Positions 1 to 64,000 of a stretch of DNA of 64,000 nt are shown piece after piece. Source of the DNA: Tritonibacter horizontis (lineage in GTDB: Bacteria > Pseudomonadota > Alphaproteobacteria > Rhodobacterales > Rhodobacteraceae); assembly GCF_001518015.1 (NCBI RefSeq), contig NZ_LPUY01000095.1, positions 1-64,000 on the forward strand. Direction: 5' to 3'. Each line of letters opens with the position of its first letter. The stretch's first letter is position 1. The translations under genes were made by a program, and so were the position numbers. The notes below the pieces were generated by a model. That model made no database searches. It saw nothing but the letters and a program-made list of their open reading frames with translations, and was not told the DNA's origin.

Positions 1-53
1 TCGTCAGGCTCATAACCTGAAGGTCGTAGGTTCAAATCCTACTCCCGCAACCA
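1..53 (+). tRNA. Initiator tRNA-Met (CAU), 5' end cut by the window edge
   Basis: The 3' two thirds of a tRNA are visible: an anticodon arm with loop CTCATAA (anticodon CAT), a T arm with GGTTCAAATCC, an acceptor strand ending CCCGCA, the discriminator A and an encoded CCA. The acceptor end and anticodon arm match the alphaproteobacterial initiator form rather than the elongator. The 5' acceptor strand and D arm lie outside the window. Confidence 0.88.
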
Positions 54-65
54 AAAATACAATAC

Positions 66-92
66 AAAGCGCCCAATAGGGCGCTTTCGTCG
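66..92 (+). terminator. Rho-independent-like terminator after the tRNA
   Basis: A perfect 9-bp stem (AAAGCGCCC / GGGCGCTTT) with a 4-nt AATA loop starts 12 nt after the tRNA CCA end; the tail is only mildly T-rich. It most likely ends the tRNA transcript. Confidence 0.7.
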
Positions 93-439
93 TTTAACAC
101 CCACCTCGCACCCGTCGACGGAAACGTTGGGAGGGGAACCTCACACCTCATCTCGCGCTTCCTTTGAATCCGGGGGCTCTGGGGATTGCTCAGCGTAGCC
201 ACCAGCTCTCAGACACGGGTGCTGAGGCAGTCAGATTAGCGGCCTATCGGCGGACTGCCACCCGCAGTGAACTGAAAACAGCTGCCTGAATTCTATGGTT
301 GAGCCTCGTTCAAAACGATGAAATTTCCATTCGAACAGGGGCCGTTTGCAAGGTCGGGCCGATTGAAGTTGCAACTTCATACACCGTCTTTCCGCGGAAG
401 CCTCGAAACGTATCGTCCTCGAATTGGTCCGGTGATGTC
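93..439. other. Intergenic stretch, no gene found
   Basis: Between the tRNA terminator and the betI stop codon I see no convincing ORF, RNA or repeat. A plus-strand reading frame that begins near 318 runs antisense into betI and has no recognisable sequence. No integrase or direct repeat suggests the tRNA has been used as an attachment site. Confidence 0.5.
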
Positions 440-1018
440 TCAGCGCGGATCGCGGTTTAGAAATGTGTCCAAGGCAGAGGAAACGGTGGCGAAGGCCCGG
501 TCGCTTTGTGCTCCATCGGTCAGCGCGGCGCGCAGGTAGACGCCGTCGATCAGGGCCGCCAGTGTCGTGGCGACCTCCTCCGGGCGATCGGTGAGTTTGC
601 GCAGGTCGTGGACAAGGTTGCTATGCAGGCGTCGCTGGTAGATTTGCATCAGATGGGCGGCATCCGGTTTGGACTGGGCCAGCGAATAGAAACTCAGCCA
701 TGCCGAAGTTTTGCGCGGTTCAAACACATGCGGCGCGAAATTCGCCCGCAGGATCGCGTCAAGGCGCGCCCTGGGACCCTCCGCGCCGCGCAGGCCCGCG
801 CGTACTTTGGACGAAAACTCTGCCAGGATGTGCCGCATCGCGGCAATCAACATCTGTTCCTTGCTGCCAAAGTAGTGATGCGCCAGTCCGCTGCTCATGC
901 CTGCGCGGCGCGCGATCTTGGCAACCGTGACGTCCAAAGACCGGGTTTCGCCGATCTCGTCGATCACGGCGGAGACCAGTGCGGCGCGGCGCTTGGGTTC
1001 CATCCCCAGCTTGGGCAT
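440..1018 (-). CDS. betI: BetI, TetR-family repressor of choline/glycine betaine genes
   Basis: The 192-residue protein has the usual BetI length and its characteristic N-terminus (MPKLGMEPKRRAALVSA) followed by a TetR helix-turn-helix (about residues 26-48, VAKIARRAGMSSGLAHHYF) and an all-helical ligand-binding half. In the family it represses choline-to-glycine-betaine oxidation genes and is relieved by choline. The start is supported by GGAGTGATCA just upstream. It stands alone here: the left neighbour is a tRNA and the right neighbour a sugar ABC ATPase, so betA, betB and betC, which usually accompany it, are not adjacent. A 10-bp palindrome CTGACGTCAG lies at 1028-1037 beside its start. 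Identification is strong; its targets in this genome are inferred. Confidence 0.9.
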   Translation of the reverse strand: MPKLGMEPKRRAALVSAVIDEIGETRSLDVTVAKIARRAGMSSGLAHHYFGSKEQMLIAAMRHILAEFSSKVRAGLRGAEGPRARLDAILRANFAPHVFEPRKTSAWLSFYSLAQSKPDAAHLMQIYQRRLHSNLVHDLRKLTDRPEEVATTLAALIDGVYLRAALTDGAQSDRAFATVSSALDTFLNRDPR

Positions 1019-1197
1019 TGATCACTCCTGACGTCAGCTTAATTGCAAATGACAACCAACGTCCGAAAGGTCAACAAAAATCCCAAAAGCCAGAGCGCGC
1101 CCGGAAGGGCCGCAGCCGCAGGGATCGTCTGGGGCTTCTGGCCCCTTTCGTCAGACTGTGGGCCAAGGGCGGGGCTGGGGCAGGGGGCGCGAGAGCG

Positions 1198-2193
1198 TCA
1201 GCGCAGGCGGTTGCCCTTTGCGTCAAAGAAGAACGATTTCCCCTCTGCAACACCAAGACGCAGTGCCGCGCCACTGTGGATCGCGTGTTGGCCAAACAGT
1301 CGCAGCGTGATCTGGTGCCCATGGCAATCCGCGATCACATTGGTGTCGCCGCCAAGATGTTCAACATGTTTGGTGGTGATCTCCAACGGGCCGGCCGGAT
1401 CGAGCATCAGATCCTCGGGCCGCACGCCAAGGGTGTTGGGGCTGCCGTCCTCCAGCAAATTTGCGGGCAGAAAGTTCATCGCGGGAGACCCGAGGAACCC
1501 GGCCACGAACTGGTTGGCAGGGTTGTTGTACAGCTCCATCGGGCTCCCGATCTGCTCGACGCAGCCATCGCGCAGCACCACGATCTTGTCTGCAAGGGTC
1601 ATCGCCTCGGTCTGGTCATGGGTTACATAGACCATTGTCGCGCCGAGTTGTTCATGCAGGTTGGCGATTTCCAGCCGGGTGTTCATCCGCAGGGCCGCGT
1701 CGAGGTTCGAGAGGGGTTCGTCGAACAGAAACAGCTTGGGGTGGCGCACGATGGCACGACCAATCGCCACGCGCTGGCGCTGACCGCCCGACAGTTCCGA
1801 CGGGAAGCGATCGAGATAGTCGCCAAGGCTGAGCATCCGGCTTGCCTCGGCCACGCGGGCCTCGATGGTGGCTTTGCTTTCCTTGGCCTGTTTCAACGCC
1901 AGCGACATGTTGCCCCGCACATTCAGGTGCGGATAGAGCGCATAGGACTGGAACACCATGGCGATGCCGCGTTTGGAGGGTGGTGTCTGGTTCACCACCT
2001 CTCCGGCGATCCGGACTTCGCCAGAGGTCACGTCCTCCAGCCCAGCGATGGTCCGCAAAAGCGTGGATTTACCGCAGCCGGAGGGGCCGACAAAAACAAC
2101 AAACTCGCCCTCGTTCACTTCGATATTGATGTCCTTGAGGACATGCACGGTGCCAAAGGATTTGTTCACATTGGTCAGGGTCAGCGCAGTCAT
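1198..2193 (-). CDS. Sugar ABC transporter ATP-binding protein (MalK/UgpC type)
   Basis: A 331-residue ATPase with Walker A GPSGCGKST (about residues 36-44), signature LSGGQRQRVAIGRA, Walker B LFLFDEP, and a C-terminal TOBE extension that makes the length typical of the MalK/UgpC (CUT1) group rather than of short ABC ATPases. It should energise the two permeases encoded upstream at 3361-5128 at the inner face of the cytoplasmic membrane. It is the last gene of the minus-strand operon and its ATG overlaps the stop of the oxidoreductase by 4 nt (ATGA). The substrate is inferred from the neighbourhood to be GlcNAc, MurNAc or a related amino sugar. Confidence 0.9.
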   Translation of the reverse strand: MTALTLTNVNKSFGTVHVLKDINIEVNEGEFVVFVGPSGCGKSTLLRTIAGLEDVTSGEVRIAGEVVNQTPPSKRGIAMVFQSYALYPHLNVRGNMSLALKQAKESKATIEARVAEASRMLSLGDYLDRFPSELSGGQRQRVAIGRAIVRHPKLFLFDEPLSNLDAALRMNTRLEIANLHEQLGATMVYVTHDQTEAMTLADKIVVLRDGCVEQIGSPMELYNNPANQFVAGFLGSPAMNFLPANLLEDGSPNTLGVRPEDLMLDPAGPLEITTKHVEHLGGDTNVIADCHGHQITLRLFGQHAIHSGAALRLGVAEGKSFFFDAKGNRLR

Positions 2194-3224
2194 GGCGTTA
2201 CCTCATTCAGTTTGACAGGGGTCCCGGTTCGAACGCTTTCATCGGCGGCAAGGCAGATGGCGAGCGATTGCACGGCGTCGCGCGCGTGACGGGAAAGATC
2301 GAGATCATCGCGGATGGCGCGCAGCATATAGGCCTGTTCCGCATCGCATAGGGCCTGATGGCCCGGCTCGTCGGGCAGGTTGATAAGCTGGTCCCCCTCG
2401 GCACGATGCACCAGCAGACCGCCAACGCGGGTGTGGCCATCCACATCCGATGATCCGGCCTTGTCGGCCTCGGTGATCGAGACAGACCCCTTTGGCGAAA
2501 TCACGTCTTTGACGAAAAAGGCGGTTTCCGACATCATCGGCCCCCAGCCGGCCTCGTACCAACCGACGGAACCATCGTCGAAGGTGACCTGAAACTGGCC
2601 GTAGTTGTACATATCCGGCGCGATCTCATCCGACAGGCGCAGGCCCATGGCGTTGACCTGAACGGGTTTTGCGTCGGTGATCTGGCACCAGACATCCACG
2701 TAGTGGACGCCGCAATCGACGATGGGCGCGGTGGTCTGCATCAGGGCCTTGTGGGTTTCCCATTCGGCGCCGGTGCTTTGCTGGTTGAGGTTCATGCGGA
2801 ACACATAAGGCCCGCCAAGGGCGCGCGCCTCCTCGATCAGCCGCACCCAGGACGGGTGATGGCGCAGGATATAACCGACGACCAGCTTGCGACCCGTGGC
2901 CTCGGCGCAGGCGACAACGCGTTGGGCATCCGCGAGCGTGGTCGCGAGGGGCTTTTCGACAAACACATGCGCGCCGGCCTCCATCGCGGCCACGGCATAG
3001 TCGGCGTGGCTGTCGGAATAGGTGGCGACAATCACGAGGTCGGGCTGGGTTTCCTCCAGTGCCGCGTGAAAGTCGGTGAAGGTCGGATAGCCCTGCAGAT
3101 CCGGGTGGCTGACGGTGCCGGAGCGGTTCACAAGGCCGACGATTTCGGCGGAGTCATGGTTGTGGTGGGCAAGCGCGTGGGACAGGCCCATGTTGCCAAG
3201 GCCGGCGATCAGAATGCGGGTCAT
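2190..3224 (-). CDS. Gfo/Idh/MocA family NAD(P)-dependent oxidoreductase
   Basis: A 344-residue protein with an N-terminal Rossmann fold (ILIAGLGNMGLSHALAHH; dinucleotide loop GxGxxG at about 8-13), the family's EKPLATT motif near residue 93 with the catalytic-type lysine, and a C-terminal alpha/beta substrate domain. Such enzymes oxidise or epimerise sugars and inositols using NAD(P). It lies inside the amino-sugar ABC operon, downstream of the permeases, so it may modify the imported sugar or one of its derivatives; no specific substrate can be read from the sequence. A good ribosome-binding site (GGGAGG) precedes the ATG, which overlaps a possible small upstream ORF by 4 nt. Confidence 0.88.
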   Translation of the reverse strand: MTRILIAGLGNMGLSHALAHHNHDSAEIVGLVNRSGTVSHPDLQGYPTFTDFHAALEETQPDLVIVATYSDSHADYAVAAMEAGAHVFVEKPLATTLADAQRVVACAEATGRKLVVGYILRHHPSWVRLIEEARALGGPYVFRMNLNQQSTGAEWETHKALMQTTAPIVDCGVHYVDVWCQITDAKPVQVNAMGLRLSDEIAPDMYNYGQFQVTFDDGSVGWYEAGWGPMMSETAFFVKDVISPKGSVSITEADKAGSSDVDGHTRVGGLLVHRAEGDQLINLPDEPGHQALCDAEQAYMLRAIRDDLDLSRHARDAVQSLAICLAADESVRTGTPVKLNEVTP

Positions 3225-3364
3225 GCCAGACCTCCCAAAATGTGAGTTCCATCAGCCCGGACGGCTTGCCGTCCGGACAGCCCCCCGCCGCCGCCCCGGG
3301 CGGGGGCTTCATCCCCTCCCGCGGCCGGGGGCTGCCCTTTGAAGAGCACGATATCCGCCATCAT
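3221..3364 (-). CDS. Possible small protein, 47 residues, coupled at both ends
   Basis: Between the inner permease and the oxidoreductase an open frame starts at ATGATG, overlapping the permease stop by 4 nt (ATGA), and ends at TGA overlapping the oxidoreductase start by 4 nt. A plausible GGGAG lies upstream. The predicted product is glycine- and alanine-rich in the middle (run GGGGG) with no membrane segment, signal peptide or motif I recognise. The double ATGA arrangement is what one expects of a real coupled gene, but the composition is that of GC-rich spacer DNA and a strong hairpin sits inside the frame, so it could equally be a non-coding intercistronic element. I do not assign a function. 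Confidence 0.35.
   Translation of the reverse strand: MMADIVLFKGQPPAAGGDEAPARGGGGGLSGRQAVRADGTHILGGLA
3257..3276 (-). other. Intercistronic hairpin inside the amino-sugar ABC operon
   Basis: A perfect inverted repeat, CCGGACGGC then two bases then GCCGTCCGG, sits between the permease and oxidoreductase genes. There is no T-run, so it is unlikely to terminate; it could stop 3' exonucleases or slow polymerase and so lower expression of the two downstream genes relative to the transporter genes. Confidence 0.55.
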
Positions 3365-4200
3365 TTCACCGCTCCCGATGTAATGCCGCGAATAAGCTGA
3401 CGCGAGAAGATGACATAAAGCACCAGCACCGGCAGGATCGCCATCGACAGGGCCGACAGAACCGCGTTCCAGTCTGTTACGAACTGGCCGATGAAAACCT
3501 GGCTGCCCAGGGTCAGTGTCTTGGTCTCCTCGGCCGGGGCAAGGATCAGCGGGAACCACAGATCGTTCCAGATCGGGATCATGTTGAACACGGCCACAGT
3601 GGCCATGGCGGGCCGCACCAAAGGCAGTACCAGTTTGAAAAAGATGGTATATTCGCTCAACCCGTCGATGCGCCCGGCGTTTTTCAGGTCGTCGCTGACC
3701 TGTCGCATGAATTCCGACAGGATGAAGACGGCCAGCGGCAGGCCCTGCGCCGTGTAGACAAGGATCAGCGCCCAGAGGGTGTTCACCAACCCGGTGGAGA
3801 CCATCATCTCAAGGATGGCGACGGTGCCGATGCGGATCGGGATCATGATCCCGAGCGCCAGATAGAGCCCCATGATCATGTTGCCGCGAAAACGATATTC
3901 GCTCAGCGCAAAGGCTGCCATGGCCCCGAACAGCAGGATCAGGGTGAGCGAGCCGACCGTGACGATGAAGGAGTTCTGAAAGTAGAGGAAGAAATCCCCC
4001 TGCTTCAGAACGGTCTGATAGCCAACCAACGAGAAACTCTCGGCGTCCGGCAGGGCGAGCGGTTCGCGAAAGATCTTCTTGCGGGTCTTGAAGCTGTTGA
4101 TCAGGATCACAAAGACCGGGAACAGCGCTATCAGCGTGTAGAGGATCAAGGCGCCATGCATGGCAATCGCATTGATCGGATTGGATCGTGCCGTATTCAT
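3361..4200 (-). CDS. Sugar ABC transporter permease (MalG type)
   Basis: A 279-residue inner-membrane permease with about six hydrophobic segments and the binding-protein-dependent transport (EAA) loop around NAGRIDGLSEYTIFFKLVLPL, where the ATPase docks. Reading upstream in frame gives a longer ORF, but the start is placed at the second of two tandem ATGs because GGGAGG lies 6 nt before it and because it follows the partner permease by 13 nt. It pairs with the permease at 4214-5128 as the MalF/MalG-type heterodimer of a CUT1 transporter. Confidence 0.9.
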   Translation of the reverse strand: MNTARSNPINAIAMHGALILYTLIALFPVFVILINSFKTRKKIFREPLALPDAESFSLVGYQTVLKQGDFFLYFQNSFIVTVGSLTLILLFGAMAAFALSEYRFRGNMIMGLYLALGIMIPIRIGTVAILEMMVSTGLVNTLWALILVYTAQGLPLAVFILSEFMRQVSDDLKNAGRIDGLSEYTIFFKLVLPLVRPAMATVAVFNMIPIWNDLWFPLILAPAEETKTLTLGSQVFIGQFVTDWNAVLSALSMAILPVLVLYVIFSRQLIRGITSGAVK

Positions 4201-4213
4201 CATGTGCCTCCCG

Positions 4214-5128
4214 TCAAAGCTGGTAGCGACGCATCCGGGTCTGGATGCCGAAGAGGTAGAGACAGACGCCGACGAGGATGATCGCGAACATGGCGCCGGC
4301 GATGGCAGACCCCATATGCGGATCGCCAAGTTGCAGCTGGAAGCCAAAGAATGTCCGATACATGAAGGTGCCCAGGATATCGGTGGAAAAATCCGGTCCG
4401 GCCAGCGCGCCTTGGGACGCATAGATCAGGTCAAACGCGTTGAAATTGCCCACAAATGTCAGGATCGAGATGATCCCGATAGAGGGCAGGATCAGTGGCA
4501 GTTTGATTTTCCAGAAGGCGGCAAATCCGGTGACACCGTCAATCTCGCCGGCCTCCAGCATCTCTTCGGGGATCGACAGCAATGCGGCATAGATCAGCAT
4601 CATCGGGATACCGACGAATTGCCAGACGGAGATCATTGCCAGCGTCGTCAGCGCATATTCTTCCTTGCCGAGCCAGGGGGCAAACAGCGACTTCAGCCCC
4701 ACAGCGTCCAGCATCGAGGGGGCAATGCCCCAGATCGGCGACAGGATCAGCTTCCAGGCGAAGCCGACGATCACAAAACTCAGGATTGTCGGAATGAAGA
4801 TGGCCGAACGATAGAGTGCTGCAAACCGCAGGCGCGGGTGGCTGAGAAGCGCGGCCAGCGCGATCCCGATCGGGTTCTGCACCAGCATGTGGACCAGGAA
4901 GAACCAGAAGTTGTTGCCCAGGGCATTCCAGAATTGTTCCGACCAGATCGGATCAAAGAACAGGGTACGGAAATTTTCCAGCCCGACATACACGCGTTCC
5001 TGATCGACCTTGGAAAAAAGGGCGAGGCGCAACGTGTTGAACAAGGGGAAGATCATAACCGAGGTGTAGATCAGCACGGCAGGGGCCAGAAAAATGGCGA
5101 TATGCCAGCGGATGCGGGGCTTATGCAT
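4214..5128 (-). CDS. Sugar ABC transporter permease (MalF/UgpA type)
   Basis: A 304-residue permease, hydrophobic with about six membrane segments and the EAA loop AGEIDGVTGFAAFWKIKLPL. The start chosen (MHKPRIRWHIAIFLAPA) has GGAGG five bases upstream; a start ten codons earlier is possible but has no such site. It is the second transport gene of the operon, following the binding protein, and forms the membrane channel with the protein encoded at 3361-4200. Confidence 0.9.
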   Translation of the reverse strand: MHKPRIRWHIAIFLAPAVLIYTSVMIFPLFNTLRLALFSKVDQERVYVGLENFRTLFFDPIWSEQFWNALGNNFWFFLVHMLVQNPIGIALAALLSHPRLRFAALYRSAIFIPTILSFVIVGFAWKLILSPIWGIAPSMLDAVGLKSLFAPWLGKEEYALTTLAMISVWQFVGIPMMLIYAALLSIPEEMLEAGEIDGVTGFAAFWKIKLPLILPSIGIISILTFVGNFNAFDLIYASQGALAGPDFSTDILGTFMYRTFFGFQLQLGDPHMGSAIAGAMFAIILVGVCLYLFGIQTRMRRYQL

Positions 5129-5211
5129 GGGAACCTCCGGTCCAGATCCCGGACGCACGGAATGGCGCGTCCGGGAAGGGTAAGACAGCAGTCGTTTGTC
5201 GTTTCGGGGAC

Positions 5212-6465
5212 TTACTGTTGCGGTTCGTACCAGCTGGCAAGACCGGACTGCAGTTCCTCAGCCAGGGCTTCCGGGGTTTCGGTGCCCTTGATCGCCGCGG
5301 CAGAAGCACCCCAGGTTTCGTTTTCGAGGTTCGGCGTGCCACGCGACAGGATCTGATAGGTGGAGCGGATGGTGCTCTCACACTCGCCACGCCAGCTTAC
5401 GAATTCCTTGGCAAGCGGATCTTCCAGCTCGACCGGGGCGTTCGACAGCGGGAAGAAACCCGGCAGCGCGTTGCCAAAGATTTCGGCGAATTCCGGCGAT
5501 GCGACCCAGCTCAGGAACGCCTTGGCCGCTTCGGGGTGCGCGGTGGAGGCATTCATGCCGATGCCGATATCGGTGTGATCCGAGATATAGCAGGTGTCAC
5601 CCGCAGCCCGGACTGGCGGCTTGAACGCGCCCATTTCGAAATCGGCCTGCGCGTTGAAGCCGGAGATTTCCCAGCTGCCGGCCGGATAGATGGCGGCACG
5701 GCCCAGCGTGAAGAGGTTCTGGCTGTCGGGATAGGTCTGCGCCTCAAAGCCGTCGCCCAGGTAATCGGCCCATTTGGCGAGCGTCGCATAGGGGGCAACC
5801 CACTGTTCTTCGGTCAGTTTCTGCTCGCCGGCGATCAGTGCCTTGCGGCCTTCTTCGCCCTTCCAGTAGTTTGGACCGATGTTGTTGTAGCCCATCGTCG
5901 CGGCTTCCCACTGGTCGTTGGTGCCCATCGCCATCGGGATGTAGTTGCCGTCTTCCTTGATGGTTTCAAGCGCGGCAAAGAATTCGTCCTCGGTGGTGGG
6001 AACGTCCAGGCCCAGCTCTGCGAAGGCGTCTTTGTTGTAGATGAACCCGTGGATCACGGAGGCCATCGGCACGCAGAAGCTGGCGGACCCATCGTCGGTC
6101 TGCCATGCGGATTTCGCAACGTCAGAGAAGTTGCCCATCGCGGTCATGTCATCCAGTGCGGCCAGGTGGCCGGCCTCGTAAAGCGCGAGCGAGGCGTCGA
6201 ACGGACGGCAGGTGATCAGATCGCCAGCAGAGCCCGCATCCAGTTTGGAGTTCAGAACCGCGTTGTATTCGGTCGGCGCGCTGGGGCTGAATTTGATCTT
6301 GATGCCGGGGTGCGTCGCTTCGAACGCCGGGATGATCTTGTCCTGCCACAGGGTCAGGTCATCGTTGCGCCAGCTTTCAACGGTCAGCGTGGCATCTTCG
6401 GCCAAAGCCGAGGTTGCGACCAGCGCCGTGCCGGTCAGGGCTGCCATCATAAAATTGCGTTTCAT
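5212..6465 (-). CDS. Periplasmic sugar-binding protein (family 1)
   Basis: A 417-residue protein beginning with a Sec signal peptide (hydrophobic core to about residue 22, cleavage after ALA) followed by a family 1 extracellular solute-binding fold; features include the sugar-binding start LTVESWRNDDLTLWQDKIIPAF and a C-terminal ASPEFAEIFGNALPGFFP region. It would capture the sugar in the periplasm and deliver it to the 3361-5128 permeases. The ATG follows AGGAGGAAGACCCC. It lies 43 nt after murQ, in the same operon, which is the main reason to think the ligand is GlcNAc, MurNAc or an anhydro-sugar derivative. Confidence 0.9.
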   Translation of the reverse strand: MKRNFMMAALTGTALVATSALAEDATLTVESWRNDDLTLWQDKIIPAFEATHPGIKIKFSPSAPTEYNAVLNSKLDAGSAGDLITCRPFDASLALYEAGHLAALDDMTAMGNFSDVAKSAWQTDDGSASFCVPMASVIHGFIYNKDAFAELGLDVPTTEDEFFAALETIKEDGNYIPMAMGTNDQWEAATMGYNNIGPNYWKGEEGRKALIAGEQKLTEEQWVAPYATLAKWADYLGDGFEAQTYPDSQNLFTLGRAAIYPAGSWEISGFNAQADFEMGAFKPPVRAAGDTCYISDHTDIGIGMNASTAHPEAAKAFLSWVASPEFAEIFGNALPGFFPLSNAPVELEDPLAKEFVSWRGECESTIRSTYQILSRGTPNLENETWGASAAAIKGTETPEALAEELQSGLASWYEPQQ

Positions 6466-6508
6466 GGGGTCTTCCTCCTATTGGAAAATGATCGTGTTCT
6501 TCTTGTTG

Positions 6509-7399
6509 TTATTCTTCGAGTGACAGCAGCGCGGGACGCAGCTTGCCACCTGTGGTCCCCAGACGCGCGGTGGCGTCCGTGAGGTCGGTGGCGCCGGCTG
6601 CAATCAGCACGGCGCATTTCACGTTGCCGTCTGCGGCCAGGATGGCGCGGTCGGCGATCTCGTTCGACACCTTGGCGATGCGGGTGACGATCTGGCGCGC
6701 GCGGGCGCGCAGTTTGATATTGTCTGCCCTGAGGTTCACCATCATGCCGTCATGCACGTGCCCCAGCTCCATCGCCATCAGCGTGGACAGCATGTTCAGC
6801 GCGATTTTCTGCGCCGTTGCCGCCCCCATCCGGGTGGAGCCGGAGATGACCTCTGGCGGCGTCGCAAGCAGGACCGGATGGTCCGCCAGGGTCAAAAGCG
6901 CGACGTCTGGATTGTTGGTGATGCCGATCACTGTCGCGCCACGGGCCTTGGCCAGCCGGGCGCCTGCAACCGTGTAGGGGGTGGTCCCGCTGGCGGACAC
7001 GCCGATCAGGACATCCTTCGCCGACAGATCTTGCAGTGCGGATTCGAGCTCGGCCGTTTCGTCCTCGGTCCCGCCGGGCATTTCGACGCCGGTGGGCATG
7101 CCGCCGGCGATATGGACCCGCAGCTGGGCGGCTGGGATCGAGAAGGTGCCGCCCAGTTCCAGCGCATCCGCGGCGGCCATCAATCCCGATGACCCGGCCG
7201 CCGTATAATGCAGCGTCCCGCCAGAGCGAATGGCATCGGCCATCGCCTGAGCGCCCGAGCAGATCGCGCCAAGCGTGCCTTGTGGGGACAGGGCGGCATC
7301 GTGCTGGGACTGTGCCAGAATCGCGGCCACCTCGGCCAGGGGGCGCGCATCCAGATCCTTGGCCTGTGCATGTAGTTGTTCCGTGGCTGCGGTCGGCAC
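6509..7399 (-). CDS. murQ: N-acetylmuramic acid 6-phosphate etherase
   Basis: A 296-residue SIS-domain protein that matches MurQ in length and in the conserved stretches GVSASGTTPYTVAGA (sugar-phosphate loop) and GSTRMGAATAQKIALNMLST. MurQ removes D-lactate from MurNAc-6-phosphate to give GlcNAc-6-phosphate, the substrate of NagA encoded in the divergent operon. I place the start at a GTG with GGAGGG seven bases upstream; an in-frame ATG further upstream lies beyond the operator and has no such site. It is the first gene of the minus-strand operon, directly downstream of a GGTATC-N5-GGTATT element, suggesting control by the nearby GntR protein. Confidence 0.9.
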   Translation of the reverse strand: MPTAATEQLHAQAKDLDARPLAEVAAILAQSQHDAALSPQGTLGAICSGAQAMADAIRSGGTLHYTAAGSSGLMAAADALELGGTFSIPAAQLRVHIAGGMPTGVEMPGGTEDETAELESALQDLSAKDVLIGVSASGTTPYTVAGARLAKARGATVIGITNNPDVALLTLADHPVLLATPPEVISGSTRMGAATAQKIALNMLSTLMAMELGHVHDGMMVNLRADNIKLRARARQIVTRIAKVSNEIADRAILAADGNVKCAVLIAAGATDLTDATARLGTTGGKLRPALLSLEE

Positions 7400-7425
7400 G
7401 TGATTCCCTCCAAGTTTAAAGCAAC

Positions 7426-7442
7426 AATACCCATATGATACC
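7426..7442 (-). promoter_or_regulatory. Putative operator for the amino-sugar regulon, murQ side
   Basis: Read on the minus strand this is GGTATC, five bases, GGTATT: a direct repeat of GGTAT with an 11-bp period. The same spaced element occurs at 7561-7577 on the plus strand before the divergent kinase gene. It lies 27 bp upstream of the murQ GTG. The GntR-family protein encoded at 8455-9210 is the obvious candidate to bind. Confidence 0.55.
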
Positions 7443-7560
7443 TTTTGTCTACTATTCGATCCGGTATGTCTGGTTTTGGTCCTGGAAAATTTCGATTTCG
7501 TCGCGTTTGCCGACATTTACTGCAGGGTTGGTTTTGATTTCGTCTTCCAAAAGGCGGTTT

Positions 7561-7577
7561 GGTATCGTAATGGTATT
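7561..7577 (+). promoter_or_regulatory. Putative operator for the amino-sugar regulon, kinase side
   Basis: GGTATC, five bases, GGTATT: identical in its 12 fixed positions to the minus-strand element at 7426-7442. It ends three bases before the kinase start codon, so a bound protein would block ribosome-site transcription or elongation. A further single GGTAT half-site lies at 7463-7467. Confidence 0.55.
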
Positions 7578-7580
7578 TCC

Positions 7581-8468
7581 ATGATGGATACATTGGAAAC
7601 CTCTGTTCTGGCTCTCGATGGCGGCGGCACGCGGTGTCGGCTGGCGCTGTCGCGCGGGTCGGAAGTGATCATGGCAGAGACGGGACCAGCGAATATTTCG
7701 ACCGACTTTGCCGGCGCGGTGGCGCAGGTTGTCGATGGTCTGGCGCGGCTTTCCTCCGCGACGGGCCAATCGGCCGAAACGCTGGCGAACTGTCCGATCT
7801 ATATCGGAATTGCCGGGGTGACCGGTGCGGAGATCGCAGAGCGATTTGCCGCGGCGCTGCCCTTTCGCAAGGCACGGGTGACCGATGACCGTCCCACGGC
7901 CCTGCGCGGCGCGCTTGGTCCGCGCGACGGGGTGATCGCGCATTGTGGGACGGGGTCCTTTTTTGCGGCGCAGATCGACGGCAACACCCGATTCGCGGGC
8001 GGCTGGGGGGCGGTGCTTGGCGATCCGGCCTCGGCGCAGTGGGTTGGGCGGCGCGCGCTGGCCTGCACCCTGGAGGAGGTCGACGGCCTGCGGGCGGTCT
8101 CGGGCTTGGGCACGCAGATGCTGGAACGCTTTGGTGGCTCGGCGGGGATCGTGGCCTTTGCGGGTGCGGCAAAGCCGGTGGATTTCGGACGGCTCGCGCC
8201 GGTGGTGACGGATTTCGCCGCCGCTGACGATCCACTGGCGCAGGCCGTTCTGGCGCAAGCCGGGGAGGAGATAGCCGCCACGTTGCGCCGGATCGGCTGG
8301 CGCACCGCATTGCCGTTGTGTCTGACAGGTGGCATTGCGCCGGAATTCCACCCCTGGCTGCCGACTGAGATGCAAGAAGCCTGCGTAGCTCCGGTGGGCA
8401 CGCCGCTTGATGGGGCGATTGCCCTGGCGCATGACTTTGCAAGAGAGGTCCGGCATGAGCATCACTGA
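7581..8468 (+). CDS. BadF/BadG/BcrA-type amino-sugar kinase
   Basis: A 295-residue ATPase of the acetate/sugar kinase fold: LALDGGGTRCRLAL is the first phosphate loop, HCGTGSFFAA and GGWGAVLGDPASA the second, and a C-terminal GTPLDGAIALA segment closes the site. Members of this group next to nag and mur genes phosphorylate GlcNAc (or MurNAc) to the 6-phosphate. It begins the plus-strand operon and its tandem ATG follows immediately after a putative operator, leaving little room for a strong ribosome-binding site. Substrate preference between GlcNAc and MurNAc is not decidable from sequence. Confidence 0.85.
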   Translation: MMDTLETSVLALDGGGTRCRLALSRGSEVIMAETGPANISTDFAGAVAQVVDGLARLSSATGQSAETLANCPIYIGIAGVTGAEIAERFAAALPFRKARVTDDRPTALRGALGPRDGVIAHCGTGSFFAAQIDGNTRFAGGWGAVLGDPASAQWVGRRALACTLEEVDGLRAVSGLGTQMLERFGGSAGIVAFAGAAKPVDFGRLAPVVTDFAAADDPLAQAVLAQAGEEIAATLRRIGWRTALPLCLTGGIAPEFHPWLPTEMQEACVAPVGTPLDGAIALAHDFAREVRHEHH

Positions 8469-9210
8469 GTTCCTGCAGCCCGACGGCTGGTTCGATCAGG
8501 GCGCAGGCCCGCGCTATGTTCAGTTGCGCCGCCGTCTTGAAGAGGCCATCAGCTCCGGCGTTCTGCCGCCCAACAGCTCACTCCCGCCTGAACGCGAGAT
8601 CGCAGACATCACCGATCTGTCGCGGGTGACGGTGCGCAAGGCGATGCAGGAGCTGGTCCAGCAGGGCACAATCGAACAGCGTCAGGGGTCCGGGTCCTTT
8701 GTGCGGGAAAACCCCGCCCGGGTCGAACAGTCGCTGTCGCAATTGACCTCCTTTACCGAAGACATGCAGCGCCGCGGCCTGGACACCACGTCGAAGTGGC
8801 TGGAGCGCGGCATCTTTTTGCCCACCGACGAGGAAATCGGTGTGCTGCACCTGGAGCCGGATGCCTCTGTGGCCCGGATCTATCGCCTGCGCGAGGCAGG
8901 TGCACAGCCGATGGCGCTGGAACGCGCCGCGCTGCCGTTGACGATCCTTCCCAACCCGCTGGAGGTCACGACCTCGCTCTATGCAACGCTGGATCGCCTG
9001 GGGCATCGACCTGTCCGTGCGATCCAGAAGATTTCCGCGATCAACCTCGAACCGACCGAAGCCAGATTGCTGAATGTGGCCGAGGGCACGGCAGGGCTGC
9101 GCATCCAGCGTTTGTCCTATCTCGAAGATGGGCGCGTGGCCGAGCTGACCCGGTCCATCTACCGCGGTGACGCCTATGATTTTGTCGCGGAACTGCGGCT
9201 GTCCAATTGA
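8455..9210 (+). CDS. GntR-family (HutC/UTRA) amino-sugar regulator
   Basis: A 251-residue regulator with an N-terminal winged helix (about residues 20-85, SLPPEREIADITDLSRVTVRKAM is its recognition region) and a C-terminal UTRA ligand domain ending with YDFVAELRL, the same plan as NagR/YvoA/DasR, which sense GlcN-6-P or GlcNAc-6-P. The start at MSITEFLQP overlaps the kinase end by 14 nt and has AGAGAGG upstream. Being co-transcribed with its likely targets it probably auto-regulates through the GGTAT elements between murQ and the kinase gene. The family is clear; ligand and operator are inferred. Confidence 0.87.
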   Translation: MSITEFLQPDGWFDQGAGPRYVQLRRRLEEAISSGVLPPNSSLPPEREIADITDLSRVTVRKAMQELVQQGTIEQRQGSGSFVRENPARVEQSLSQLTSFTEDMQRRGLDTTSKWLERGIFLPTDEEIGVLHLEPDASVARIYRLREAGAQPMALERAALPLTILPNPLEVTTSLYATLDRLGHRPVRAIQKISAINLEPTEARLLNVAEGTAGLRIQRLSYLEDGRVAELTRSIYRGDAYDFVAELRLSN

Positions 9211-9223
9211 AAGGTTTTGAACC

Positions 9224-10252
9224 ATGAGCGCTCCTCAGACCCAGATGCGACGTGAAATCGACGAGATCCCCGAGGCGGTCGAGCGGCTGTTGACCCAAGG
9301 GGCGGAGGCTGTGTCCGCAACCGCCCGAGAGGTGCGTGATCTTGCGCCGAGTTACCTATTGTCGGTGGCCCGAGGGTCCTCCGATCATGCCTGCACCTAT
9401 CTGAAATACGCCAGCGAGCTGTTGCTGGGTCTGCCCATGGCCTCTGTCGGGCCTTCGGTGAAATCCATCTACGGCGTCGATCTGTCCTGCAAGGGCGCGT
9501 TGAGTATTTCCGTGTCGCAGTCCGGTAAAAGCCCCGACATCGTCCAGCTGACCTCTGCCTTTGCTGCCAAGGGCGCCTATACGGTTGCGATCACCAATGA
9601 TGCTGCCTCGCCGCTGGCCGCAGCCTCTGCCGCGATCCTGCCGATCCACGCCGGCCCGGAACTGAGCGTTGCCGCCACCAAGACCTTTGTCACCTCGCTG
9701 GTGACCGGGCTGTGGATGCTGGCGGAGGTCAAACAGGACGCCGCGCTTCTGGCTGCCATTCGCAAGCTGCCGGACCATCTGGCCAAGGCCAAGGACTGTG
9801 ATTGGTCCGCCGCTGTCGAGGCGATTGACGGCAACTCGCTCTATACGCTTGGGCGCGGTCCCAGCTGGGCGGTGGCGAACGAGGCGGCCCTGAAGTTCAA
9901 GGAAACCTGCCAGATCCACGCCGAGAGCTATTCGGCGGCAGAGGTTCTGCACGGGCCTGTCTCTATTGTCGGGCAGGATTTTCCGGTGATCGCTTTTGCC
10001 GCCGGGGACGCGGCCGAAGCCAGCGTTGCGGAGATGGCCGAGGCGCTGGTCGCCAAGGGCGCGCAGGTCTTTGCCACCACTGAACGGGCCACCGGCGCCG
10101 AGGTGCTGCCGCATGTGCGCACCGATCACTGGATCACCGACCCGATTGCATCCATCGTGTCCTTTTACGGCATGGTCGAAGCGGTCGCGGCACGTCGTGG
10201 GGTCAACCCGGATGCGCCCCGGCACCTCAACAAAGTGACGGAAACCGTATGA
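9224..10252 (+). CDS. SIS-domain glucosamine-6-phosphate deaminase (NagB-II type)
   Basis: A 342-residue protein with two SIS domains, homologous to the isomerase half of GlmS but lacking the glutaminase half. Key stretches are ARGSSDHACTYLKY, SVSQSGKSPDIVQL and the C-terminal NPDAPRHLNKVTETV, the last typical of the group. NagB-II enzymes replace classical NagB in many proteobacteria, converting GlcN-6-phosphate to fructose-6-phosphate and ammonia. No classical NagB is present in this window. It overlaps nagA by 4 nt (ATGA), so the two are coupled, which supports a catabolic rather than biosynthetic role. Confidence 0.87.
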   Translation: MSAPQTQMRREIDEIPEAVERLLTQGAEAVSATAREVRDLAPSYLLSVARGSSDHACTYLKYASELLLGLPMASVGPSVKSIYGVDLSCKGALSISVSQSGKSPDIVQLTSAFAAKGAYTVAITNDAASPLAAASAAILPIHAGPELSVAATKTFVTSLVTGLWMLAEVKQDAALLAAIRKLPDHLAKAKDCDWSAAVEAIDGNSLYTLGRGPSWAVANEAALKFKETCQIHAESYSAAEVLHGPVSIVGQDFPVIAFAAGDAAEASVAEMAEALVAKGAQVFATTERATGAEVLPHVRTDHWITDPIASIVSFYGMVEAVAARRGVNPDAPRHLNKVTETV

Positions 10253-11391
10253 CCCAGTCGCTCTGCACCTATTCCGGCGGTCCCATCTTTGATGGGCACG
10301 GGCTACGGGACGGATACGCAGCCCAGTTCCGGGACGGGTGTCTCGTGGCCCTGGTGCCCGAGGCCGAGACCGGCGCGCGGGGCGAAGAGGTGGATCTGGG
10401 CGGCGATATTCTGTCGCCCGGCTATGTCGACCTGCAGGTCAATGGGGGCGGCGGCGTCATGCTCAACGATGCGCCGAGCCTTGAGGACATCCAGCGGATC
10501 ACCGCGGCCCACCGCAGTCTGGGGGCGACGACGATCCTGCCGACCCTGATCACCGACACGGCGGAAAAGACCGCCGCGACCCTTGCGGCAGGGGTGGCTG
10601 CTGCTCAGGCCGGCGTGCGGGGCTTTGGGGGGCTGCATCTGGAGGGGCCGCATTTGTCGGTGGCGCGCAAGGGCGCCCATGACGCGGCTCTGATCCGCCC
10701 GATGGAGGTCTCCGATCTGGAACGGGTCTGTGCCGCCGCTCCGCAACTGCCGAAACTGAAGATGACCATCGCCCCGGAATCCGTCACTGTGGCGCAGGTG
10801 CGCCAGCTGGTGGCGGCGGGGGTGCTGGTTTCGCTGGGCCATACCGACGCGCCCTTTGAAACCTGTGTTGCCTATGTCGAGGCGGGCGCGCGCTGCGCGA
10901 CCCATTTGTTCAATGCCATGAGCCAGCTTGGAAACCGGGCGCCGGGGCTGGTTGGGGCGGTGCTGGAACGGGGGGACCTGTCAGCGGGCATCATTGCGGA
11001 TGGCATCCATGTGCACCCGGCGACCCTGCGCGCGGCCTGGGTCGCCAAACGGCGTGGCGCCGGGCAGATCTTTCTGGTCAGCGATGCAATGGCGGTGGCC
11101 GGGACCACGGACAGTGAGTTCGAGCTGGAAGGCCGCAAGATCACCCGCCGCGCGGGCCGCCTCTGTCTGGCGGATGGAACGCTGGCCGGGGCGGACCTGG
11201 ATCTGACCACCGCGCTGGCGGTGTTGACCGGGCAATGTGGCGTCGCGCTCACCGAGGCGCTCGCCGCCGCGACCCGCATTCCTGCGGGTTTGATCGGGCG
11301 CAGCATCGACCTCGGCAGGCCGGGATATCCCCTGGCCGACATGATCCGTATCCGGTCTGATCTCAGTGCGGCAACGCCCCTGATCGCGTGA
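10249..11391 (+). CDS. nagA: N-acetylglucosamine-6-phosphate deacetylase
   Basis: A 380-residue amidohydrolase of standard NagA length. Visible features: the GYVDLQVNGGGGV metal-site start, GFGGLHLEGPHLS, LGHTDAPFETC, ATHLFNAMSQL and the ADGIHVHP loop, finishing with GRSIDLGRPGYPLADM. It hydrolyses GlcNAc-6-phosphate to GlcN-6-phosphate and acetate in the cytoplasm, receiving substrate from the kinase and MurQ and passing product to the coupled SIS deaminase. It ends the plus-strand operon. Confidence 0.94.
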   Translation: MTQSLCTYSGGPIFDGHGLRDGYAAQFRDGCLVALVPEAETGARGEEVDLGGDILSPGYVDLQVNGGGGVMLNDAPSLEDIQRITAAHRSLGATTILPTLITDTAEKTAATLAAGVAAAQAGVRGFGGLHLEGPHLSVARKGAHDAALIRPMEVSDLERVCAAAPQLPKLKMTIAPESVTVAQVRQLVAAGVLVSLGHTDAPFETCVAYVEAGARCATHLFNAMSQLGNRAPGLVGAVLERGDLSAGIIADGIHVHPATLRAAWVAKRRGAGQIFLVSDAMAVAGTTDSEFELEGRKITRRAGRLCLADGTLAGADLDLTTALAVLTGQCGVALTEALAAATRIPAGLIGRSIDLGRPGYPLADMIRIRSDLSAATPLIA

Positions 11392-11775
11392 CCGCGCGGC
11401 GCTGGGCAGACCCGCCGCACTGGGGGGGGGCTGAGCGTCGGCGCGCGCCCGGTCGGGCCATTTGTCAGCAAGAAATTTTTGGTCGCGTGCCACTCTCCGG
11501 CACGTGATCCTCTGGCGGTATGTGGACCTTTCCAAGGAGTGCGAGGATAGTCTGACCTATCGGTGACATCCGTGCGATTCCGCCGCCGTTTCCCTTGAAA
11601 ACCGTGACGTCAGGTCAGCTGGCGCGACAAGTGGCAGAGGTGGAATATATTTTATCCAATCCGGTTGCGCGGTCTTGTCAAACCCGGAATGTTCGCCAAG
11701 ACTGCGGCCACCAATCTGTCGGCTTGCGGGCTGATCAAATCTAAAACAGATCAAAAAAAGACAAGGGGAGGTCCT
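11392..11775. other. Intergenic region between nagA and the Dpp-type operon
   Basis: No gene is visible. A 6-bp stem, CGTGCC / GGCACG, at 11486-11504 could fold after nagA but has no T-run. The 3' part is AT-richer (around 11643-11660 and 11732-11760) and should hold the promoter of the binding-protein operon; I cannot identify a confident -35/-10 pair. Confidence 0.45.
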
Positions 11776-13356
11776 ATGAAGACCACAACTGCACTGACAC
11801 TCACGTCGATCCTTTTGGCCTCGGCGGCACCGCTGAGCGCCGAGACGCTGCGCTGGGCGCGCTCCGGCGATGCGCTGACGCTCGATCCGCATGCGCAGAA
11901 CGAAGGGCCGACCCACACCATCCGCCACCAGATGTACGAACCGCTGATCATCCGCGATGTGACCGGTGCGTTTGAACCGGCGCTGGCAACCGAATGGGCC
12001 CCCAAAGAGGACAATCCGAACGTCTGGGTGTTCAAGCTCCGCGAAGGTGTGAAATTCCACGACGGCGCGGATTTCACCGCCGAAGACGTGGTGTTCTCTT
12101 TCGAGCGCGCCAAGCAGCCGAACTCCGACATGAAAGAGCTGATCGGCTCTATCACCGAAGTGCGCGCGGTTGATGACCTGACGGTTGAAATCGAAACCGA
12201 CGGGCCGAACCCGATCCTGCCGTCGAACCTCACCAACCTGTTCATCATGGACAAGGGCTGGGCCGAGGCGAACAACACCGTGAACGTGCAGGATTTCGAA
12301 GGTGGCGAGATCACCTATGCGACGACCAACGCAAACGGCACCGGCCCCTATGTGCTGCAAAGCCGCGAACCCGACGTCAAGACGGTCATGACCCTGAACG
12401 AGTCCTACTGGGGCACCGGTCAGTTCCCGCTGGAAGTGACCGAGATCGTCTATACCCCGATCCAGAACGCCGCGACCCGCGTCGCCGCGATGCTGTCGGG
12501 GGAGATCGACTTTTTGCAGGACATGCCGGTTCAGGATCTGGAACGCGTGGATAGCGCCGAGGGCCTGATGGTGCGTCAGGCGCCGCAGAACCGCGTTATC
12601 TTCTTTGGCATGAACATGGGCGCGGACGATATCGAAGCGGACAACATCGACGGCAAGAACCCTCTGGCTGATGTGCGCGTGCGCAAGGCGATGTCGATGG
12701 CGATCAACCGCGATGCGATCCAGAAGGTCGTGATGCGCGGTCAATCCCAGCCCGCCGGCATGATCGCGCCGCCCTTCGTCAACGGTTGGACCGCTGAAAT
12801 GGACGCAGAGTCCTCGACCGACATCGAAGGTGCCAAGGCCCTGATGGAAGAAGCAGGCTACGCCGATGGCTTCTCCCTGCGTCTGGATTGCCCGAACGAT
12901 CGCTATGTCAACGACGAGGCGATCTGTCAGGCGGCTGTCGGCATGCTTGGTCAGATCGGCATCACGGTGAACCTCGACGCGAAACCCAAGGCGCAGCACT
13001 TCCCGCTGATCACCGACAGCAAGACTGACTTCTACATGCTTGGCTGGGGTGTTCCGACCTATGATTCCGAGTATGTCTTCAACTTCCTCGTTCACGGTCG
13101 TGAAAGCGATATCGGCACCTGGAACGGGACCGGCTACGACAACGATGAACTGGACGCGAAGATCAAATCGCTGGCGTCGAACACCGATCTGGAAGCCCGC
13201 AACCAGGACATCGCCGACATCTGGCGCGTGGTTCAGGACGAGCAGCTCTATATCCCGATCCACCACCAGGTTCTGAACTGGGGCATGTCCGAAAGCGTCG
13301 ACATCGCAGTCGATCCCGAAGATCAGCCCAAGGTCAAATACTTCAAGATCAACTGA
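11776..13356 (+). CDS. Dipeptide/oligopeptide-type binding protein, family 5 (first copy)
   Basis: A 526-residue periplasmic binding protein with a signal peptide (cleavage near ASAAPLSAE) and the family 5 hallmarks TLDPHAQNEGP near the N-terminus, REGVKFHDGADFTAEDVVFSF, and the C-terminal QLYIPIHHQVLNWG region. The ATG is fixed by AAGGGGAGGTCCT; upstream codons in frame are not used. It is the first gene of a Dpp-type operon and is paralogous to the next gene. Family 5 proteins bind peptides but also opines, nickel, glycosides and quaternary compounds; the neighbouring demethylase suggests an N-methylated amino acid, which is inference. Confidence 0.9.
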   Translation: MKTTTALTLTSILLASAAPLSAETLRWARSGDALTLDPHAQNEGPTHTIRHQMYEPLIIRDVTGAFEPALATEWAPKEDNPNVWVFKLREGVKFHDGADFTAEDVVFSFERAKQPNSDMKELIGSITEVRAVDDLTVEIETDGPNPILPSNLTNLFIMDKGWAEANNTVNVQDFEGGEITYATTNANGTGPYVLQSREPDVKTVMTLNESYWGTGQFPLEVTEIVYTPIQNAATRVAAMLSGEIDFLQDMPVQDLERVDSAEGLMVRQAPQNRVIFFGMNMGADDIEADNIDGKNPLADVRVRKAMSMAINRDAIQKVVMRGQSQPAGMIAPPFVNGWTAEMDAESSTDIEGAKALMEEAGYADGFSLRLDCPNDRYVNDEAICQAAVGMLGQIGITVNLDAKPKAQHFPLITDSKTDFYMLGWGVPTYDSEYVFNFLVHGRESDIGTWNGTGYDNDELDAKIKSLASNTDLEARNQDIADIWRVVQDEQLYIPIHHQVLNWGMSESVDIAVDPEDQPKVKYFKIN

Positions 13357-13363
13357 TGAGCAT

Positions 13364-13432
13364 GCAGCGCGCAGCAGGTGTGCGCTGCTGACAGACCTGA
13401 GGTCGCCGGGGCGCAGTCCGCACTCCGGCGAC
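13364..13432 (+). other. Two intercistronic hairpins between the paralogous binding-protein genes
   Basis: The first stem pairs 13364-13373 (GCAGCGCGCA) with 13379-13388 (one G-U pair); the second pairs GTCGCCGG at 13402-13409 with CCGGCGAC at 13425-13432. Neither has a T-run. They fit a 3' stabiliser or partial attenuator giving excess of the first binding protein. Confidence 0.5.
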
Positions 13433-13459
13433 ATATGCATTGACGGGAAAGGATCACGA

Positions 13460-15037
13460 ATGCTCCGCTTGTTACGTTCTGCCGCCTGTGCCGCGGCTCT
13501 CGCTCCGGCGATCTTGGCTTCGACTGCGCAGGCAGAGGAGTTTTCCTGGGCGGTGACAACCGACCCCCAAACGCTCGACCCGCATGCGGTGAATACGGCG
13601 GCGGTGCTCGGGTTTCTGAACAACACCTACGAGGGCCTGGTCCGGCGGAACAAGGACATGCGCATCGAACCGGCGCTGGCGACCAGCTGGGAGCCCATCG
13701 GCGCGGGCGAGGGCTGGCGCTTTCACCTGCGCGAGGGCGTGACCTTTCAGGATGGCAGTGCCTTCACGGCCGAGGATGTGCTGTTTTCCTACCAGCGGGC
13801 CGCCAGCCCGGAGGCGGATACCGCAAGCTGGTTCTCGCCGGTGTCCGACGTGAAAATCGTCGATGAGTTTACCGTGGATTTCCTGACCACATCGCCCAAT
13901 CCGATCTTTCCCGACAGTATCGCGAACTGGATGATCATGGACAGCGGCTGGGCCGAGGCCAACGCCGCCGAACGTCCCGACAAGGAAAGCGGCAACTATG
14001 CGACGCTGAATGCCAATGGCACCGGTGCCTTTCAGGTAACCAGCCGGGAGCCTGGCCTGCGGACCGTGCTTGAGCCTTTCGAGGGCTGGTGGGGCGAGGT
14101 TGAACACAACATCACCCGCGCCGAAATGACGCCGATCCAGAACCCGGCGACCGCGCTTGCGGCGCTTCTGTCCGGTGATGTGGACATGATCAACCCGGTT
14201 CCGATCCAGGACGTGGCGCGGCTGCAGGACAATCCGGACGTCACGGTGACGCAAGGGATCGAGGCACGGGTCATCATGCTTGGCTTCCCGCATCAGGCCG
14301 AGGCGCTGAAATTCTCGACCGATACGGACGAAAACCCCTTTGCGGATGCGCGCGTCCGGCAGGCGGTCGCCCATGCGATCAACGTCCCCGCGATCCTAAA
14401 GACGATCATGCGCGACAATGCCGAGCCGGTGAACCAGTTGGTCAGCGCGGCAATGCGCGGCTATTCGAATGCGCTGGGCGATGGTCCGGCCTATGATCCC
14501 GACGCGGCGCGGGCGCTGCTGGCCGAGGCTGGTTATCCGGATGGGTTCTCCTTCGGGTTCAAATGCCCCAACAACCGCTACCTCAACGACGAAGCGGTCT
14601 GCCAGGCGATCACCGCGATGCTGGCGCAGGCCGGCATGACCGCGAGCCTGGACGCGATGCCGGTGCAGAATTACTGGCCGGAACTGCGCGCGGGCAACTA
14701 CGACATGTTCCTTCTGGGCTGGTCGCCGGGCACGTTTGACGCCGAACACCCGATCCGGTTCCTTGCGGCAACGCCGAACGAGGCGCAAAAGCTGGGATCG
14801 TGGAACTTTGGCGGCTTCTCCAACGCGCGCGTTGACGAACTGCTGCCGCAGATCCAGTCCGAAATCGACGAAGACGCCCGTCAGGCCATGCTCGACGAAG
14901 TGGCGCAGATCCTTCAGGACGAAATGGCCTATGTGCCGCTCTATGTGCAGCCCCTGATCTGGGGCACCCGCAGCAACGTCACCCTTACTCAGCGGCCGGA
15001 TAACTTCTTTATCTTGCGTTGGGTCTCCGTTAACTAG
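13460..15037 (+). CDS. Dipeptide/oligopeptide-type binding protein, family 5 (second copy)
   Basis: A 525-residue paralogue of the preceding gene: same order of segments (TDPQTLDPHAVNTAAV, REGVTFQDGSAFTAEDVLFSY, IMDSGWAEAN, CPNNRYLNDEAVCQAI) and a signal peptide ending in STAQAEE. Shared motifs such as NDRYVNDEAICQA/NNRYLNDEAVCQA show tandem duplication, with enough divergence to suggest different ligand preference. The two binding proteins must share one set of permeases. The start ATG has AAGGATCACGA upstream. Confidence 0.9.
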   Translation: MLRLLRSAACAAALAPAILASTAQAEEFSWAVTTDPQTLDPHAVNTAAVLGFLNNTYEGLVRRNKDMRIEPALATSWEPIGAGEGWRFHLREGVTFQDGSAFTAEDVLFSYQRAASPEADTASWFSPVSDVKIVDEFTVDFLTTSPNPIFPDSIANWMIMDSGWAEANAAERPDKESGNYATLNANGTGAFQVTSREPGLRTVLEPFEGWWGEVEHNITRAEMTPIQNPATALAALLSGDVDMINPVPIQDVARLQDNPDVTVTQGIEARVIMLGFPHQAEALKFSTDTDENPFADARVRQAVAHAINVPAILKTIMRDNAEPVNQLVSAAMRGYSNALGDGPAYDPDAARALLAEAGYPDGFSFGFKCPNNRYLNDEAVCQAITAMLAQAGMTASLDAMPVQNYWPELRAGNYDMFLLGWSPGTFDAEHPIRFLAATPNEAQKLGSWNFGGFSNARVDELLPQIQSEIDEDARQAMLDEVAQILQDEMAYVPLYVQPLIWGTRSNVTLTQRPDNFFILRWVSVN

Positions 15038-15100
15038 CGCCACTCATTCAGGCAGACGGGGGCCGTTGCCCCCATCATCCACCCACAGGAGAGCACACCC

Positions 15101-16081
15101 ATGCTCGCTTATATCATCCGGCGCATGGCACAGTCGGCGTTGGTTCTTCTCATCGTCGGGCTTGTTGCCTTTGCGATGTTCCACTTTGTCGGCGACCCGA
15201 TCGACAACATGCTGGGGCAGGAACGCACCGCAGACGACATCGAGCGTCTGCGCAAGCAGCTTGGCCTCGACCGGCCCTTTGTCGTGCAGTATTTCAAGTT
15301 CCTCGAAAACGCCGTGCAGGGCAATTTCGGCATGAGCTACCGTCAGGGGCGGCCGGTGATCGACATTCTGCTCGAACGCGCGCCCGCAACGTTGGAACTG
15401 GCGGCGGTATCCGGCATTCTGGCGATTGTCTTTGGCATCGCGCTGGGCGTCTTTACCGCGATCAAGCGCAAGGGCTTTGCCGCCAATGCGATCATGTCGG
15501 TGTCGCTGATCGGGGTTTCCCTGCCGACCTTCCTGATCGGTATCCTGCTGATCTATCTCTTCTCGGTCGAGCTGGGTTGGTTGCCAAGCTTCGGGCGCGG
15601 CAATGTGGTTGACCTTGGCGGATGGAGCACAGGGTTCCTGACCACCAGCGGTCTCAAGGCGCTGATCCTGCCGTCGATTACGCTCGGGCTTTACCAGATG
15701 ACGCTGATCATGCGGCTGGTGCGCTCCGAAATGCTGGAGGTGCTGCGCCAGGATTATATCCGGTTCGCGCGCGCGCGCGGGTTGCGCGACCGCAACGTGC
15801 ATTTCCGCCACGCGTTGAAAAACACGATGGTGCCGGTCATTACGGTAATTGGCCTGCAACTCGGCTCCATCATCGCCTTTGCCATCATCACCGAAACGGT
15901 GTTCCAATGGCCGGGCGTGGGGCTGTTGTTCATCAACGCGATCCAGTTCGTCGACATCCCCGTGATGGCGGCCTACCTGATGCTGATTTCGGTGATGTTC
16001 GTCGGCATCAACCTGATCGTCGATATCCTCTATTTCTTCATTGATCCGCGTCTGCGCGTTGATCGCACCGGAGGTCACTGA
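15101..16081 (+). CDS. ABC transporter permease, DppB type
   Basis: A 326-residue membrane protein with the typical DppB N-terminus (MLAYIIRRMAQSALVLLIVG), a long periplasmic region after the first membrane helix, and the permease EAA loop FARARGLRDRNVHFRHALKN. Six membrane segments are expected. It follows a strong AGGAGAGCACACCC site and is directly adjacent to the DppC-type gene, with which it should form the channel. Confidence 0.92.
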   Translation: MLAYIIRRMAQSALVLLIVGLVAFAMFHFVGDPIDNMLGQERTADDIERLRKQLGLDRPFVVQYFKFLENAVQGNFGMSYRQGRPVIDILLERAPATLELAAVSGILAIVFGIALGVFTAIKRKGFAANAIMSVSLIGVSLPTFLIGILLIYLFSVELGWLPSFGRGNVVDLGGWSTGFLTTSGLKALILPSITLGLYQMTLIMRLVRSEMLEVLRQDYIRFARARGLRDRNVHFRHALKNTMVPVITVIGLQLGSIIAFAIITETVFQWPGVGLLFINAIQFVDIPVMAAYLMLISVMFVGINLIVDILYFFIDPRLRVDRTGGH

Positions 16082-17023
16082 ATGTCCGAGACTCCCATTC
16101 CTGCGCAAAAATCGCGGCTGCGCGCGGCGCTTGAAAGCGATCTGTTCTACACCTTTACCCGGTCGCCGGTCGCGGTTGTGGCGGCGTTTGTGGTGTTGCT
16201 GATGCTGTTGGCATCGGTCTTTGCCCCATTGATCGCGCCCACCAATCCGTTTGATCCGGCGTCGCTGAACCTGATGAACGGTTTCACCGCCCCCATGGCG
16301 GCCAATGACTTCACTGGGGATGTGTTCCTCCTCGGGACGGACGATCAGGGACGCGATGTTTTCTCGACCATCCTTTACGGCATGCGGATCTCGCTGTTTG
16401 TCGGGGTTTCGGCTGTGCTCTTTGCCATGGTGCTCGGGATCACGCTGGGGCTGCTGTCGGGCTATCTTGGCGGCTGGGTCGAGACGATCATCATGCGCAC
16501 GGCGGATGTGCAGCTGACCTTTCCGTCGATCCTGGTTGCAATGCTGATCTTCGGGATCGCCAAGGGCATTACCCCCGTGGAATACCGCGATCAGATGGCG
16601 ATCTGGGTGTTGATCCTGGCCATCGGCCTGTCGGATTGGGTGCAATTTGCCCGTGTGGTGCGCGGCGCGACCCTTGTGGAAAAGAACAAGGAATATGTCG
16701 AGGCCGCCCGGCTGATCGGGCGCGGCTCCGGTGCGATCATGCTGCGCCACATCCTGCCCAACGTGCTGTCGCCGGTTCTGGTGATCGCCACCATCTCTCT
16801 CGCGCTGGCGATCATCGCCGAAGCAACGCTGAGCTTTCTTGGCGTCGGCGCGCCTCCCACCCAGCCCTCGCTCGGGACTCTGATCCGCATCGGACAGGGT
16901 TTCTTGTTCTCGGGCGAGTGGTGGATTCTTCTGTTCCCCGCGACCACGCTTCTGGCGCTGGCGCTCAGCGTCAACCTGCTGGGCGACTGGCTGCGTGACG
17001 CTCTAAATCCGAGGCTTCGCTAA
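16082..17023 (+). CDS. ABC transporter permease, DppC type
   Basis: A 313-residue permease with a cytoplasmic N-terminus, a first membrane helix (VAVVAAFVVLLMLLASVFAPLI) followed by the conserved LGTDDQGRDVFS motif of DppC/OppC proteins, and the EAA loop EAARLIGRGSGAIMLRHILP. It starts immediately after the DppB-type stop codon and its own stop overlaps the next ATG by one base. Confidence 0.92.
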   Translation: MSETPIPAQKSRLRAALESDLFYTFTRSPVAVVAAFVVLLMLLASVFAPLIAPTNPFDPASLNLMNGFTAPMAANDFTGDVFLLGTDDQGRDVFSTILYGMRISLFVGVSAVLFAMVLGITLGLLSGYLGGWVETIIMRTADVQLTFPSILVAMLIFGIAKGITPVEYRDQMAIWVLILAIGLSDWVQFARVVRGATLVEKNKEYVEAARLIGRGSGAIMLRHILPNVLSPVLVIATISLALAIIAEATLSFLGVGAPPTQPSLGTLIRIGQGFLFSGEWWILLFPATTLLALALSVNLLGDWLRDALNPRLR

Positions 17024-17997
17024 TGGCTGCGCCTGTTCTGTCCATCCGCAACCTGACGGTTGAAATTCCCACCCGCCACGGCATCCTGAAACCCGTCGAT
17101 GGCGTCAGCTATGACATTGTCGGCGGCGAAATCCTCGGCATCGTTGGTGAAAGCGGCGCCGGCAAATCCATGGCCGGCAATGCGGTCATTGGCCTCCTCA
17201 GCCCGCCCGCGCATATCGCCAAAGGTGAAATCTGGCTCAATGGGGCGCGTGTCGATCAGCTGAAGGGTGAGGCCATGCGCCGCATCCGTGGCAAGGAAAT
17301 CGGCATGGTGTTTCAGGACCCGCTGACCTCGCTCAATCCGCTGTTGCGGATCGGCGATCAATTGGTCGAAACCATGCTGACCCACCTGCCGATTTCGCAT
17401 GCAGAGGCGGAAAAACGGGCCATCGCCGCGCTTGAAGAGGTCGGCATTCCGGGCGCGGCAAAGCGCGTCAACAGCTATCCGCACGAATTCTCTGGCGGCA
17501 TGCGTCAGCGGGTTGTGATCGCGCTGGCGCTCTGTGCCGAGCCTTCCTTGATCATCGCGGATGAGCCAACTACCGCGCTGGATGTCTCGGTGCAGGCGCA
17601 GATCATGGCGTTGCTGAAACGGCTGTGCCGTGACCGGGGCACTGCGGTGATGCTGATTACCCACGACATGGGGGTGATTGCCGAAGCCGCTGATCGTGTT
17701 GCGGTGATGTATGCGGGCCGCCTGGCCGAGCTGGGCCCGGTGCGCGAAGTCATCACTGCGCCGCGCCATCCCTATACGCACGGGCTGATGGCCTCGACGC
17801 CGCTGGCCTCCAAGGGGCAGAAACGGCTGCATCAGATCCCCGGCGCCATGCCGCGTCTGGATGCAGTGCCGGATGGCTGTGCCTTCAATCCGCGCTGTCC
17901 TTATGTGCAGGACAAATGCCGTCACGCCCCTGGGCCAACCGCAGAAGGCAACGCCGCCGCCTGCTGGTTTCCCCTTGTTCAAGAGGAGCTGTCCTGA
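17023..17997 (+). CDS. ABC transporter ATP-binding protein, DppD type
   Basis: A 324-residue ATPase with Walker A GESGAGKSMAGN, signature FSGGMRQRVVIALAL, Walker B LIIADEPTTALD and the oligopeptide-transporter C-terminal extension containing the cysteine pattern CAFNPRCPYVQDKCRHAPGP, which in the Dpp/Opp family can hold an iron-sulphur cluster. It works as a heterodimer with the DppF-type ATPase that overlaps its stop codon (TGATG). Confidence 0.92.
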   Translation: MAAPVLSIRNLTVEIPTRHGILKPVDGVSYDIVGGEILGIVGESGAGKSMAGNAVIGLLSPPAHIAKGEIWLNGARVDQLKGEAMRRIRGKEIGMVFQDPLTSLNPLLRIGDQLVETMLTHLPISHAEAEKRAIAALEEVGIPGAAKRVNSYPHEFSGGMRQRVVIALALCAEPSLIIADEPTTALDVSVQAQIMALLKRLCRDRGTAVMLITHDMGVIAEAADRVAVMYAGRLAELGPVREVITAPRHPYTHGLMASTPLASKGQKRLHQIPGAMPRLDAVPDGCAFNPRCPYVQDKCRHAPGPTAEGNAAACWFPLVQEELS

Positions 17998-18962
17998 TGG
18001 CCCTGGTGTCCGTAAAGAACCTCAGCCGGGTTTTCGATGTTTCCAAACCCTGGCTGAACCGCGTCCTGGAACGCGAACCAAAGGCCTTTTTGACCGCCGT
18101 ATCTGAGGTGGATTTCGAGGTCGAACCGCAAACAACCTATGCGCTGGTGGGGGAGTCCGGTTCGGGGAAATCCACCATTGGGCGGATGCTGGTTGGGCTA
18201 TTGAAACCTTCGGGCGGCAATGTCGACATCGACGGGGTCGATCTGGCCAACGAAACGGATGCTGCCAAGATCGACGCGATCCGCTCTGACATCCAGATGA
18301 TCTTTCAGGATCCCTATGCCTCGCTCAATCCACGGTGGCGGGTGCGCGATATCATCGCTGAACCGGTGGCTGCCCGCGGCGGCAAGACCGACGGGTTGGC
18401 GGAAAAGCTGCTGGAACAGGTCGGGCTTTCGGTCAAGGACGCCGGCAAATTCCCGCATGAATTCTCTGGCGGTCAGCGCCAGCGGATCTGTATCGCGCGG
18501 GCGCTGGCCTCCGAACCGCGCCTGATCGTCTGTGACGAGCCGACCTCGGCGCTGGATGTCTCCGTTCAGTCGCAGGTGCTGAACCTGATGAGCGATCTGA
18601 AAGACAACTTTGGCCTGACCTACGTGCTGATCACCCATGACCTGACGGTGGTGCAGCATATGGCGGATCGCATCGGGGTGCTTTACCTTGGCCGCCTCGT
18701 CGAAGAGGGGGCGCCGGAGGATCTGTTCGACGCGCCCAAACATCCCTACACGCAGATGTTGCTGGACGCCGCGCCGCGCATGGACGGGTTCGGACGCGAG
18801 GCGACCCCGCCGGAGGGCGAAATCCCCGACCCGATCAACCCGCCGTCCGGCTGCGCCTTCCACCCGCGCTGCCCCTTGGCGGCAGAGGTCTGTCACAAGG
18901 AGCGCCCGGTCATGCGCCGCCTGGGCAACACCCGCGTTGCCTGCCACATGGCAGAGGAATAA
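17997..18962 (+). CDS. ABC transporter ATP-binding protein, DppF type
   Basis: A 321-residue ATPase with Walker A GESGSGKSTIGRM, signature FSGGQRQRICIARAL, Walker B LIVCDEPTSALD and C-terminal CAFHPRCPLAAEVC, the DppF counterpart of the preceding gene. The start is the ATG that overlaps the upstream TGA; a longer in-frame reading exists but lies inside the DppD-type gene. It completes the transporter, and is followed after 23 nt by the ProC-like gene, so the reductase is likely in the same transcript. Confidence 0.92.
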   Translation: MALVSVKNLSRVFDVSKPWLNRVLEREPKAFLTAVSEVDFEVEPQTTYALVGESGSGKSTIGRMLVGLLKPSGGNVDIDGVDLANETDAAKIDAIRSDIQMIFQDPYASLNPRWRVRDIIAEPVAARGGKTDGLAEKLLEQVGLSVKDAGKFPHEFSGGQRQRICIARALASEPRLIVCDEPTSALDVSVQSQVLNLMSDLKDNFGLTYVLITHDLTVVQHMADRIGVLYLGRLVEEGAPEDLFDAPKHPYTQMLLDAAPRMDGFGREATPPEGEIPDPINPPSGCAFHPRCPLAAEVCHKERPVMRRLGNTRVACHMAEE

Positions 18963-18985
18963 CCAACGCAAAAGGGGCCAGAACC

Positions 18986-19777
18986 ATGACAGACCTCAAA
19001 CTTGGATTGATCGGCGGTGCGGGCATGCTTGGCACCGCCCTCCTGAGGGCGATCCTGACATCCCGGATCTTGCCGGATCACCAGATCTGGGTATCCAGCC
19101 GCAGCGGGCAGCTACAGGGCTTTGAGGCGCAGACTGGCCTGACGGTCACCGCGGACAACGCGGAACTGGTTGCGGCCTGTGACGTGGTGCTGCTCTGCGT
19201 GCCGCCGGCCGCGCTGGCGGACATCAAGGTGGCGCTTGCGGACAAGCTGGTGATTTCGGTGATGGCTGGGGTGACCGTTGCCCGGATCACCCAAACGACC
19301 GGCGCCGAACACATTATCCGCGCCATGAGCAGCCCGGCTGCCGCTGATGCGCGGGCCTACTCTCCCTGGGTGGCGGCCGATGCCGTGACCGCAGCCGACC
19401 GGGATTTCGCCCAGGCCCTGTTCGAAGCCTGTGGCAAGGCTGATGAAATCACCTCCGAGGCTCAGCTGGATGTCTTCACCGCGATGACCGGCCCGGTGCC
19501 GGGGTTCGTCGCCTTCTTTGCCGAGACCATGGCGCAATACGCTCAGAGCCAAGGAATCGCACCGGAAATTGCGGACCGGGCGGTGCGACAGCTCTTTCTC
19601 GGGGCCGGGCAGGCAATGGCACAGAGCGATGCGCGCCCGGCCGAACATGTGCAGGGCATGATCGACTATGCCGGGACCACCGCCGCCGGGCTGGAGGTTC
19701 TGCGGGCCTCCGAGTTCGGGCGCGTGCTCGCGCAGGGGTTGGATGCCTCCGTGGCGCGGTGTCGTACCATCGGCTAG
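18986..19777 (+). CDS. proC: Pyrroline-5-carboxylate reductase family protein
   Basis: A 263-residue protein with a Rossmann start (LGLIGGAGMLGTALLRAIL), the ProC-type LLCVPPAAL and IIRAMSSPAAADARAYSP segments, and the C-terminal dimerisation domain. ProC reduces pyrroline-5-carboxylate to proline with NAD(P)H. Its place as last gene of an uptake operon beside an N-methylproline-demethylase-like enzyme suggests a specialised imino-acid reductase rather than the housekeeping proline enzyme. The canonical GxGxMG loop reads GGAGMLG. It converges with the TetR gene, their stops overlapping within CTAG. Confidence 0.78.
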   Translation: MTDLKLGLIGGAGMLGTALLRAILTSRILPDHQIWVSSRSGQLQGFEAQTGLTVTADNAELVAACDVVLLCVPPAALADIKVALADKLVISVMAGVTVARITQTTGAEHIIRAMSSPAAADARAYSPWVAADAVTAADRDFAQALFEACGKADEITSEAQLDVFTAMTGPVPGFVAFFAETMAQYAQSQGIAPEIADRAVRQLFLGAGQAMAQSDARPAEHVQGMIDYAGTTAAGLEVLRASEFGRVLAQGLDASVARCRTIG

Positions 19778-20415
19778 TCTGGGTTCGCTGGCGACCCGTC
19801 CCCTTCGTGGCGCACCATGAAGCCGGCGACCTCCGCCGACGTTGGCGGCAGGCCTGAGAACATTTCGACGTAATGCGGCACCCGCGCCAGCCGGGTGCGG
19901 GGGTCTTCTTTCACCTCAAGTGAAATATAGCCGATCTGGGTATAGATCACGGTGAGGCTGCGCACCTCCGCCTGCGCTGCGCTATACCCAAAGCGGATAA
20001 ACATGTCGCGCACCGCCCTGATGCGGGCGTCGTCCGCCGCCTGCAGGCGCTTGGCCAAACCAGCATCGGTGCGCGCCCAGTTCCGGATCGCCAGATCAAG
20101 CCGCGTATCAAAAAGCGCCGGCAGCAGCCAACAGTCCATCAGGTTGAACAGCGCCTCGGTGACCGTGGCGGCCGGCGCGGCGCAACGGGCCTGGATCTGG
20201 CCAGTGTTGCGCGTCTCCCAGGTGGCGATCATGGCATCGTGCAGGGCGCTCAGGTTCTTGAAATACCAGTAAAATCCGGTGCGGGTCTGCCCAATCGACT
20301 TTGCCAGCGGCATGATCTTGACCGCCTCTATGCCGCCCGTCACCAACAGGTCGAGCGCAGCATCAAGCCAGAGATCACGAGAGCCGCGCATGCGGGATGG
20401 GGCAGGGTTGGGCAT
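19774..20415 (-). CDS. TetR-family transcriptional regulator
   Basis: A 213-residue regulator: N-terminal helix-turn-helix at about residues 28-52 (IMPLAKSIGQTRTGFYWYFKN) and a helical effector-binding domain with the C-terminal VPHYVEMFSGLPP. It is divergent from the FMN oxidoreductase gene and the 92-bp gap holds two near-identical inverted sites (20431-20451 and 20465-20485), so it very probably represses that gene and itself. The effector is unknown; a substrate of the neighbouring enzyme is the simplest guess. A start eight codons further in (MRGSRDL) is possible. Confidence 0.87.
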   Translation of the reverse strand: MPNPAPSRMRGSRDLWLDAALDLLVTGGIEAVKIMPLAKSIGQTRTGFYWYFKNLSALHDAMIATWETRNTGQIQARCAAPAATVTEALFNLMDCWLLPALFDTRLDLAIRNWARTDAGLAKRLQAADDARIRAVRDMFIRFGYSAAQAEVRSLTVIYTQIGYISLEVKEDPRTRLARVPHYVEMFSGLPPTSAEVAGFMVRHEGDGSPANPD

Positions 20416-20430
20416 GCGGGTACCTTAAAA

Positions 20431-20451
20431 TTATTGACAGGGGTGTCAAGT
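20431..20451 (+). promoter_or_regulatory. TetR operator 1
   Basis: Contains the perfect inverted repeat TTGACA, GGGG, TGTCAA (20434-20449). The whole 21-bp site differs at only three positions from operator 2 read on the opposite strand. It lies 16 bp upstream of the TetR start codon. Confidence 0.65.
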
Positions 20452-20464
20452 CGGAGTCAGGCTC

Positions 20465-20485
20465 ACTTTACACCTGTGTCAATAA
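20465..20485 (-). promoter_or_regulatory. TetR operator 2
   Basis: On the minus strand it reads TTATTGACA, then CA, GGTGT, A, AAGT, matching operator 1 at 18 of 21 positions. Centre-to-centre distance from operator 1 is 34 bp, and it ends 22 bp before the oxidoreductase start, consistent with repression of both divergent genes. Confidence 0.65.
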
Positions 20486-20507
20486 CGTGATTCCAGAAGG
20501 CAGCGCC

Positions 20508-22553
20508 ATGTCCAGCGACCCCCTGTTGCAACCCTTTCAGCTGAAACACCTCACGCTTCGCAACCGGATCATGACCACCAGTCATGAACCTGCCTACCCC
20601 GAGGACGGCATGCCCAAGGATCGCTATCGCGCCTATCACGCCGAACGCGCCAAGGCCGGTGTTGCCTTGGCGATGACCGCCGGGTCAGCAACGGTTTCAA
20701 AGGACAGCCCGCCCGTTTTCAACAATATCCTCGCCTACCGGGACGAGGTGGTGCCGTGGATCCGGAACCTGACCGATGGCTGCCACGAACATGGCTGCGC
20801 GGTGATGATCCAGCTGACCCATCTTGGCAAGCGGACCACCTGGAACAAGGGCGACTGGCTGCCGTCGGTGTCGTCGTCGAAACATCGCGAACCCGCCCAC
20901 CGGGCCTTTCCCAAACTGGCCGAAGACTGGGACATCGAACGCATCATCACCCAGTTCGCCGATGCCGCCGAACGGATGCAGGCCGGTGGCATGGATGGGA
21001 TCGAGCTGCAGGCCTATGGCCACCTGATTGATCAGTTCTGGTCACCGCTCAGCAACGATCTGACCGGGCCCTATGGGGCGGATACGCTTGAAAACCGGAT
21101 GCGGTTTCCGCTCGATGTGCTGGCGGCGATCCGCAAACGGGTCGGCTCGGACTTTATCGTCGGCATGCGGTTTACCGCAGATGAAGTGCAAAAAGGGGGC
21201 ATCACGCCAGAGGAAGGCCTGCAGATCACCCGCATCCTGAGCGAGAGCGGTCAGGTCGATTTTCTCAACGTCATTCGCGGTCGCATCCACACCGATCCGG
21301 CGATGACCGATGTGATCCCGGTGCAGGGGATGAAGGCCGCGCCGCACCTGGATTTTGCCGGCACGGTCAAGACAGCCACCGACCTGCCGGTGTTTCACGC
21401 AGCGCGCATTCCCGATGTGGCCACCGCGCGCCATGCGATCCAGGCGGGACTGCTGGATATGGTCGGCATGACACGCGCGCATATGGCCGACCCGCATGTG
21501 GTGCGCAAGATCATCGCGGGCCGTGAGGACGACATTCGCCCCTGCGTAGGCGCCACCTATTGTCTGGACCGGATTTATCAGGCGGGCGATGCGCTCTGCA
21601 TTCACAACGCCGCGACCGGCCGCGAGCTGTCGATGCCGCATGACATCCCGCCCGCACACGCTCCGCGCAAGGTGGTGATTGTGGGTGCGGGCCCTGCGGG
21701 GCTTGAGGCGGCGCGGGTCGCTGCAGAGCGGGGCCATTCTGTCGTCGTGTTCGAAGCGCAGCCGGACCCCGGCGGTCAGGTGCGTCTGACAGCACAGTCT
21801 CCACGCCGCCGCGAGATGATCTCCATCATCGACTGGCGCATGGCGCAATGCGCTGCCCGCGATGTGCGGTTCCAGTTCAACACCTGGGCAGAAGAGGCCG
21901 ATATTCTGGCGGAAAACCCGGATGTGGTCATCGTGGCGACCGGCGGCCTGCCGAATACGGAACTGTTTGAAACAGGGCAGGAGGCGCCGCATGTGGTCAC
22001 CGCCTGGGATCTGATCGCGGGCGACGTGAAACCGGCGCAGCGTGTGCTGATCTATGACGAAAGCGGCGATCACCCGGCGCTTCAGGCGGCAGAGCTTGCG
22101 GCCGGGGCGGGCGCACAGGTGGAAATCATGACGCCCGACCGGACCTTTTCACCCGACATCATGGCGATGAACCTGGTGCCCTATATGCGGGCGCTGCAGG
22201 ATAAGGACGTTACCTTTACGGTGACCCGCCGGCTGCTCGATGTGACCCGGCAGGGCAATGAACTGGTTGCCACGATTGGCACCGATTACAGTGATCACAC
22301 TGCCGAGCAGCGCTATGATCAGATCGTCGTCAACTATGGCGTGCTGCCGAACGACGATCTTTACCACGCGCTGAAACCTCTCAGCAGCAACGCGGGCGAG
22401 CTGGATCACACCGCACTGATCGCCGGGGACCCGCAGAATGTGGTGCGCAATCCCGACGGTGGTTTTCAGCTGTTTCGCATCGGCGATGCAGTGTCGTCCC
22501 GCAACACCCATGCTGCGATTTATGATGCATTGCGCCTGGTCAAGGATCTCTGA
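20508..22553 (+). CDS. FMN/FAD oxidoreductase of the dienoyl-CoA reductase family, StcD/N-methylproline demethylase-like
   Basis: A 681-residue enzyme with an N-terminal FMN-binding TIM barrel (old yellow enzyme type, about residues 1-330), an iron-sulphur motif, and a C-terminal FAD/NAD domain starting at VVIVGAGPAGLEAARVAAERG. The motif is C346-A349-C352-C364, so one of the four cysteines expected from FadH (CxxCxxxC-x11-C) is alanine. The sequence around it (YCLDRIYQAGDALCIHNAATGRE) recalls stachydrine/N-methylproline demethylases. Proposed role: oxidative N-demethylation of an imported methylated imino acid. The ATG was chosen after the operators with AAGGCAGCGCC upstream. Family certain, substrate inferred. 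Confidence 0.8.
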   Translation: MSSDPLLQPFQLKHLTLRNRIMTTSHEPAYPEDGMPKDRYRAYHAERAKAGVALAMTAGSATVSKDSPPVFNNILAYRDEVVPWIRNLTDGCHEHGCAVMIQLTHLGKRTTWNKGDWLPSVSSSKHREPAHRAFPKLAEDWDIERIITQFADAAERMQAGGMDGIELQAYGHLIDQFWSPLSNDLTGPYGADTLENRMRFPLDVLAAIRKRVGSDFIVGMRFTADEVQKGGITPEEGLQITRILSESGQVDFLNVIRGRIHTDPAMTDVIPVQGMKAAPHLDFAGTVKTATDLPVFHAARIPDVATARHAIQAGLLDMVGMTRAHMADPHVVRKIIAGREDDIRPCVGATYCLDRIYQAGDALCIHNAATGRELSMPHDIPPAHAPRKVVIVGAGPAGLEAARVAAERGHSVVVFEAQPDPGGQVRLTAQSPRRREMISIIDWRMAQCAARDVRFQFNTWAEEADILAENPDVVIVATGGLPNTELFETGQEAPHVVTAWDLIAGDVKPAQRVLIYDESGDHPALQAAELAAGAGAQVEIMTPDRTFSPDIMAMNLVPYMRALQDKDVTFTVTRRLLDVTRQGNELVATIGTDYSDHTAEQRYDQIVVNYGVLPNDDLYHALKPLSSNAGELDHTALIAGDPQNVVRNPDGGFQLFRIGDAVSSRNTHAAIYDALRLVKDL

Positions 22554-22615
22554 TCTGCGCCGCAGGCCCTTGGCAGACCCATCGCGGCCCGCCCTGGTGA
22601 TGGTGCGCGATGAGG

Positions 22616-24718
22616 TCAGAGGGCACGGGCCATGGATGTCGTGTCGCGCCGGTCTTCCAGCCAGTCCTCGACCGCTGACTTTGGCATCGGTCGGGCAATG
22701 CCGTAGCCCTGGAATTTGTGGCACCCAAGCTGCAACAGCTTGTCCATCTCGGCCTCGGTCTCCACACCTTCGGCCAGGCATTCGATATCGAGGTTGCGGC
22801 AGAGGTCGATCAGGGTCCGCAGGATCATTTCCTGTTCCGCATCCTGATCGACCCCAGAGATAAAGTCGCGGTCGATCTTGACGCCATCAACCTTGAACCG
22901 TCGCAGGTTGGAAATCGACGCATGGCCGGTGCCAAAGTCGTCCAACTCGATCTTGTAGCCGCGTTTTTGCAGTTTCGCGATGGTATTGAGCGCCGGATCC
23001 ACCCCGTCGCCAAACAGCACGCTTTCCAGTACCTCGATATTGAGATCCTCAGGCTGCAGCGCCGCCGCAAAGAGCGCGTCGTCGAGGAATTCCACCAGCC
23101 CGCCGTCGCGCAACTGCTTGGCCGAGAAATTGACGCTGACGTTGGGGGCGGGCAGGCCACGTTTGCGCCAGTCCTGCATCGCGGCAATGGCCTGTGTCAC
23201 GATCGTGGCGGTCAGCCGGTCGCCCAGCCCATGTTCAAACGCCAGGGTGATGAACACACCGGGGTCCAGCATGCCGCGTTCGGGATGCTGCCAGCGCGCC
23301 AATGCCTCAAACCCCAGGATCTCTCCGGTTCGGCCGTCCACCTGGGGTTGGTAAAAGGCCATGATCTCGCCGTTGTCCAGCCCGGCACGCAGGTCTTTCA
23401 ACAGCGCCATATTACCTTCGAACCGGGCGCGGGTGGCATCGTTGTAAAAGGAGGCGCGGCCGCGACCTTCGCTCTTGGCAACATAAAGTGCGATATCGGC
23501 GTTGGACAGGACGCGGGCCGGGTCCTTTTCAGTGTCTTCGACAAAGGCGATGCCGATGCTGGCGCCCACGTTGACAAACTCCCCCCAGAGCTCGATGGGT
23601 TGGGTGATGGCCTCGATGATCCGCAGGGCCAGCGCCTCGACCTGGGCGGCGTCCTTGGTGTCCTGCAGCACGATGACGAACTCATCCCCGCCGACGCGCG
23701 CGGTCATGTCGCCTTCGCGGATCTCGGCCAGCATCGCCCTGGCCGCGTGGCGCAGCACCTCGTCCCCTGCCGCATGGCCAAGCAGATCGTTGATCTGTTT
23801 GAACCTGTCGAGATCCACATGCAGAACCGCGGTGCGGTGTTTGGCCTTGTGATCAGCGTCGAGGCAGTCGCTCAGATGTTCCTGCAAGGCGCGCCGGTTG
23901 GGCAGGTTTGTCAGCTGATCGTGCAAGGCCAGATGCTCGATCCGGGATTTCGCGGTGCTCAGGTCCCGCAGCGTATGGCAAAAGGCAGACACACCACGCG
24001 CGATTTGCCCCACCTCGTCCTGGCGGCAGAGGTCCCGCACCGTGGTGTCGTAGTCGCCGGACCGGATGCGCTCCATCGCGGTGCCGAGTCGGGTGAGGGA
24101 GGCCGCGAGCTGGCTGCCAAAACCGAGAAAGGCGGATCCTGCCAGAAGGAAAATCGCAATCATCGACACAAAGACCACCGCAACCTGGCGAATATAGCCT
24201 CTGCGGGCGGTCTGGTTGGCCTGGGCCGCGCTCAGGCGGACCTGCTGTTCCAGCGCGACCAGGGAAAGTTCCAGTCTTTCGGCCAATTGATTGAGCCTGC
24301 TGTGGGACGGAACCTGGGAATCGGGGATCAGCCCCAGCGCGATCGACGCTTCGGTGTTCCAAACATTGAACTGTTGTTCGACCCGCGCGACCATCTCTTT
24401 CTGGCGCTGGGATCCCTCGGCGGCCCGCACCTCTGCCCAGACGTCTTCGAAGGCGGCGACAAATTTCTGTTGCTGCATTGCAATCGCGGAGGGGTGCGTC
24501 ACGCTGTTGAATTCGAGGAACCGATGCAGCTGGACCTTGGACTCCTCAAGAATCCGCTGGGCGCGTTCGGTGGCCCGCAGGGTCCGCAATGTCTCCGAAT
24601 CGGCATGTTCGATTTCATTCTGCGTCTGGACGGCGGCAAGGGAAATCCACGAGGCACCGACAACGCCAATCAGCATTAGAAATATAATGGGGCCAAGGAT
24701 GCGGCGTTTGATCGACAT
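22616..24718 (-). CDS. Membrane GGDEF-EAL protein (cyclic-di-GMP turnover)
   Basis: A 700-residue protein: membrane helices at about 7-29 and 178-200 enclosing a helical periplasmic domain, a HAMP linker (about 200-250), a GGDEF domain with intact RVGGDEF (341-347) and an EAL domain with FEALARW (470-476), ELDDFGTG (591-598) and CLAEGVETE. Both active-site signatures are complete, so it could make or degrade cyclic-di-GMP, with direction set by the sensor part. It ends the minus-strand pair with the di-haem peroxidase 9 nt upstream, and a flagellin lies nearby. Confidence 0.92.
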   Translation of the reverse strand: MSIKRRILGPIIFLMLIGVVGASWISLAAVQTQNEIEHADSETLRTLRATERAQRILEESKVQLHRFLEFNSVTHPSAIAMQQQKFVAAFEDVWAEVRAAEGSQRQKEMVARVEQQFNVWNTEASIALGLIPDSQVPSHSRLNQLAERLELSLVALEQQVRLSAAQANQTARRGYIRQVAVVFVSMIAIFLLAGSAFLGFGSQLAASLTRLGTAMERIRSGDYDTTVRDLCRQDEVGQIARGVSAFCHTLRDLSTAKSRIEHLALHDQLTNLPNRRALQEHLSDCLDADHKAKHRTAVLHVDLDRFKQINDLLGHAAGDEVLRHAARAMLAEIREGDMTARVGGDEFVIVLQDTKDAAQVEALALRIIEAITQPIELWGEFVNVGASIGIAFVEDTEKDPARVLSNADIALYVAKSEGRGRASFYNDATRARFEGNMALLKDLRAGLDNGEIMAFYQPQVDGRTGEILGFEALARWQHPERGMLDPGVFITLAFEHGLGDRLTATIVTQAIAAMQDWRKRGLPAPNVSVNFSAKQLRDGGLVEFLDDALFAAALQPEDLNIEVLESVLFGDGVDPALNTIAKLQKRGYKIELDDFGTGHASISNLRRFKVDGVKIDRDFISGVDQDAEQEMILRTLIDLCRNLDIECLAEGVETEAEMDKLLQLGCHKFQGYGIARPMPKSAVEDWLEDRRDTTSMARAL

Positions 24719-24727
24719 GCTGTGTCC

Positions 24728-25738
24728 TCAGTCGACCGGCAGCGCTGGGGCCGAAACATGCGGCTCATAGGCGGTCAGGGTTTCAAGAAATTCAACGAGA
24801 TCATACGCATCGCCGTCAGTCAGCGTCTCAAGCGCGTGCAGGTCGCTGGGCGCGCTCTGTGAGGAACTGCCGCCGCGCCGATAATGGTCGACGACGTTGC
24901 GCAGCGAAGTCAGGCTGCCGTCATGCATATAGGGCGGACGCAGGGCGATGTTGCGCAGGCCGGGCGTTTTGAACCGATACTCCATATCCGCATCCAGGAA
25001 CCCCCGGCCAATGTCCCCGTTCAGAATGCCGACGCGATGAAACTCATGGTCGGTAAAGGCCCAGCCCATATGGCACGAACTGCATTGGGCAACGCCGGTG
25101 AAAATCGCGAATCCCCGCTTGGCAGAGGGTGAAATGGCGTCTTCGTCCCCTTCGATCCAATCGTCAAAGGGTGACCAGCCGGACCGAAGCGTCCGTTGAT
25201 AGGTCGCCAGCGCGGCCAGGACGTTGTCTCCGGTCAGCCCCTCCTGCGGAAAAGCGATTTCGAAATAACGTCGATACCCCGACAGCGCATTCAGCCGCCC
25301 AAGCACCTGTTTCATGCTGGAATTCATTTCCTGCGGATGGGTGATCGGCCCCAGCGCCTGTTGCTCCAGCGTTGCCACCCGACCATCCCAAAAGAAATGT
25401 TCCGATTCCGCGAGGTTTTCAATTGTGGGCGTATGGCGGTCCAGCTCATGCCCCTGCGCGCCTATTGCCCGTTCGGCCGGCGTCTCCCAGCCAAAAGATG
25501 GATTATGACAGGTTGCACAGCTGAAATTCTGTGTTCCTGACAAGCGGGCATCAAAAAACAGCATTTTCCCCAATGCGGCTTTTTGCGGCGAATAGGGCGA
25601 CTCGTCCGGGAAGGGGATGCGCGCGGGGCGGCTGAAAGATGTCCTGAGATCGACAGATGGCGCCGCTGCTCCCAACAGGAAGAAACAAAACAGGCCCAGC
25701 AATAAAGGTCTCAGTGATCGCACGTCCAGATTTCCCAT
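24728..25738 (-). CDS. Di-haem cytochrome c peroxidase / MauG family protein
   Basis: A 336-residue exported protein (hydrophobic N-terminus, about residues 10-27) with two haem c motifs, CATCH (74-78) and CSSCH (219-223), and the PPYMHDGS segment whose methionine (271) is the usual distal ligand of the electron-accepting haem in bacterial peroxidases. It would reduce peroxide in the periplasm or oxidise a partner protein. Its stop is 9 nt from the GGDEF-EAL start, so the two are probably co-transcribed. No strong ribosome-binding site is visible, so the start is slightly uncertain. Confidence 0.88.
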   Translation of the reverse strand: MGNLDVRSLRPLLLGLFCFFLLGAAAPSVDLRTSFSRPARIPFPDESPYSPQKAALGKMLFFDARLSGTQNFSCATCHNPSFGWETPAERAIGAQGHELDRHTPTIENLAESEHFFWDGRVATLEQQALGPITHPQEMNSSMKQVLGRLNALSGYRRYFEIAFPQEGLTGDNVLAALATYQRTLRSGWSPFDDWIEGDEDAISPSAKRGFAIFTGVAQCSSCHMGWAFTDHEFHRVGILNGDIGRGFLDADMEYRFKTPGLRNIALRPPYMHDGSLTSLRNVVDHYRRGGSSSQSAPSDLHALETLTDGDAYDLVEFLETLTAYEPHVSAPALPVD

Positions 25739-26310
25739 TTCGATAGCTGAGCGGTGTCAGCAGTCAAAGATTGGCGTTCTGGCGTGAAAAAACAGTTTAT
25801 TCCCCTTCCGGAAGTTGAGCTACTTCATTGAAAAATGGAGTAAATTTTGTAGGCAATTTGTGCCGGCTCTGCTTTTGGGCGCGTTTGTACCCACCGCAAT
25901 GAGCGCGTCGCGACCTGTCCCGCATCCGGTTCGGACCTCTGCATCGCCCCTGGACCGCGCCGTGATTTGTGTCCCGACCGCGTCCATTTTTCTTTGGCGG
26001 CGGGAGCCTTGCAACTTCGCCGCAGTGTTTAATCAAACTGTTGGCGCGAGGGAGCGTTGCGGGTTTTGCCCTGATTCCAATAGCCGGTGCCGGCCGGTGT
26101 GGAATCCAATTTGACTCACATTTTAGATATATACGCTTACATTTTAGCTCTTCATTAGCATCCTCACGGCAAGAGTTGGCGTGCATCTTATTGAGTTGGT
26201 TGTGGCGGCTGAAGTGCTCCACACGTTCAGAAAGACGAGAGAGAAACCCCATAACGGGGCAAGGAAATACACCGGGGCCAAAGTGCTCCTTGCTCAAAGG
26301 AACTCATGCT
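25739..26310. other. Long upstream region of the flagellin gene, no gene found
   Basis: This 572-bp stretch is more AT-rich than its surroundings from about 25800 and again from 26110 to 26180. Open frames exist on both strands but none has recognisable sequence or a ribosome-binding site. I looked for a sigma-54 (GG-N10-GC) promoter and found only a near miss around 26170. It probably contains the promoters of the divergent peroxidase and flagellin genes and a long flagellin leader. Confidence 0.5.
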
Positions 26311-27156
26311 ATGTCCAGCATTTTGACAAACAACGGTGCTATGGTCGCCCTGCAGACTCTACAGTCTGTGAACCAGAACCTCACCGATACACAGAACGCG
26401 ATTTCAACCGGCAAGGAAATCGAAACAGCCAAGGATAACGCGGCTGTCTGGGCGATTTCTAAGACCATGGAATCCGACATTGCCAGCTTCGAAGCAATCG
26501 AAGAAGGCCTGGCAATGGGCGACGCCACCGTCGCCGTTGCTTCTGCAGGTGCCGAACAGATCGTTGAAAAACTTGTTGAAATCAAGGAATTGATTGTTTC
26601 GGCCCAGGCCGAAAACGTTGACCATGACAAGATCCAGACCGACATTGACTCCAAGGTTGATCAGATCGAATCCATTATCTCTGCTGCGCAATTCAACGGC
26701 GCGAACCTTTTGACGACCACCATTGATGGCACATCGACCGAAATGGGCATTCTTGCCTCGCTTGATCGTGTTGGGGCCGGCGGTACCGTCACGTCGACTG
26801 ACATCACCATTTCCGCGCAGGGCTTTGACTCCAGTCTTGACCTTGCTTCGGACCTGACCAGCATCTCGGATACGGATACTGCAGCGTCCGCACTGGAAGA
26901 AATCGAGGCCTTCCTGCAGACGGCCATCTCGGGTGCCGCAGCACTTGGTGCCGCCTCGGCGCGGATCGACGACCAGGCCATGTTTGTCGCCAATCTGGTG
27001 GACTCCATGACCCTGGGTGTTTCGACGATGACCGACACCAATATGGAAGAATCCTCCGCTCGATTGAGCGCGCTTCAAACGCAACAGGAACTGGCGGTGC
27101 AATCGCTGGGGATCGCAAACGAAGCGCCGCAGCGACTGCTGCAGCTGTTCAACTAA
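26311..27156 (+). CDS. Flagellin
   Basis: A 281-residue flagellin with conserved N-terminal helix (LTNNGAMVALQTLQSVNQNL, NAISTGKEIETAKDNAAVWAI) and C-terminal helix (SARLSALQTQQELAVQSLGIANEAPQRLLQLF) forming the D0/D1 filament core, and a short variable centre. It is small but typical of alphaproteobacterial flagellins. The ATG follows AAAGGAACTCATGCT; a longer frame upstream is not flagellin. No other flagellar gene is in the window, so it is away from any assembly cluster visible here. A strong terminator follows. Confidence 0.93.
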   Translation: MSSILTNNGAMVALQTLQSVNQNLTDTQNAISTGKEIETAKDNAAVWAISKTMESDIASFEAIEEGLAMGDATVAVASAGAEQIVEKLVEIKELIVSAQAENVDHDKIQTDIDSKVDQIESIISAAQFNGANLLTTTIDGTSTEMGILASLDRVGAGGTVTSTDITISAQGFDSSLDLASDLTSISDTDTAASALEEIEAFLQTAISGAAALGAASARIDDQAMFVANLVDSMTLGVSTMTDTNMEESSARLSALQTQQELAVQSLGIANEAPQRLLQLFN

Positions 27157-27184
27157 ACATCGACGCAATGACAGGGATGTCAAA

Positions 27185-27208
27185 GGGGCGCCATTGGCGC
27201 CCCTTTTT
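27185..27208 (+). terminator. Rho-independent terminator of the flagellin gene
   Basis: Perfect 8-bp GC stem GGGGCGCC / GGCGCCCC with a 3-nt ATT loop and five T residues, 28 nt after the flagellin stop. Confidence 0.9.
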
Positions 27209-27420
27209 GCACTGCGCGGTGCGCCTGTTTTTGTCTCTCCGCGGCTGCCGCATGGCCTGACCTGAGGTACGTGCGCAAAATCCCCATAGTCGCCGCCAGG
27301 GTGCGATTCCCATAATATGCCTGTTTTTTAGGCAAATTCGAGGGGTTCCCGGGACATGGACAGCCTGTCTGCATAGAAAATGACCCCTTTTGTCGGTGAT
27401 GGCTTTGTGAAAGCCGCGCG

Positions 27421-28866
27421 ATGATGCAGGCTTTTTTTATGAATACACCGCCATTCTTCGACGAGATGCTGAGCGACCCGGGGTCGGTACGCGATCCCTA
27501 CAAGGTCTATTACGAGTGGTTCAGCCAGGATGACATCAAACGACTGCGTCGCAAGTCGCGGGAGGCCGAAGCTTTCTTTCGGCGCATCGGGATCACATTC
27601 AATGTCTACGGGCAGGAGGAGGCCGACGAACGGCTGATTCCCTTCGACATTGTGCCCCGCATCATTTCCGGCAAGGAATGGAACAAGCTTGAACGTGGCA
27701 TCGAACAACGGGTGCGGGCGATCAATGCGTTCTTGCATGACATTTACCACCGGCAGGAAATTCTGCGGGCCGGGCGAATACCCTACGAACTGATTTCCGG
27801 CAACGAAGCCTTTACCCCGGAAATGATCGGCGTCGATCCGGCGGGCGGGGTCTATACCCATATTGCCGGCGTCGATCTTGTCCGCACCGGCGAAGACGAT
27901 TTTTACGTGCTCGAGGACAATGTGCGCACGCCCTCGGGGGTCTCCTATATGCTGGAGAACCGCGAAACCATGTTGCAGATGTTCCCGGAATTGTTCGCGC
28001 AAATGAAGGTGCGCCCGGTGTCGTCCTATCCGCAGCTTTTGCGGCGATCCCTTGCCGCCAGCGTGCCACGGGGCAGTCGCAACAGCAGCCCCGTTGTGGC
28101 GGTGCTGACGCCGGGGATCCACAATTCGGCCTATTTCGAACACGCTTTCCTGGCGGATCAGATGGGGGCCGAGCTGGTCGAAAGCCACGATCTGCGGATC
28201 GAAGATGGCTATGTCGCGATGCGCACGACGCAGGGCTATCAGCCGATTGATGTTTTGTACCGGCGGGTCGATGATGACTATCTTGATCCATTGACCTTCA
28301 ACCCCACCAGCCTTTTGGGCGTGCCGGGGATCATGGATGTTTACCGGGCCGGTAATATTACCATCGCCAATGCGCCCGGTTCCGGTATTGCGGATGATAA
28401 GGCGCTTTATTCCTATATGCCGGATATCATCGAATTCTACACCGGTGAGCGGGCGATCCTGAAGAACGTGCCGACCTGGCGGTGTTCGGAACCGGACTCC
28501 CTGGGCTACGTCCTCGACAATCTCGCGGATCTGGTGGTCAAGGAAGTCCATGGCTCCGGCGGCTACGGCATGTTGGTCGGTCCCGCTGCGAGCAAGAAGG
28601 AACTGGCGGCCTTTGAGGCAAAACTGCGGGCCAAGCCGGCCAACTATATTGCCCAGCCGACGCTGGCCCTGTCGACGGTTCCGATCCTTGCCAAGTCTGG
28701 CCTGGCCCCGCGCCATGTGGACCTGCGCCCGTTTGTTCTGGTGTCGCCGAACCGGATCGACATCACGCCGGGCGGGTTGACGCGCGTGGCGTTGAAAAAG
28801 GGGTCGCTGGTGGTGAACTCCTCGCAGGGTGGCGGCACCAAAGACACCTGGGTTCTGGGGGACTGA
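27421..28866 (+). CDS. Circularly permuted ATP-grasp protein (DUF404/DUF407)
   Basis: A 481-residue protein whose motifs YYEWFSQDDIKRLRRKSREAE, FDIVPRIISGKEWNKLERG, LEDNVRTPSGVSYMLENRE and VVKEVHGSGGYGMLVGP match the circularly permuted ATP-grasp group. ATP-grasp enzymes make peptide-like bonds by carboxylate-amine ligation. It is the first of four genes that recur together with alpha-E, transglutaminase and Anbu proteins, and it has been suggested that they make and break a peptide modification. The start is the ATGATG; a methionine six codons later is possible, as no good ribosome-binding site is seen. Confidence 0.9.
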   Translation: MMQAFFMNTPPFFDEMLSDPGSVRDPYKVYYEWFSQDDIKRLRRKSREAEAFFRRIGITFNVYGQEEADERLIPFDIVPRIISGKEWNKLERGIEQRVRAINAFLHDIYHRQEILRAGRIPYELISGNEAFTPEMIGVDPAGGVYTHIAGVDLVRTGEDDFYVLEDNVRTPSGVSYMLENRETMLQMFPELFAQMKVRPVSSYPQLLRRSLAASVPRGSRNSSPVVAVLTPGIHNSAYFEHAFLADQMGAELVESHDLRIEDGYVAMRTTQGYQPIDVLYRRVDDDYLDPLTFNPTSLLGVPGIMDVYRAGNITIANAPGSGIADDKALYSYMPDIIEFYTGERAILKNVPTWRCSEPDSLGYVLDNLADLVVKEVHGSGGYGMLVGPAASKKELAAFEAKLRAKPANYIAQPTLALSTVPILAKSGLAPRHVDLRPFVLVSPNRIDITPGGLTRVALKKGSLVVNSSQGGGTKDTWVLGD

Positions 28867-28870
28867 TACT

Positions 28871-29812
28871 GTGCTTGGAAGAACTGCAGGCGGCCTTTTC
28901 TGGATGTTCCGCTACCTTGAGCGGGCCGAAAACACGGCCCGGCTGCTTGAGGCGGGCTGGCATATCGCGCTGACCCATTCGGATGGCAGCACCAACGAAT
29001 GGGAATCCATCGTGCGGACCGCCGGCCAGACGGTGGCTTTTGAAGCGAAACACGAGGAATACTCCCCCCAGTCGGTCATCAACTTCCTGTTGCGGGACCT
29101 GGAAAACCCCTCCAGCGTCATGGCCTCGGTCGAGCTGGCGCGGTCAAACGCCCGCGAGGTGCGCACGGCTCTGTCGGGCGAGGTCTGGGAAGCCACCAAT
29201 GAATGCTGGATGGCGCTGAAAAAAGCGCTGGCCCGGCCGGTGAGCGAACGCAATCTGCACGAGACCCTGGCCCTGATCCGCAATCGGGCTTCGGTCGTGC
29301 GTGGCGCGCTGCATGGGACGATGCTGCGCAACGATATTTTCTCCTTTGCGCGGCTCGGTACCTTTATCGAACGGTCCGACAGCACGGCGCGCATCCTTGA
29401 TGTGAAATACTATGTGCTGCTGCCCTCTGCCGCCTTTGTCGGCAGCAGCATGGACAACGTCCAGTGGGAGGTCATCCTGCGCTCGGTTTCGGCGGAACGG
29501 TCGTTTTCCTGGCTGCATGGCGGCGCGGCCTCGCCGCAAAAGATCGCGGAATTCCTGATCCTTGACGAACGCATGCCCCGGTCGCTGGCGTTTTGTTCCA
29601 TGAAGGTGGCGCAATACCTGCGGCATCTGGAAAACGACTATCAGGTCAGGCACGAAAGTCAGGTGATCGCAAAATGTATCGCTGAAAGGGTGCAAGACAC
29701 GGCAATTGACACTATCTTTCAACAAGGGTTGCACGAGTTCCTTGGGGATTTCCTCCTGGAAACGGTTCGTCTCGCCAACCAGATAGAGAAGGATTTCCGG
29801 TTCAATGGCTGA
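28871..29812 (+). CDS. Alpha-E domain protein (DUF403)
   Basis: A 313-residue, largely helical protein starting LGRTAGGLFWMFRYLERAENTARL, the signature of the alpha-E (all-helical, glutamate-rich) family that is found beside the permuted ATP-grasp enzyme. I place the start at a GTG four bases after the upstream stop because family members begin at this position; the longer in-frame reading overlaps the ATP-grasp gene and does not resemble the family. Its biochemical role is unproven, perhaps a partner or substrate carrier of the ligase. It overlaps the transglutaminase gene by 8 nt. Confidence 0.88.
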   Translation: MLGRTAGGLFWMFRYLERAENTARLLEAGWHIALTHSDGSTNEWESIVRTAGQTVAFEAKHEEYSPQSVINFLLRDLENPSSVMASVELARSNAREVRTALSGEVWEATNECWMALKKALARPVSERNLHETLALIRNRASVVRGALHGTMLRNDIFSFARLGTFIERSDSTARILDVKYYVLLPSAAFVGSSMDNVQWEVILRSVSAERSFSWLHGGAASPQKIAEFLILDERMPRSLAFCSMKVAQYLRHLENDYQVRHESQVIAKCIAERVQDTAIDTIFQQGLHEFLGDFLLETVRLANQIEKDFRFNG

Positions 29813-30623
29813 TGTCACGCGGCTCTCCATTCGGCACGTCACCACATATAGTTACGAACAACCGGTGCATTATGCCCTGCAGAAACTGCGGCTGACACCG
29901 CTGTCCGGGCCGGGGCAAAACGTGGTGGAATGGCGCTCGACCGTGACCGGCGGCAGCAAGCAACTTGTCTATAACGATCCGCTGATGAACCACACCGAAC
30001 TGGTGAAGGTCGACAGTAACGCCACCCAAGTCGAAATCGTGAGCGAAGGCATCGTCGAAGTCGAAAACCGCAACGGCGTTGTCGGCCAACATACTGGTTT
30101 TGCACCGCTTTGGCTGTATGAAGCGGCGACGCCCCTGACGGCTGCGGGCAACCAGGTGCGCCATCTGGCGGCGCGGGTTCGCCAAGAGACCGAAGAGATG
30201 GACGAAATCCCCCGGATGCATCATCTCGCGGCGGAAATCAGCGATACCGTGCAATACGAGATCGGCCAGACCGATCCCGACACCACCGCCGAAGTCGCTT
30301 TGGCGGCCGGCCATGGGGTCTGTCAGGATCACGCGCATATCATGATCGCCGCCGCCCGGCATCTGGGCTATCCGGCGCGCTATATCAGCGGGTATCTGTT
30401 GATGGACGGGCAAATCAGCCAGGATGCCAGCCACGCCTGGTGCGAGATCCACCTGGATACCCTGGGCTGGGTTGGCTTTGACGTGTCGAACCGGATTTGC
30501 CCCGATGGACGCTATGTCCGGGTCGCCGTCGGACGGGATTATGGCGATGCGGCGCCAATTGTCGGTATTCGGCAAGGCCACGGTGACGAAGCGCTAACAG
30601 TTTCCTTGCAGGTTCAGCAGTAG
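29805..30623 (+). CDS. Transglutaminase-like cysteine peptidase
   Basis: A 272-residue protein with an N-terminal beta domain (LSIRHVTTYSYEQPVHYALQ) and a transglutaminase core whose triad is visible: Cys in GHGVCQDHAH, His in ASHAWCEI and Asp in GWVGFDVSN. These proteins usually act as peptidases or transpeptidases. No signal peptide is seen, so it should act in the cytoplasm with the ATP-grasp and Anbu proteins. It is translationally overlapped with the alpha-E gene and followed 34 nt later by Anbu. Confidence 0.91.
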   Translation: MADVTRLSIRHVTTYSYEQPVHYALQKLRLTPLSGPGQNVVEWRSTVTGGSKQLVYNDPLMNHTELVKVDSNATQVEIVSEGIVEVENRNGVVGQHTGFAPLWLYEAATPLTAAGNQVRHLAARVRQETEEMDEIPRMHHLAAEISDTVQYEIGQTDPDTTAEVALAAGHGVCQDHAHIMIAAARHLGYPARYISGYLLMDGQISQDASHAWCEIHLDTLGWVGFDVSNRICPDGRYVRVAVGRDYGDAAPIVGIRQGHGDEALTVSLQVQQ

Positions 30624-30657
30624 GCTGATTGAAGGCTCTGGTAAAGGAGATGCGTTC

Positions 30658-31398
30658 ATGACCTATTGTGTGGGCCTCATGCTGAAAAAGGGGCTCGTTT
30701 TTATGTCCGACACCAGGACCAATTCCGGTGTCGACAATATCTCGACGTTCCAGAAAATGTTCACCTGGGAGGTCCCGGGGGAACGGTCCATCACGCTGAT
30801 GACCGCCGGCAATCTGGCGACGACCCAATCCGTTATCAGCCTGCTCGAAGAACGCAGCAAGCAACCGAGCGAGCGCAATCCGGGTATCTTGCAAATGCCG
30901 TCGATGTTTCAGGTGGCAACGCTGGTCGGTAACCTTCTGAAAGAAGTGATTTCGACCCATGCCGAAGCGGGGCAGCGGGCCGATTCCGCCTTCAATGCGA
31001 CGATCGTGCTGGGCGGGCAGATCGGCGATGGCGCGCCTTGCATGTTCCTGATCTATCCGGAGGGGAACTTTATCGAGGCCAGCTTTGACACGCCCTATTT
31101 CCAGATTGGCGAAACCAAATATGGCCGTCCCATTCTGGTGCGCGCCTATGATCCGGAGATGAGTTTTGAGGACGCGGTAAAGCTGCTGTTGGTGTCCTTT
31201 GACTCGACCATCAAGGCCAATCTCTCGGTCAGCCTGCCGCTGGATGTGCATATCTACAAGGCGGGCAGCCTGAAAAACGGCAGGATTTTCCGCATCGCGA
31301 CCGATGATCCCTATTATGAAAGCGTCTCGACCGGCTGGGGGATCGCCCTGCGCGAAGCTTTTGGTCAGTTGCCGGACTTTGTTCTGCCCGAAACCTGA
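30658..31398 (+). CDS. Anbu, proteasome/HslV-like peptidase
   Basis: A 246-residue N-terminal-nucleophile hydrolase. After the initiator Met the chain begins TYCVGLMLKKGLVFMSDTRTN; the threonine at position 2 would be the nucleophile after Met removal, with Asp18 and Lys-type partners in the usual places of a proteasome beta fold. Anbu (ancestral beta subunit) is known to accompany the three preceding genes. It is a cytoplasmic oligomer whose target is unknown; no ATPase such as HslU is adjacent. A clear AAAGGAG precedes the start. Confidence 0.9.
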   Translation: MTYCVGLMLKKGLVFMSDTRTNSGVDNISTFQKMFTWEVPGERSITLMTAGNLATTQSVISLLEERSKQPSERNPGILQMPSMFQVATLVGNLLKEVISTHAEAGQRADSAFNATIVLGGQIGDGAPCMFLIYPEGNFIEASFDTPYFQIGETKYGRPILVRAYDPEMSFEDAVKLLLVSFDSTIKANLSVSLPLDVHIYKAGSLKNGRIFRIATDDPYYESVSTGWGIALREAFGQLPDFVLPET

Positions 31399-31411
31399 GG
31401 TCGGGCAGAAC
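31381..31411 (+). terminator. Hairpin spanning the Anbu stop codon
   Basis: Perfect 10-bp stem GTTCTGCCCG / CGGGCAGAAC with an 11-nt loop that includes the stop codon; it is followed only by AATTT. It lies between convergent genes and may end the four-gene transcript. Confidence 0.6.
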
Positions 31412-31434
31412 AATTTGGCATGCGGCCGGCGCGT

Positions 31435-31824
31435 TTAGCCGAGCGGTTTGTAGGCGGTGACGTCGATCTCGATCTTGGCGTCGACCATCAGTTGTGACCG
31501 TACGGTCGACCGTGCCGGGGCGCCATTTGGGAAATAGGTCGCATAGACCCGGTTGAAGGTCCAGAAATCGCGCGGATCGTCCAGCCAGACATTGACCTTG
31601 GCCAAATCTTCCAGTGTGCAGTCCGCCTTGGCCAGCACGGCGATCACGTTTTCCATGGTGCGTTTGGTCTGGGCCTCGATGCCGCCGGGTTCAATTTCGC
31701 CGCGGTCGTTCATCGCAACCTGGCCCGAGATAAAGACAAAATCACCAGCGCGCGTGGCCGGGGAAAAGGGCAGGTTCTGTCCGCCGGCGCCGGTCCGTTC
31801 CGCGCCGATCCGTTCAATAGTCAT
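31435..31824 (-). CDS. ridA: RidA family protein (imine/enamine deaminase)
   Basis: A 129-residue protein of standard RidA (YjgF/YER057c) size with FSPATRAGDFVFISGQVAMN near the N-terminus and the C-terminal PARSTVRSQLMVDAKIEIDVTAYK, including the arginine used to bind the 2-aminoacrylate carboxylate. RidA hydrolyses reactive imines released by PLP-dependent enzymes. Here it is the last gene of a cluster containing just such an enzyme (DSD1 type), which supports a clean-up role. GGAGACTACCC precedes its ATG. Confidence 0.9.
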   Translation of the reverse strand: MTIERIGAERTGAGGQNLPFSPATRAGDFVFISGQVAMNDRGEIEPGGIEAQTKRTMENVIAVLAKADCTLEDLAKVNVWLDDPRDFWTFNRVYATYFPNGAPARSTVRSQLMVDAKIEIDVTAYKPLG

Positions 31825-31926
31825 GGGTAGTCTCCTGGTTTGGTGTGGGTCATCCGCCGCGCCGCCTGTTGCGGCCGACGGCAGGGGGGAGGGGTGAAAA
31901 GGGGGCGCGCCGTGTGGCGCGCGCCT

Positions 31927-32985
31927 CTACCAGACCTGGCCGCGGGCCGAGACCGGTTCGCGCCCAAGAATGTGATTTCCGCGCATCAACACAACATGTT
32001 CCAACATATTGGAAACGACGCAGGCATGGTTTGGTACGATGCGCAGTTGGTCCCCGACCTTGAGGCCAGTGGGACCGGCGCAGGTGATCCGCCCGTGTTC
32101 CTCGCTCAGCTGGTCAATGCAGAGGTCCGGTCGGTCGCACACATGGCCATACCCCGCCAGACCAAGCAGATCCGAGGTCAGAACCTTTGATCCGGCATCA
32201 ATCACAGCGCGGTTCTCTGTCGGGGTCGAGACAACGGTGGCCAGCACGGTCAGGGCGCAGTCGGCCCAGTTGCAGGTGCCACGGGACACAAGCGAGCGGT
32301 CGTTGTAGATATAGGTGCCGATGCGATATTCGGTCGCCAGGGGCATGTCATGGGCCTGCCACATATCCGGCGACCCACCTGAGGAAATGACCGGCACCGC
32401 CAGGCCCTCAGCCTCGATCAACTGTTTGGCCCGACCCAGCCAATCGGCCACATGGGCCGCGCCGCCGGTGGGCGGATAGGTCATCAACCCAGCGAAGCGA
32501 AGGCCAGGCAAGGCGTTGATATCGCGCGCCAAATGAGCGGCCTCTTCGGGGGTGGCGACGCCGCAGCGATGTGCGCCGGTGTCGCATTCCACCAGCACGG
32601 GCAGCGGCGATTGTGCATCCGCAAAGCCCGCGCTTAGCCCTTGGGCCACCACCATGCTGTCGGCCACGACCGACAGTTTGACTTGCTGAGCCAGGCTGCG
32701 CAGACGCGCGACCTTCTCGGCGCCAAGGATGTTATAGGTGATCAGGATGTCCCGCATATCACCGCCCGCGACCATGGCTTCGGCCTCGGTGATCTTTTGG
32801 CAGGTGATGCCGATGGCGCCCTGTTGCAGCTGATATTGCGCCAGCCGGGGCAGTTTGTGGGTCTTGATATGGGGCCGCAGCGCCAGTCCGTGACGGTCGC
32901 AATAGCTCTGAAAATCGCGCACGTTGGCTTCGGCAATGTCGAGATCGACCAATACGGCGGGCGTGTCGATGGCAAGGGCTGGCAT
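31927..32985 (-). CDS. PLP-dependent DSD1-type enzyme (D-threonine aldolase / D-serine dehydratase-like)
   Basis: A 352-residue fold-type III PLP enzyme. LRPHIKTHK holds the PLP lysine, ISSGGSPDMW the phosphate site, and PNHACVVSNM the C-terminal His/Cys pair that usually binds zinc or another divalent metal in D-threonine aldolase and eukaryotic-type D-serine dehydratase. It would cleave or dehydrate a D-3-hydroxyamino acid. The start MPALAIDTPA overlaps the upstream stop by one base. Exact substrate (D-threonine, D-serine, beta-hydroxyaspartate) cannot be chosen from sequence. Confidence 0.87.
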   Translation of the reverse strand: MPALAIDTPAVLVDLDIAEANVRDFQSYCDRHGLALRPHIKTHKLPRLAQYQLQQGAIGITCQKITEAEAMVAGGDMRDILITYNILGAEKVARLRSLAQQVKLSVVADSMVVAQGLSAGFADAQSPLPVLVECDTGAHRCGVATPEEAAHLARDINALPGLRFAGLMTYPPTGGAAHVADWLGRAKQLIEAEGLAVPVISSGGSPDMWQAHDMPLATEYRIGTYIYNDRSLVSRGTCNWADCALTVLATVVSTPTENRAVIDAGSKVLTSDLLGLAGYGHVCDRPDLCIDQLSEEHGRITCAGPTGLKVGDQLRIVPNHACVVSNMLEHVVLMRGNHILGREPVSARGQVW

Positions 32986-34454
32986 CAGGCGGGTTCCTCG
33001 GCATGGGGGGACTCGACGCGCGGCCAAAGGGCGCGGGTGAGCCGGGTGTAGGGGGTGCGCGTCGGGTCGTTCGGGTAGGGACCGTCGACCGAGGCATAGA
33101 GGATTTCACCCGCAACTGGCGCAAAGGCTCCGTGAAAATGGTTGGTCGATTTCACAACCAGGATCCGTTTCTGACGGATGTCGATGCCGAGGTTGGTGAA
33201 CAGGTCGGGCGAAAAAGTCTGGCTGCGATTGGTGTTCAGCACAATATCCAGATCGCCGATGCGGATCACGGCGCAATCGCCCAGCGGCACCACGGAGGCC
33301 CCGAAACTCTGCACCGCCTGCCGTTGCAGACGCTGGACCGTAACCCGCGCGTCCAAAGGCGCGCCGGCATGGGCCGAGGTCTTGCCGCCAAAGCGCAGGT
33401 CCAGCGTCGCCCCTTCGCCGGCGGCAAAGCACAGCCGCACCGCCATCGGGTCCCAGATGGTGCCAAAGGCGACGCCGCTCAGCTGCTGGGCCAGAACTTC
33501 GCGCAGCAGGATGGTCGAATCTCCAGCCGCGCCGCCGCCGGGATTGTCCCAGACATCGGCCACCACCACGGGGGTCTTCTGGCTGGTATCGGCGCGGCGC
33601 AGGGCCTCGGCCGGGGGCAGGAAATCGGGCTTGGTGCGGCCGCGAAAACTGAACAGTTCCATCCCCAGATCGCGGGCCAGCGCCTGGCCGCGAGGCGCGT
33701 CGCCATCGGTGACGACAATGATCTTGGCACCAAGGTCGGGGCTGTCGCCGGCCATGAACCCGTGGATGACAGAACCGGAGAGGATCTCGCCACGGGCCTC
33801 CAAGCCCATGATTTTGTCCACAAATCCGCGCATGGGCTGGATGCTGGTCGGCAACACGTCCATCATCCGCACATCAAAGACGGAGATCTGCGGCGCGATC
33901 TCGCCGCGCACCGCGCGCAGGGTCAGATCGACGCAGGCCTCGCCCGTCTCGACAAAATCGGTATGGGGGAATTCCTTGAACACGGTGATGATGTCAGCGT
34001 TTTCGACCCGCTGTGCGCTCAGGTGGCTGTGGGGATCAAAACTGACACCGATTTTTGCCGCTGGACCGGCCAGCCGGCGGGCGGCGGCGATCAGCTCCCC
34101 CTCGCAATCGACGCAGCCCTCCGCGATCATCGCACCATGCAGGCCCAGCACAACCGCATCGACGGGCAGCGCCGCGCGCAACTGGTCCAGCACCTCGTCC
34201 CGCAACCGCGCCCATGTGGCCGCGCTGACCAGCCCGCCCGGCTCTGCCCATGTGGCGGTGCCCTCGATCAGCGTGATGTCCGGGTTCGCGCGGGCGCGCC
34301 GACGCAGCGCGGGAAACACCGCCGAACAGAGCGTCGGGGTCTCCGGGTGCTCTCCCGGAGGGGCGTAGAAGCTCTCGGCAAAATCCGAGAAATCGCTGCG
34401 TAGCGGAGAAAACGTATTGGTTTCAGTGGCAACAGAAGCGCAGAAAACGCGCAT
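32985..34454 (-). CDS. M81 family metallopeptidase (MlrC-like, DUF1485)
   Basis: A 489-residue protein beginning RVFCASVATETNTFSP, the family signature, with a metal-binding VSFDPHSHLS segment, HGAMIAEGCVDCEGELI, DVWDNPGGGAAGDSTILL and the C-terminal VVKSTNHFHGAFAP. The relative MlrC degrades linearised microcystin, but most members sit with transporters and have unknown natural substrates, probably small peptides or amides. The start is the internal ATG beginning the conserved family sequence; thirteen earlier codons are in frame but unlike the family. It is coupled to the PLP-enzyme gene. Confidence 0.87.
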   Translation of the reverse strand: MRVFCASVATETNTFSPLRSDFSDFAESFYAPPGEHPETPTLCSAVFPALRRRARANPDITLIEGTATWAEPGGLVSAATWARLRDEVLDQLRAALPVDAVVLGLHGAMIAEGCVDCEGELIAAARRLAGPAAKIGVSFDPHSHLSAQRVENADIITVFKEFPHTDFVETGEACVDLTLRAVRGEIAPQISVFDVRMMDVLPTSIQPMRGFVDKIMGLEARGEILSGSVIHGFMAGDSPDLGAKIIVVTDGDAPRGQALARDLGMELFSFRGRTKPDFLPPAEALRRADTSQKTPVVVADVWDNPGGGAAGDSTILLREVLAQQLSGVAFGTIWDPMAVRLCFAAGEGATLDLRFGGKTSAHAGAPLDARVTVQRLQRQAVQSFGASVVPLGDCAVIRIGDLDIVLNTNRSQTFSPDLFTNLGIDIRQKRILVVKSTNHFHGAFAPVAGEILYASVDGPYPNDPTRTPYTRLTRALWPRVESPHAEEPA

Positions 34455-34518
34455 GGGGCATATCCTTGAGTGTTTGCTATCGGGGCGCGACACAGGCCGC
34501 GCCCCGATCCGGTCGGTA

Positions 34519-35562
34519 TCAGTCGATGTAGGTTGACGCGTTTGCGGTCTCGACTTCGGCCTTGAAGAGGGTCAGCAGCTCGCCCGCTTTTTCGTCAAGG
34601 TTTTCGCCGACATGGGCCTCGAACGCGGGCTGTGTGGCAGCGGCCATCGCGGCGCGTTGCTCATCCGACAGGGCGGTCACTTCGATCTTGTCCATCAGGC
34701 CAGCCAGTCCGCGATCCGAGGCTTCGATGATGCGGGACAGGCCACGGCTGGCCGTGACGCAGCTTTCGGCGGCGGTGTGCAGTGTCGCCTGTTCCGCCTC
34801 TGTCAGATCGTCGTAAAACGCCTTGTTGACCATGAAGGTATAGGGCGAGAACAGGTGATTGGTCAGCGTCATGTGTTTCTGCACCTCGGCGAAATTCGCG
34901 AATGAGATGATCGGCACCGGGTTCATCTGTCCGTCGATCACGCCGGTCTGCAGGCCGGAGTAAACCTCGCCCCAGCTGAGCGGATAGGCCTCTGCGCCAA
35001 GCGCCTGCACGATTTTCTGGTGGCTGGGCAGGGTCATGGTGCGGATGCGGATGCCGTCAAAATCCTCAAGGTTGGCGATCTGGCGTTGGGAGTTGGTGAC
35101 CGCAAAGAAGCCGCCGGTATCCGGGAAGCCGAGCACAACCACATCGCCCAGTTCGGCCTCGATGTCTGCGGCCAGGGTGGCACCGAATTCACCGTCAAAA
35201 ACCGAATAGGTGGAGGCATTGTTGGCGAAGGCAAACGGCAGGTTTAGCACGTCGATGCGCGGGTAATAGCTGGCCAGCGCGCCGGTCGAGGTCAGCGTCG
35301 CCTGGATGACGCCATCGCGCACCTGCTGGACATGTTCGGCGGCGGTGCCGAGCTGGTTGGAGCCGAAAACCTCGACCGTGACGCTGCCGTTGGTGTCGGC
35401 GGTGACGATGTTCTGGAAGACGGCGGTGCAGGCATGGGCCGGGTTCTCGAATGGATCGGTCTTGTTGTCATGGCCAAAGCGGATGGTGCCACCGGCCATG
35501 GCAGAGCTTGCGACCAGAGCGGCGAGCGCGCCGACCGATGCGGACTTGAGTGCTGTTTTCAT
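34519..35562 (-). CDS. dctP: TRAP transporter substrate-binding protein (DctP)
   Basis: A 347-residue periplasmic protein with a signal peptide (cleavage near SAMA) and the DctP fold: IRIRTMTLPSHQKIVQALGAEAYPLSWGEVYSGLQTGVIDG carries the conserved arginine (in IRIRTM) that binds the ligand carboxylate. It delivers the substrate to the DctQM membrane pair. GAGGAAAACACA precedes the start. It is the third gene after dctQ and dctM on the minus strand and is followed by the M81 gene. Confidence 0.92.
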   Translation of the reverse strand: MKTALKSASVGALAALVASSAMAGGTIRFGHDNKTDPFENPAHACTAVFQNIVTADTNGSVTVEVFGSNQLGTAAEHVQQVRDGVIQATLTSTGALASYYPRIDVLNLPFAFANNASTYSVFDGEFGATLAADIEAELGDVVVLGFPDTGGFFAVTNSQRQIANLEDFDGIRIRTMTLPSHQKIVQALGAEAYPLSWGEVYSGLQTGVIDGQMNPVPIISFANFAEVQKHMTLTNHLFSPYTFMVNKAFYDDLTEAEQATLHTAAESCVTASRGLSRIIEASDRGLAGLMDKIEVTALSDEQRAAMAAATQPAFEAHVGENLDEKAGELLTLFKAEVETANASTYID

Positions 35563-35604
35563 TGTGTTTTCCTCACTGTTGGTTTTGGTTGGTTTGATGG
35601 GCCC

Positions 35605-36891
35605 CTAGGGGGCAAATCCGAGCGCACGCGGCAGCATCAGGGCCGCGTCCTCCCAGAATGCGAAGACAAAAAGGATGATGATTTCGGCGACCAGAAAGGG
35701 CGCGAGTTTGACCGAGATCCGCTCGATCTTTTCGCCGGTGACCGAAGACAGAACAAAGAGGCAGGCTCCCACTGGCGGTGTCATCAACGAGATGTTCAGG
35801 GCCAGCACAAAGATGATCCCGGCGTGGATCGGTTCCAGTCCGATCTGTTCCGTAAGCGGCACCAGGACCGGGCCAAGGATGATCAGGATCGCGGTGATAT
35901 CCATCACCATGCCCACCACCAGCAGGATGCAGATGATGATGGCAATGACCGCATAGGGGTTTTCCGACAGGCCCAGAACGCTGCCGGCAATCGCCTGTGG
36001 GATGCGCTCAAAGCTCATCCACCAGCCCAGAATGCTGGCAAAGGCGATGATGACAAAGATCACGCCGGTGATGCGCGCAGTGCGCACCAGCATCGCATAC
36101 AGGTCGCGAAAGGTCAGCGAGCGGTAGACAAACACGCCAATGAACAGCGCATAGGCCACGGCGATGGAGGCCGCCTCGGTCGGGGTGACGATGCCGCCGA
36201 GGATGCCGCCGAGAATGATCACGGGCATCAAAAGCGCGGTGATCGAGGACAGGAATGTCTGCCAGATCTCGCCCAGGGTGGCGCCGCGCTCGGCCTTGGG
36301 CAGGTTCTCGCGCTTGCCGCCGATGGCAATCACGCCCATGCAGACGATGCAGATCACCAGTCCGGGCAGCAATCCGGCGGCGAACAGCCCACCGATGGAG
36401 ACCCCCATCAGCGACCCATAGACCACCATCAGCCCCGAGGGCGGGATGGTCGGCCCGATGATCGACCCGGCCGCGGTGACAGCGCAGGCATAGTCGCGCT
36501 TGTAGCCCTGTTTCACCATCGCGGGCACCAAGGTGCGGCCAAAGGCGGCGGCGTCGGCAGTCGCGGATCCGGTAAGCCCGGCAAAAAACACTGAGGCCAG
36601 CATATTGGTATGGGCCAGCCCGCCGCGAAAACGCCCCACCAGCACCTCGGCCAGCTTCACCAGTCGCCCGGTGATGCCAGTGCTGTTCATGATCTCGCCG
36701 GCCAGAATGAAAAACGGCATCGCCAGAAAGGGAAACACGTTGAGACCGTTGAAGATCTTGCTTGGTCCGATGGCGAGAAACGTGACGCCGCCGCCCATGC
36801 TGAAAATCCCGATCACCCCGGCCAACCCGATGGCGAACCCGATGGGCATGCCCACCGCAAGGAGCAGAACAAAACTGAAACCGACAATCAT
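35605..36891 (-). CDS. dctM: TRAP transporter large membrane subunit (DctM)
   Basis: A 428-residue membrane protein with about 12 hydrophobic segments, starting MIVGFSFVLLLAVGMPIGFA and containing the conserved GSATADAAAFGRTLVPAM and GPTIPPSGLMVVYG stretches that form the sodium/substrate sites. The ORF stays open far upstream, but the start overlapping the dctQ stop by 4 nt (ATGA) gives the normal family length. It imports an organic acid driven by the sodium gradient. Confidence 0.92.
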   Translation of the reverse strand: MIVGFSFVLLLAVGMPIGFAIGLAGVIGIFSMGGGVTFLAIGPSKIFNGLNVFPFLAMPFFILAGEIMNSTGITGRLVKLAEVLVGRFRGGLAHTNMLASVFFAGLTGSATADAAAFGRTLVPAMVKQGYKRDYACAVTAAGSIIGPTIPPSGLMVVYGSLMGVSIGGLFAAGLLPGLVICIVCMGVIAIGGKRENLPKAERGATLGEIWQTFLSSITALLMPVIILGGILGGIVTPTEAASIAVAYALFIGVFVYRSLTFRDLYAMLVRTARITGVIFVIIAFASILGWWMSFERIPQAIAGSVLGLSENPYAVIAIIICILLVVGMVMDITAILIILGPVLVPLTEQIGLEPIHAGIIFVLALNISLMTPPVGACLFVLSSVTGEKIERISVKLAPFLVAEIIILFVFAFWEDAALMLPRALGFAP

Positions 36892-37403
36892 GCGCCTGAT
36901 CCTTCGTTGGGGGTGACGGTGTCGAGCTGCCGGCCCATGTCGCGGATCATCACCAGCACCACTTGCACGCAGGCCAGCAGAGCGGCCGCCGGGATCGCGC
37001 TGTAGAAGGGCTGCAGGGTGGCGCCGAGAATCATCGCCTGACGTTTGGCGCCGCTTTCGGCAAAGCCGATGCCAAACCACAAGACGTAGAAAAACAGCGC
37101 AAAGGTTATCACGTCGATCAGCACCAACAGGCCCCGGCGTCCGCCCTGCGGCAGCGACATCAGCAGGACCGTCAGGCCGATATGTTCGCGTCGGGCAATG
37201 CCGCAAGACACCGCAAGCATCGCCGCCCAGATCATCAGATAGCGGGCCAACACCTCGGGCCAGGGCAGTTGCCAGTGGAAAAAGTACCGGTCCACGACCC
37301 CGATCCAGACATCCAGCACCAGCGCAACCATCAGCGCAGCGAGGACAACCTCTGTCCCCCGGTTGATCTGCCGACTGAGCCGGTCGGAAAATTCGGCAAG
37401 CAT
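36888..37403 (-). CDS. dctQ: TRAP transporter small membrane subunit (DctQ)
   Basis: A 171-residue protein with four hydrophobic segments and the family motif VDRYFFHWQLPWPEVLARYLMIWAA. I place the start at MLAEFSDRL with AGGGATCACATC upstream; an earlier in-frame start would lie across an operator copy. It is the first gene of the minus-strand operon, directly behind three 15-bp palindromes, and should be controlled by the divergent RpiR regulator. Confidence 0.9.
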   Translation of the reverse strand: MLAEFSDRLSRQINRGTEVVLAALMVALVLDVWIGVVDRYFFHWQLPWPEVLARYLMIWAAMLAVSCGIARREHIGLTVLLMSLPQGGRRGLLVLIDVITFALFFYVLWFGIGFAESGAKRQAMILGATLQPFYSAIPAAALLACVQVVLVMIRDMGRQLDTVTPNEGSGA

Positions 37404-37419
37404 GATGTGATCCCTGTTT

Positions 37420-37434
37420 TGTAACTTAGGTATA
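37420..37434 (+). promoter_or_regulatory. RpiR-box copy 1 (TGTAACTTAGGTATA)
   Basis: First of three 15-bp copies sharing TGT-A/T-A/T-C-T-x-A-GGTA-x-A, an imperfect palindrome. It lies 16 bp upstream of the dctQ start, in a repression-type position. Confidence 0.65.
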
Positions 37435-37471
37435 TTTTCACGACCAAACAGGACATTGGTCAAGATAAATT

Positions 37472-37486
37472 TGTTACTAAGGTACA
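37472..37486 (+). promoter_or_regulatory. RpiR-box copy 2 (TGTTACTAAGGTACA)
   Basis: Second 15-bp copy, 52 bp from copy 1, central in the dctQ-rpiR intergenic region. Confidence 0.68.
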
Positions 37487-37533
37487 AATAATGGGAAATG
37501 CTACAGAAAATGGCTCCGCATTTGATCTCTGGA

Positions 37534-37548
37534 TGTATCTTAGGTACA
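37534..37548 (+). promoter_or_regulatory. RpiR-box copy 3 (TGTATCTTAGGTACA)
   Basis: Third copy, 62 bp from copy 2 and 31 bp upstream of the regulator's own start, suggesting auto-regulation. It is close to a perfect palindrome (TGTAyCT / AGGTACA). Confidence 0.68.
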
Positions 37549-37579
37549 GAATCGGACGGCCGAGCGGCAGGAGAGACAG

Positions 37580-38485
37580 ATGACCAATGCGGAGTTTGAG
37601 GCAGGCAAGGGGGCGGTCGATCTGATCTCGAACCTCAAACATCTGAGTGGCAGCCTCGCCGCGCGGGAGCAGAAGGTTGCGGATTACGTGTCTGCCCATC
37701 TGGAAGACGTCACCAGCATGACAATCGCCGAACTGGCCGGCGCCTGTGGCGTCAGTACGCCCACCGTGGTCCGGTTTTGCCGCACCATGGGCTGCGATGG
37801 GTTCCGGGCGTTCAAGCTGCGGCTGGCGCAGAACCTTGCGGTCAGCCTGCAATACCTCGCCCCCAGCCATCGCGACACGCCGGGCGATGGCACCAGCGCG
37901 GTGGATCAGGTGCTTGGCGCGCTTTATGCGACGGTCAATGTGATGCGGGAACAGCTCGACCCGACGCGGATGGAAGCGGCGGTGACCGCGCTGTCGCAGG
38001 CCGGTCAGATCGTTGTGGCCGGGGTTGGCGGTGGCTCCACCATGGTGGCGCAAGAGGCGGCCAATCGGATGTTTCGCCTTGGTATTCCCGCCGTTGCCGT
38101 GTCGGACAGCTATCTGTTGCAGATGCGGGCGGCGACGCTGGCACCCGGTGATGTGCTGCTGATGATATCCGCCAGCGGCGAGGCAGCGGAGATCGCGAAT
38201 GCAGCGGGCATTGCCGGGGGGTATGGGGCGACGACCATCGCGATCACCCGGCCAGACAGCCGATTGGCGCAGGAGGCCGCCATCGTGATCGAGGCCAACC
38301 TGCCAGAAGATCCCGACATCCTGAAACCCACCGCCTCGCGCTATGCCCATCTGGTGATTGTCGATGCGCTGGCGATGTCGGTTGCCCAGACCCGCAGCGC
38401 CGTCACGACAGAGAACCTGCGGCGCATCCGGGCCTCCTTGACGGCCTATCATGGCCGCACGGGACCGCAACCGCTGGGGGATTGA
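37580..38485 (+). CDS. RpiR/MurR-family transcriptional regulator
   Basis: A 301-residue regulator with an N-terminal HTH_6 domain (LAAREQKVADYVSAHLEDV, then MTIAELAGACGVSTPTVVRFCRTMG as the DNA-reading helices, about residues 47-72) and a C-terminal SIS domain (VVAGVGGGSTMVAQEAANRM, LLMISASGEAAEIANAA) that normally senses a phosphosugar or related ligand. Divergent from the TRAP operon across a gap holding three palindromic boxes. SIS-domain sensing is odd for a TRAP/hydroxyamino-acid locus, so the effector is open. Confidence 0.88.
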   Translation: MTNAEFEAGKGAVDLISNLKHLSGSLAAREQKVADYVSAHLEDVTSMTIAELAGACGVSTPTVVRFCRTMGCDGFRAFKLRLAQNLAVSLQYLAPSHRDTPGDGTSAVDQVLGALYATVNVMREQLDPTRMEAAVTALSQAGQIVVAGVGGGSTMVAQEAANRMFRLGIPAVAVSDSYLLQMRAATLAPGDVLLMISASGEAAEIANAAGIAGGYGATTIAITRPDSRLAQEAAIVIEANLPEDPDILKPTASRYAHLVIVDALAMSVAQTRSAVTTENLRRIRASLTAYHGRTGPQPLGD

Positions 38486-38500
38486 CGGCGCGGCCGCCTG

Positions 38501-41500
38501 TCAGCCGCGCTGGGCAATCAGGTTGCGAAAGGCCTCTAGCCGGAGCTCCAGCGCATCAAACCGCGCCCGAAGCTCGGCATCCGCCGTGTCACGCGCCGCC
38601 AGCGCCAGCACAAAACTGACGGTCTTGAGCACATCGCGCCAGCGTGGATTGTCGGGCAGCGTCTCGATCAGCAGGTATTTGTCCAGGGTCCGGGTCTGCA
38701 GCGAGGTCTTGTCGAGGTTCACCCGCCAGATGCCGCTGGTCTCGGCAAAGTCGATCTTGCCCTTGCCGGTGGCCGCGGTCCAGATCTCCAGCGAGTCGGA
38801 CATCAGATCGACGATGGTGTCACGATAGCTGTCGCCCGGCGTCTGCTGCAACTCCTCCGCCGGATCGTCCGAAATCAGCGAGGGCAGCGAGGTATCCACC
38901 AGATCGCGCAGCGAATGCACGAAGTCTTCGCGCGGGGCAGCCGCCTGACTGAACAGGACGGCGCGGCCGCCGCCCGCCTCTGGCAGCATCGCGAACAGGC
39001 TGACCTGCAACAGCCGCGCGTTCAGGGTGATCTCGATATGGATCGGTTCGTCCTCCACGTCGATCTCGGCCAGGGCCGCCAGCGCCGCCTCGGGCATCAC
39101 CGCGTCAAGGCGGCTTCGGTTGGCGGTGACACGCTGGTCGAGCAGTTGCTGCGCCGCCTCGTTCACATAGGTGACCACGCCCCGCGCGTTGACGCAGATC
39201 AGCCCATCCTCCAGCGTATCGAGCAATTGCGCCATGCGCCGCTGGGACAGGCGCAGGGCATCCTCGATCTGGATGCGGCGTTCGATCTCGTCCTTCAGGG
39301 CGCGGTTTTCCTCGGCCCGGCTGCGGGCGCGGCTGGCCTCCAGCAGGGTGCGGATCCGGCTGAGCAATTCGTCCCGCACGAAGGGTTTGACGACATAGTC
39401 GTTGGCGCCGGCTTCGAACCCGGCGAGCAGGTCGCTGGTGCGGCCCCGGGCGGTCAGCAGGATGATCGGCAGTTCGTGCAACCCGTGCCGCCGCCGCAGG
39501 TTGCGCGCAACGTCCAGCCCGCTGAGGCCACCCATCATCACATCCAGCACGATAAGGTCGGGACGCCGCTCCGCGACACTGCGCAACGCTTCGGCGCCAT
39601 TTGCGGCGGTGGTGACGCGGTAGCCCTGCGGCTGCAATACGTTCTGCAGCACTTGCAGATTGATCGGTTCGTCATCCACGGCAAGGATCACCGGCGCGCC
39701 GTCGGGGTCGGTCCCGGACCGGCCGTCGGCAGCGGGGCCGGGGGCCGGCGTTGCGTCTGATGCCTCTTCGATCAGGGGGGCTGCGGTCCAGTCCTCACCG
39801 CCGAGGGCGGGCAGGTCGGATTGCGGCAGCAACACCTGAAACTCCGCGCCCGCGCCGGCTGGGGACAGAACGTCGATGGTGCCGGACATCAGGGCCGCCA
39901 GATGGCGCGCGATGGTCAAGCCAAGGCCGGTGCCGCCGGGTTGTCCGGCCCCGTCCGGGGTCAGTTGTTCCAGCGGGTGAAAGATCCGTTCCATGTTGTC
40001 GGCGGCGATCCCGGGGCCATGATCGCGGATCGAAACTGCGATGCGCCCGTCCGCGCGGGGCGCTGCAGAGATGTCGACCGCGCTGCCACCGCCGTATTTG
40101 ACGGCGTTCGATAGCAGGTTGAACAGGATCTGTTCAAACCGGACCGGGTCGGCGGTCACGGCCGGCAGGTCGTCCGGGATCGCCAGTCGCACCTTGGCCG
40201 GGTCAATGCGGAAGGTCGGTTGCAGCAGGTGCAACACATTGCGCACCGCATGGGACACATCGACCGGTTGCAGATCCAGCCGCATCCGACCCTCCCGGAT
40301 GCGGTAGATGTCCAGCAGGTCATCCACCAGCCGCGACAACCGCCGCGCGGAAAAGGTGATCAGCCGCAGCTGGCTGGTCTGGGCGGGCAGCATGTCCCCC
40401 ATCGCGCCGCCTTCGAGGGTTTCGAGGATCCCGATGATGCCGTTCAGCGGCGTCCGCAACTCGTGCGAGGTATTGGCCAGAAACCGGTCCTTCATCCGGT
40501 CCGCCTCTTCCAGCTTGGCATTTTTCTCGCCGATCTGGCGCAGGTTCTCCTGCAATTCGGCGTTCTTGTCGCGGATCAGGTCAAGCTGATCCCGCAGCGC
40601 TCGCCGCATCTGGTTCACCGCCCGCGACAGGCGCGCGTATTCGACCGGCCGGTCGTATTCCGGCAGCGCGTCGTTCAGGCTGCCGGTGGCCACGGCGCTG
40701 GCGGCCTCGGACAGGCGCCGGACCGGGCGGGTCAGCGCGTTGGCGAACAGAAACGACAGAAGCGCCAGCCCGGTGACCGCCACCGCCCCGATCAGCAGTA
40801 ACGCGTTGCGCAGCCGGTGGCTGGTTTCAAAGGCTGCGGTCTGGCTGGCCTCGGCAATGATGGTCCAGGTCGGAAAGGGCGCATCAAGCACCCGCCAGGC
40901 CGACAGGGACGCAAGGCCCGCCAGGCCGGCCGACAGCACGCTGACCCCCTCGTGGCTGGTCATCGCCGGGGGCAGCGCAACCGCCGTGCCCGGCACCGGC
41001 GCGCCGCTGGAGGCAATGACGATGCCGCCGGAGGAGATCACCGAGAGCGCGGTTTCGCTCTCTGTCATCAGGCTTTGCAGGCTGTTGGGCGGCACCCGCA
41101 GGATCATGGCACCCTTGTGGCGGCCATGCAGCCGCACCGGCACCGCCAGATAGGCCGACAGCGCACCGGTGACCGCATCGCGGGCATAGTCCTGAAACAC
41201 CGGCTCGAACCCCGTCTGGGTGGTCGCCCGGTGATAGGCCTGGCCCAGACCGGTCACCGCCGGGTCGAGGATCTGGCCGAGATAGGCATCCTTGTGCACC
41301 GAATAGACCACTTGCCCGTGACGGTCGGCGAGGTAGAGATTGTCAAATTCCGCCTCGTCCAGAAATTCCAGGAACCCGGCGTGGAACCGGCGATGGGTGT
41401 TGGAATACTCCAACGCTTCGCGCAAGAGACGGTCCTCGCTGCCAATTCCTGCCGGGGGCAGGGGGGTGGTGTCGACACCAAAGATGTCGCGCAGCCGCGC

Positions 41501-41881
41501 GCCGGCCTCTTCGGGCGTGGCGTCGATCTGGCGTAGCGCGTGGCTGAAACCGTAGAATTCGCCGACCGAGTAGCGCACGTTGGAAGATTGCGCGAGGTTC
41601 TCTGCCTGCCGACGCGCATAGGTCATATACTGGGTGATCTCGCTGGCCTTGGCATCGCGCACAAAAGCCACCTTTTGAAACGTCTCGGTGGTGACGGTCT
41701 GGTTCACCAGCCGGTAAAACACCAATCCCCCCAGGGTCAGCGGCAGCACCGATGCCAGCAGAAAGGTCAGCAAGAGGCGAGAGCGAATTCCCTGTAGCAG
41801 CACGGTGGCTCCGGTTTTTCTGGTTTTGTCTGGGCACGATCCTGCGGCCTGCTTGCGGGTGAAGCAAGGGCAGTTGGTCAT
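38501..41881 (-). CDS. chiS: ChiS-like hybrid sensor kinase with cryptic C-terminal DNA-binding domain
   Basis: A 1126-residue protein: membrane helix about 36-58, periplasmic Cache-like domain to about 355, second helix about 359-381, HAMP and coiled coil, HisKA with His473 in TSHELRTPLN, ATPase domain (NLLSNAVKYGG, DHGPGI, GGTGLGL), receiver domain with Asp780 (LIVLDVMM) and KPF, a PAS domain, and a C-terminal region (about 1015-1090) with SGIWRVNLDKTSLQTRTLDKYL and LPDNPRWRDVL. Length, order and that last segment match Vibrio ChiS, which binds DNA directly and is controlled by a chitin-oligosaccharide-binding protein. Divergent from such a binding-protein gene, as in Vibrio. The start may lie slightly further in. 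Confidence 0.82.
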   Translation of the reverse strand: MTNCPCFTRKQAAGSCPDKTRKTGATVLLQGIRSRLLLTFLLASVLPLTLGGLVFYRLVNQTVTTETFQKVAFVRDAKASEITQYMTYARRQAENLAQSSNVRYSVGEFYGFSHALRQIDATPEEAGARLRDIFGVDTTPLPPAGIGSEDRLLREALEYSNTHRRFHAGFLEFLDEAEFDNLYLADRHGQVVYSVHKDAYLGQILDPAVTGLGQAYHRATTQTGFEPVFQDYARDAVTGALSAYLAVPVRLHGRHKGAMILRVPPNSLQSLMTESETALSVISSGGIVIASSGAPVPGTAVALPPAMTSHEGVSVLSAGLAGLASLSAWRVLDAPFPTWTIIAEASQTAAFETSHRLRNALLLIGAVAVTGLALLSFLFANALTRPVRRLSEAASAVATGSLNDALPEYDRPVEYARLSRAVNQMRRALRDQLDLIRDKNAELQENLRQIGEKNAKLEEADRMKDRFLANTSHELRTPLNGIIGILETLEGGAMGDMLPAQTSQLRLITFSARRLSRLVDDLLDIYRIREGRMRLDLQPVDVSHAVRNVLHLLQPTFRIDPAKVRLAIPDDLPAVTADPVRFEQILFNLLSNAVKYGGGSAVDISAAPRADGRIAVSIRDHGPGIAADNMERIFHPLEQLTPDGAGQPGGTGLGLTIARHLAALMSGTIDVLSPAGAGAEFQVLLPQSDLPALGGEDWTAAPLIEEASDATPAPGPAADGRSGTDPDGAPVILAVDDEPINLQVLQNVLQPQGYRVTTAANGAEALRSVAERRPDLIVLDVMMGGLSGLDVARNLRRRHGLHELPIILLTARGRTSDLLAGFEAGANDYVVKPFVRDELLSRIRTLLEASRARSRAEENRALKDEIERRIQIEDALRLSQRRMAQLLDTLEDGLICVNARGVVTYVNEAAQQLLDQRVTANRSRLDAVMPEAALAALAEIDVEDEPIHIEITLNARLLQVSLFAMLPEAGGGRAVLFSQAAAPREDFVHSLRDLVDTSLPSLISDDPAEELQQTPGDSYRDTIVDLMSDSLEIWTAATGKGKIDFAETSGIWRVNLDKTSLQTRTLDKYLLIETLPDNPRWRDVLKTVSFVLALAARDTADAELRARFDALELRLEAFRNLIAQRG

Positions 41882-42147
41882 TCTCGGGCTGTGGGGCGTA
41901 TTCGGGAAAACACAGTAAGCGATTGAAAATGTTTATGTATCTCCACCGGTGAACCCGCCGCGCGCCCTGTTTTGACGAAATTTCCGATTTTTCGGGTACC
42001 ATTCGGGGGGCTGCGCGGACTTCATTGGGGGGCATCCAAGGCGCTCGGGAGGAGACTGGGCCCACCACAGGATCCAGGCCGCCACCGGGCGGAAATTGAC
42101 GGATGACATCAGGCGGGGCAAACCCGCTGCCACAGGGAGATTACCAA

Positions 42148-43809
42148 ATGAAATTGACTGTAACTGCCGGATTGCTGGCCTCGGCTTCGGCCGCGCTCTG
42201 GGCGACGACGGCACAGGCCGAAGAAACCGTATTGAGCGCGCTGCCGGAGCAGGTCACCGCCTGGGTCGAGAACTTCAACCCGTTCAACCAGACCACTACC
42301 GCGCCTTCGGTGCTGCATTTCATGTATGAACCGCTGATCATCTTCAACGCGCTGGATGGCGGCAAGCCGGTGTACCGTCTGGCTACCGGGCATGACTACT
42401 CCGAGGATCTCAGCAGCATCACCGTGACCCTGCGCGAGGGTGTCGAATGGTCCGATGGCGAGGCTTTTGACGCCGATGACGTCGTCACCTCCTTCGAACT
42501 GGCGCTGGGCAATCCGGCGCTCGACAGTGTCGGCATGGCGCAGATGTTGTCGGGGGTCGAGAAAATCGACGCGCAAACCGTGCGCTTCAACCTCTCTACC
42601 CCGTCGAGCCAGGCAATGTATCAGATCGTGCGGGTGCCGATCGTGCCGGATCACATCTGGAGCAAGATCGACGATCCGGTCACCTTCACCAACCCCGACC
42701 CTGTCGGTTCCGGTCCGCTGACGGAAATTCGCCGGTTCACGCCGCAGGAATACATCCAGTGCCGCAACGACAACTATTGGGACGCTGAGAGCCTGCACGT
42801 CGATTGCATGCGCTTCCCGCAGATTGCCAACAACGATCAGGCCCTTGCCGCGGCCTCCAACGGCGAGCTGGACTGGATGGGATCGTTCCTGCCGGACATC
42901 GAAAACACTTATGTTGCCAAGGACCCGGAACATCACAGCTACTGGCTGCCCGGCGGCTCTCTTGTGGCGTTCTACATGAACTTCGAAGCCCCGGAAGAGG
43001 GTGACCGCGCCGCCTTTAACAACGTCGATTTCCGCCGTGCGGTGTCGATGGCGTTTGACCGCGAGGCGATGGTGGAAATCGCCGGCTATGGCTATCCCAC
43101 CATCAACCAGTATCCGTCGGGCCTGGGCCGCGCGTTCCATTCCTGGAACAACCCCGAGGTTGACGAGAAATTCGGCGCCTTCACCCAATATGACCTGGAC
43201 GGCGCGCGGGCCCTGTTGGCAGAGGCCGGGTTCAAGGACATCGACGGCGACGGTTTTGTCGAAACCCCGGAGGGTGCGCAGATCGACCTGGAGGTGATCG
43301 TCCCCAACGGCTGGACCGATTGGGTCAACAGCTGCCAGATCGCGGTCGAGGGGCTGAACGCGGTTGGCATCAGGGCCAATGTCTCCACCCCGGAATCCGC
43401 CGTCTGGACGGAAAAGCTGATCAACGGCGATTATGACATGGCGATCAACTCCGTCCGCGTCGGGGCGACGCCGTTCAACCAGTATCTCGACTCTCTGCAC
43501 GAATCGAACCAGGCCAAATCGCGCTTTGCCGCGTCGCGCTACTATAACGCCGAACTCAGCGGCCTGCTGGATGCATTTACCCAGACCAGCGACACGGAAA
43601 AGCAGATGGCGATCATGTCTGACGTGCAGGAAATCGTCGGGGCGGACATGCCGCTGGTGACGGTTTTCAACAACCCGCGCTGGTATCAGTACAACACCAA
43701 ACGGTTCACCGGGTTCTTCAACGCGGACAACCCGGTCGCCAACCCGGTGGTGCATAAGACCAACCCGGCGCGGCTGCTGCACCTCCTGGCGCTGCGCCCG
43801 GTGGAATAA
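42148..43809 (+). CDS. Chitin-oligosaccharide-binding protein (CBP-like, family 5)
   Basis: A 553-residue binding protein with signal peptide (ending TTAQAEE). It resembles Vibrio CBP throughout: ENFNPFNQTTTAPSVLHFMY, REGVEWSDGEAF, VDCMRFPQIANNDQ, VPNGWTDW, and at the C-terminus YNTKRFTGFFNADNP followed by RLLHLLALRPVE. CBP binds (GlcNAc)n in the periplasm, feeds the ABC transporter and, unliganded, holds ChiS inactive. The start is fixed by AGGGAGATTACCAA. First gene of the operon, divergent from chiS. Confidence 0.87.
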   Translation: MKLTVTAGLLASASAALWATTAQAEETVLSALPEQVTAWVENFNPFNQTTTAPSVLHFMYEPLIIFNALDGGKPVYRLATGHDYSEDLSSITVTLREGVEWSDGEAFDADDVVTSFELALGNPALDSVGMAQMLSGVEKIDAQTVRFNLSTPSSQAMYQIVRVPIVPDHIWSKIDDPVTFTNPDPVGSGPLTEIRRFTPQEYIQCRNDNYWDAESLHVDCMRFPQIANNDQALAAASNGELDWMGSFLPDIENTYVAKDPEHHSYWLPGGSLVAFYMNFEAPEEGDRAAFNNVDFRRAVSMAFDREAMVEIAGYGYPTINQYPSGLGRAFHSWNNPEVDEKFGAFTQYDLDGARALLAEAGFKDIDGDGFVETPEGAQIDLEVIVPNGWTDWVNSCQIAVEGLNAVGIRANVSTPESAVWTEKLINGDYDMAINSVRVGATPFNQYLDSLHESNQAKSRFAASRYYNAELSGLLDAFTQTSDTEKQMAIMSDVQEIVGADMPLVTVFNNPRWYQYNTKRFTGFFNADNPVANPVVHKTNPARLLHLLALRPVE

Positions 43810-43829
43810 CCTCCCGCAAAGCGAAGGGG

Positions 43830-43847
43830 CCGCCCCAATCGGGGCGG
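43830..43847 (+). other. Intercistronic hairpin after the binding-protein gene
   Basis: CCGCCCC, AATC, GGGGCGG, a perfect 7-bp stem without a T-run, 21 nt after the stop. It fits a stabiliser that keeps binding-protein mRNA in excess over the permease part. Confidence 0.6.
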
Positions 43848-43890
43848 TCCCGCCTTGGCGCCCCTTTTCCTCGACAGATGGTCTGACCCG

Positions 43891-44868
43891 ATGCGTTTTC
43901 TTCTGAAGCGGCTGAGTTTTTATGCCGTTGCCTTTCTCGTGGCTGCGACGTTCAACTTCATGATTCCGCGGCTGTTGCCCGGCAACCCGGCGGACATCAT
44001 GCTGGCCAATTCCGGCGGCATGATCGCGCCCGAAGCCCGCGATGCGCTGATGGCGACCTTCGGGTTCATCGACGCGCCGCTGCATGAACAGTATTTCGCC
44101 TATCTCGGTTCGATCTTCACCTGGGATTTTGGCCTGTCGATCAAATTCTACCCGATGCCAGTCGCCGATGTGCTGACGCAGGCCCTGCCGTGGACGCTGT
44201 TCCTGACCGGCGCGGCGCTGTTGATCGCTTTCTCGACAGGCACGCTCCTGGGTATTCTGGCCGCCTGGCGGCGCGGGCAGCTGACGGATGTGATCGCCTC
44301 GCCCACCGCGCTGGCGCTGCAATCGGTACCGGCCGTGGTGGTGGCCCTGTGTGGTCTCTATTTTCTGTCGGTGCGCAACCGGGTGTTTCCGACCTCTTAT
44401 GCCTATGACCCGAAACTGGACCCGGCCTTCAGCTGGGAATTCGCCGCCTCTGTTGCCTACCACGGTTTTCTGCCGGTGGTGACGCTGAGCGTGGTGCTGG
44501 TGGGCGGCTATCTGATCACCATGCGCAACAACATGATCGGCCAGCTGGGCGAGGACTACCTTGCCATGGCCGAAGCCAAGGGGCTGAGTGATGCCCGCGT
44601 GCGCTATGCCTATGCGGCGCGCAATGCGCTGTTGCCGTCGGTGACCGCGCTGGCGCTCAGCTTCGGGGCGCTGTTCGGTGGCTCGCTGATCACCGAGGTG
44701 GTGTTCAATTATCCCGGCGTCGGCAACCTGTTGTACCTTGGCATCGTCGGGCGCGATTTCCCACTGATCCAGGGTCAGCTTCTTATCATGACACTCGCCA
44801 TGCTGCTCGCGAACCTCGCGGTGGATCTGGCCTATGTCTTTCTTGATCCCAGACTGAAGAGGGCCTGA
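43891..44868 (+). CDS. Chitooligosaccharide ABC transporter permease (DppB type)
   Basis: A 325-residue permease starting MRFLLKRLSFYAVAFLVAATFNFMIPRLLPGNPADIML, with about six membrane segments and the EAA loop MAEAKGLSDARVRYAYAARNALLPS. Twelve in-frame codons upstream are ignored because the family begins at this Met. Its TGA overlaps the next ATG by one base. It belongs with the preceding CBP-like protein, so the likely substrate is (GlcNAc)2 or longer. Confidence 0.9.
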   Translation: MRFLLKRLSFYAVAFLVAATFNFMIPRLLPGNPADIMLANSGGMIAPEARDALMATFGFIDAPLHEQYFAYLGSIFTWDFGLSIKFYPMPVADVLTQALPWTLFLTGAALLIAFSTGTLLGILAAWRRGQLTDVIASPTALALQSVPAVVVALCGLYFLSVRNRVFPTSYAYDPKLDPAFSWEFAASVAYHGFLPVVTLSVVLVGGYLITMRNNMIGQLGEDYLAMAEAKGLSDARVRYAYAARNALLPSVTALALSFGALFGGSLITEVVFNYPGVGNLLYLGIVGRDFPLIQGQLLIMTLAMLLANLAVDLAYVFLDPRLKRA

Positions 44869-45776
44869 TGCCAGATCTCCTCCGTACCTTTTTGCGCAAC
44901 CGCAAGGCCGCCATCGGACTGGCCATCGTGCTGGCCTATGTGGTCGTCGCGCTGGTGGCGCCGCTGATTGCGCCCTTTGACCCCATCGCCCGCGTGGGCC
45001 GACCGCACCAGGCACCCTCGGCTGAACATTGGCTGGGCACCACCCGCATGGGGCGGGACGTGTTCAGCCAGCTGATCTGGGGCACCCGCACCTCCCTGAT
45101 GGTGGGGATTGTGGCCGGGTTGATCGTGACCGCGATCGGCACCGCCATCGGCATCACGGCGGCCTATTTCGGCGGTCTGGTGGATAATGTGCTGAACTTT
45201 TTCACCAATGTCGTGCTGGTGCTGCCGCAACTGCCGCTGTTGCTGGTGCTCGCCGCCTTTCTGGGGCAGGTGGGGCCCTGGGCGATTGCGCTGATCATTG
45301 GCCTGACCTCCTGGGCCTGGGGGGCGCGCGTCACCCGTGCGCAGGCGATGTCGCTGAAGACCCGCGACTTTATTCAGGCCTCCGCGATGATCGGCGAGCC
45401 GACCTGGCGGATGATCCTGGTGGAGATGCTGCCGAACCTTTTGTCGATCATCGGCTTCAACTTTATCGGTTCCGTCATCTTTACCATCATCACCGAGGCG
45501 ACGCTGGAATTCCTCGGTCTGGGCAGCCCCTTGGCGCTGTCCTGGGGCACCATGCTTTATAACGCGCAGACCGCCTCGGCGATCATGGTCGGCGCCTGGT
45601 GGGAGGTGCTGGCCCCCTGCGCCGCCATCGTGCTGATCGGCGTGGGCCTGTCGCTGATGAACTTCGGTGTGGACGAGATCGCCAACCCGCGCATGCGCAC
45701 GCTGGGCAACGTCGCCAAGGCGTTGCGGATTGAGAAGCGCCTGTTGCGCCAGCGCATGCAGGAGGCAAACCAATGA
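44868..45776 (+). CDS. Chitooligosaccharide ABC transporter permease (DppC type)
   Basis: A 302-residue permease with LGTTRMGRDVFSQLIWGTRTS after the first membrane helix (DppC signature), about six membrane segments and the EAA loop QASAMIGEPTWRMILVEMLPN. Its stop overlaps the following ATPase start by 4 nt (ATGA). Confidence 0.91.
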   Translation: MPDLLRTFLRNRKAAIGLAIVLAYVVVALVAPLIAPFDPIARVGRPHQAPSAEHWLGTTRMGRDVFSQLIWGTRTSLMVGIVAGLIVTAIGTAIGITAAYFGGLVDNVLNFFTNVVLVLPQLPLLLVLAAFLGQVGPWAIALIIGLTSWAWGARVTRAQAMSLKTRDFIQASAMIGEPTWRMILVEMLPNLLSIIGFNFIGSVIFTIITEATLEFLGLGSPLALSWGTMLYNAQTASAIMVGAWWEVLAPCAAIVLIGVGLSLMNFGVDEIANPRMRTLGNVAKALRIEKRLLRQRMQEANQ

Positions 45777-46588
45777 GCGATCTGCTGACCGTCGAAGGGC
45801 TGCGGGTGGACTATCTGACCGCAGGCGCGCCCTTTACCGCCGTGCGCGACATCTCGTTCCAGATCCAGCCGAATGAAATCCTCGGCCTTGCGGGGGAATC
45901 CGGTTGCGGCAAGAGCACCGTGGCCTATGCGCTGATGCGTCTGCACAAACCGCCTGCATTGGTGCGTCGGGGCCAGATCCTGTTCGAGGGTCGTGATGTG
46001 CTGTCGTTCACCGACACGCAACTGCGCGCCTGGCGTTGGTCCGAGGTCTCCATGGTGTTTCAAAGCGCGATGAACTCGCTCAACCCGGTGATGACCATCT
46101 TTCGCCAGTTTCACGACATGCTGCGTGCGCATGGGCCCATTACCCGCGCCGACGCGATGGACCGCACGGCCGAGATGCTGGAGATGGTCGGCATCCCCGC
46201 CGACCGGATGCAGGCCCATCCGCATCAATTGTCGGGGGGGATGCGGCAGCGGGTGGCGCTGGCCCTGGCGCTGACTTTGCTGCCCAAGTTGATCATCATG
46301 GACGAGCCGACGACCGCGCTTGATGTGGTGGTGCAGCGCGAGATCCTGCAAGAGGTCCTGCGCCTGCGCGAAAAGTTGGGGTTTTCGGTACTGTTCATCA
46401 CCCATGACATCGCGCTGATGGCACAGATTTCCGACCGGATCGGCATCATGCGTGCGGGCGAGATTGTGGAAATCGGCACCGCGTCGCAGATCGTGACCGC
46501 GCCCGTGCATGACTACACCCGCAGCCTGTGGGACGCGATGCCGATCCTGGCCAATGCTGCCGAGAAAGGGCCTGCCCATGCTGTCTGA
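45773..46588 (+). CDS. Chitooligosaccharide ABC transporter ATPase (DppD type)
   Basis: A 271-residue ATPase with Walker A GESGCGKSTVAYAL, signature LSGGMRQRVALALAL and Walker B LIIMDEPTTALDVV. It is shorter than the DppD-type ATPase at 17023-17997 because the C-terminal cysteine-containing extension is missing. It forms a heterodimer with the next ATPase, which overlaps its last 11 nt. Confidence 0.91.
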   Translation: MSDLLTVEGLRVDYLTAGAPFTAVRDISFQIQPNEILGLAGESGCGKSTVAYALMRLHKPPALVRRGQILFEGRDVLSFTDTQLRAWRWSEVSMVFQSAMNSLNPVMTIFRQFHDMLRAHGPITRADAMDRTAEMLEMVGIPADRMQAHPHQLSGGMRQRVALALALTLLPKLIIMDEPTTALDVVVQREILQEVLRLREKLGFSVLFITHDIALMAQISDRIGIMRAGEIVEIGTASQIVTAPVHDYTRSLWDAMPILANAAEKGPAHAV

Positions 46589-47534
46589 TCCCCCGATCCT
46601 GTCGCTGGACCGTCTGACCAAGACCTTTACCCTGCGTCCGATCTTTGGTCGCGCCACCCAGGTGGAGGCCCTGCGCGCCGTCTCGCTCGACCTGTTGCCG
46701 GGCCGGGCACTGGCGCTGGTGGGCGAAAGCGGCTCTGGCAAGAGCACCGTGGGCCGGATGATCGTCGGCCACCATGCGCCGACCTCGGGGCGGATCCTGT
46801 TCGAGGGTCGGGACATCGCGGAGCTGACCCGACGCGGCGATCAGATGCGCTATCGTCAGGCGGTGCAGATGGTGTTTCAGGACCCGTTTTCGGCCCTGAA
46901 CCCGGCGCATACGATCCGTCATCATTTGCAGCGCGCCCTGTCGTTGCATCAGCCGGAGGCCGATCCGGAGACCGCCCTGCGCGAGATCCTTGACGATGTG
47001 GATCTGGACCCGGTCTCGACCCCGTCGAAGTTCCCGCATGAACTGTCGGGTGGGCAGCGCCAGCGGGTGAATTTTGCCCGGGCGCTGGCGGTCAGGGCAC
47101 GGCTGATCGTCGCGGATGAACCGACCTCGATGCTGGATGTGTCGATCCGCAAGTCGATCCTCGCGCTGATGCAGCGGCTCAAGACCGAGCACGGCCTGTC
47201 GATCCTTTATATCACCCATGATATTGCCACGGCAGAGTATCTGGCCGAGGACACGGCGGTGATGTTCCGGGGGCAGGTGGTCGAAAAGGGCCCGACCGCG
47301 CAGGTGGTCGGCGCACCGCAGCATGGCTACACCCGGTTGTTGCGTGCCGCCGTGCCGGATCCGTCGATCCGGCTGACGGGCAGCGATGCCGGCTTTGCCC
47401 AGGATGCCCGACAGGTGCGCGCCGCCAGCGCGGCTGCGGTTCGCGGCATGACCGAAGTGTCCACCGGGCATTTCATCGCGGATCATGCTGCTGGCGACCA
47501 TGCCACTGCCGAAACGGAGCGGGCCGATGCCTGA
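46578..47534 (+). CDS. Chitooligosaccharide ABC transporter ATPase (DppF type)
   Basis: A 318-residue ATPase with Walker A GESGSGKSTVGRM, signature LSGGQRQRVNFARAL and Walker B LIVADEPTSMLDVS. The start MLSDPPILSLDRL inside the end of the previous gene gives a normal N-terminus. After the ATPase core there is a tail of about 50 residues (GSDAGFAQDARQVRAASAAAV) without the cysteine motif of DppF. It overlaps the GNAT gene by 8 nt. Confidence 0.9.
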   Translation: MLSDPPILSLDRLTKTFTLRPIFGRATQVEALRAVSLDLLPGRALALVGESGSGKSTVGRMIVGHHAPTSGRILFEGRDIAELTRRGDQMRYRQAVQMVFQDPFSALNPAHTIRHHLQRALSLHQPEADPETALREILDDVDLDPVSTPSKFPHELSGGQRQRVNFARALAVRARLIVADEPTSMLDVSIRKSILALMQRLKTEHGLSILYITHDIATAEYLAEDTAVMFRGQVVEKGPTAQVVGAPQHGYTRLLRAAVPDPSIRLTGSDAGFAQDARQVRAASAAAVRGMTEVSTGHFIADHAAGDHATAETERADA

Positions 47535-47982
47535 CATGCTGGTCCCGCTCTATCGCTTGCCGTCGCAGGGGGCGCTGCCGGAGGGGGTCACCCTGCGGCC
47601 CGCCCTGCCGTTCGAGGCGCATGAGGTGCTGGCGTTTGTCGCGGCGCATTTTGGCCAGAAGTGGGTCGATGAATGCACCGTGGCGCTGGCGGCGCGCCCC
47701 GCCCGCCTCCTGATTGCGACCGAGGGCACGCATCTGCTGGGCTTTGCCTGCTATGACGTGACCTTTCGCGGGTTTTTCGGCCCCACCGGTGTCGCCCCGG
47801 AGGCGCGCGGCAAGGGGCTGGGCAAGGCGCTGCTGCTGGCGGCCCTTCACCGGTTGCGCGACGATGGCTTCGCCTATGGGATCATCGGTGGCGCCGGGCC
47901 GGTGGCGTTTTACCAGGAGACCTGCGGCGCTACCCCCATTCCAGACAGTGATCCGGGCGCCTACAGCGGCGCGCTGGTCTGA
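47527..47982 (+). CDS. GNAT-family N-acetyltransferase
   Basis: A 151-residue GNAT protein with the acetyl-CoA pyrophosphate loop VAPEARGKGLGKALL (about residues 87-101) and a C-terminal GGAGPVAFYQETCGA segment. Placement between the chitooligosaccharide transporter and the hexosaminidase, with overlap to the former, suggests it acts on an amino sugar, for example acetylating partly deacetylated chitin oligomers so that the GH20 enzyme can use them. That is inference; the family has very broad substrates. Confidence 0.85.
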   Translation: MPDMLVPLYRLPSQGALPEGVTLRPALPFEAHEVLAFVAAHFGQKWVDECTVALAARPARLLIATEGTHLLGFACYDVTFRGFFGPTGVAPEARGKGLGKALLLAALHRLRDDGFAYGIIGGAGPVAFYQETCGATPIPDSDPGAYSGALV

Positions 47983-48009
47983 CATACATTCACAACAGGA
48001 TTTATTGAG

Positions 48010-49893
48010 ATGCAGTTTCACCTCGACAGTCTTTGGCACGCCGAAGAAGACGCGATGGAGTTCGCCCTGACCAATTGCGGGCCCAGCCCGGTGGCCAATC
48101 CGCGCCTGGTCTATGCCACGCTGACGCGCTGCTTGCGGCCGTCGCGCTGCACCGGTGCGACCTTGCTGCGGCGGCAGGCGAATTTTCACGAATATGCCAG
48201 CGCCGACGGTTTTGTGCTGCAGCCGGGCGAGACCTGGCGGTTCACGGAATACAGTCTGACCCGGCCGGCGCTGCATTCCAACGAAGGGCCGAAATCGGCG
48301 GGCGTGCGGCTGGAAGACGGCACCCTCGTCCCTGCTTTTGCCAGCGATCTGCAGGCCGCCACGGCCGTGGGGCGGGCGGCGCCGGCAGGGCGCGCCGATC
48401 TGACCTGCGGTGTCCTGCCCGAACCCCGACGGGTCGCGGTCACGGACTGGCAGGCAAAGGCACCGGTGCATCTGGCGCTGCAGGGTCGGGATCTGGCGGT
48501 GCTGCAAACCGTGTCGCGTGTGGCGGCACTGACCCGTCGGCTGCATCCCCTTGCGCCGGTGCCCTTCGTGCTGACGGCAAAGGCGGATGTGTCGCCGCTG
48601 GTGGTGGTGGCCGATCCGGCGCTGGGCGAGGACGCCTATCGCATCGTCTGGCACGACGGCGAGGCCAGATTGCACCATGGGACGGGGCAGGGACTGTTTT
48701 ACGGGCTGGTCACGCTGGCGCAGCTGATGACCCATGCCCATGACGCCCCCGGCCGATACGGCGTGCCGCTGACCGGTGTGGTCGAAGACGCCCCGCGCCA
48801 CGGCTGGCGGGGGGCGCATTTGGATGTGTCACGCCAGTTTTATCCGTTGGACCAGGTGCTGCGCTACGTCGATATCCTCGCCTGGCACAAGATGAACCGG
48901 TTCCATTGGCACCTGACCGATGACGAAGGCTGGCGGCTGGAAATCAAGGCCTATCCGCAGCTGACCGAGGTTGCGGCCCATACCGGGATGGCGCTGCCGG
49001 TGCTGCCGCAGCTTGGCCCTGACATCACCGGGCAGAGCGGGTTTTATACCCAGGCCGAGGCGCGGCAAGTGGTCAAACATGCCGCCGGTCTCGGTGTCGA
49101 GGTGATGCCGGAGATCGACGTGCCGGGCCATTGCGCCTGCGTCCTTGGGGCCCTGCCGGAGCTGGTCGATGCGGAGGAGCCGGAAAGCTACTGGTCGGTG
49201 CAGGGATTTGGCAACAACGCGCTGAACCCGGCGATCGAGGGGTCTTATACTTTTGCCGAGACGGTGCTGGCCGAGGTCTGCGAGATCTTTCCGTTTGAGA
49301 TCATCCATGTCGGCGGCGACGAGGTGGCCGAAGGCGCCTGGATGCAATCGCCCAAGGCGCAGGCGATGATGCGGGAAACGGGACTGAAGGACACCCACGA
49401 GATGCAGGCCTATTTCCTGCGTCACATTCAGGAGTTCCTGATCGGCCTCGGGCGCAGGCTCGGCGGCTGGGAAGAGGTCGCCCACGGCGGTGGCCTGAAC
49501 CCGGCGCATTGCCTGCTGTTCGCCTGGACCACCATCGAGAAAACCGCAGAGCTGGCGGATGAGGGCTATGACGTGGTGAGCACGCCGGGGCAGGCCTATT
49601 ACCTTGATATGGCCCTGTCGGACGATTGGTATGCACCGGGGGCGAGCTGGGCCGGGTTTACGCCGCTGGACAAGACCTATGGCTTTGAGGCGGACAATGG
49701 CGCGGCGGCGCTGGCGGGGCGGCTGAAGGGGGTTCAGGCCTGCGTCTGGAGCGAGCATCTGACCACGATGGCGCGCAAGAACCACATGATCTTTCCGCGG
49801 CTCAGCGCCATTGCCGAAGCAGGCTGGAGCGCGGCAGAGCGCAAGGATTTCGACCGGTTCAAGGCGCTGGCACCGCTGATGCCGGACCTGTGA
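48010..49893 (+). CDS. Beta-N-acetylhexosaminidase, GH20, cytoplasmic
   Basis: A 627-residue GH20 enzyme: an N-terminal domain, a small alpha/beta domain (about 150-255), then the TIM barrel from RGAHLDVSRQFYPLDQVL, with HKMNRFHWHLTDDEGWRLEI and the catalytic Asp437-Glu438 pair in IIHVGGDEVAEGAW. It releases terminal GlcNAc from chitin oligosaccharides by substrate-assisted catalysis. No signal peptide is present, so it acts in the cytoplasm on imported oligosaccharides, as does the hexosaminidase of the Vibrio chitin operon. It ends the operon. Confidence 0.92.
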   Translation: MQFHLDSLWHAEEDAMEFALTNCGPSPVANPRLVYATLTRCLRPSRCTGATLLRRQANFHEYASADGFVLQPGETWRFTEYSLTRPALHSNEGPKSAGVRLEDGTLVPAFASDLQAATAVGRAAPAGRADLTCGVLPEPRRVAVTDWQAKAPVHLALQGRDLAVLQTVSRVAALTRRLHPLAPVPFVLTAKADVSPLVVVADPALGEDAYRIVWHDGEARLHHGTGQGLFYGLVTLAQLMTHAHDAPGRYGVPLTGVVEDAPRHGWRGAHLDVSRQFYPLDQVLRYVDILAWHKMNRFHWHLTDDEGWRLEIKAYPQLTEVAAHTGMALPVLPQLGPDITGQSGFYTQAEARQVVKHAAGLGVEVMPEIDVPGHCACVLGALPELVDAEEPESYWSVQGFGNNALNPAIEGSYTFAETVLAEVCEIFPFEIIHVGGDEVAEGAWMQSPKAQAMMRETGLKDTHEMQAYFLRHIQEFLIGLGRRLGGWEEVAHGGGLNPAHCLLFAWTTIEKTAELADEGYDVVSTPGQAYYLDMALSDDWYAPGASWAGFTPLDKTYGFEADNGAAALAGRLKGVQACVWSEHLTTMARKNHMIFPRLSAIAEAGWSAAERKDFDRFKALAPLMPDL

Positions 49894-49916
49894 CTTGTAA
49901 CCCGTGACACATACCC

Positions 49917-49960
49917 TGGCGCCGGGCGCTGTCCGCCGGAGCGGGCGACGCCCGGTGCCA
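49917..49960. terminator. Hairpin between convergent genes
   Basis: A 12-bp stem (TGGCGCCGGGCG with CGCCCGGTGCCA, one G-U pair) and a 20-nt loop between the hexosaminidase and the minus-strand binding-protein gene. No clear T-run on either strand; a bidirectional, possibly Rho-assisted terminator. Confidence 0.5.
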
Positions 49961-49968
49961 CAGGCCGA

Positions 49969-50997
49969 TCATTGCAGGACCGCGCTGCTCCATTCCTTGA
50001 GAAACGCGGCCTTTTTCAACGCGTCCAGATAGACCAGCAACCCAGGCCCCATGCGAATGCGTCGCAGGGCCTGGGCTTCTTGCGTCCAGGCGTTTTCCTC
50101 GGCGACAGAGACTGCACCTGGGGCGGCCTCCCATCCCCGTGAAATCAGGTGGTCGATGAAGGACCCGGCAAGCGTCGGAGCCTTGCTGGTTTTGGGAATG
50201 AAGGCGGTGCGCAACATGATGATCGTGTAGTCCTGCGGCAGGATGACGATCACATCCTTCGGATTGCCCTTGGCGCGGGCATAGCTGCCGAGCACGTTAT
50301 AGGCGACGGTCAGATCCCCTGAGGAGACATCGTCGATCATCTGGCTGGAACAGCAATAGAGCCGGACGCCGAATGACCCCATGACCTCGCTCAGGCGCCA
50401 GTAGGTTTCCGAGGTGCGCGCGTCCTGGGTGGCAAACAGATACCCGAGGCCGGAGGTGCGCAGATCGTAGGTGCCGACCTTGCCCTCGAACCGGTCGGGA
50501 TGGTCGCGCATCAGGGCGATCAGCTCCTGTCGGCTTTGCGGGACGGGCAGGCCCACCAGCGCCCGGCGGGACAGGACGATGGCAGCGGGTTCCTGCGTGA
50601 AGGCAAAGAGGTGGTTGCGCCAGCGCGCCCATTCCGGCATCCGCTGGGTGATCTCGGAACTATAGCCAAGCGAGTATCCATCATTCACCAGTTTGGTTTG
50701 CAGATCGGTGGCGCTGGAAATGGCCAGATCGACCTCCAGCCCTTCGTCGCCCATGGCGGTCATCAGCTCGGCGGAACTGGCGACGGTATACTCCACCCGC
50801 ACGTCCGGGCGGTCGGCCAGAAATTCGCGAATGGTGGGTTCAAAGAACACAGCGTCGCCATTGGAAATCACCCGCAGCACCTGCCGGGCGTTGCCCGGAC
50901 CGACGCTGATATGGTCCTCGATCTCAAAGGTCTGCCCCGGCAAAGGGGCCAGACCGCCCAGGAGGATCAGGACAAGGGAAAAGACAAACTTGCGCAT
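49969..50997 (-). CDS. Periplasmic binding protein (iron-type family) linked to the TctDE system
   Basis: A 342-residue protein with signal peptide (cleavage near PLPGQT) and the class II binding fold seen in ferric-iron and sulphate-like proteins: LRVISNGDAVFFEPTIREFL, VEYTVASSAELMTAM, SGLGYLFATQDA, AYNVLGSYARAKG. No ABC permease or ATPase is nearby. Instead its start overlaps the sensor-kinase end by 31 nt, so it is made with the two-component system and is likely a periplasmic ligand presenter for the kinase. Confidence 0.83.
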   Translation of the reverse strand: MRKFVFSLVLILLGGLAPLPGQTFEIEDHISVGPGNARQVLRVISNGDAVFFEPTIREFLADRPDVRVEYTVASSAELMTAMGDEGLEVDLAISSATDLQTKLVNDGYSLGYSSEITQRMPEWARWRNHLFAFTQEPAAIVLSRRALVGLPVPQSRQELIALMRDHPDRFEGKVGTYDLRTSGLGYLFATQDARTSETYWRLSEVMGSFGVRLYCCSSQMIDDVSSGDLTVAYNVLGSYARAKGNPKDVIVILPQDYTIIMLRTAFIPKTSKAPTLAGSFIDHLISRGWEAAPGAVSVAEENAWTQEAQALRRIRMGPGLLVYLDALKKAAFLKEWSSAVLQ

Positions 50998-52352
50998 GCG
51001 CCACCTTCCTCGCTGTGGTTGGTCAGAAAGAGCTGGCCGCCATGGGCGCGGGCAACCTCATGAGCGATGGTCAGCCCCAGGCCGGAGCCGACCACGGTAT
51101 CGGTATTGCCCCCGCGCACAAAGCGGCGCGTCAGCCGCCCCATGTCGGCTTTGGGAAAGCCGGCGCCTTCGTCCCGGACTGAAACTTCGGCGCTGGTCCC
51201 GACCCGCCGCAGGGCGACATGGACGCGGCTGTCGGGGGGCGAATATTTGATCGCATTGTCCATGAGATTCAACAGCGCGCTTTGCATCAGGATCGGGTCG
51301 CCCCGCACCTGCAGCGCCTCTTCCGGGATCGTCAGGTCCATGTCGATGTCGCGCAGATCCGCCATCGGCACCAGCCGCGCCACCGCATCCCGCGTCAGGC
51401 GGCCCAGTTCGACCTCCTCGGTTTCCAGATGGTCCGAGCGAAACGAGACCATGGCATGATCCAGCAACTGCCCCGCCGCGCGGCTGCTTTCGTCGATGGC
51501 GCGGATCATTTCGCGCACGGCCTGGCGGTTTTCCGGCTTGTCGACGCGGCGCAGGGTGATTTCGGCCTGGGTGCGGACCGTTGTCAGCGGGGTGCGCACC
51601 CGATGCGCGGCCTCGGCGATCAGATCCTCGGACCGCGACAGCGAGGTCTTCAGGCGGCTCATGAACCCGTTGAGCGCCCCGACGAGCGATTCCATTTCCG
51701 CCGGAACCGGGGCCGAGACCGGGCGCAGATCCGACAGGCCGCGGCGCGACACGGAGCCGGCGAGCTGGCGCAGCGGCTGGATCGCGGATTGCGCGGCAAA
51801 GATGCCAAACACCGCCGCGAGAGCAAAGAAACCAAGACCGAAGCCGGCGACGGTGCGCGAAATCCCGGCCAGTTGCCGCCGCAGCCCATAGCGGGTCTGG
51901 GCCACGGTGACCTCGATGAAATCCGGCTGGTTGCCGACCGACATCCGGCGGGTGGCGGTCACCAGCCGGATGCTTTCGCCGTCATAGGTGGCGGTGCGAA
52001 AGCGCGGCCCGGTGCTGGTGGCGGCTGCGGGTTTCGGCAGGTCGGGGTATCCGGTCAGAAAGGATCCGTTGCGGGTGATGGCATAAAACACCCGATCCTC
52101 GCTGATATTGCCCAGCATCGAAAAGGAGAAATAGGGGATGTCCACCGTCAGATCGCCATCGCGCACCGAGGCGGAATCCAGAATTGCGGTAACGGAGGCG
52201 GCGAGGATCTCGTCCTGGCTTTGACCGGCGAGGTCGCGGGCGTAGTTCTGCACCACAAAGAACATCAACCCGGCCAGCAGCGCCGCACCGGACAGCAATT
52301 GCACAATGAGCCGCCGCTGGATGGAGCCGCGCAGGAGAATCGGATGGCTCAT
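50967..52352 (-). CDS. tctE: Sensor histidine kinase, TctE type
   Basis: A 461-residue kinase: membrane helices near 13-32 and 164-186 flank a periplasmic sensor domain of the 2CSK type (SVTAILDSASVRDGDLTVDIPYFSFSML), then HAMP, HisKA with AEAAHRVRTPLTTVR and an ATPase domain (LMDNAIKYSPP, DEGAGFP, GSGLGLTI). The HisKA has HRVRTPL rather than HELRTPL, which still carries the phospho-histidine. Coupled to the regulator by a 4-nt ATGA overlap. Family members sense citrate or other tricarboxylates, matching the divergent tctCBA. Confidence 0.9.
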   Translation of the reverse strand: MSHPILLRGSIQRRLIVQLLSGAALLAGLMFFVVQNYARDLAGQSQDEILAASVTAILDSASVRDGDLTVDIPYFSFSMLGNISEDRVFYAITRNGSFLTGYPDLPKPAAATSTGPRFRTATYDGESIRLVTATRRMSVGNQPDFIEVTVAQTRYGLRRQLAGISRTVAGFGLGFFALAAVFGIFAAQSAIQPLRQLAGSVSRRGLSDLRPVSAPVPAEMESLVGALNGFMSRLKTSLSRSEDLIAEAAHRVRTPLTTVRTQAEITLRRVDKPENRQAVREMIRAIDESSRAAGQLLDHAMVSFRSDHLETEEVELGRLTRDAVARLVPMADLRDIDMDLTIPEEALQVRGDPILMQSALLNLMDNAIKYSPPDSRVHVALRRVGTSAEVSVRDEGAGFPKADMGRLTRRFVRGGNTDTVVGSGLGLTIAHEVARAHGGQLFLTNHSEEGGACASLSFPLS

Positions 52353-53014
52353 GACTGGCTCAGCCGGTAGCCGAGCCCCCGGACGGTCACAATCTGGACC
52401 GCCGCGCCCTCCAGGTGTTTGCGCAAACGGCCAACATAGACCTCGATCGCGTTTTCCGAGGCATCGACATCGTAGGAAAACAGCCGGTCCACCAGTTTGG
52501 ATTTTGAAAACACCTGATCCGGGGCGCAGATGAAGATTTCAAACAGCCGCAGTTCGCGGTTGCGCAGGTGGATTTCGCGCGCGCCGACGGTGAGGGTGCA
52601 AGCCAGGGGATCAAAGACCACATCACTATAGCGATGCACATTGCTGGCGCCGCCGCTGCGCCGCCGCAGCACCGCCCGGCATCGGGCCTCTAGTTCAGAG
52701 AAATCAAAGGGTTTGACGATATAATCGTCGGCACCAAGGTCCAGCACACCGACGCGATCAGAGACCTCTGACCGAGCGGTAAGGACGATCACCGGCGTGT
52801 CGCGCTGTGCCGCGCGATGGGATTGCAGAAAGTGGCGGCCATCGCCGTCGGGCAGCATGATGTCCAACAGAATGAGGTCGTATTCGGTGGTCGCGATGAA
52901 ATCCTCGGCGGTGCCAAGGTCGCCTGCCCGGTCAACCACATGGCCATCCAGCGTCAGCCGATCCACCACGGCATTGGCGAGCTGATCGTTATCTTCGACA
53001 AGTAAATACCGCAT
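52349..53014 (-). CDS. tctD: Response regulator, OmpR/TctD type
   Basis: A 221-residue regulator: receiver domain with LVEDNDQLANAVVDRL, phospho-acceptor Asp in LILLDIMLPDGDG, and VKPFDFSELEARCRAVLRR at its end; C-terminal winged helix (FEIFICAPDQVFSKSKLVDRLFSYDVDASENAIEVYVGRLRKHL). Divergent from tctC; two 11-bp-spaced GTGTCAG repeats at 53035-53052 are its likely binding site. Confidence 0.91.
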   Translation of the reverse strand: MRYLLVEDNDQLANAVVDRLTLDGHVVDRAGDLGTAEDFIATTEYDLILLDIMLPDGDGRHFLQSHRAAQRDTPVIVLTARSEVSDRVGVLDLGADDYIVKPFDFSELEARCRAVLRRRSGGASNVHRYSDVVFDPLACTLTVGAREIHLRNRELRLFEIFICAPDQVFSKSKLVDRLFSYDVDASENAIEVYVGRLRKHLEGAAVQIVTVRGLGYRLSQS

Positions 53015-53034
53015 TGGGGCGAAACTTCAGCTCC

Positions 53035-53052
53035 GTGTCAGGTTTGTGTCAG
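53035..53052 (+). promoter_or_regulatory. Tandem GTGTCAG repeats, likely TctD site
   Basis: GTGTCAG at 53035-53041 and 53046-53052, an 11-bp period (one helix turn), as expected for head-to-tail binding of an OmpR-family dimer. Located between divergent tctD and tctC. Confidence 0.55.
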
Positions 53053-53116
53053 CTTGGGCCGGAATACCCCCAGTCATGAGCGCGCAACGGCGCGTTTGTC
53101 AAATGGGAGGAACATT

Positions 53117-54103
53117 ATGACATCTTTTGCACTGGGCCGTCGCGCCCTGATGGCTGCGGCTGCGGCCGCACTGACCCTCGGCACGCCGGTTCTGGCGGAC
53201 GATCATCAGGTTCTTGAAAAGGTCCACTTCCTGATCCCCGGCGGCGCCGGTGGCGGCTGGGACGGCACTGCACGCGGCACCGGCGAGGCGCTGAGCAAGG
53301 CCGGTCTGGTCGGCAGCGCCTCTTATGAAAACATGTCCGGCGGTGGCGGCGGCAAGGCGATTGGCTATCTGATCGAGAATGCCGACAGCCTTGAAGACAC
53401 GCTGATGGTCAATTCGACCCCCATCGTGATCCGCTCGCTGACCGGGGTTTTCCCGCAGAGTTTCCGGGACCTGACATTGGTGGCCGGGACAATCGGCGAC
53501 TATGCGGCGCTGGTGGTGTCCAAGGACAGCCCGATCAACACGATGGAAGAGTTCCTCGCGGCCTATCGCGAAGACCCCCGTGGCACCGCAGTTGGCGGTG
53601 GATCGGTGCCAGGCGGCATGGATCACCTGGTTGCCGCGATGGTGATGCAGTCGGCGGGCGAAGACCCGACAGCGCTGAAATACATCCCCTATGACGCGGG
53701 CGGCAAGGCCATGGCGGCGTTGCTCTCGGGCGAGATCAAGGCGCTCTCCACCGGGTTTTCCGAAGCCATCGCGCTGGCCGATGCGGGCGAAGTCAAGATC
53801 CTCGGCGTCACTGCGGACGAGCGCGTTCCGGCCTATGACACCGCCCCGACCATGGCGGAGCAGGGTCTGGACACGACCTTTGTCAACTGGCGCGGGTTCT
53901 TCGCGGCACCGGGCCTGAGCGAGGAAAAACTGACCGCCTATCAGGACGCGATTGCCAAGATGTACGACACCCCGGAATGGGAAGAGGTGCGTGCGCGCAA
54001 CGGTTGGGTCAACATCCATAACTCTGGCGAGGATTTCCGCGCCTTTCTGGAAAAACAGGAAGAGGCCATCGGCAGCCTGATGAAGCAGCTTGGCTTCCTC
54101 TGA
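53117..54103 (+). CDS. tctC: Tripartite tricarboxylate transporter binding protein (TctC)
   Basis: A 328-residue exported protein with a twin-arginine-like N-terminus (GRRALMAAAAAALTLGTPVLA, only RR is clear) and the TctC/Bug fold: LIPGGAGGGWDGTARGTGEAL, GGGSVPGGMDHL, YIPYDAGGKAMAALLSGEI. In this family the glycine-rich first loop holds the ligand carboxylate. The ATG follows GGGAGGAACATT. It is the first gene of tctCBA. Confidence 0.92.
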   Translation: MTSFALGRRALMAAAAAALTLGTPVLADDHQVLEKVHFLIPGGAGGGWDGTARGTGEALSKAGLVGSASYENMSGGGGGKAIGYLIENADSLEDTLMVNSTPIVIRSLTGVFPQSFRDLTLVAGTIGDYAALVVSKDSPINTMEEFLAAYREDPRGTAVGGGSVPGGMDHLVAAMVMQSAGEDPTALKYIPYDAGGKAMAALLSGEIKALSTGFSEAIALADAGEVKILGVTADERVPAYDTAPTMAEQGLDTTFVNWRGFFAAPGLSEEKLTAYQDAIAKMYDTPEWEEVRARNGWVNIHNSGEDFRAFLEKQEEAIGSLMKQLGFL

Positions 54104-54125
54104 GGTCTGACGACCGTTTCCGAGC

Positions 54126-54156
54126 GGGTCCGGTGCCATAGATTGGGACCGGACCC
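54126..54156 (+). other. Intercistronic hairpin between tctC and tctB
   Basis: Perfect 9-bp stem GGGTCCGGT / ACCGGACCC with a 13-nt loop, followed by CTCTTTC. It is probably a partial terminator or mRNA stabiliser making TctC more abundant than TctBA. Confidence 0.6.
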
Positions 54157-54192
54157 CTCTTTCACTGTCCCCATTTCAAACAGGAGGCGATC

Positions 54193-54678
54193 ATGGCACT
54201 TGACCGCTGGATCGCGCTGATCATCCTCGGGATCGCGCTGGCCTATGGCTATGCGGCGTATTTCACGATGGATCAGCTCTTGCCGCCGTTCATGCAGCGC
54301 AACCCAATCTGGCCGAGCACCTTTCCCAAGGTTCTGTCCGTTCTGGCAATTCTGACATCGCTGGTCATTGTTCTGGGACTGGAAAAGCCGAGCGGCGATT
54401 CCCGTGCACCCGATATCGATTACCGCCGTCTTGGCGATTACAAGATCGGTCAGGCGGGTGTGTTGCTCGGGCTGATGGTCGCCTACGCACTGTTGCTGCG
54501 ACCGGCGGGGTTTTTGGTGTCCACCGCCGGGTTCCTGACCATCGGGGCGATGGTCCTGGGCGAGCGAAAGCTCTGGGTCCTGTTTCCTGTCGCTGCGCTT
54601 GCGACGGGTATTGTCTGGTATCTGGTCGAAGGGGTGCTGGGCATCTTCTTGCGGCCCCTGCCATTTTTCCTTGGATAA
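54193..54678 (+). CDS. tctB: Tripartite tricarboxylate transporter small subunit (TctB)
   Basis: A 161-residue protein with four hydrophobic segments (starting near residue 6, 49, 84 and 119), as expected for TctB. CAGGAGGCGATC precedes the start. It lies 12 nt before tctA and forms the membrane complex with it. Confidence 0.9.
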   Translation: MALDRWIALIILGIALAYGYAAYFTMDQLLPPFMQRNPIWPSTFPKVLSVLAILTSLVIVLGLEKPSGDSRAPDIDYRRLGDYKIGQAGVLLGLMVAYALLLRPAGFLVSTAGFLTIGAMVLGERKLWVLFPVAALATGIVWYLVEGVLGIFLRPLPFFLG

Positions 54679-54690
54679 GCGGAGCCTACG

Positions 54691-56211
54691 ATGCTTGACG
54701 GTTTGATGATCGGCCTGTCCACGGCCTTTTCGATTACGAATATCCTGATGGTGATTGGCGGCTGCCTGATCGGCACCTTCATCGGCATGCTGCCGGGGCT
54801 GGGGCCGATGTCGATCATCGCCATCATGATCCCGGTTGCCATCACGCTGGGCGATCCCTCTGCCGCGCTGATCCTGCTGGCCGGGGTCTATTACGGCGCG
54901 ATCTTCGGCGGGTCGACCTCGTCGATCCTGCTGAATGCGCCGGGGGTGGCCGGGACGGTGGCCACCAGTTTCGACGGCTATCCGATGGCGCGTGCGGGCA
55001 AGGCCGGCAAGGCGCTGACCATTGCCGCGATCTCGTCCTTCATGGGGGGCACCATCGGGGCGGTGCTGTTGATGGTCTTTGCGCCGATGCTGTCGAAGGT
55101 GGCGCTGCTGTTCCATTCGGCCGAATATTTCGCACTGATGGTGGTGGGCCTGTCGGCCATTGCCGCCTTTGCGGGGACCGGCAATGTGGCCAAGGCGCTG
55201 ATGATGACCCTGCTGGGCCTGATGATGGCCACGGTGGGCGAGGGCGCGCTGTTCAACATGCCGCGGTTCACCATGGGGATGATGGATCTGCAATCTGGGT
55301 TCAGCTTCATCACTCTGGCGATGGCGATGTTTGCCCTGCCAGAAGCGATCTTTCTGGTAATGAACCCGGCCCGGTCGGCGCAGGCGGGCGAGGACGGCGG
55401 CAAGATCACCGGTCTTCGGATCACCCGCGCAGAGGCCCGCCAGATCGCGCCCGTGATCGGACGGCAGTCCATTCAGGGCTTTTTCATCGGGGTGCTGCCG
55501 GGCGCGGGGGCGACCATCGCCTCCTTCCTTGGATATGCGGTGGAGCGCAATATCGCCACGCAGGAGGAGCAAAAAGAGTTCGGCAAAGGCTCTATCAAGG
55601 GGCTGGCCGCGCCCGAGACGGCCAATAACGCCGCCTGCACCGGGTCGTTTGTGCCGCTGCTGACGTTGGGCATTCCGGGGTCCGGGACCACGGCGATCCT
55701 GCTGGGCGCGCTGATCGCGCTCAATGTGACGCCGGGGCCGCGTCTGATGGTCGACAATCCGGATATCTTCTGGGCGGTGATCATTTCGATGTATATCGGC
55801 AACCTGGTGCTGCTGGTGCTGAACCTGCCGCTGATCCCCTATATCGCCAAGGTTCTGACGATCCCGCGCACCTATCTGATCCCGTTCATCCTGTTCTTTA
55901 CCCTGATGGGGTCCTACATCGGCCAGAACAACGCCACCGAGCTGCTGATCCTTGTGGGTTTCGGTGTTTGCGCCACGGTGCTGCGGTTTGCCGACTACCC
56001 GCTGGCGCCCTTGCTGATCGGGTTCATTCTGGGGCGCATGCTGGAGGACAACTTCTCCCGTTCGATGCAGATCTATGATGGCGCGGCCTTCATTCTGGAT
56101 CGTCCGATGACCCTGGGGCTGCTTTTGCTGGCGCTTTTGCTGGTCATCGTGCCAAGCTATCGTGCCCGCCGCGCCCGGGCGCGGGCCGCCGGTGTGGCCG
56201 ACGGCGATTGA
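54691..56211 (+). CDS. tctA: Tripartite tricarboxylate transporter large subunit (TctA)
   Basis: A 506-residue membrane protein, about 11-12 hydrophobic segments, with the family motifs GMLPGLGPMSIIAIMIPV and GVLPGAGATIASFLGYAVE (two similar GxLPGxG loops from internal duplication) and FVPLLTLGIPGSGTTAILLGAL. It imports tricarboxylates or similar acids using an ion gradient. Confidence 0.94.
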   Translation: MLDGLMIGLSTAFSITNILMVIGGCLIGTFIGMLPGLGPMSIIAIMIPVAITLGDPSAALILLAGVYYGAIFGGSTSSILLNAPGVAGTVATSFDGYPMARAGKAGKALTIAAISSFMGGTIGAVLLMVFAPMLSKVALLFHSAEYFALMVVGLSAIAAFAGTGNVAKALMMTLLGLMMATVGEGALFNMPRFTMGMMDLQSGFSFITLAMAMFALPEAIFLVMNPARSAQAGEDGGKITGLRITRAEARQIAPVIGRQSIQGFFIGVLPGAGATIASFLGYAVERNIATQEEQKEFGKGSIKGLAAPETANNAACTGSFVPLLTLGIPGSGTTAILLGALIALNVTPGPRLMVDNPDIFWAVIISMYIGNLVLLVLNLPLIPYIAKVLTIPRTYLIPFILFFTLMGSYIGQNNATELLILVGFGVCATVLRFADYPLAPLLIGFILGRMLEDNFSRSMQIYDGAAFILDRPMTLGLLLLALLLVIVPSYRARRARARAAGVADGD

Positions 56212-56311
56212 GCGATTGCGTGGGCAGGCGGCGCTTTGCCCACGCAACACAACAGGAACAACCGGGCGTGCGGCCACACAGAGCCAGACGCGCCAAACAG
56301 CAGATGGGTTC

Positions 56312-57340
56312 ATGACGGCACGTGAAGGTCTAGGTCTGGTCGCAGCATTTGCAGTGGCGTTGCTGGGAACGGTGATATTTGACGCGATCGGATTTCCATC
56401 GGCGCCCTTGACCGGTTCTGCGGCGGCGGTGTCGCTGGCGGCGGTGGCCGGGGTGCCAGTGCATGTCCCGGTCTGGCTGCGGACCACTGCATTTGTGCTG
56501 CTGGGCATCAATATCGGCAGCAGCGTCACCTATGAGATGCTGCAAACGGCGCTGACCTGGCCCGTCACCATCGCGATCCTGTCGCTGTCACTGTTTGTAT
56601 CGCTGAAGGTCTCGGCGAGTGGGTTGCGGCGCTGGATGGGTTTCAGCGGCCGGGATGCGGTGCTGGCGGCGGCACCGGGGCATCTGAGCTATGTCCTCGC
56701 CCTGTCGCTCAGCGCGCGCGGGGAGACGGCGCGCGTCGCGGTGGTGCAGAGCATTCGCGTGTTGTTTCTGACCCTCTGTGTGCCGGTGCTGGTGGCCAAG
56801 GTCTTTGGCGCGAGCGGCCTCGTGCTGTTGGCCGAGGCACCGCTGCCGCTGTGGCAGCTCTTTGTCCTGATCGGCGTGACGCTGGCCGTGGGCCTGGTGT
56901 TCACTCGGCTGAAGGTTCCGGCGGCCTATCTGCTGGCGGGGATCCTGTGCAGCGGCACCGGGCATGTTTTCGACCTGACACCGGGGCCGCCACCTGAATC
57001 CGCGACGTTTGTGGCGTTTCTGGTGATGGGCATCCTGATCGGATCACGGTTCGTGGGCCAAAGCCTGGCTGGGCTGCGGCTTGACCTGCTGGCCGGGCTC
57101 TGGGTCACGGGCACCAATGTGGTGATCACCCTGCTGGCCATCATACTGAGCATGAGCCTTCTGGGGCTGCCCCCGGCCTTGCTGATCGTGGCCTTTGCCC
57201 CCGGCGGTGTGGAGGCGATGGCGGCGATTGCGGTGACGCTCGGACTTGATCCGGCCTTTGTCGCGGCCCATCACGTCATGCGCTTGCTGATCCTGACGCT
57301 GCTGATCCCGCTGCTATTGCGCCGCAGCGGTGGCGCCTGA
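56312..57340 (+). CDS. AbrB-family (duplicated domain) membrane transporter
   Basis: A 342-residue membrane protein with about ten hydrophobic segments in two similar halves; PGHLSYVLALSLS and FAPGGVEAMAAIAVTLGLDP occupy equivalent positions and are typical of the AbrB membrane family (annotated ammonia-monooxygenase-like in some databases). It lies 100 nt after tctA and may share its transcript; such genes often follow Tct operons. Function is unproven; efflux of an organic acid is a guess. Confidence 0.85.
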   Translation: MTAREGLGLVAAFAVALLGTVIFDAIGFPSAPLTGSAAAVSLAAVAGVPVHVPVWLRTTAFVLLGINIGSSVTYEMLQTALTWPVTIAILSLSLFVSLKVSASGLRRWMGFSGRDAVLAAAPGHLSYVLALSLSARGETARVAVVQSIRVLFLTLCVPVLVAKVFGASGLVLLAEAPLPLWQLFVLIGVTLAVGLVFTRLKVPAAYLLAGILCSGTGHVFDLTPGPPPESATFVAFLVMGILIGSRFVGQSLAGLRLDLLAGLWVTGTNVVITLLAIILSMSLLGLPPALLIVAFAPGGVEAMAAIAVTLGLDPAFVAAHHVMRLLILTLLIPLLLRRSGGA

Positions 57341-57367
57341 CCGCCGCCCCCGGCAGTCCTGACCATG

Positions 57368-57400
57368 AAAAACGCCCCGATGCAGCATGGCACCGGGGCG
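57368..57400 (-). terminator. Rho-independent terminator of the small lipoprotein gene
   Basis: On the minus strand: CGCCCCG, 14-nt loop, CGGGGCG, then TTTTT. It lies 46 nt after the lipoprotein stop and between convergent genes. Confidence 0.82.
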
Positions 57401-57446
57401 GATGTCGGACCTCAGTTCGGATGGGGCGGCAGACCGGAAGGGTCGC

Positions 57447-57593
57447 TCAGAGCCCGGCCTGGGCCTCTTGGGATTCCTGTTCAATATCCGAGCCGAGGTT
57501 CGACACGTCGCGGCCGAAGCCCTCGGTGGTTTCACAGGCGGTCAGCCCAAAAAGGCCAACAAGAACGGTGAGTGCAAGACAGAACAGACGCAT
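57447..57593 (-). CDS. Entericidin-like small lipoprotein
   Basis: A 48-residue protein. MRLFCLALTVLVGLFGLTAC is a lipoprotein signal with lipobox LTAC (Cys20), followed by ETTEGFGRDVSNLGSDIEQE, the pattern of the entericidin A/B family. GGAGACCTCA supports the start. It lies 11 nt after the secreted protein gene and so under the EcfG promoter at 58145-58169. Entericidins are stress-linked membrane lipoproteins; toxin/antidote activity is described in enterics but uncertain here. Confidence 0.85.
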   Translation of the reverse strand: MRLFCLALTVLVGLFGLTACETTEGFGRDVSNLGSDIEQESQEAQAGL

Positions 57594-57604
57594 TGAGGTC
57601 TCCT

Positions 57605-58093
57605 TTATTTCAGTTTTTCAGCAACATGGATGGCAAAGGCATCGACCATCGCGGTGTAGAAAACCTCGCTTCCGACATGCAGATCGGTCACGTCGGTGCC
57701 TTCGGGGTAGTAGACATTGGCCTGCTGGGCGGTGACGGTCAGCGTATAGCGTTGGTCATCCTTGCTGCCGGGCAGATCAACGGAAACATCGCCTTCGAGC
57801 ACGGAATCGGCGATGCCCATCTGGGCTTCGAAGCCGGACGCCAGTGCAACGGTGTCGATCTCCACGTCGATCTCGGCGGCGCCTTCGGTGTCGTCATCGG
57901 CAAGCTGGTTCACCAATTCGGCCGCCAACGCGGTTTCGAGATCGCTTTCCAATGTGCTCCAGACGGCGACGGCCTGGCTGTTCTGCAGGGCGCTTACGTC
58001 GGCCTTGACCTCAATGTCCTGAACCAATGTTGCCGCGCCTGCCGCGGTGGCCAGAGACGCGACGAGCGCGGTGGTACGGATCAAATGTGTCAT
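57605..58093 (-). CDS. Secreted protein of unknown function under EcfG control
   Basis: A 162-residue protein with a signal peptide (MTHLIRTTALVASLATAAGA) and an acidic mature part including DIEVKADVSALQNSQAVAVW, LADDDTEGAAEIDVEIDTVAL and a terminal DAFAIHVAEKL. I do not recognise the family. The start is fixed by AAGGAGCCGAAGA, 12 residues of a longer in-frame ORF being discarded many times over. With the lipoprotein downstream it forms a two-gene stress operon driven by a clear EcfG-type promoter 52 bp upstream. Confidence 0.78.
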   Translation of the reverse strand: MTHLIRTTALVASLATAAGAATLVQDIEVKADVSALQNSQAVAVWSTLESDLETALAAELVNQLADDDTEGAAEIDVEIDTVALASGFEAQMGIADSVLEGDVSVDLPGSKDDQRYTLTVTAQQANVYYPEGTDVTDLHVGSEVFYTAMVDAFAIHVAEKLK

Positions 58094-58144
58094 TCTTCGG
58101 CTCCTTGTTGTTCTTACCGAAATCCATTTGGGATCTGGCAGGAC

Positions 58145-58169
58145 AACGCAGCGCTGTGCGAAATGTTCC
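58145..58169 (-). promoter_or_regulatory. EcfG-type promoter for the secreted protein/lipoprotein operon
   Basis: Minus strand GGAAC (58165-58169), 16 bp, CGTT (58145-58148): the alphaproteobacterial general-stress sigma consensus. About 52 bp upstream of the start codon. Confidence 0.78.
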
Positions 58170-58292
58170 CGAAAATAGCAAGATCGGCAAAAAACGGGTG
58201 CCCCAATCGTCGCCGCAACCGCCGGCCCTTTGTGGGGGCCGGTAGGGGGCTGGCGGGCATCGGCGGATCGCGTCCCGGCGCGGGGGCGAAAG

Positions 58293-58317
58293 GGAACAAT
58301 CCAAGCTGACATACGTT
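58293..58317 (+). promoter_or_regulatory. EcfG-type promoter for exoD
   Basis: GGAAC (58293-58297), 16 bp, CGTT (58314-58317), 38 bp before the exoD ATG. Same spacing as the other four EcfG sites in the locus. Confidence 0.78.
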
Positions 58318-58355
58318 CTGCTAGCACCCTGTTCCCTTCCAAGAAATCGGACCCC

Positions 58356-58943
58356 ATGAAACATTCATCCCATCCTGTTGAGGACGTTCTGGATCAGACC
58401 GAGCAGTTGCTCGCGGAAAACAAGGACTATCTTCGTGTCTCTGACCTGACGGACGAATTGGGCGTCAAATCAATTGCGGCGGTGCTGGTCGTGCCGGCCC
58501 TGGCCGTGGTGTCGCCGCTGAGTGGGGTGCCGCTGTTTTCCTCTGCCTGCGGGATCATGATCGCGCTGGTTTCAGGCCAGATGCTGATGGGGCGCGACCA
58601 CCTTTGGCTGCCCGGATTTCTGTCTCGCCGCGCCGTATCGGCCGAGCTTACCCATCGGGCGACCCGCGGATTGCGTCGTTTGGCCTGCTGGATGGACCGG
58701 AGGTTCAAGAAACGGCTTCGCGCCTTGCTGACGCCGCCGTTTCTGCGGGTCATCCAGGCGGTGTGCATGCTGTGCGGTCTGATGATGCCCTTTCTGGAGC
58801 TGCTGCCGTTCACCTCCTCGATCCTCGGCGGGATTGTCAGCCTGCTGGCGGTTTCCATGTTGACCGGCGACGGGTTGATCGCGCTGGTGACGGTGGTCTG
58901 TCTGACGCTGGGCGTCGGCGGACTGGCGGTCCAGTTCCTGTAA
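58356..58943 (+). CDS. exoD: ExoD family membrane protein
   Basis: A 195-residue protein matching ExoD: LTDELGVKSIAAVLVVPALAVVSPLSGVPLFSSACGIMIAL and a C-terminal run of hydrophobic segments (LLPFTSSILGGIVSLLAVSML, LIALVTVVCLTLGVGGLAVQF). ExoD was named for an effect on exopolysaccharide and alkali tolerance in rhizobia; biochemical role unknown. The start lies 38 bp behind an EcfG promoter, so it is a predicted stress-regulon member. Confidence 0.88.
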   Translation: MKHSSHPVEDVLDQTEQLLAENKDYLRVSDLTDELGVKSIAAVLVVPALAVVSPLSGVPLFSSACGIMIALVSGQMLMGRDHLWLPGFLSRRAVSAELTHRATRGLRRLACWMDRRFKKRLRALLTPPFLRVIQAVCMLCGLMMPFLELLPFTSSILGGIVSLLAVSMLTGDGLIALVTVVCLTLGVGGLAVQFL

Positions 58944-59051
58944 GCTTCCATCGCAAATGAAGGCCGCCCCCACATCGGGGCGCGGGGCTGTGTCGATCCT
59001 GATACGGGGCACAGTCGGCGCGTCCCAGCGCGAGATTTGTGGCGCGCAAAA

Positions 59052-59084
59052 AGGCCGACCCCCGAAGGGACCGGCCTGATTTTT
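59052..59084. terminator. Bidirectional terminator between exoD and the PRC-barrel gene
   Basis: AGGCCG (59052-59057) pairs with CGGCCT (59072-59077), extended by CCC/GGG past a 2-nt mismatch. Five As before it give a T-run on the minus strand and TTTTT at 59080-59084 serves the plus strand. Confidence 0.78.
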
Positions 59085-59105
59085 CGGTGCTTGGGGTCGG
59101 CTGGA

Positions 59106-59969
59106 TCAGAGGTCTTTATACTCTGGCAGCGCTTCCATCTGCGATTTGGTCATCATCGTATAGACGCGGAGGCTGCCGTCGTGATCCTCGATGGTCAGAT
59201 CGCCCAGACCCAGTTTGACGGGTTTGGCGCCAAGACCAAGGAAGCCGCCCACATCAACGATGACTGCATCCACGTCGCCTTTGCCATCCATCACGATGTC
59301 GGACACTTTGCCGATCATCTCGTCATTGGCGTCAAACGCATTGGCGCCGGTCAGTTCATCAGCGGTGAGTTTCCCCGCGGCCAAGTCGGCAGAGGCGGAG
59401 TGCTCCGGTGTCAGAACGCCGGCAATCTTGTCGACGGCCTGATCGGTCGCGGCTTCCAGCTCTGTTGCCAGGGAGGTTTCAGTGTCCGTCTCTGCGGCGA
59501 TGTCTGTCTTGACCTCTGTGTTGACCTCTGCCTCGACATTGCTGGACATCTCGTAGGCAGGCGCGGTCTCAAGCGCTGCTTCCGGTGCGTTCAGGACGAG
59601 GAAGTAGCCATCTGCGCCGGCTTCGGCATTGCCATCCTTGATGAATTTCAACGCGTCCATATCGACCGCAATCTGGTTCTCGCCAATTCCGAGGAACCCG
59701 CCGATATCGACAAGCACGGCTTCGGCGGTGCCGTCGCGGCTGAGGATGACGTCGTTCACTTCCCCAATGTCGCTCCAGCCATCCTGAACGCCATCCATGA
59801 CGTCTTTGAGGCTGTCGCTCTCGGTCTGGTAGATGCGTTTGCCGACGAAAGTCGAGGCGCGGAACTCTGCTGGGCCTGCTTCGCTGCGGAACATGCTGCC
59901 GGTATCTGCGGCGAGCACGGGCAGCCCCATGGCGATGGCAACAGACGTCGAAATCAAAAGCTTTTTCAT
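59106..59969 (-). CDS. Secreted protein with two PRC-barrel domains
   Basis: A 287-residue protein: signal peptide (MKKLLISTSVAIAMGLPVLA), PRC-barrel-like repeat 1 (about 42-110, VGKRIYQTESDSL, GEVNDVILSRDGTAEAVLVDIGGFLGIGENQIAV), a low-complexity Glu/Thr-rich linker (about 145-175) and repeat 2 (about 200-270, GANAFDANDEMIGKVSDIV, AVIVDVGGFLGLGAKPVKL). PRC barrels are adaptor folds; the role of periplasmic ones is unknown. An EcfG promoter lies 55 bp upstream. Confidence 0.85.
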   Translation of the reverse strand: MKKLLISTSVAIAMGLPVLAADTGSMFRSEAGPAEFRASTFVGKRIYQTESDSLKDVMDGVQDGWSDIGEVNDVILSRDGTAEAVLVDIGGFLGIGENQIAVDMDALKFIKDGNAEAGADGYFLVLNAPEAALETAPAYEMSSNVEAEVNTEVKTDIAAETDTETSLATELEAATDQAVDKIAGVLTPEHSASADLAAGKLTADELTGANAFDANDEMIGKVSDIVMDGKGDVDAVIVDVGGFLGLGAKPVKLGLGDLTIEDHDGSLRVYTMMTKSQMEALPEYKDL

Positions 59970-60023
59970 GACGTTAACTCCTCTTCATGTGCGCTCAAGT
60001 GCATGCTCAAGCTTCGGGGAGAC

Positions 60024-60048
60024 AACGCGTTCAGCGACGACAAGTTCC
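60024..60048 (-). promoter_or_regulatory. EcfG-type promoter for the PRC-barrel gene
   Basis: Minus strand GGAAC (60044-60048), 16 bp, CGTT (60024-60027), about 55 bp before the start codon at 59969. Confidence 0.78.
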
Positions 60049-60119
60049 AAACTCAGAGAATTATTTCCAACTTTGGGTCGACCCGTAGACCCCGCCTGAC
60101 GCCGCCGGGGGAGGCAGCG

Positions 60120-61967
60120 TCAGGAGGTGCCAACAATGTCGGTCAGGGGCTGATCTTCTGGTTCGAAGGCCACCACATCGAAGGTCAGGCTCAGGCGATA
60201 GCTCTCCTCGTCCTGGTCTATGGTGGGAGAGGTTTCCAGCTGTCTGCTGAAGCCGCGGATCAGCTGGCTGCCAAGCCCCGTGCCCTCATCCTCGGGTTCA
60301 TGACTGTCTGAGGTGGAGTTGGCGATTGTGAAGCGGACTTGCTCATTCTCAAGCGTCTCGAGCGAGACGGTGACCCAGCGTTTTCCGGCCGTATCCGTGC
60401 CCAGATACTTGAGCGCATTTGTCACCGCTTCGACCGCCAGCAGCGCCAGCGGCACCGCCTGATCGGGGTAGAGAACAACAGGATCCAACGACATCTTGAT
60501 GACGGGAACCGGCGCGGTGGTTGGCGCCAGGTCAATCATCGGCCGGATGACGTCTCGCAGCAGGTCGTTGGCCTGCACCCGGCCGAGATCAGACGCCTGG
60601 TAGAGCGTCTGATGGACCGTGGCCATGCTGGTGACCCGCCGATTGACGGTTTTCAGCGCCGCTGCGGTAACCCCATTGCGCGTGCGGCGGATCTGCATGC
60701 TGATGATAGAGGAAATGAGTTGCAGGTTGTTTTTGACCCGATGGTGCAATTCTTTCAGCAACACATCCTTGTCGTGCATGGCGTCAAACAGGGTTGCCTC
60801 GTCCCGGAGCAGCTTTTCCGACATATGCAGGAACTGATCTTCGATCACCTGCAGTTCAGACGGCATGAAGCGGCTGGCGGTGGGCGACGGCAGCGTTCGC
60901 GATTGTGCAAACTGGCGCATCTGCAGGCTGATCAGGCGCAGGAAACGCACCACCTGTCGATCCAGTGCAACATAGATCAGCACCAGGCTGACCAGCCACA
61001 TCAGGATCGGGAACAGGGCCGGCGTGAGCAGCAGCTGGCTGATAGCCCCGGTCCCGGCCGGGGCGTGCTTGCCCTCGGGGTCCCAGCTGCCAATCACGTA
61101 AAATCCGTTGGACAGCACCGGAACGATAGAGAAAAGCCGCTGTTGACCCGCGGCATTCTTGGTCTCGATGCGACGTGGGTTGAGCTGGGTCAGCTCCTTG
61201 ACGCTCAATTTGGCGGGCAGGCGCTCCAGCGCGGTGTTGCGGTCGCCGGAGGCACTGAGAATATCGCCTTCTGCACTGATCGTCACCAGGTCGATGGGGC
61301 GGTCGCCAAGCTTGACCTGAAAGTTCTGGTCGATCTTGTCGTGCGGGACATGGATGATCTGGTTGCCGATGAAGGTTTCGTTGCGATCAAAAACCGGTTC
61401 GGACACCACGAGAACCGCCGTGCCCGAAACGGGACCGTAGGAGTTGACCCGGACTTCACGTTTTGGCCGACGCATCCATTCGGGGAAATCCGGGTTCACC
61501 GAATAGTCGATCACCAGATCCGCCGAGGCGCAATCCATGACGCCATCAATAGGCAGGAAGCCCGCAAAGCTGTAGGCCTCTGAAACGGAATCCACAAATC
61601 GCGACATCAGCGATCGGCAGCTGGCAAGGTCGTCGGTCAGTTCCGGGACGGTCAGCGCCAGGGTTTCAGCGGCGGCAAAGGCCGATTTGATGATCTCGCG
61701 CTCTTCCTGTGCGAATTCTGCCGTCAGGGCCTGCAGGCTGAGGTTGTTCGACGCCAAAAGCTCGTTCTGCAAGCGAACGGTCTGTCCGACTGCAATAAGG
61801 CCAAGCGGGATCAGCGCCCCCGAGAGCAGCAGGGCAAGCCGCACCGACAGGTTGCGTGTCCAGCTGATCGGGCGTTCGGCTTCGCTGTCCAATGGGTCCA
61901 GCTCTGAGCTATCTTCTGACATGCGCCCCCGCATAATGGCCAGCGACGGAAAGTCCATTCGGTTCAC
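60120..61967 (-). CDS. Membrane sensor kinase of the HisKA_2/HWE type, PhyR-pathway candidate
   Basis: A 615-residue kinase: membrane helices about 42-64 and 316-338 around a periplasmic domain, then a HisKA_2 dimerisation/phosphotransfer motif LKELHHRVKNNLQLISSIIS (His409 region) and an ATPase domain (LLAVEAVTNALKYLG, GTGLGSQLIRGFSRQL). This kinase type phosphorylates PhyR in alphaproteobacteria. It is the third gene of the nepR-ecfG operon, overlapping ecfG by 4 nt (GTGA), so the GTG start is used here; Met4 or Met16 are alternatives. The signal sensed is not visible. Confidence 0.86.
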   Translation of the reverse strand: MNRMDFPSLAIMRGRMSEDSSELDPLDSEAERPISWTRNLSVRLALLLSGALIPLGLIAVGQTVRLQNELLASNNLSLQALTAEFAQEEREIIKSAFAAAETLALTVPELTDDLASCRSLMSRFVDSVSEAYSFAGFLPIDGVMDCASADLVIDYSVNPDFPEWMRRPKREVRVNSYGPVSGTAVLVVSEPVFDRNETFIGNQIIHVPHDKIDQNFQVKLGDRPIDLVTISAEGDILSASGDRNTALERLPAKLSVKELTQLNPRRIETKNAAGQQRLFSIVPVLSNGFYVIGSWDPEGKHAPAGTGAISQLLLTPALFPILMWLVSLVLIYVALDRQVVRFLRLISLQMRQFAQSRTLPSPTASRFMPSELQVIEDQFLHMSEKLLRDEATLFDAMHDKDVLLKELHHRVKNNLQLISSIISMQIRRTRNGVTAAALKTVNRRVTSMATVHQTLYQASDLGRVQANDLLRDVIRPMIDLAPTTAPVPVIKMSLDPVVLYPDQAVPLALLAVEAVTNALKYLGTDTAGKRWVTVSLETLENEQVRFTIANSTSDSHEPEDEGTGLGSQLIRGFSRQLETSPTIDQDEESYRLSLTFDVVAFEPEDQPLTDIVGTS

Positions 61968-62521
61968 GCAGCCGTTCCACCACTCGCAGCGACGACAGCG
62001 TGGGTTGCAGCATCGGTCAGTTCCATCGTTTCATGCACGTTTAGCTGCATTTTGATTGCCAGAGCTTCGCGACCGCGATTGAGGCGGCTTTTAATGGTGC
62101 CGATCTTGACGCCACAGACTTCGGCCGCTTCTTCGTAGGAGTACTGCAGAACCCCGATCAAGGTCAGGACTTCGCGCTGTTCGGCGGGCAGCTGTTCAAG
62201 CGCCGCCCGGAACTCTGCCAGTTGCAGATGTCCGTCGTGGTCGGGCTTGACCGAAATACTGTCCGTGATGGCACCGGTGGAATCCCCGACCTCGCGCGCG
62301 GCTTTGCGGCGGCTCGAATAAAAGGTGTTGCGCAGGATCGTGAAGAGCCAGGCGCGCATGTTGGTGCCTTCCTGGAACTTGTCCAGATTGGTCCAGGCCT
62401 TCAGGATCGTATCCTGCACCAGATCGTCGGCGGCCGCATCGTTTCGTGTCAGGCTCATGGCGAAGGCGCGCAGCACCTTCATGTGGCTGACCAGTTCAGC
62501 CTTGGCATCTTGCCTGTTCAT
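61964..62521 (-). CDS. ecfG: General-stress sigma factor EcfG
   Basis: A 185-residue ECF sigma factor: region 2 (FAMSLTRNDAAADDLVQDTILKAW, NMRAWLFTILRNTFYSSRR) and region 4 (LPAEQREVLTLIGVLQYSYEEAAEVCGVKIGTIKSRLNRGREAL). The start overlaps the nepR stop by 4 nt. It directs transcription from GGAAC-N16-CGTT promoters, of which five lie in this window, one of them its own. Held inactive by NepR until PhyR is phosphorylated. Confidence 0.92.
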   Translation of the reverse strand: MNRQDAKAELVSHMKVLRAFAMSLTRNDAAADDLVQDTILKAWTNLDKFQEGTNMRAWLFTILRNTFYSSRRKAAREVGDSTGAITDSISVKPDHDGHLQLAEFRAALEQLPAEQREVLTLIGVLQYSYEEAAEVCGVKIGTIKSRLNRGREALAIKMQLNVHETMELTDAATHAVVAASGGTAA

Positions 62522-62715
62522 TCTTCGACCTCCCCATCGTCGGTCGGGGTGTCGGGTCCGCTGGCCTCCTGCGTGGCGACGTGAATTTTGTCGAGACGGT
62601 CTAGAAGATCCATCAACTGCGGCGGCAAATCCGCATTCGCGTCCTCTTCGAAAACCTTTTTCAGATTTTCGTCGATCAGACTGTCCCATGGCTGTGATTT
62701 TGGCATTTGTGCCAT
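62518..62715 (-). CDS. nepR: Anti-sigma factor NepR
   Basis: A 65-residue protein with the NepR core SLIDENLKKVFEEDANADLPPQLMDLLDRL (two short helices that bind EcfG or the PhyR sigma-like domain) and an acidic tail ending DDGEVEE. The start MAQMPKSQPW has GCAGGAGAAACGA upstream; six earlier in-frame codons are possible. First gene of the operon, translationally coupled to ecfG. Confidence 0.88.
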   Translation of the reverse strand: MAQMPKSQPWDSLIDENLKKVFEEDANADLPPQLMDLLDRLDKIHVATQEASGPDTPTDDGEVEE

Positions 62716-62770
62716 TCGTTTCTCCTGCAACACCTTGTACTGTCCACCTCAGTTAAATTTTGCATATCAT

Positions 62771-62801
62771 GGAACAAACGCAACTGCTGAGCGTTTGTTC
62801 C
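62771..62801. promoter_or_regulatory. Palindromic pair of face-to-face EcfG promoters (nepR-ecfG and phyR)
   Basis: The plus strand reads GGAAC (62771-62775), 16 bp, CGTT (62792-62795); the minus strand reads GGAAC (62797-62801), 16 bp, CGTT (62777-62780). The two share an 11-bp perfect inverted repeat, GGAACAAACGC / GCGTTTGTTCC, around a 9-bp centre. Each promoter's -35 overlaps the other's -10, so polymerase can occupy only one direction at a time. Confidence 0.82.
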
Positions 62802-62829
62802 GATAAATGTTGGTGACAGGAGAAAAACA

Positions 62830-63651
62830 TTGTCGACTACAACAACCGGACATGCCCTTACTCTGTCGGACCTAATCACACCTCATTTGCCCTACCTGCG
62901 TCGCTATGCGCGGGCGCTGACAGGGGCGCAGCAATCCGGGGATACCTATGCGGCCTCCACCCTAGAGGCGATTCTTGCGGATCCCAGCTGCTTTGAGGCG
63001 CAGACCCTTGGTGGGAAAGTGGCTCTTTTCAAGGTGTTCCATACGCTGTGGGGCAGTTCCGGCCAGCCGGTCCCCGAGGTCGAAGAAGGCCCGCGGTCCC
63101 GGGCGCTGCAGCATCTGGCTGCCTTGACCCCCAATACCCGCGAGGCGCTTTTGCTGCATACCGTCGAAAGCCTCTCTTTCGGCGAAATCGCCGAGGTGAT
63201 GCGGATCGAACCCGAAGAAGCCGGGCAGCTGTTCCAGCTGGCGCGGGACGAGATGCAGCAATCGGTGACCGGCAAGATCATGATCATCGAGGATGAGGCG
63301 ATCATCGCCATGGATCTTGAAGGCATCTGCACCATGATGGGCCACGAGGTGACCGGCATCGCCCGCACCCGGACCAGCGCAGTTGCCCTGGGAAACAAGA
63401 TCAAACCGGATCTGATTCTGGCCGACATCCAGCTGGCGGACAACTCCAGCGGCATCGACGCGGTGGCCGATTTGCTGGAAACCATGGGCGACGTGCCTGT
63501 CATCTTTATCACCGCCTTTCCCGAACGCTTGCTGACCGGCGAGCGTCATGAACCGGCGTTCATGATCGCCAAGCCCTATGTGCCGGATCAGGTGATTTCG
63601 GCAATCAGCCAGGCGATGTTCTTTGCGTCGACGGATACGCTGACCAGCTGA
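62830..63651 (+). CDS. phyR: PhyR, anti-anti-sigma response regulator
   Basis: A 273-residue protein: an N-terminal EcfG-like domain (about 10-140, LPYLRRYARALTGAQQSGDTY, LTPNTREALLLHTVESLSFGEIAEVM) that mimics the sigma factor for NepR, and a C-terminal receiver domain from IMIIEDEAIIAMDLEGI with phospho-acceptor Asp199 (LILADIQL) and KPY. Phosphorylation frees the mimic domain to take NepR off EcfG. The start is TTG with GACAGGAG seven bases upstream; no better ATG exists near. Divergent from nepR. Confidence 0.93.
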   Translation: MSTTTTGHALTLSDLITPHLPYLRRYARALTGAQQSGDTYAASTLEAILADPSCFEAQTLGGKVALFKVFHTLWGSSGQPVPEVEEGPRSRALQHLAALTPNTREALLLHTVESLSFGEIAEVMRIEPEEAGQLFQLARDEMQQSVTGKIMIIEDEAIIAMDLEGICTMMGHEVTGIARTRTSAVALGNKIKPDLILADIQLADNSSGIDAVADLLETMGDVPVIFITAFPERLLTGERHEPAFMIAKPYVPDQVISAISQAMFFASTDTLTS

Positions 63652-63670
63652 TCTGTGACTATCGCAGGCG

Positions 63671-63708
63671 TCGGGCCTTCTGTCTTGGTGACAAGACCGG
63701 GGGCCCGA
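63671..63708 (+). other. Structured element downstream of phyR
   Basis: Outer stem TCGGGCC / GGCCCGA, a 4+4-nt internal loop, inner stem GTCTTG / CAAGAC closed by a GTGA (GNRA-type) tetraloop. No T-run. It could be a 3' UTR structure or processing site 20 nt after the phyR stop. Confidence 0.5.
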
Positions 63709-63816
63709 TGTCGTTGGTCTGAGGCAACGGGTCGGCAGCGACGTGACAGGTGCCGCGCCTGTGCTGTTGCCGCATGGCATATCGCCGGCGTCCTGCCGAT
63801 TTCGGCGTTGAAAAAG

Positions 63817-63854
63817 AAAAAGCCCTGCACACTTTGGACGTCTGCAGGGCTTTT
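63817..63854. terminator. Bidirectional terminator between phyR and dps
   Basis: AAAAGCCCTGCA pairs with TGCAGGGCTTTT around a 13-nt loop; T/A flanks make it work on both strands, ending phyR and the convergent dps. Confidence 0.85.
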
Positions 63855-63872
63855 AAATGAATGCGTGCAATC

Positions 63873-64000
63873 CTACGAGGCAGATAAGGACCGCAGCATC
63901 CAAGCCGCTTTTTCGTGGAAGGCCGCGCGCTCGGTGGCCAGATCGCCGGTCACCATATCCTTGCGCTTTTCAGCCAGTTCGATCAGGGCGTGCAGGCGAT
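63873..64000 (-). CDS. dps: Dps-family DNA-binding ferritin-like protein, C-terminal part
   Basis: The last 42 codons of a minus-strand gene whose start lies beyond the window. The visible end, RLHALIELAEKRKDMVTGDL then AFHEKAAWMLRSLSAS, matches the C-terminal helix of Dps proteins (the HEKAAWMLRS stretch is characteristic). Dps protects DNA and stores iron during stress; its position next to phyR fits membership of the general stress regulon. An EcfG promoter would be expected beyond the right edge. Confidence 0.8.
   Translation of the reverse strand, partial: RLHALIELAEKRKDMVTGDLATERAAFHEKAAWMLRSLSAS

Follow-up and report, generated by a model that had tools for sequence, protein, structure and literature searches.

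The window, a 64,000-nucleotide stretch of DNA from the marine alphaproteobacterium Tritonibacter horizontis (NCBI RefSeq assembly GCF_001518015.1, contig NZ_LPUY01000095.1), carries a locus in which open reading frames and profile matches place chiS divergently from cbp, two permease genes, two ATPase genes, a GNAT gene and a GH20 gene (Table 1). The initial annotation had described a kinase divergent from a CBP-like protein, a DppBCDF-type transporter, a GNAT and a GH20, and the profile matches agree with it; its statement that the operon lacks GH9 and phosphorylase genes also holds, neither being present among the operon ORFs. The likely starts of the DppB-type permease, the second ATPase and the GNAT (43891, 46578 and 47527) are internal ATGs of the longest ORFs.

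Table 1. Features of the chiS-cbp locus, with positions in the window
Feature	Position	Strand	Description
chiS	38501..41881	-	hybrid histidine kinase, membrane, 1126 aa; profile domains and ChiS-family DNA-binding domain
predicted ChiS operator TTTTGACGAAATTTCCGATTTTTC	41970..41993	+	9-bp-period direct repeat
cbp	42148..43809	+	SBP family 5 (SBP_bac_5); periplasmic chitooligosaccharide-binding protein homologue
ABC permease, DppB type	43891..44868	+	profile match
ABC permease, DppC type	44868..45776	+	profile match
ABC ATPase, DppD type	45773..46588	+	profile match
ABC ATPase, DppF type	46578..47534	+	profile match
GNAT acetyltransferase, possibly glucosamine N-acetyltransferase (inferred)	47527..47982	+	profile match
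GH20 beta-N-acetylglucosaminidase	48010..49893	+	profile and closest solved structure 6ezr

Judging from sequence comparison and structure modelling, the divergent kinase is a full-length ChiS. Transmembrane helices lie near residues 36-54 and 361-379 with the periplasmic domain between them, and they are followed in the profile search by HAMP (378-431), HisKA (463-531), HATPase (578-687), REC (732-844) and PAS (882-917). HisKA, HATPase and REC obtained good scores, and dCache (150-302) reached 41 bits, under the Pfam cut-off of 45. The 1126-residue hybrid kinase with Cache, HisKA (His473), receiver (Asp780) and PAS noted previously is thus borne out by ORF and profiles, the Cache domain at a sub-threshold score; H473 and D780 are invariant in an alignment of this protein with six relatives. 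As the ORF of one relative (L017) starts opposite residue 29, the chiS start may be internal. The C-terminal part contains both SGIWRVNLDK and LPDNPRWRDVL, and the predicted DNA-binding domain lies at about 1017-1095. When the last 120 or so residues were compared with the DNA-binding domain of Vibrio cholerae ChiS (PDB 7kpo), the similarity was significant (E=2.3e-22), and the AlphaFold model of the domain (pLDDT 85, helix-strand-strand-helix) retrieved 7kpo in Foldseek with E=3.4e-8 and no second match at 0.001, so that the proposed ChiS-type DNA-binding domain is recognised both by sequence and by fold. Five residues of V. cholerae ChiS are described as critical for DNA binding (PMC8092284); at the aligned positions, numbered from the 7kpo chain, K1058, R1064, K1068, R1080 and R1082 are found, four of the five being identical and R1068 being replaced by K. 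Across 20 alpha- and gammaproteobacterial sequences, 23 alignment columns within the domain do not vary.

A shared site was sought in the gap between the divergent genes (41882-42147), and the conserved period-9 direct repeat found there is probably, as far as sequence can tell, the ChiS operator. It occurs once in the T. horizontis genome at up to 3 mismatches of 24; a multi-site ChiS regulon was rejected on this count, which weaker sites would escape. No sigma-70-like promoter was noticed near the gap in a consensus scan. The operator pattern was drawn from alphaproteobacterial regions, and the gammaproteobacterial ones were viewed once with it before matrix building; the matrix itself was trained on 34 of 45 alphaproteobacterial upstream regions (at most one mismatch) and on no gammaproteobacterial ones. 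In the 32 gammaproteobacterial loci its best whole-locus match fell upstream of CBP 11 times and upstream of CBP or chiS 24 times, the chiS region having been included only after the CBP-only count was seen, and elsewhere in the other 8. None of 300 column-permuted matrices reached either count (maximum 7 and 8 respectively). Among 44 alphaproteobacterial loci, most of them sources of training sites themselves, the best match lay outside the CBP upstream region in 9. Dinucleotide shuffling per locus gave p<0.05 in 21 of the 32 gammaproteobacterial regions and p>=0.05 in 11 (L069, L072, L081, L090, L092, L095, L096, L103, L107, L108 and L110). Half-sites 9 bp apart are present in 24 of the 32 upstream regions against 0.1 in shuffles, and boxes are spaced by 30 in 23 and by 39 in 22 regions. 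All 28 exact matches to the operator pattern are alphaproteobacterial.

The binding protein, whose signal peptide was judged by eye, belongs with the VhCBP/VcCBP sequence family according to both structure-chain match and tree. It matches chains of known CBP structures at 4e-168 and the next family at 1e-56, by which a peptide-type binding protein was rejected; the CBP identity assigned by the initial annotation therefore stands, and the protein does not group with peptide- or cellobiose-binding clades. Of 292 genomes examined in the order, 7 contain the ChiS domain; the identical seven carry CBP at at least 67% identity, and all of them, the window included, have the 8-gene block. No relatives were found in the viral contigs searched. 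The idea that the whole circuit has been kept as a unit is upheld for chiS, CBP and the linked block and fails for the outer partners, as SlmA, EIIA-Glc and GH18/GH19 were not found in T. horizontis. EIIA-Glc is the catabolite-repression input of V. cholerae chb regulation; its profile (PF00358) found nothing in this genome and was positive in five control genomes. SlmA, which V. cholerae needs in order to activate Pchb (PMC5519180), gave no match over the NF007015 cut-off, with four weak matches below it and one control genome over it. A profile search of the genome (99.79% complete) revealed no GH18, which is present in 2 of 26 chiS-bearing alphaproteobacterial genomes tested and in 0 of 13 among Rhodobacteraceae; GH19 was not found either, the same search on 30 carriers being clearly positive in two.

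Since the circuit for sensing and uptake is accompanied by no detected chitinase, T. horizontis is probably a scavenger of chitin fragments released by other microbes. It is considered likely that the locus is a ChiS-CBP island for sensing and uptake of chitooligosaccharides, run by a Vibrio-like circuit in a Roseobacter-type bacterium without detected GH18 or GH19. By analogy with Vibrio, sugar-free CBP would keep the periplasmic domain of ChiS off, and sugar-loaded CBP would free the membrane-held ChiS to bind the direct repeat between the divergent genes; once bound to the operator, ChiS would activate the cbp-ABC-GNAT-GH20 operon. A disaccharide of GlcNAc would enter through the ABC transporter, any GlcN units may be re-acetylated by the GNAT, and the GH20, in which no signal peptide was seen by eye, would cleave the imported sugar in the cytoplasm.

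The same circuit could serve another ligand, a different disaccharide that contains GlcNAc, for instance a peptidoglycan fragment or chitobiose that has lost part of its acetylation; the GNAT would then re-acetylate GlcN before GH20 cleavage. This alternative is rather unlikely. Six of ten sugar contacts are kept in CBP (N204, S221, W363, D365, R436 and F437), and W513H, N409S, F411R and a change of E10 to Q distinguish it from Vibrio. In VhCBP the W513A exchange costs 4.2 kcal/mol (PMC8449061), hence affinity or ligand may differ. The second-site residues also differ between groups: position 513 is W in Vibrionaceae and the tandem-type Motilimonas, I in two Photobacterium and H, Y or F in the remaining sequences compared, N409 and F411 being variable too, and Motilimonas sp. 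E26 possesses both kinds of CBP (L092 and L110). The GNAT gene inside the operon fits such a ligand, as some bacterial glucosamine N-acetyltransferases act ahead of glucosaminidase cleavage (PMC4680927), and the encoded enzyme is possibly of this type. However, R436 and F437, to which GlcNAc specificity has been ascribed (PMC8449061), are conserved in each of the 14 Rhodobacteraceae-type sequences compared, that of the window included, the GNAT gene was not seen in the compared DNA segments near the loci of many carriers, and the GH20 is nearest to the beta-N-acetylglucosaminidase Nag2 (6ezr). F437 is altered in three Devosia, three Niveispirillum-type bacteria, Aerophototrophica and the type 2 CBP of Motilimonas.

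The role of the kinase may be approached through shortened ChiS proteins in 11 Azospirillaceae/Rhodospirillales-type loci, which comprise the periplasmic domain and the DNA-binding domain without HAMP, HisKA, HATPase, REC and PAS, and which lie within about 1.6 kb of CBP in 10 of the 11 loci (the structure predicted for one of them, with pLDDT 61, was too poor for use). ChiS as an ordinary two-component sensor signalling through H473 and D780, with the C-terminal domain a relic or a dimerisation domain and the gap element belonging to another regulator, would agree with the invariance of both residues and with the well-scoring kinase and receiver domains; it is nevertheless very improbable, since the DNA-contact residues are kept, 23 domain columns are invariant across both classes, the kinase-free relatives retain the DNA-binding domain near CBP, and the element follows the upstream regions of chiS or CBP in both classes. 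Uptake of di- or oligopeptides by an operon lying next to an unrelated hybrid kinase is hardly credible, for although the transporter parts are of the Dpp/Opp superfamily, the CBP match stands about 110 orders of magnitude above the next family, a GH20 lies inside the operon and the binding protein co-occurs with chiS. Returning to the chitooligosaccharide circuit, it can be tentatively proposed, with less than even confidence, that its core consists of CBP, the periplasmic Cache domain, a membrane tether, the ChiS DNA-binding domain and the period-9 operator, and not of the kinase. Azospirillaceae and relatives would run the bare core as a membrane one-component ChiS, Rhodobacterales and others would keep the kinase as an extra input, and the alphaproteobacterial core would have shifted its specificity to a GlcNAc disaccharide that differs slightly, in non-chitinolytic scavengers.

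Vibrionaceae and Rhodobacteraceae form separate deep clades in both the CBP and the ChiS tree, so a recent import from Vibrio is unsupported. Both trees are quick searches drawn with midpoint rooting, with long-branch warnings on that of ChiS; 15 loci were left out by hand (L037, L041, L047, L051, L053, L059, L062, L065, L069, L071, L079, L084, L085, L086 and L110), as were loci whose gene was too short and, from the ChiS tree, the kinase-free forms. Loci L081, L089, L103 and L107, although they carry labels of different classes, make up one group in each tree. Together with Balneatrix, this group is placed on the alphaproteobacterial side for CBP and on the gammaproteobacterial side for ChiS, which may reflect transfer, misbinning or a long-branch effect.

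These observations bear on an open question, the mechanism of membrane-bound transcription factors like ChiS and the purpose of their kinase. With relatives that naturally lack the kinase close to the same binding protein, and with an element common to two classes, the question can be addressed in non-pathogenic bacteria. The locus is also a genomic signature of bacteria that may sense and import chitin fragments without making chitinase, a point of relevance to the cycling of carbon and nitrogen on marine particles. The period-9 direct repeat and the kinase-free ChiS loci near CBP are new here; none of the matches listed from the open-licence PMC literature was seen to describe ChiS circuits in alphaproteobacteria, Cache-only forms of ChiS or direct-repeat sites for ChiS.

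With the Vibrio ChiS-CBP-chb system the locus has in common the sensor domains and their order, the DNA-binding domain, the binding protein, a Dpp-type ABC transporter, GH20 and a period-9 direct-repeat element upstream of cbp. Contrary to the initial annotation, the gene order is not that of Vibrio: chiS and CBP are divergent in alphaproteobacterial loci holding both, which rules out a Vibrio-like tandem order there, and tandem in Vibrionaceae loci holding both. T. horizontis further differs in a single element instead of two boxes 30 bp apart, an operon lacking GH9 and phosphorylase genes with a GNAT added, the lack of detected SlmA, EIIA-Glc and GH18, and an altered second sugar site of CBP. 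A sensory protein ending in a helix-sheet-helix domain is common to the locus and the ChiS-family DNA-binding domain proteins (mBio 2021, PMC8092284); a word search of the main text of that paper turned up neither a circuit from alphaproteobacteria nor a Cache-only form, and no operator sequence was seen there, though its Data Set S1 may include proteins of these kinds. With the kinase-free ChiS of Azospirillaceae/Rhodospirillales-type bacteria the protein of the window shares the periplasmic domain, the DNA-binding domain and a nearby CBP, to which the whole HAMP-to-PAS portion is added.

The positions proposed in the initial annotation for all eight genes of the block agree with the ORF calls, and its assignment of a ChiS-type C-terminal DNA-binding domain and a CBP-type binding protein was borne out. 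ChiS has 1126 aa, with HAMP, HisKA, HATPase, REC and PAS, a dCache match below the Pfam cut-off and, by hydropathy, transmembrane (TM) helices near 36-54 and 361-379. The last 237 residues match the V. cholerae ChiS DNA-binding domain (PDB 7kpo) at 2.3e-22, LQTRTLDKYL being identical, and the five critical residues reported in the consulted sections of PMC8092284, after which the 7kpo chain was numbered, correspond to K1058, R1064, K1068, R1080 and R1082 of the window protein. An AlphaFold model of the domain, built from an alignment of 20 sequences (window and loci), has pLDDT 85, with a helix (38-45), two strands (51-53 and 56-58) and a helix (60-64), and Foldseek matched it to 7kpo at 3.4e-8, with no second match at 0.001.

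P0002, the CBP homologue of the window, matches nine distinct PDB chains at 4e-168 to 9e-165, versus 1e-56 for the next families; 1zty is titled Chitin Oligosaccharide Binding Protein, 5yqw, 6lzq and 7ebi are VhCBP (PMC8449061), and the remaining chains bear generic names. Ten VhCBP sugar-contact residues were mapped onto P0002 (offset: chain index minus 2), and six are conserved, among them W363, D365 and R436/F437, the GlcNAc-specific pair (PMC8449061, in the sections consulted); E10 is changed to Q, N409 to S, F411 to R and W513 to H. Among 76 CBP sequences, most alphaproteobacteria have H at position 513, as do Balneatrix, Motilimonas type 2, an Oceanospirillaceae bacterium and an Osedax symbiont. 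Pelagibacterium and Devosia have Y there, the Azospirillaceae-type rows and Aestuariispira have F, and Vibrionaceae and Motilimonas type 1 have W, apart from two Photobacterium with I. Motilimonas sp. E26 (L092, L110) carries two ChiS/CBP circuits, one tandem with W and one divergent with H.

By Pfam, the operon products are a binding protein of SBP family 5, two permeases, two ATPases, a GNAT protein and a GH20 enzyme. The GNAT protein is by its own sequence a member of that family and nothing narrower; its role may be acetylation before cleavage, judging from operon context and from other bacteria in which this is described (part of PMC4680927). The flanking genes are of unrelated kinds. One flank has genes for an SBP_bac_11 protein, for a histidine kinase together with an OmpR-type regulator, and for TctC/TctA; the other carries DctM/DctP TRAP genes and a gene for an M81 peptidase. 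The ORF between the TRAP transporter and chiS (see table) may not be a single gene, because the ORFs of relatives at about the same place are shorter and only partly similar.

Coordinates of individual features in the window and in related loci
Feature	Position	Remark
Predicted operator, window	41970-41993	TTTTGACGAAATTTCCGATTTTTC; conserved block of the chiS-cbp gap alignment
ORF, window	37463-38470	336 codons; without Pfam match
Fused EIIA-HPr-EI phosphotransferase protein, Nitrospirillum	L075:13457-16285	near kinase-free ChiS and CBP
GH20 gene, Nitrospirillum	L075:18093	
GH3-type gene	L070:7554-8582	between chiS and cbp
GH3-type gene	L081:5625-6653	between chiS and cbp
GH3-type gene	L099:10384-11400	between chiS and cbp
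OprD-type porin gene, Aestuariispira	L082:5092-6501	between chiS and cbp, instead of GH3-type

Seven of the 292 genomes of the order contain the ChiS domain, as do 9 of 385 genomes sampled across the class and 15 of 398 across the phylum; each count includes the own genome. CBP of at least 67% identity occurs in the same seven genomes of the order, all of which have the full block with divergent chiS (window included); an eighth has a 40% CBP relative (E 3.5e-122) without ChiS. Even within the genus the pair is patchy (three of five genomes sampled). A named-genome scan confirmed 298 places, and the best 80 of them give a capped view of the distribution. Both genes lie within the locus sequence in 75 of these 80: tandem in 28, all gammaproteobacteria by name, divergent in 43, four of which (L081, L103, L107, L110) have gammaproteobacterial or symbiont names, and overlapping head-to-head in four, because the longest ORFs were taken.

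Seven of the eight class-level matches outside the order belong to ORFs of 498-632 codons, the remaining one to an ORF of 1133. Eleven loci (L068, L070, L074, L075, L077-L080, L083, L086, L091), from Azospirillaceae, Rhodospirillales and one unplaced alphaproteobacterium, encode a ChiS of 492-691 aa, depending on start choice, that is kinase-free. Against a profile of full-length alphaproteobacterial ChiS its periplasmic part scores 6e-32 to 2e-37, and its C-terminal end is the ChiS domain. In five aligned proteins the entire cytoplasmic kinase region is absent and a short proline-rich linker takes its place. Pfam scans of six detected no HAMP, HK, REC or PAS; three gave weak dCache matches and the other three no match at all; a second TM helix exceeds the threshold in 6/11. 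CBP is divergent and at most about 1.6 kb away in ten (in L070 a GH3-type gene intervenes), and in the eleventh, L083, the sequence stops less than 1 kb upstream of chiS. Varied architectures of ChiS-domain proteins have been reported in PMC8092284, the consulted sections of which do not mention this one.

In the trees of the binding protein (62 rows) and kinase (55 rows), which the initial annotation had called for, Vibrionaceae and Rhodobacteraceae fall into separate deep clades, and families within the alphaproteobacteria are mostly coherent; the ChiS-CBP unit therefore appears to be old or to have been exchanged long ago. Balneatrix and the group L081/L089/L103/L107 attach at different points in the two trees, both of which are midpoint-drawn.

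Chitinases were sought in thirty chosen carriers (26 alphaproteobacteria, 4 gammaproteobacteria). GH18 was found in Pannonibacter (partial, 48.5 bits) and Nitrospirillum among the former and in Motilimonas and Grimontia among the latter, and not in Balneatrix or Vibrio breoganii. GH19 was clear in the same two gammaproteobacteria; one alphaproteobacterium, Devosia, reached the cut-off marginally (26 bits), and two weaker alphaproteobacterial matches (G225, a Nitratireductor) stayed below it. In the own genome (4.86 Mb, 139 contigs, 99.79% complete) GH18, GH19 and EIIA-Glc were not found and SlmA had no match over its cut-off. This differs from the V. cholerae circuit, in which SlmA is an activator and EIIA-Glc a repressing input (PMC5519180, PMC10208484, both in part). 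Strains consuming GlcNAc and (GlcNAc)2 without making chitinase have been cited as 'cheaters', although only one of the 11 late colonisers of the citing study grew on GlcNAc/(GlcNAc)2 (PMC4915023, in part). Judged from its genes, T. horizontis would behave like such chitinase-less consumers.

The search for shared sites in the chiS-cbp gap, also proposed initially, found one main conserved block in an otherwise poor Rhodobacteraceae alignment. Its form TTTTGACGAAANTTNCGATNTTTC recurs with at most two mismatches in each of the 14 regions inspected, that of the window among them, and the predicted operator is a direct repeat TKMCGA-N3-TKMCGA with period 9. The exact pattern occurs in 28/77 upstream regions, all alphaproteobacterial (0.05 in mononucleotide shuffles). 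At two mismatches the pattern alone is uninformative, 18/77 being expected by chance, and whole loci were therefore scanned with a matrix of 34 alphaproteobacterial sites. The best match lies at most 450 bp upstream of CBP in 35/44 alphaproteobacterial loci, which are not independent of the matrix, and in 11/32 gammaproteobacterial loci versus 0.7 expected. The chiS start region was added after the first scan because many other gammaproteobacterial matches fell there, giving 24/32 versus 1.4 expected. With column-permuted matrices (300 trials) the count for CBP alone averaged 1.4 and never exceeded 7, and that for both regions averaged 2.5 and never exceeded 8; in per-locus dinucleotide shuffles p was under 0.05 in 21/32 gammaproteobacterial loci, with combined genus medians at p = 1.7e-6. 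In gammaproteobacterial loci (e.g. L095, L064) the highest score of this period-9 element is often found upstream of chiS, which suggests possible autoregulation or control of a neighbouring gene.

Half-sites TDACG 9 bp apart occur in 24/32 gammaproteobacterial regions (0.1 in shuffles) and 20/45 alphaproteobacterial ones (0.4). Gammaproteobacterial spacings of 30 (23 of 32 regions) and 39 (22) amount to a pair of boxes offset by 30 bp, in agreement with the description of two ChiS sites in the chb promoter (PMC8092284, in part). The period-9 element would presumably be identical with the published ChiS sites.
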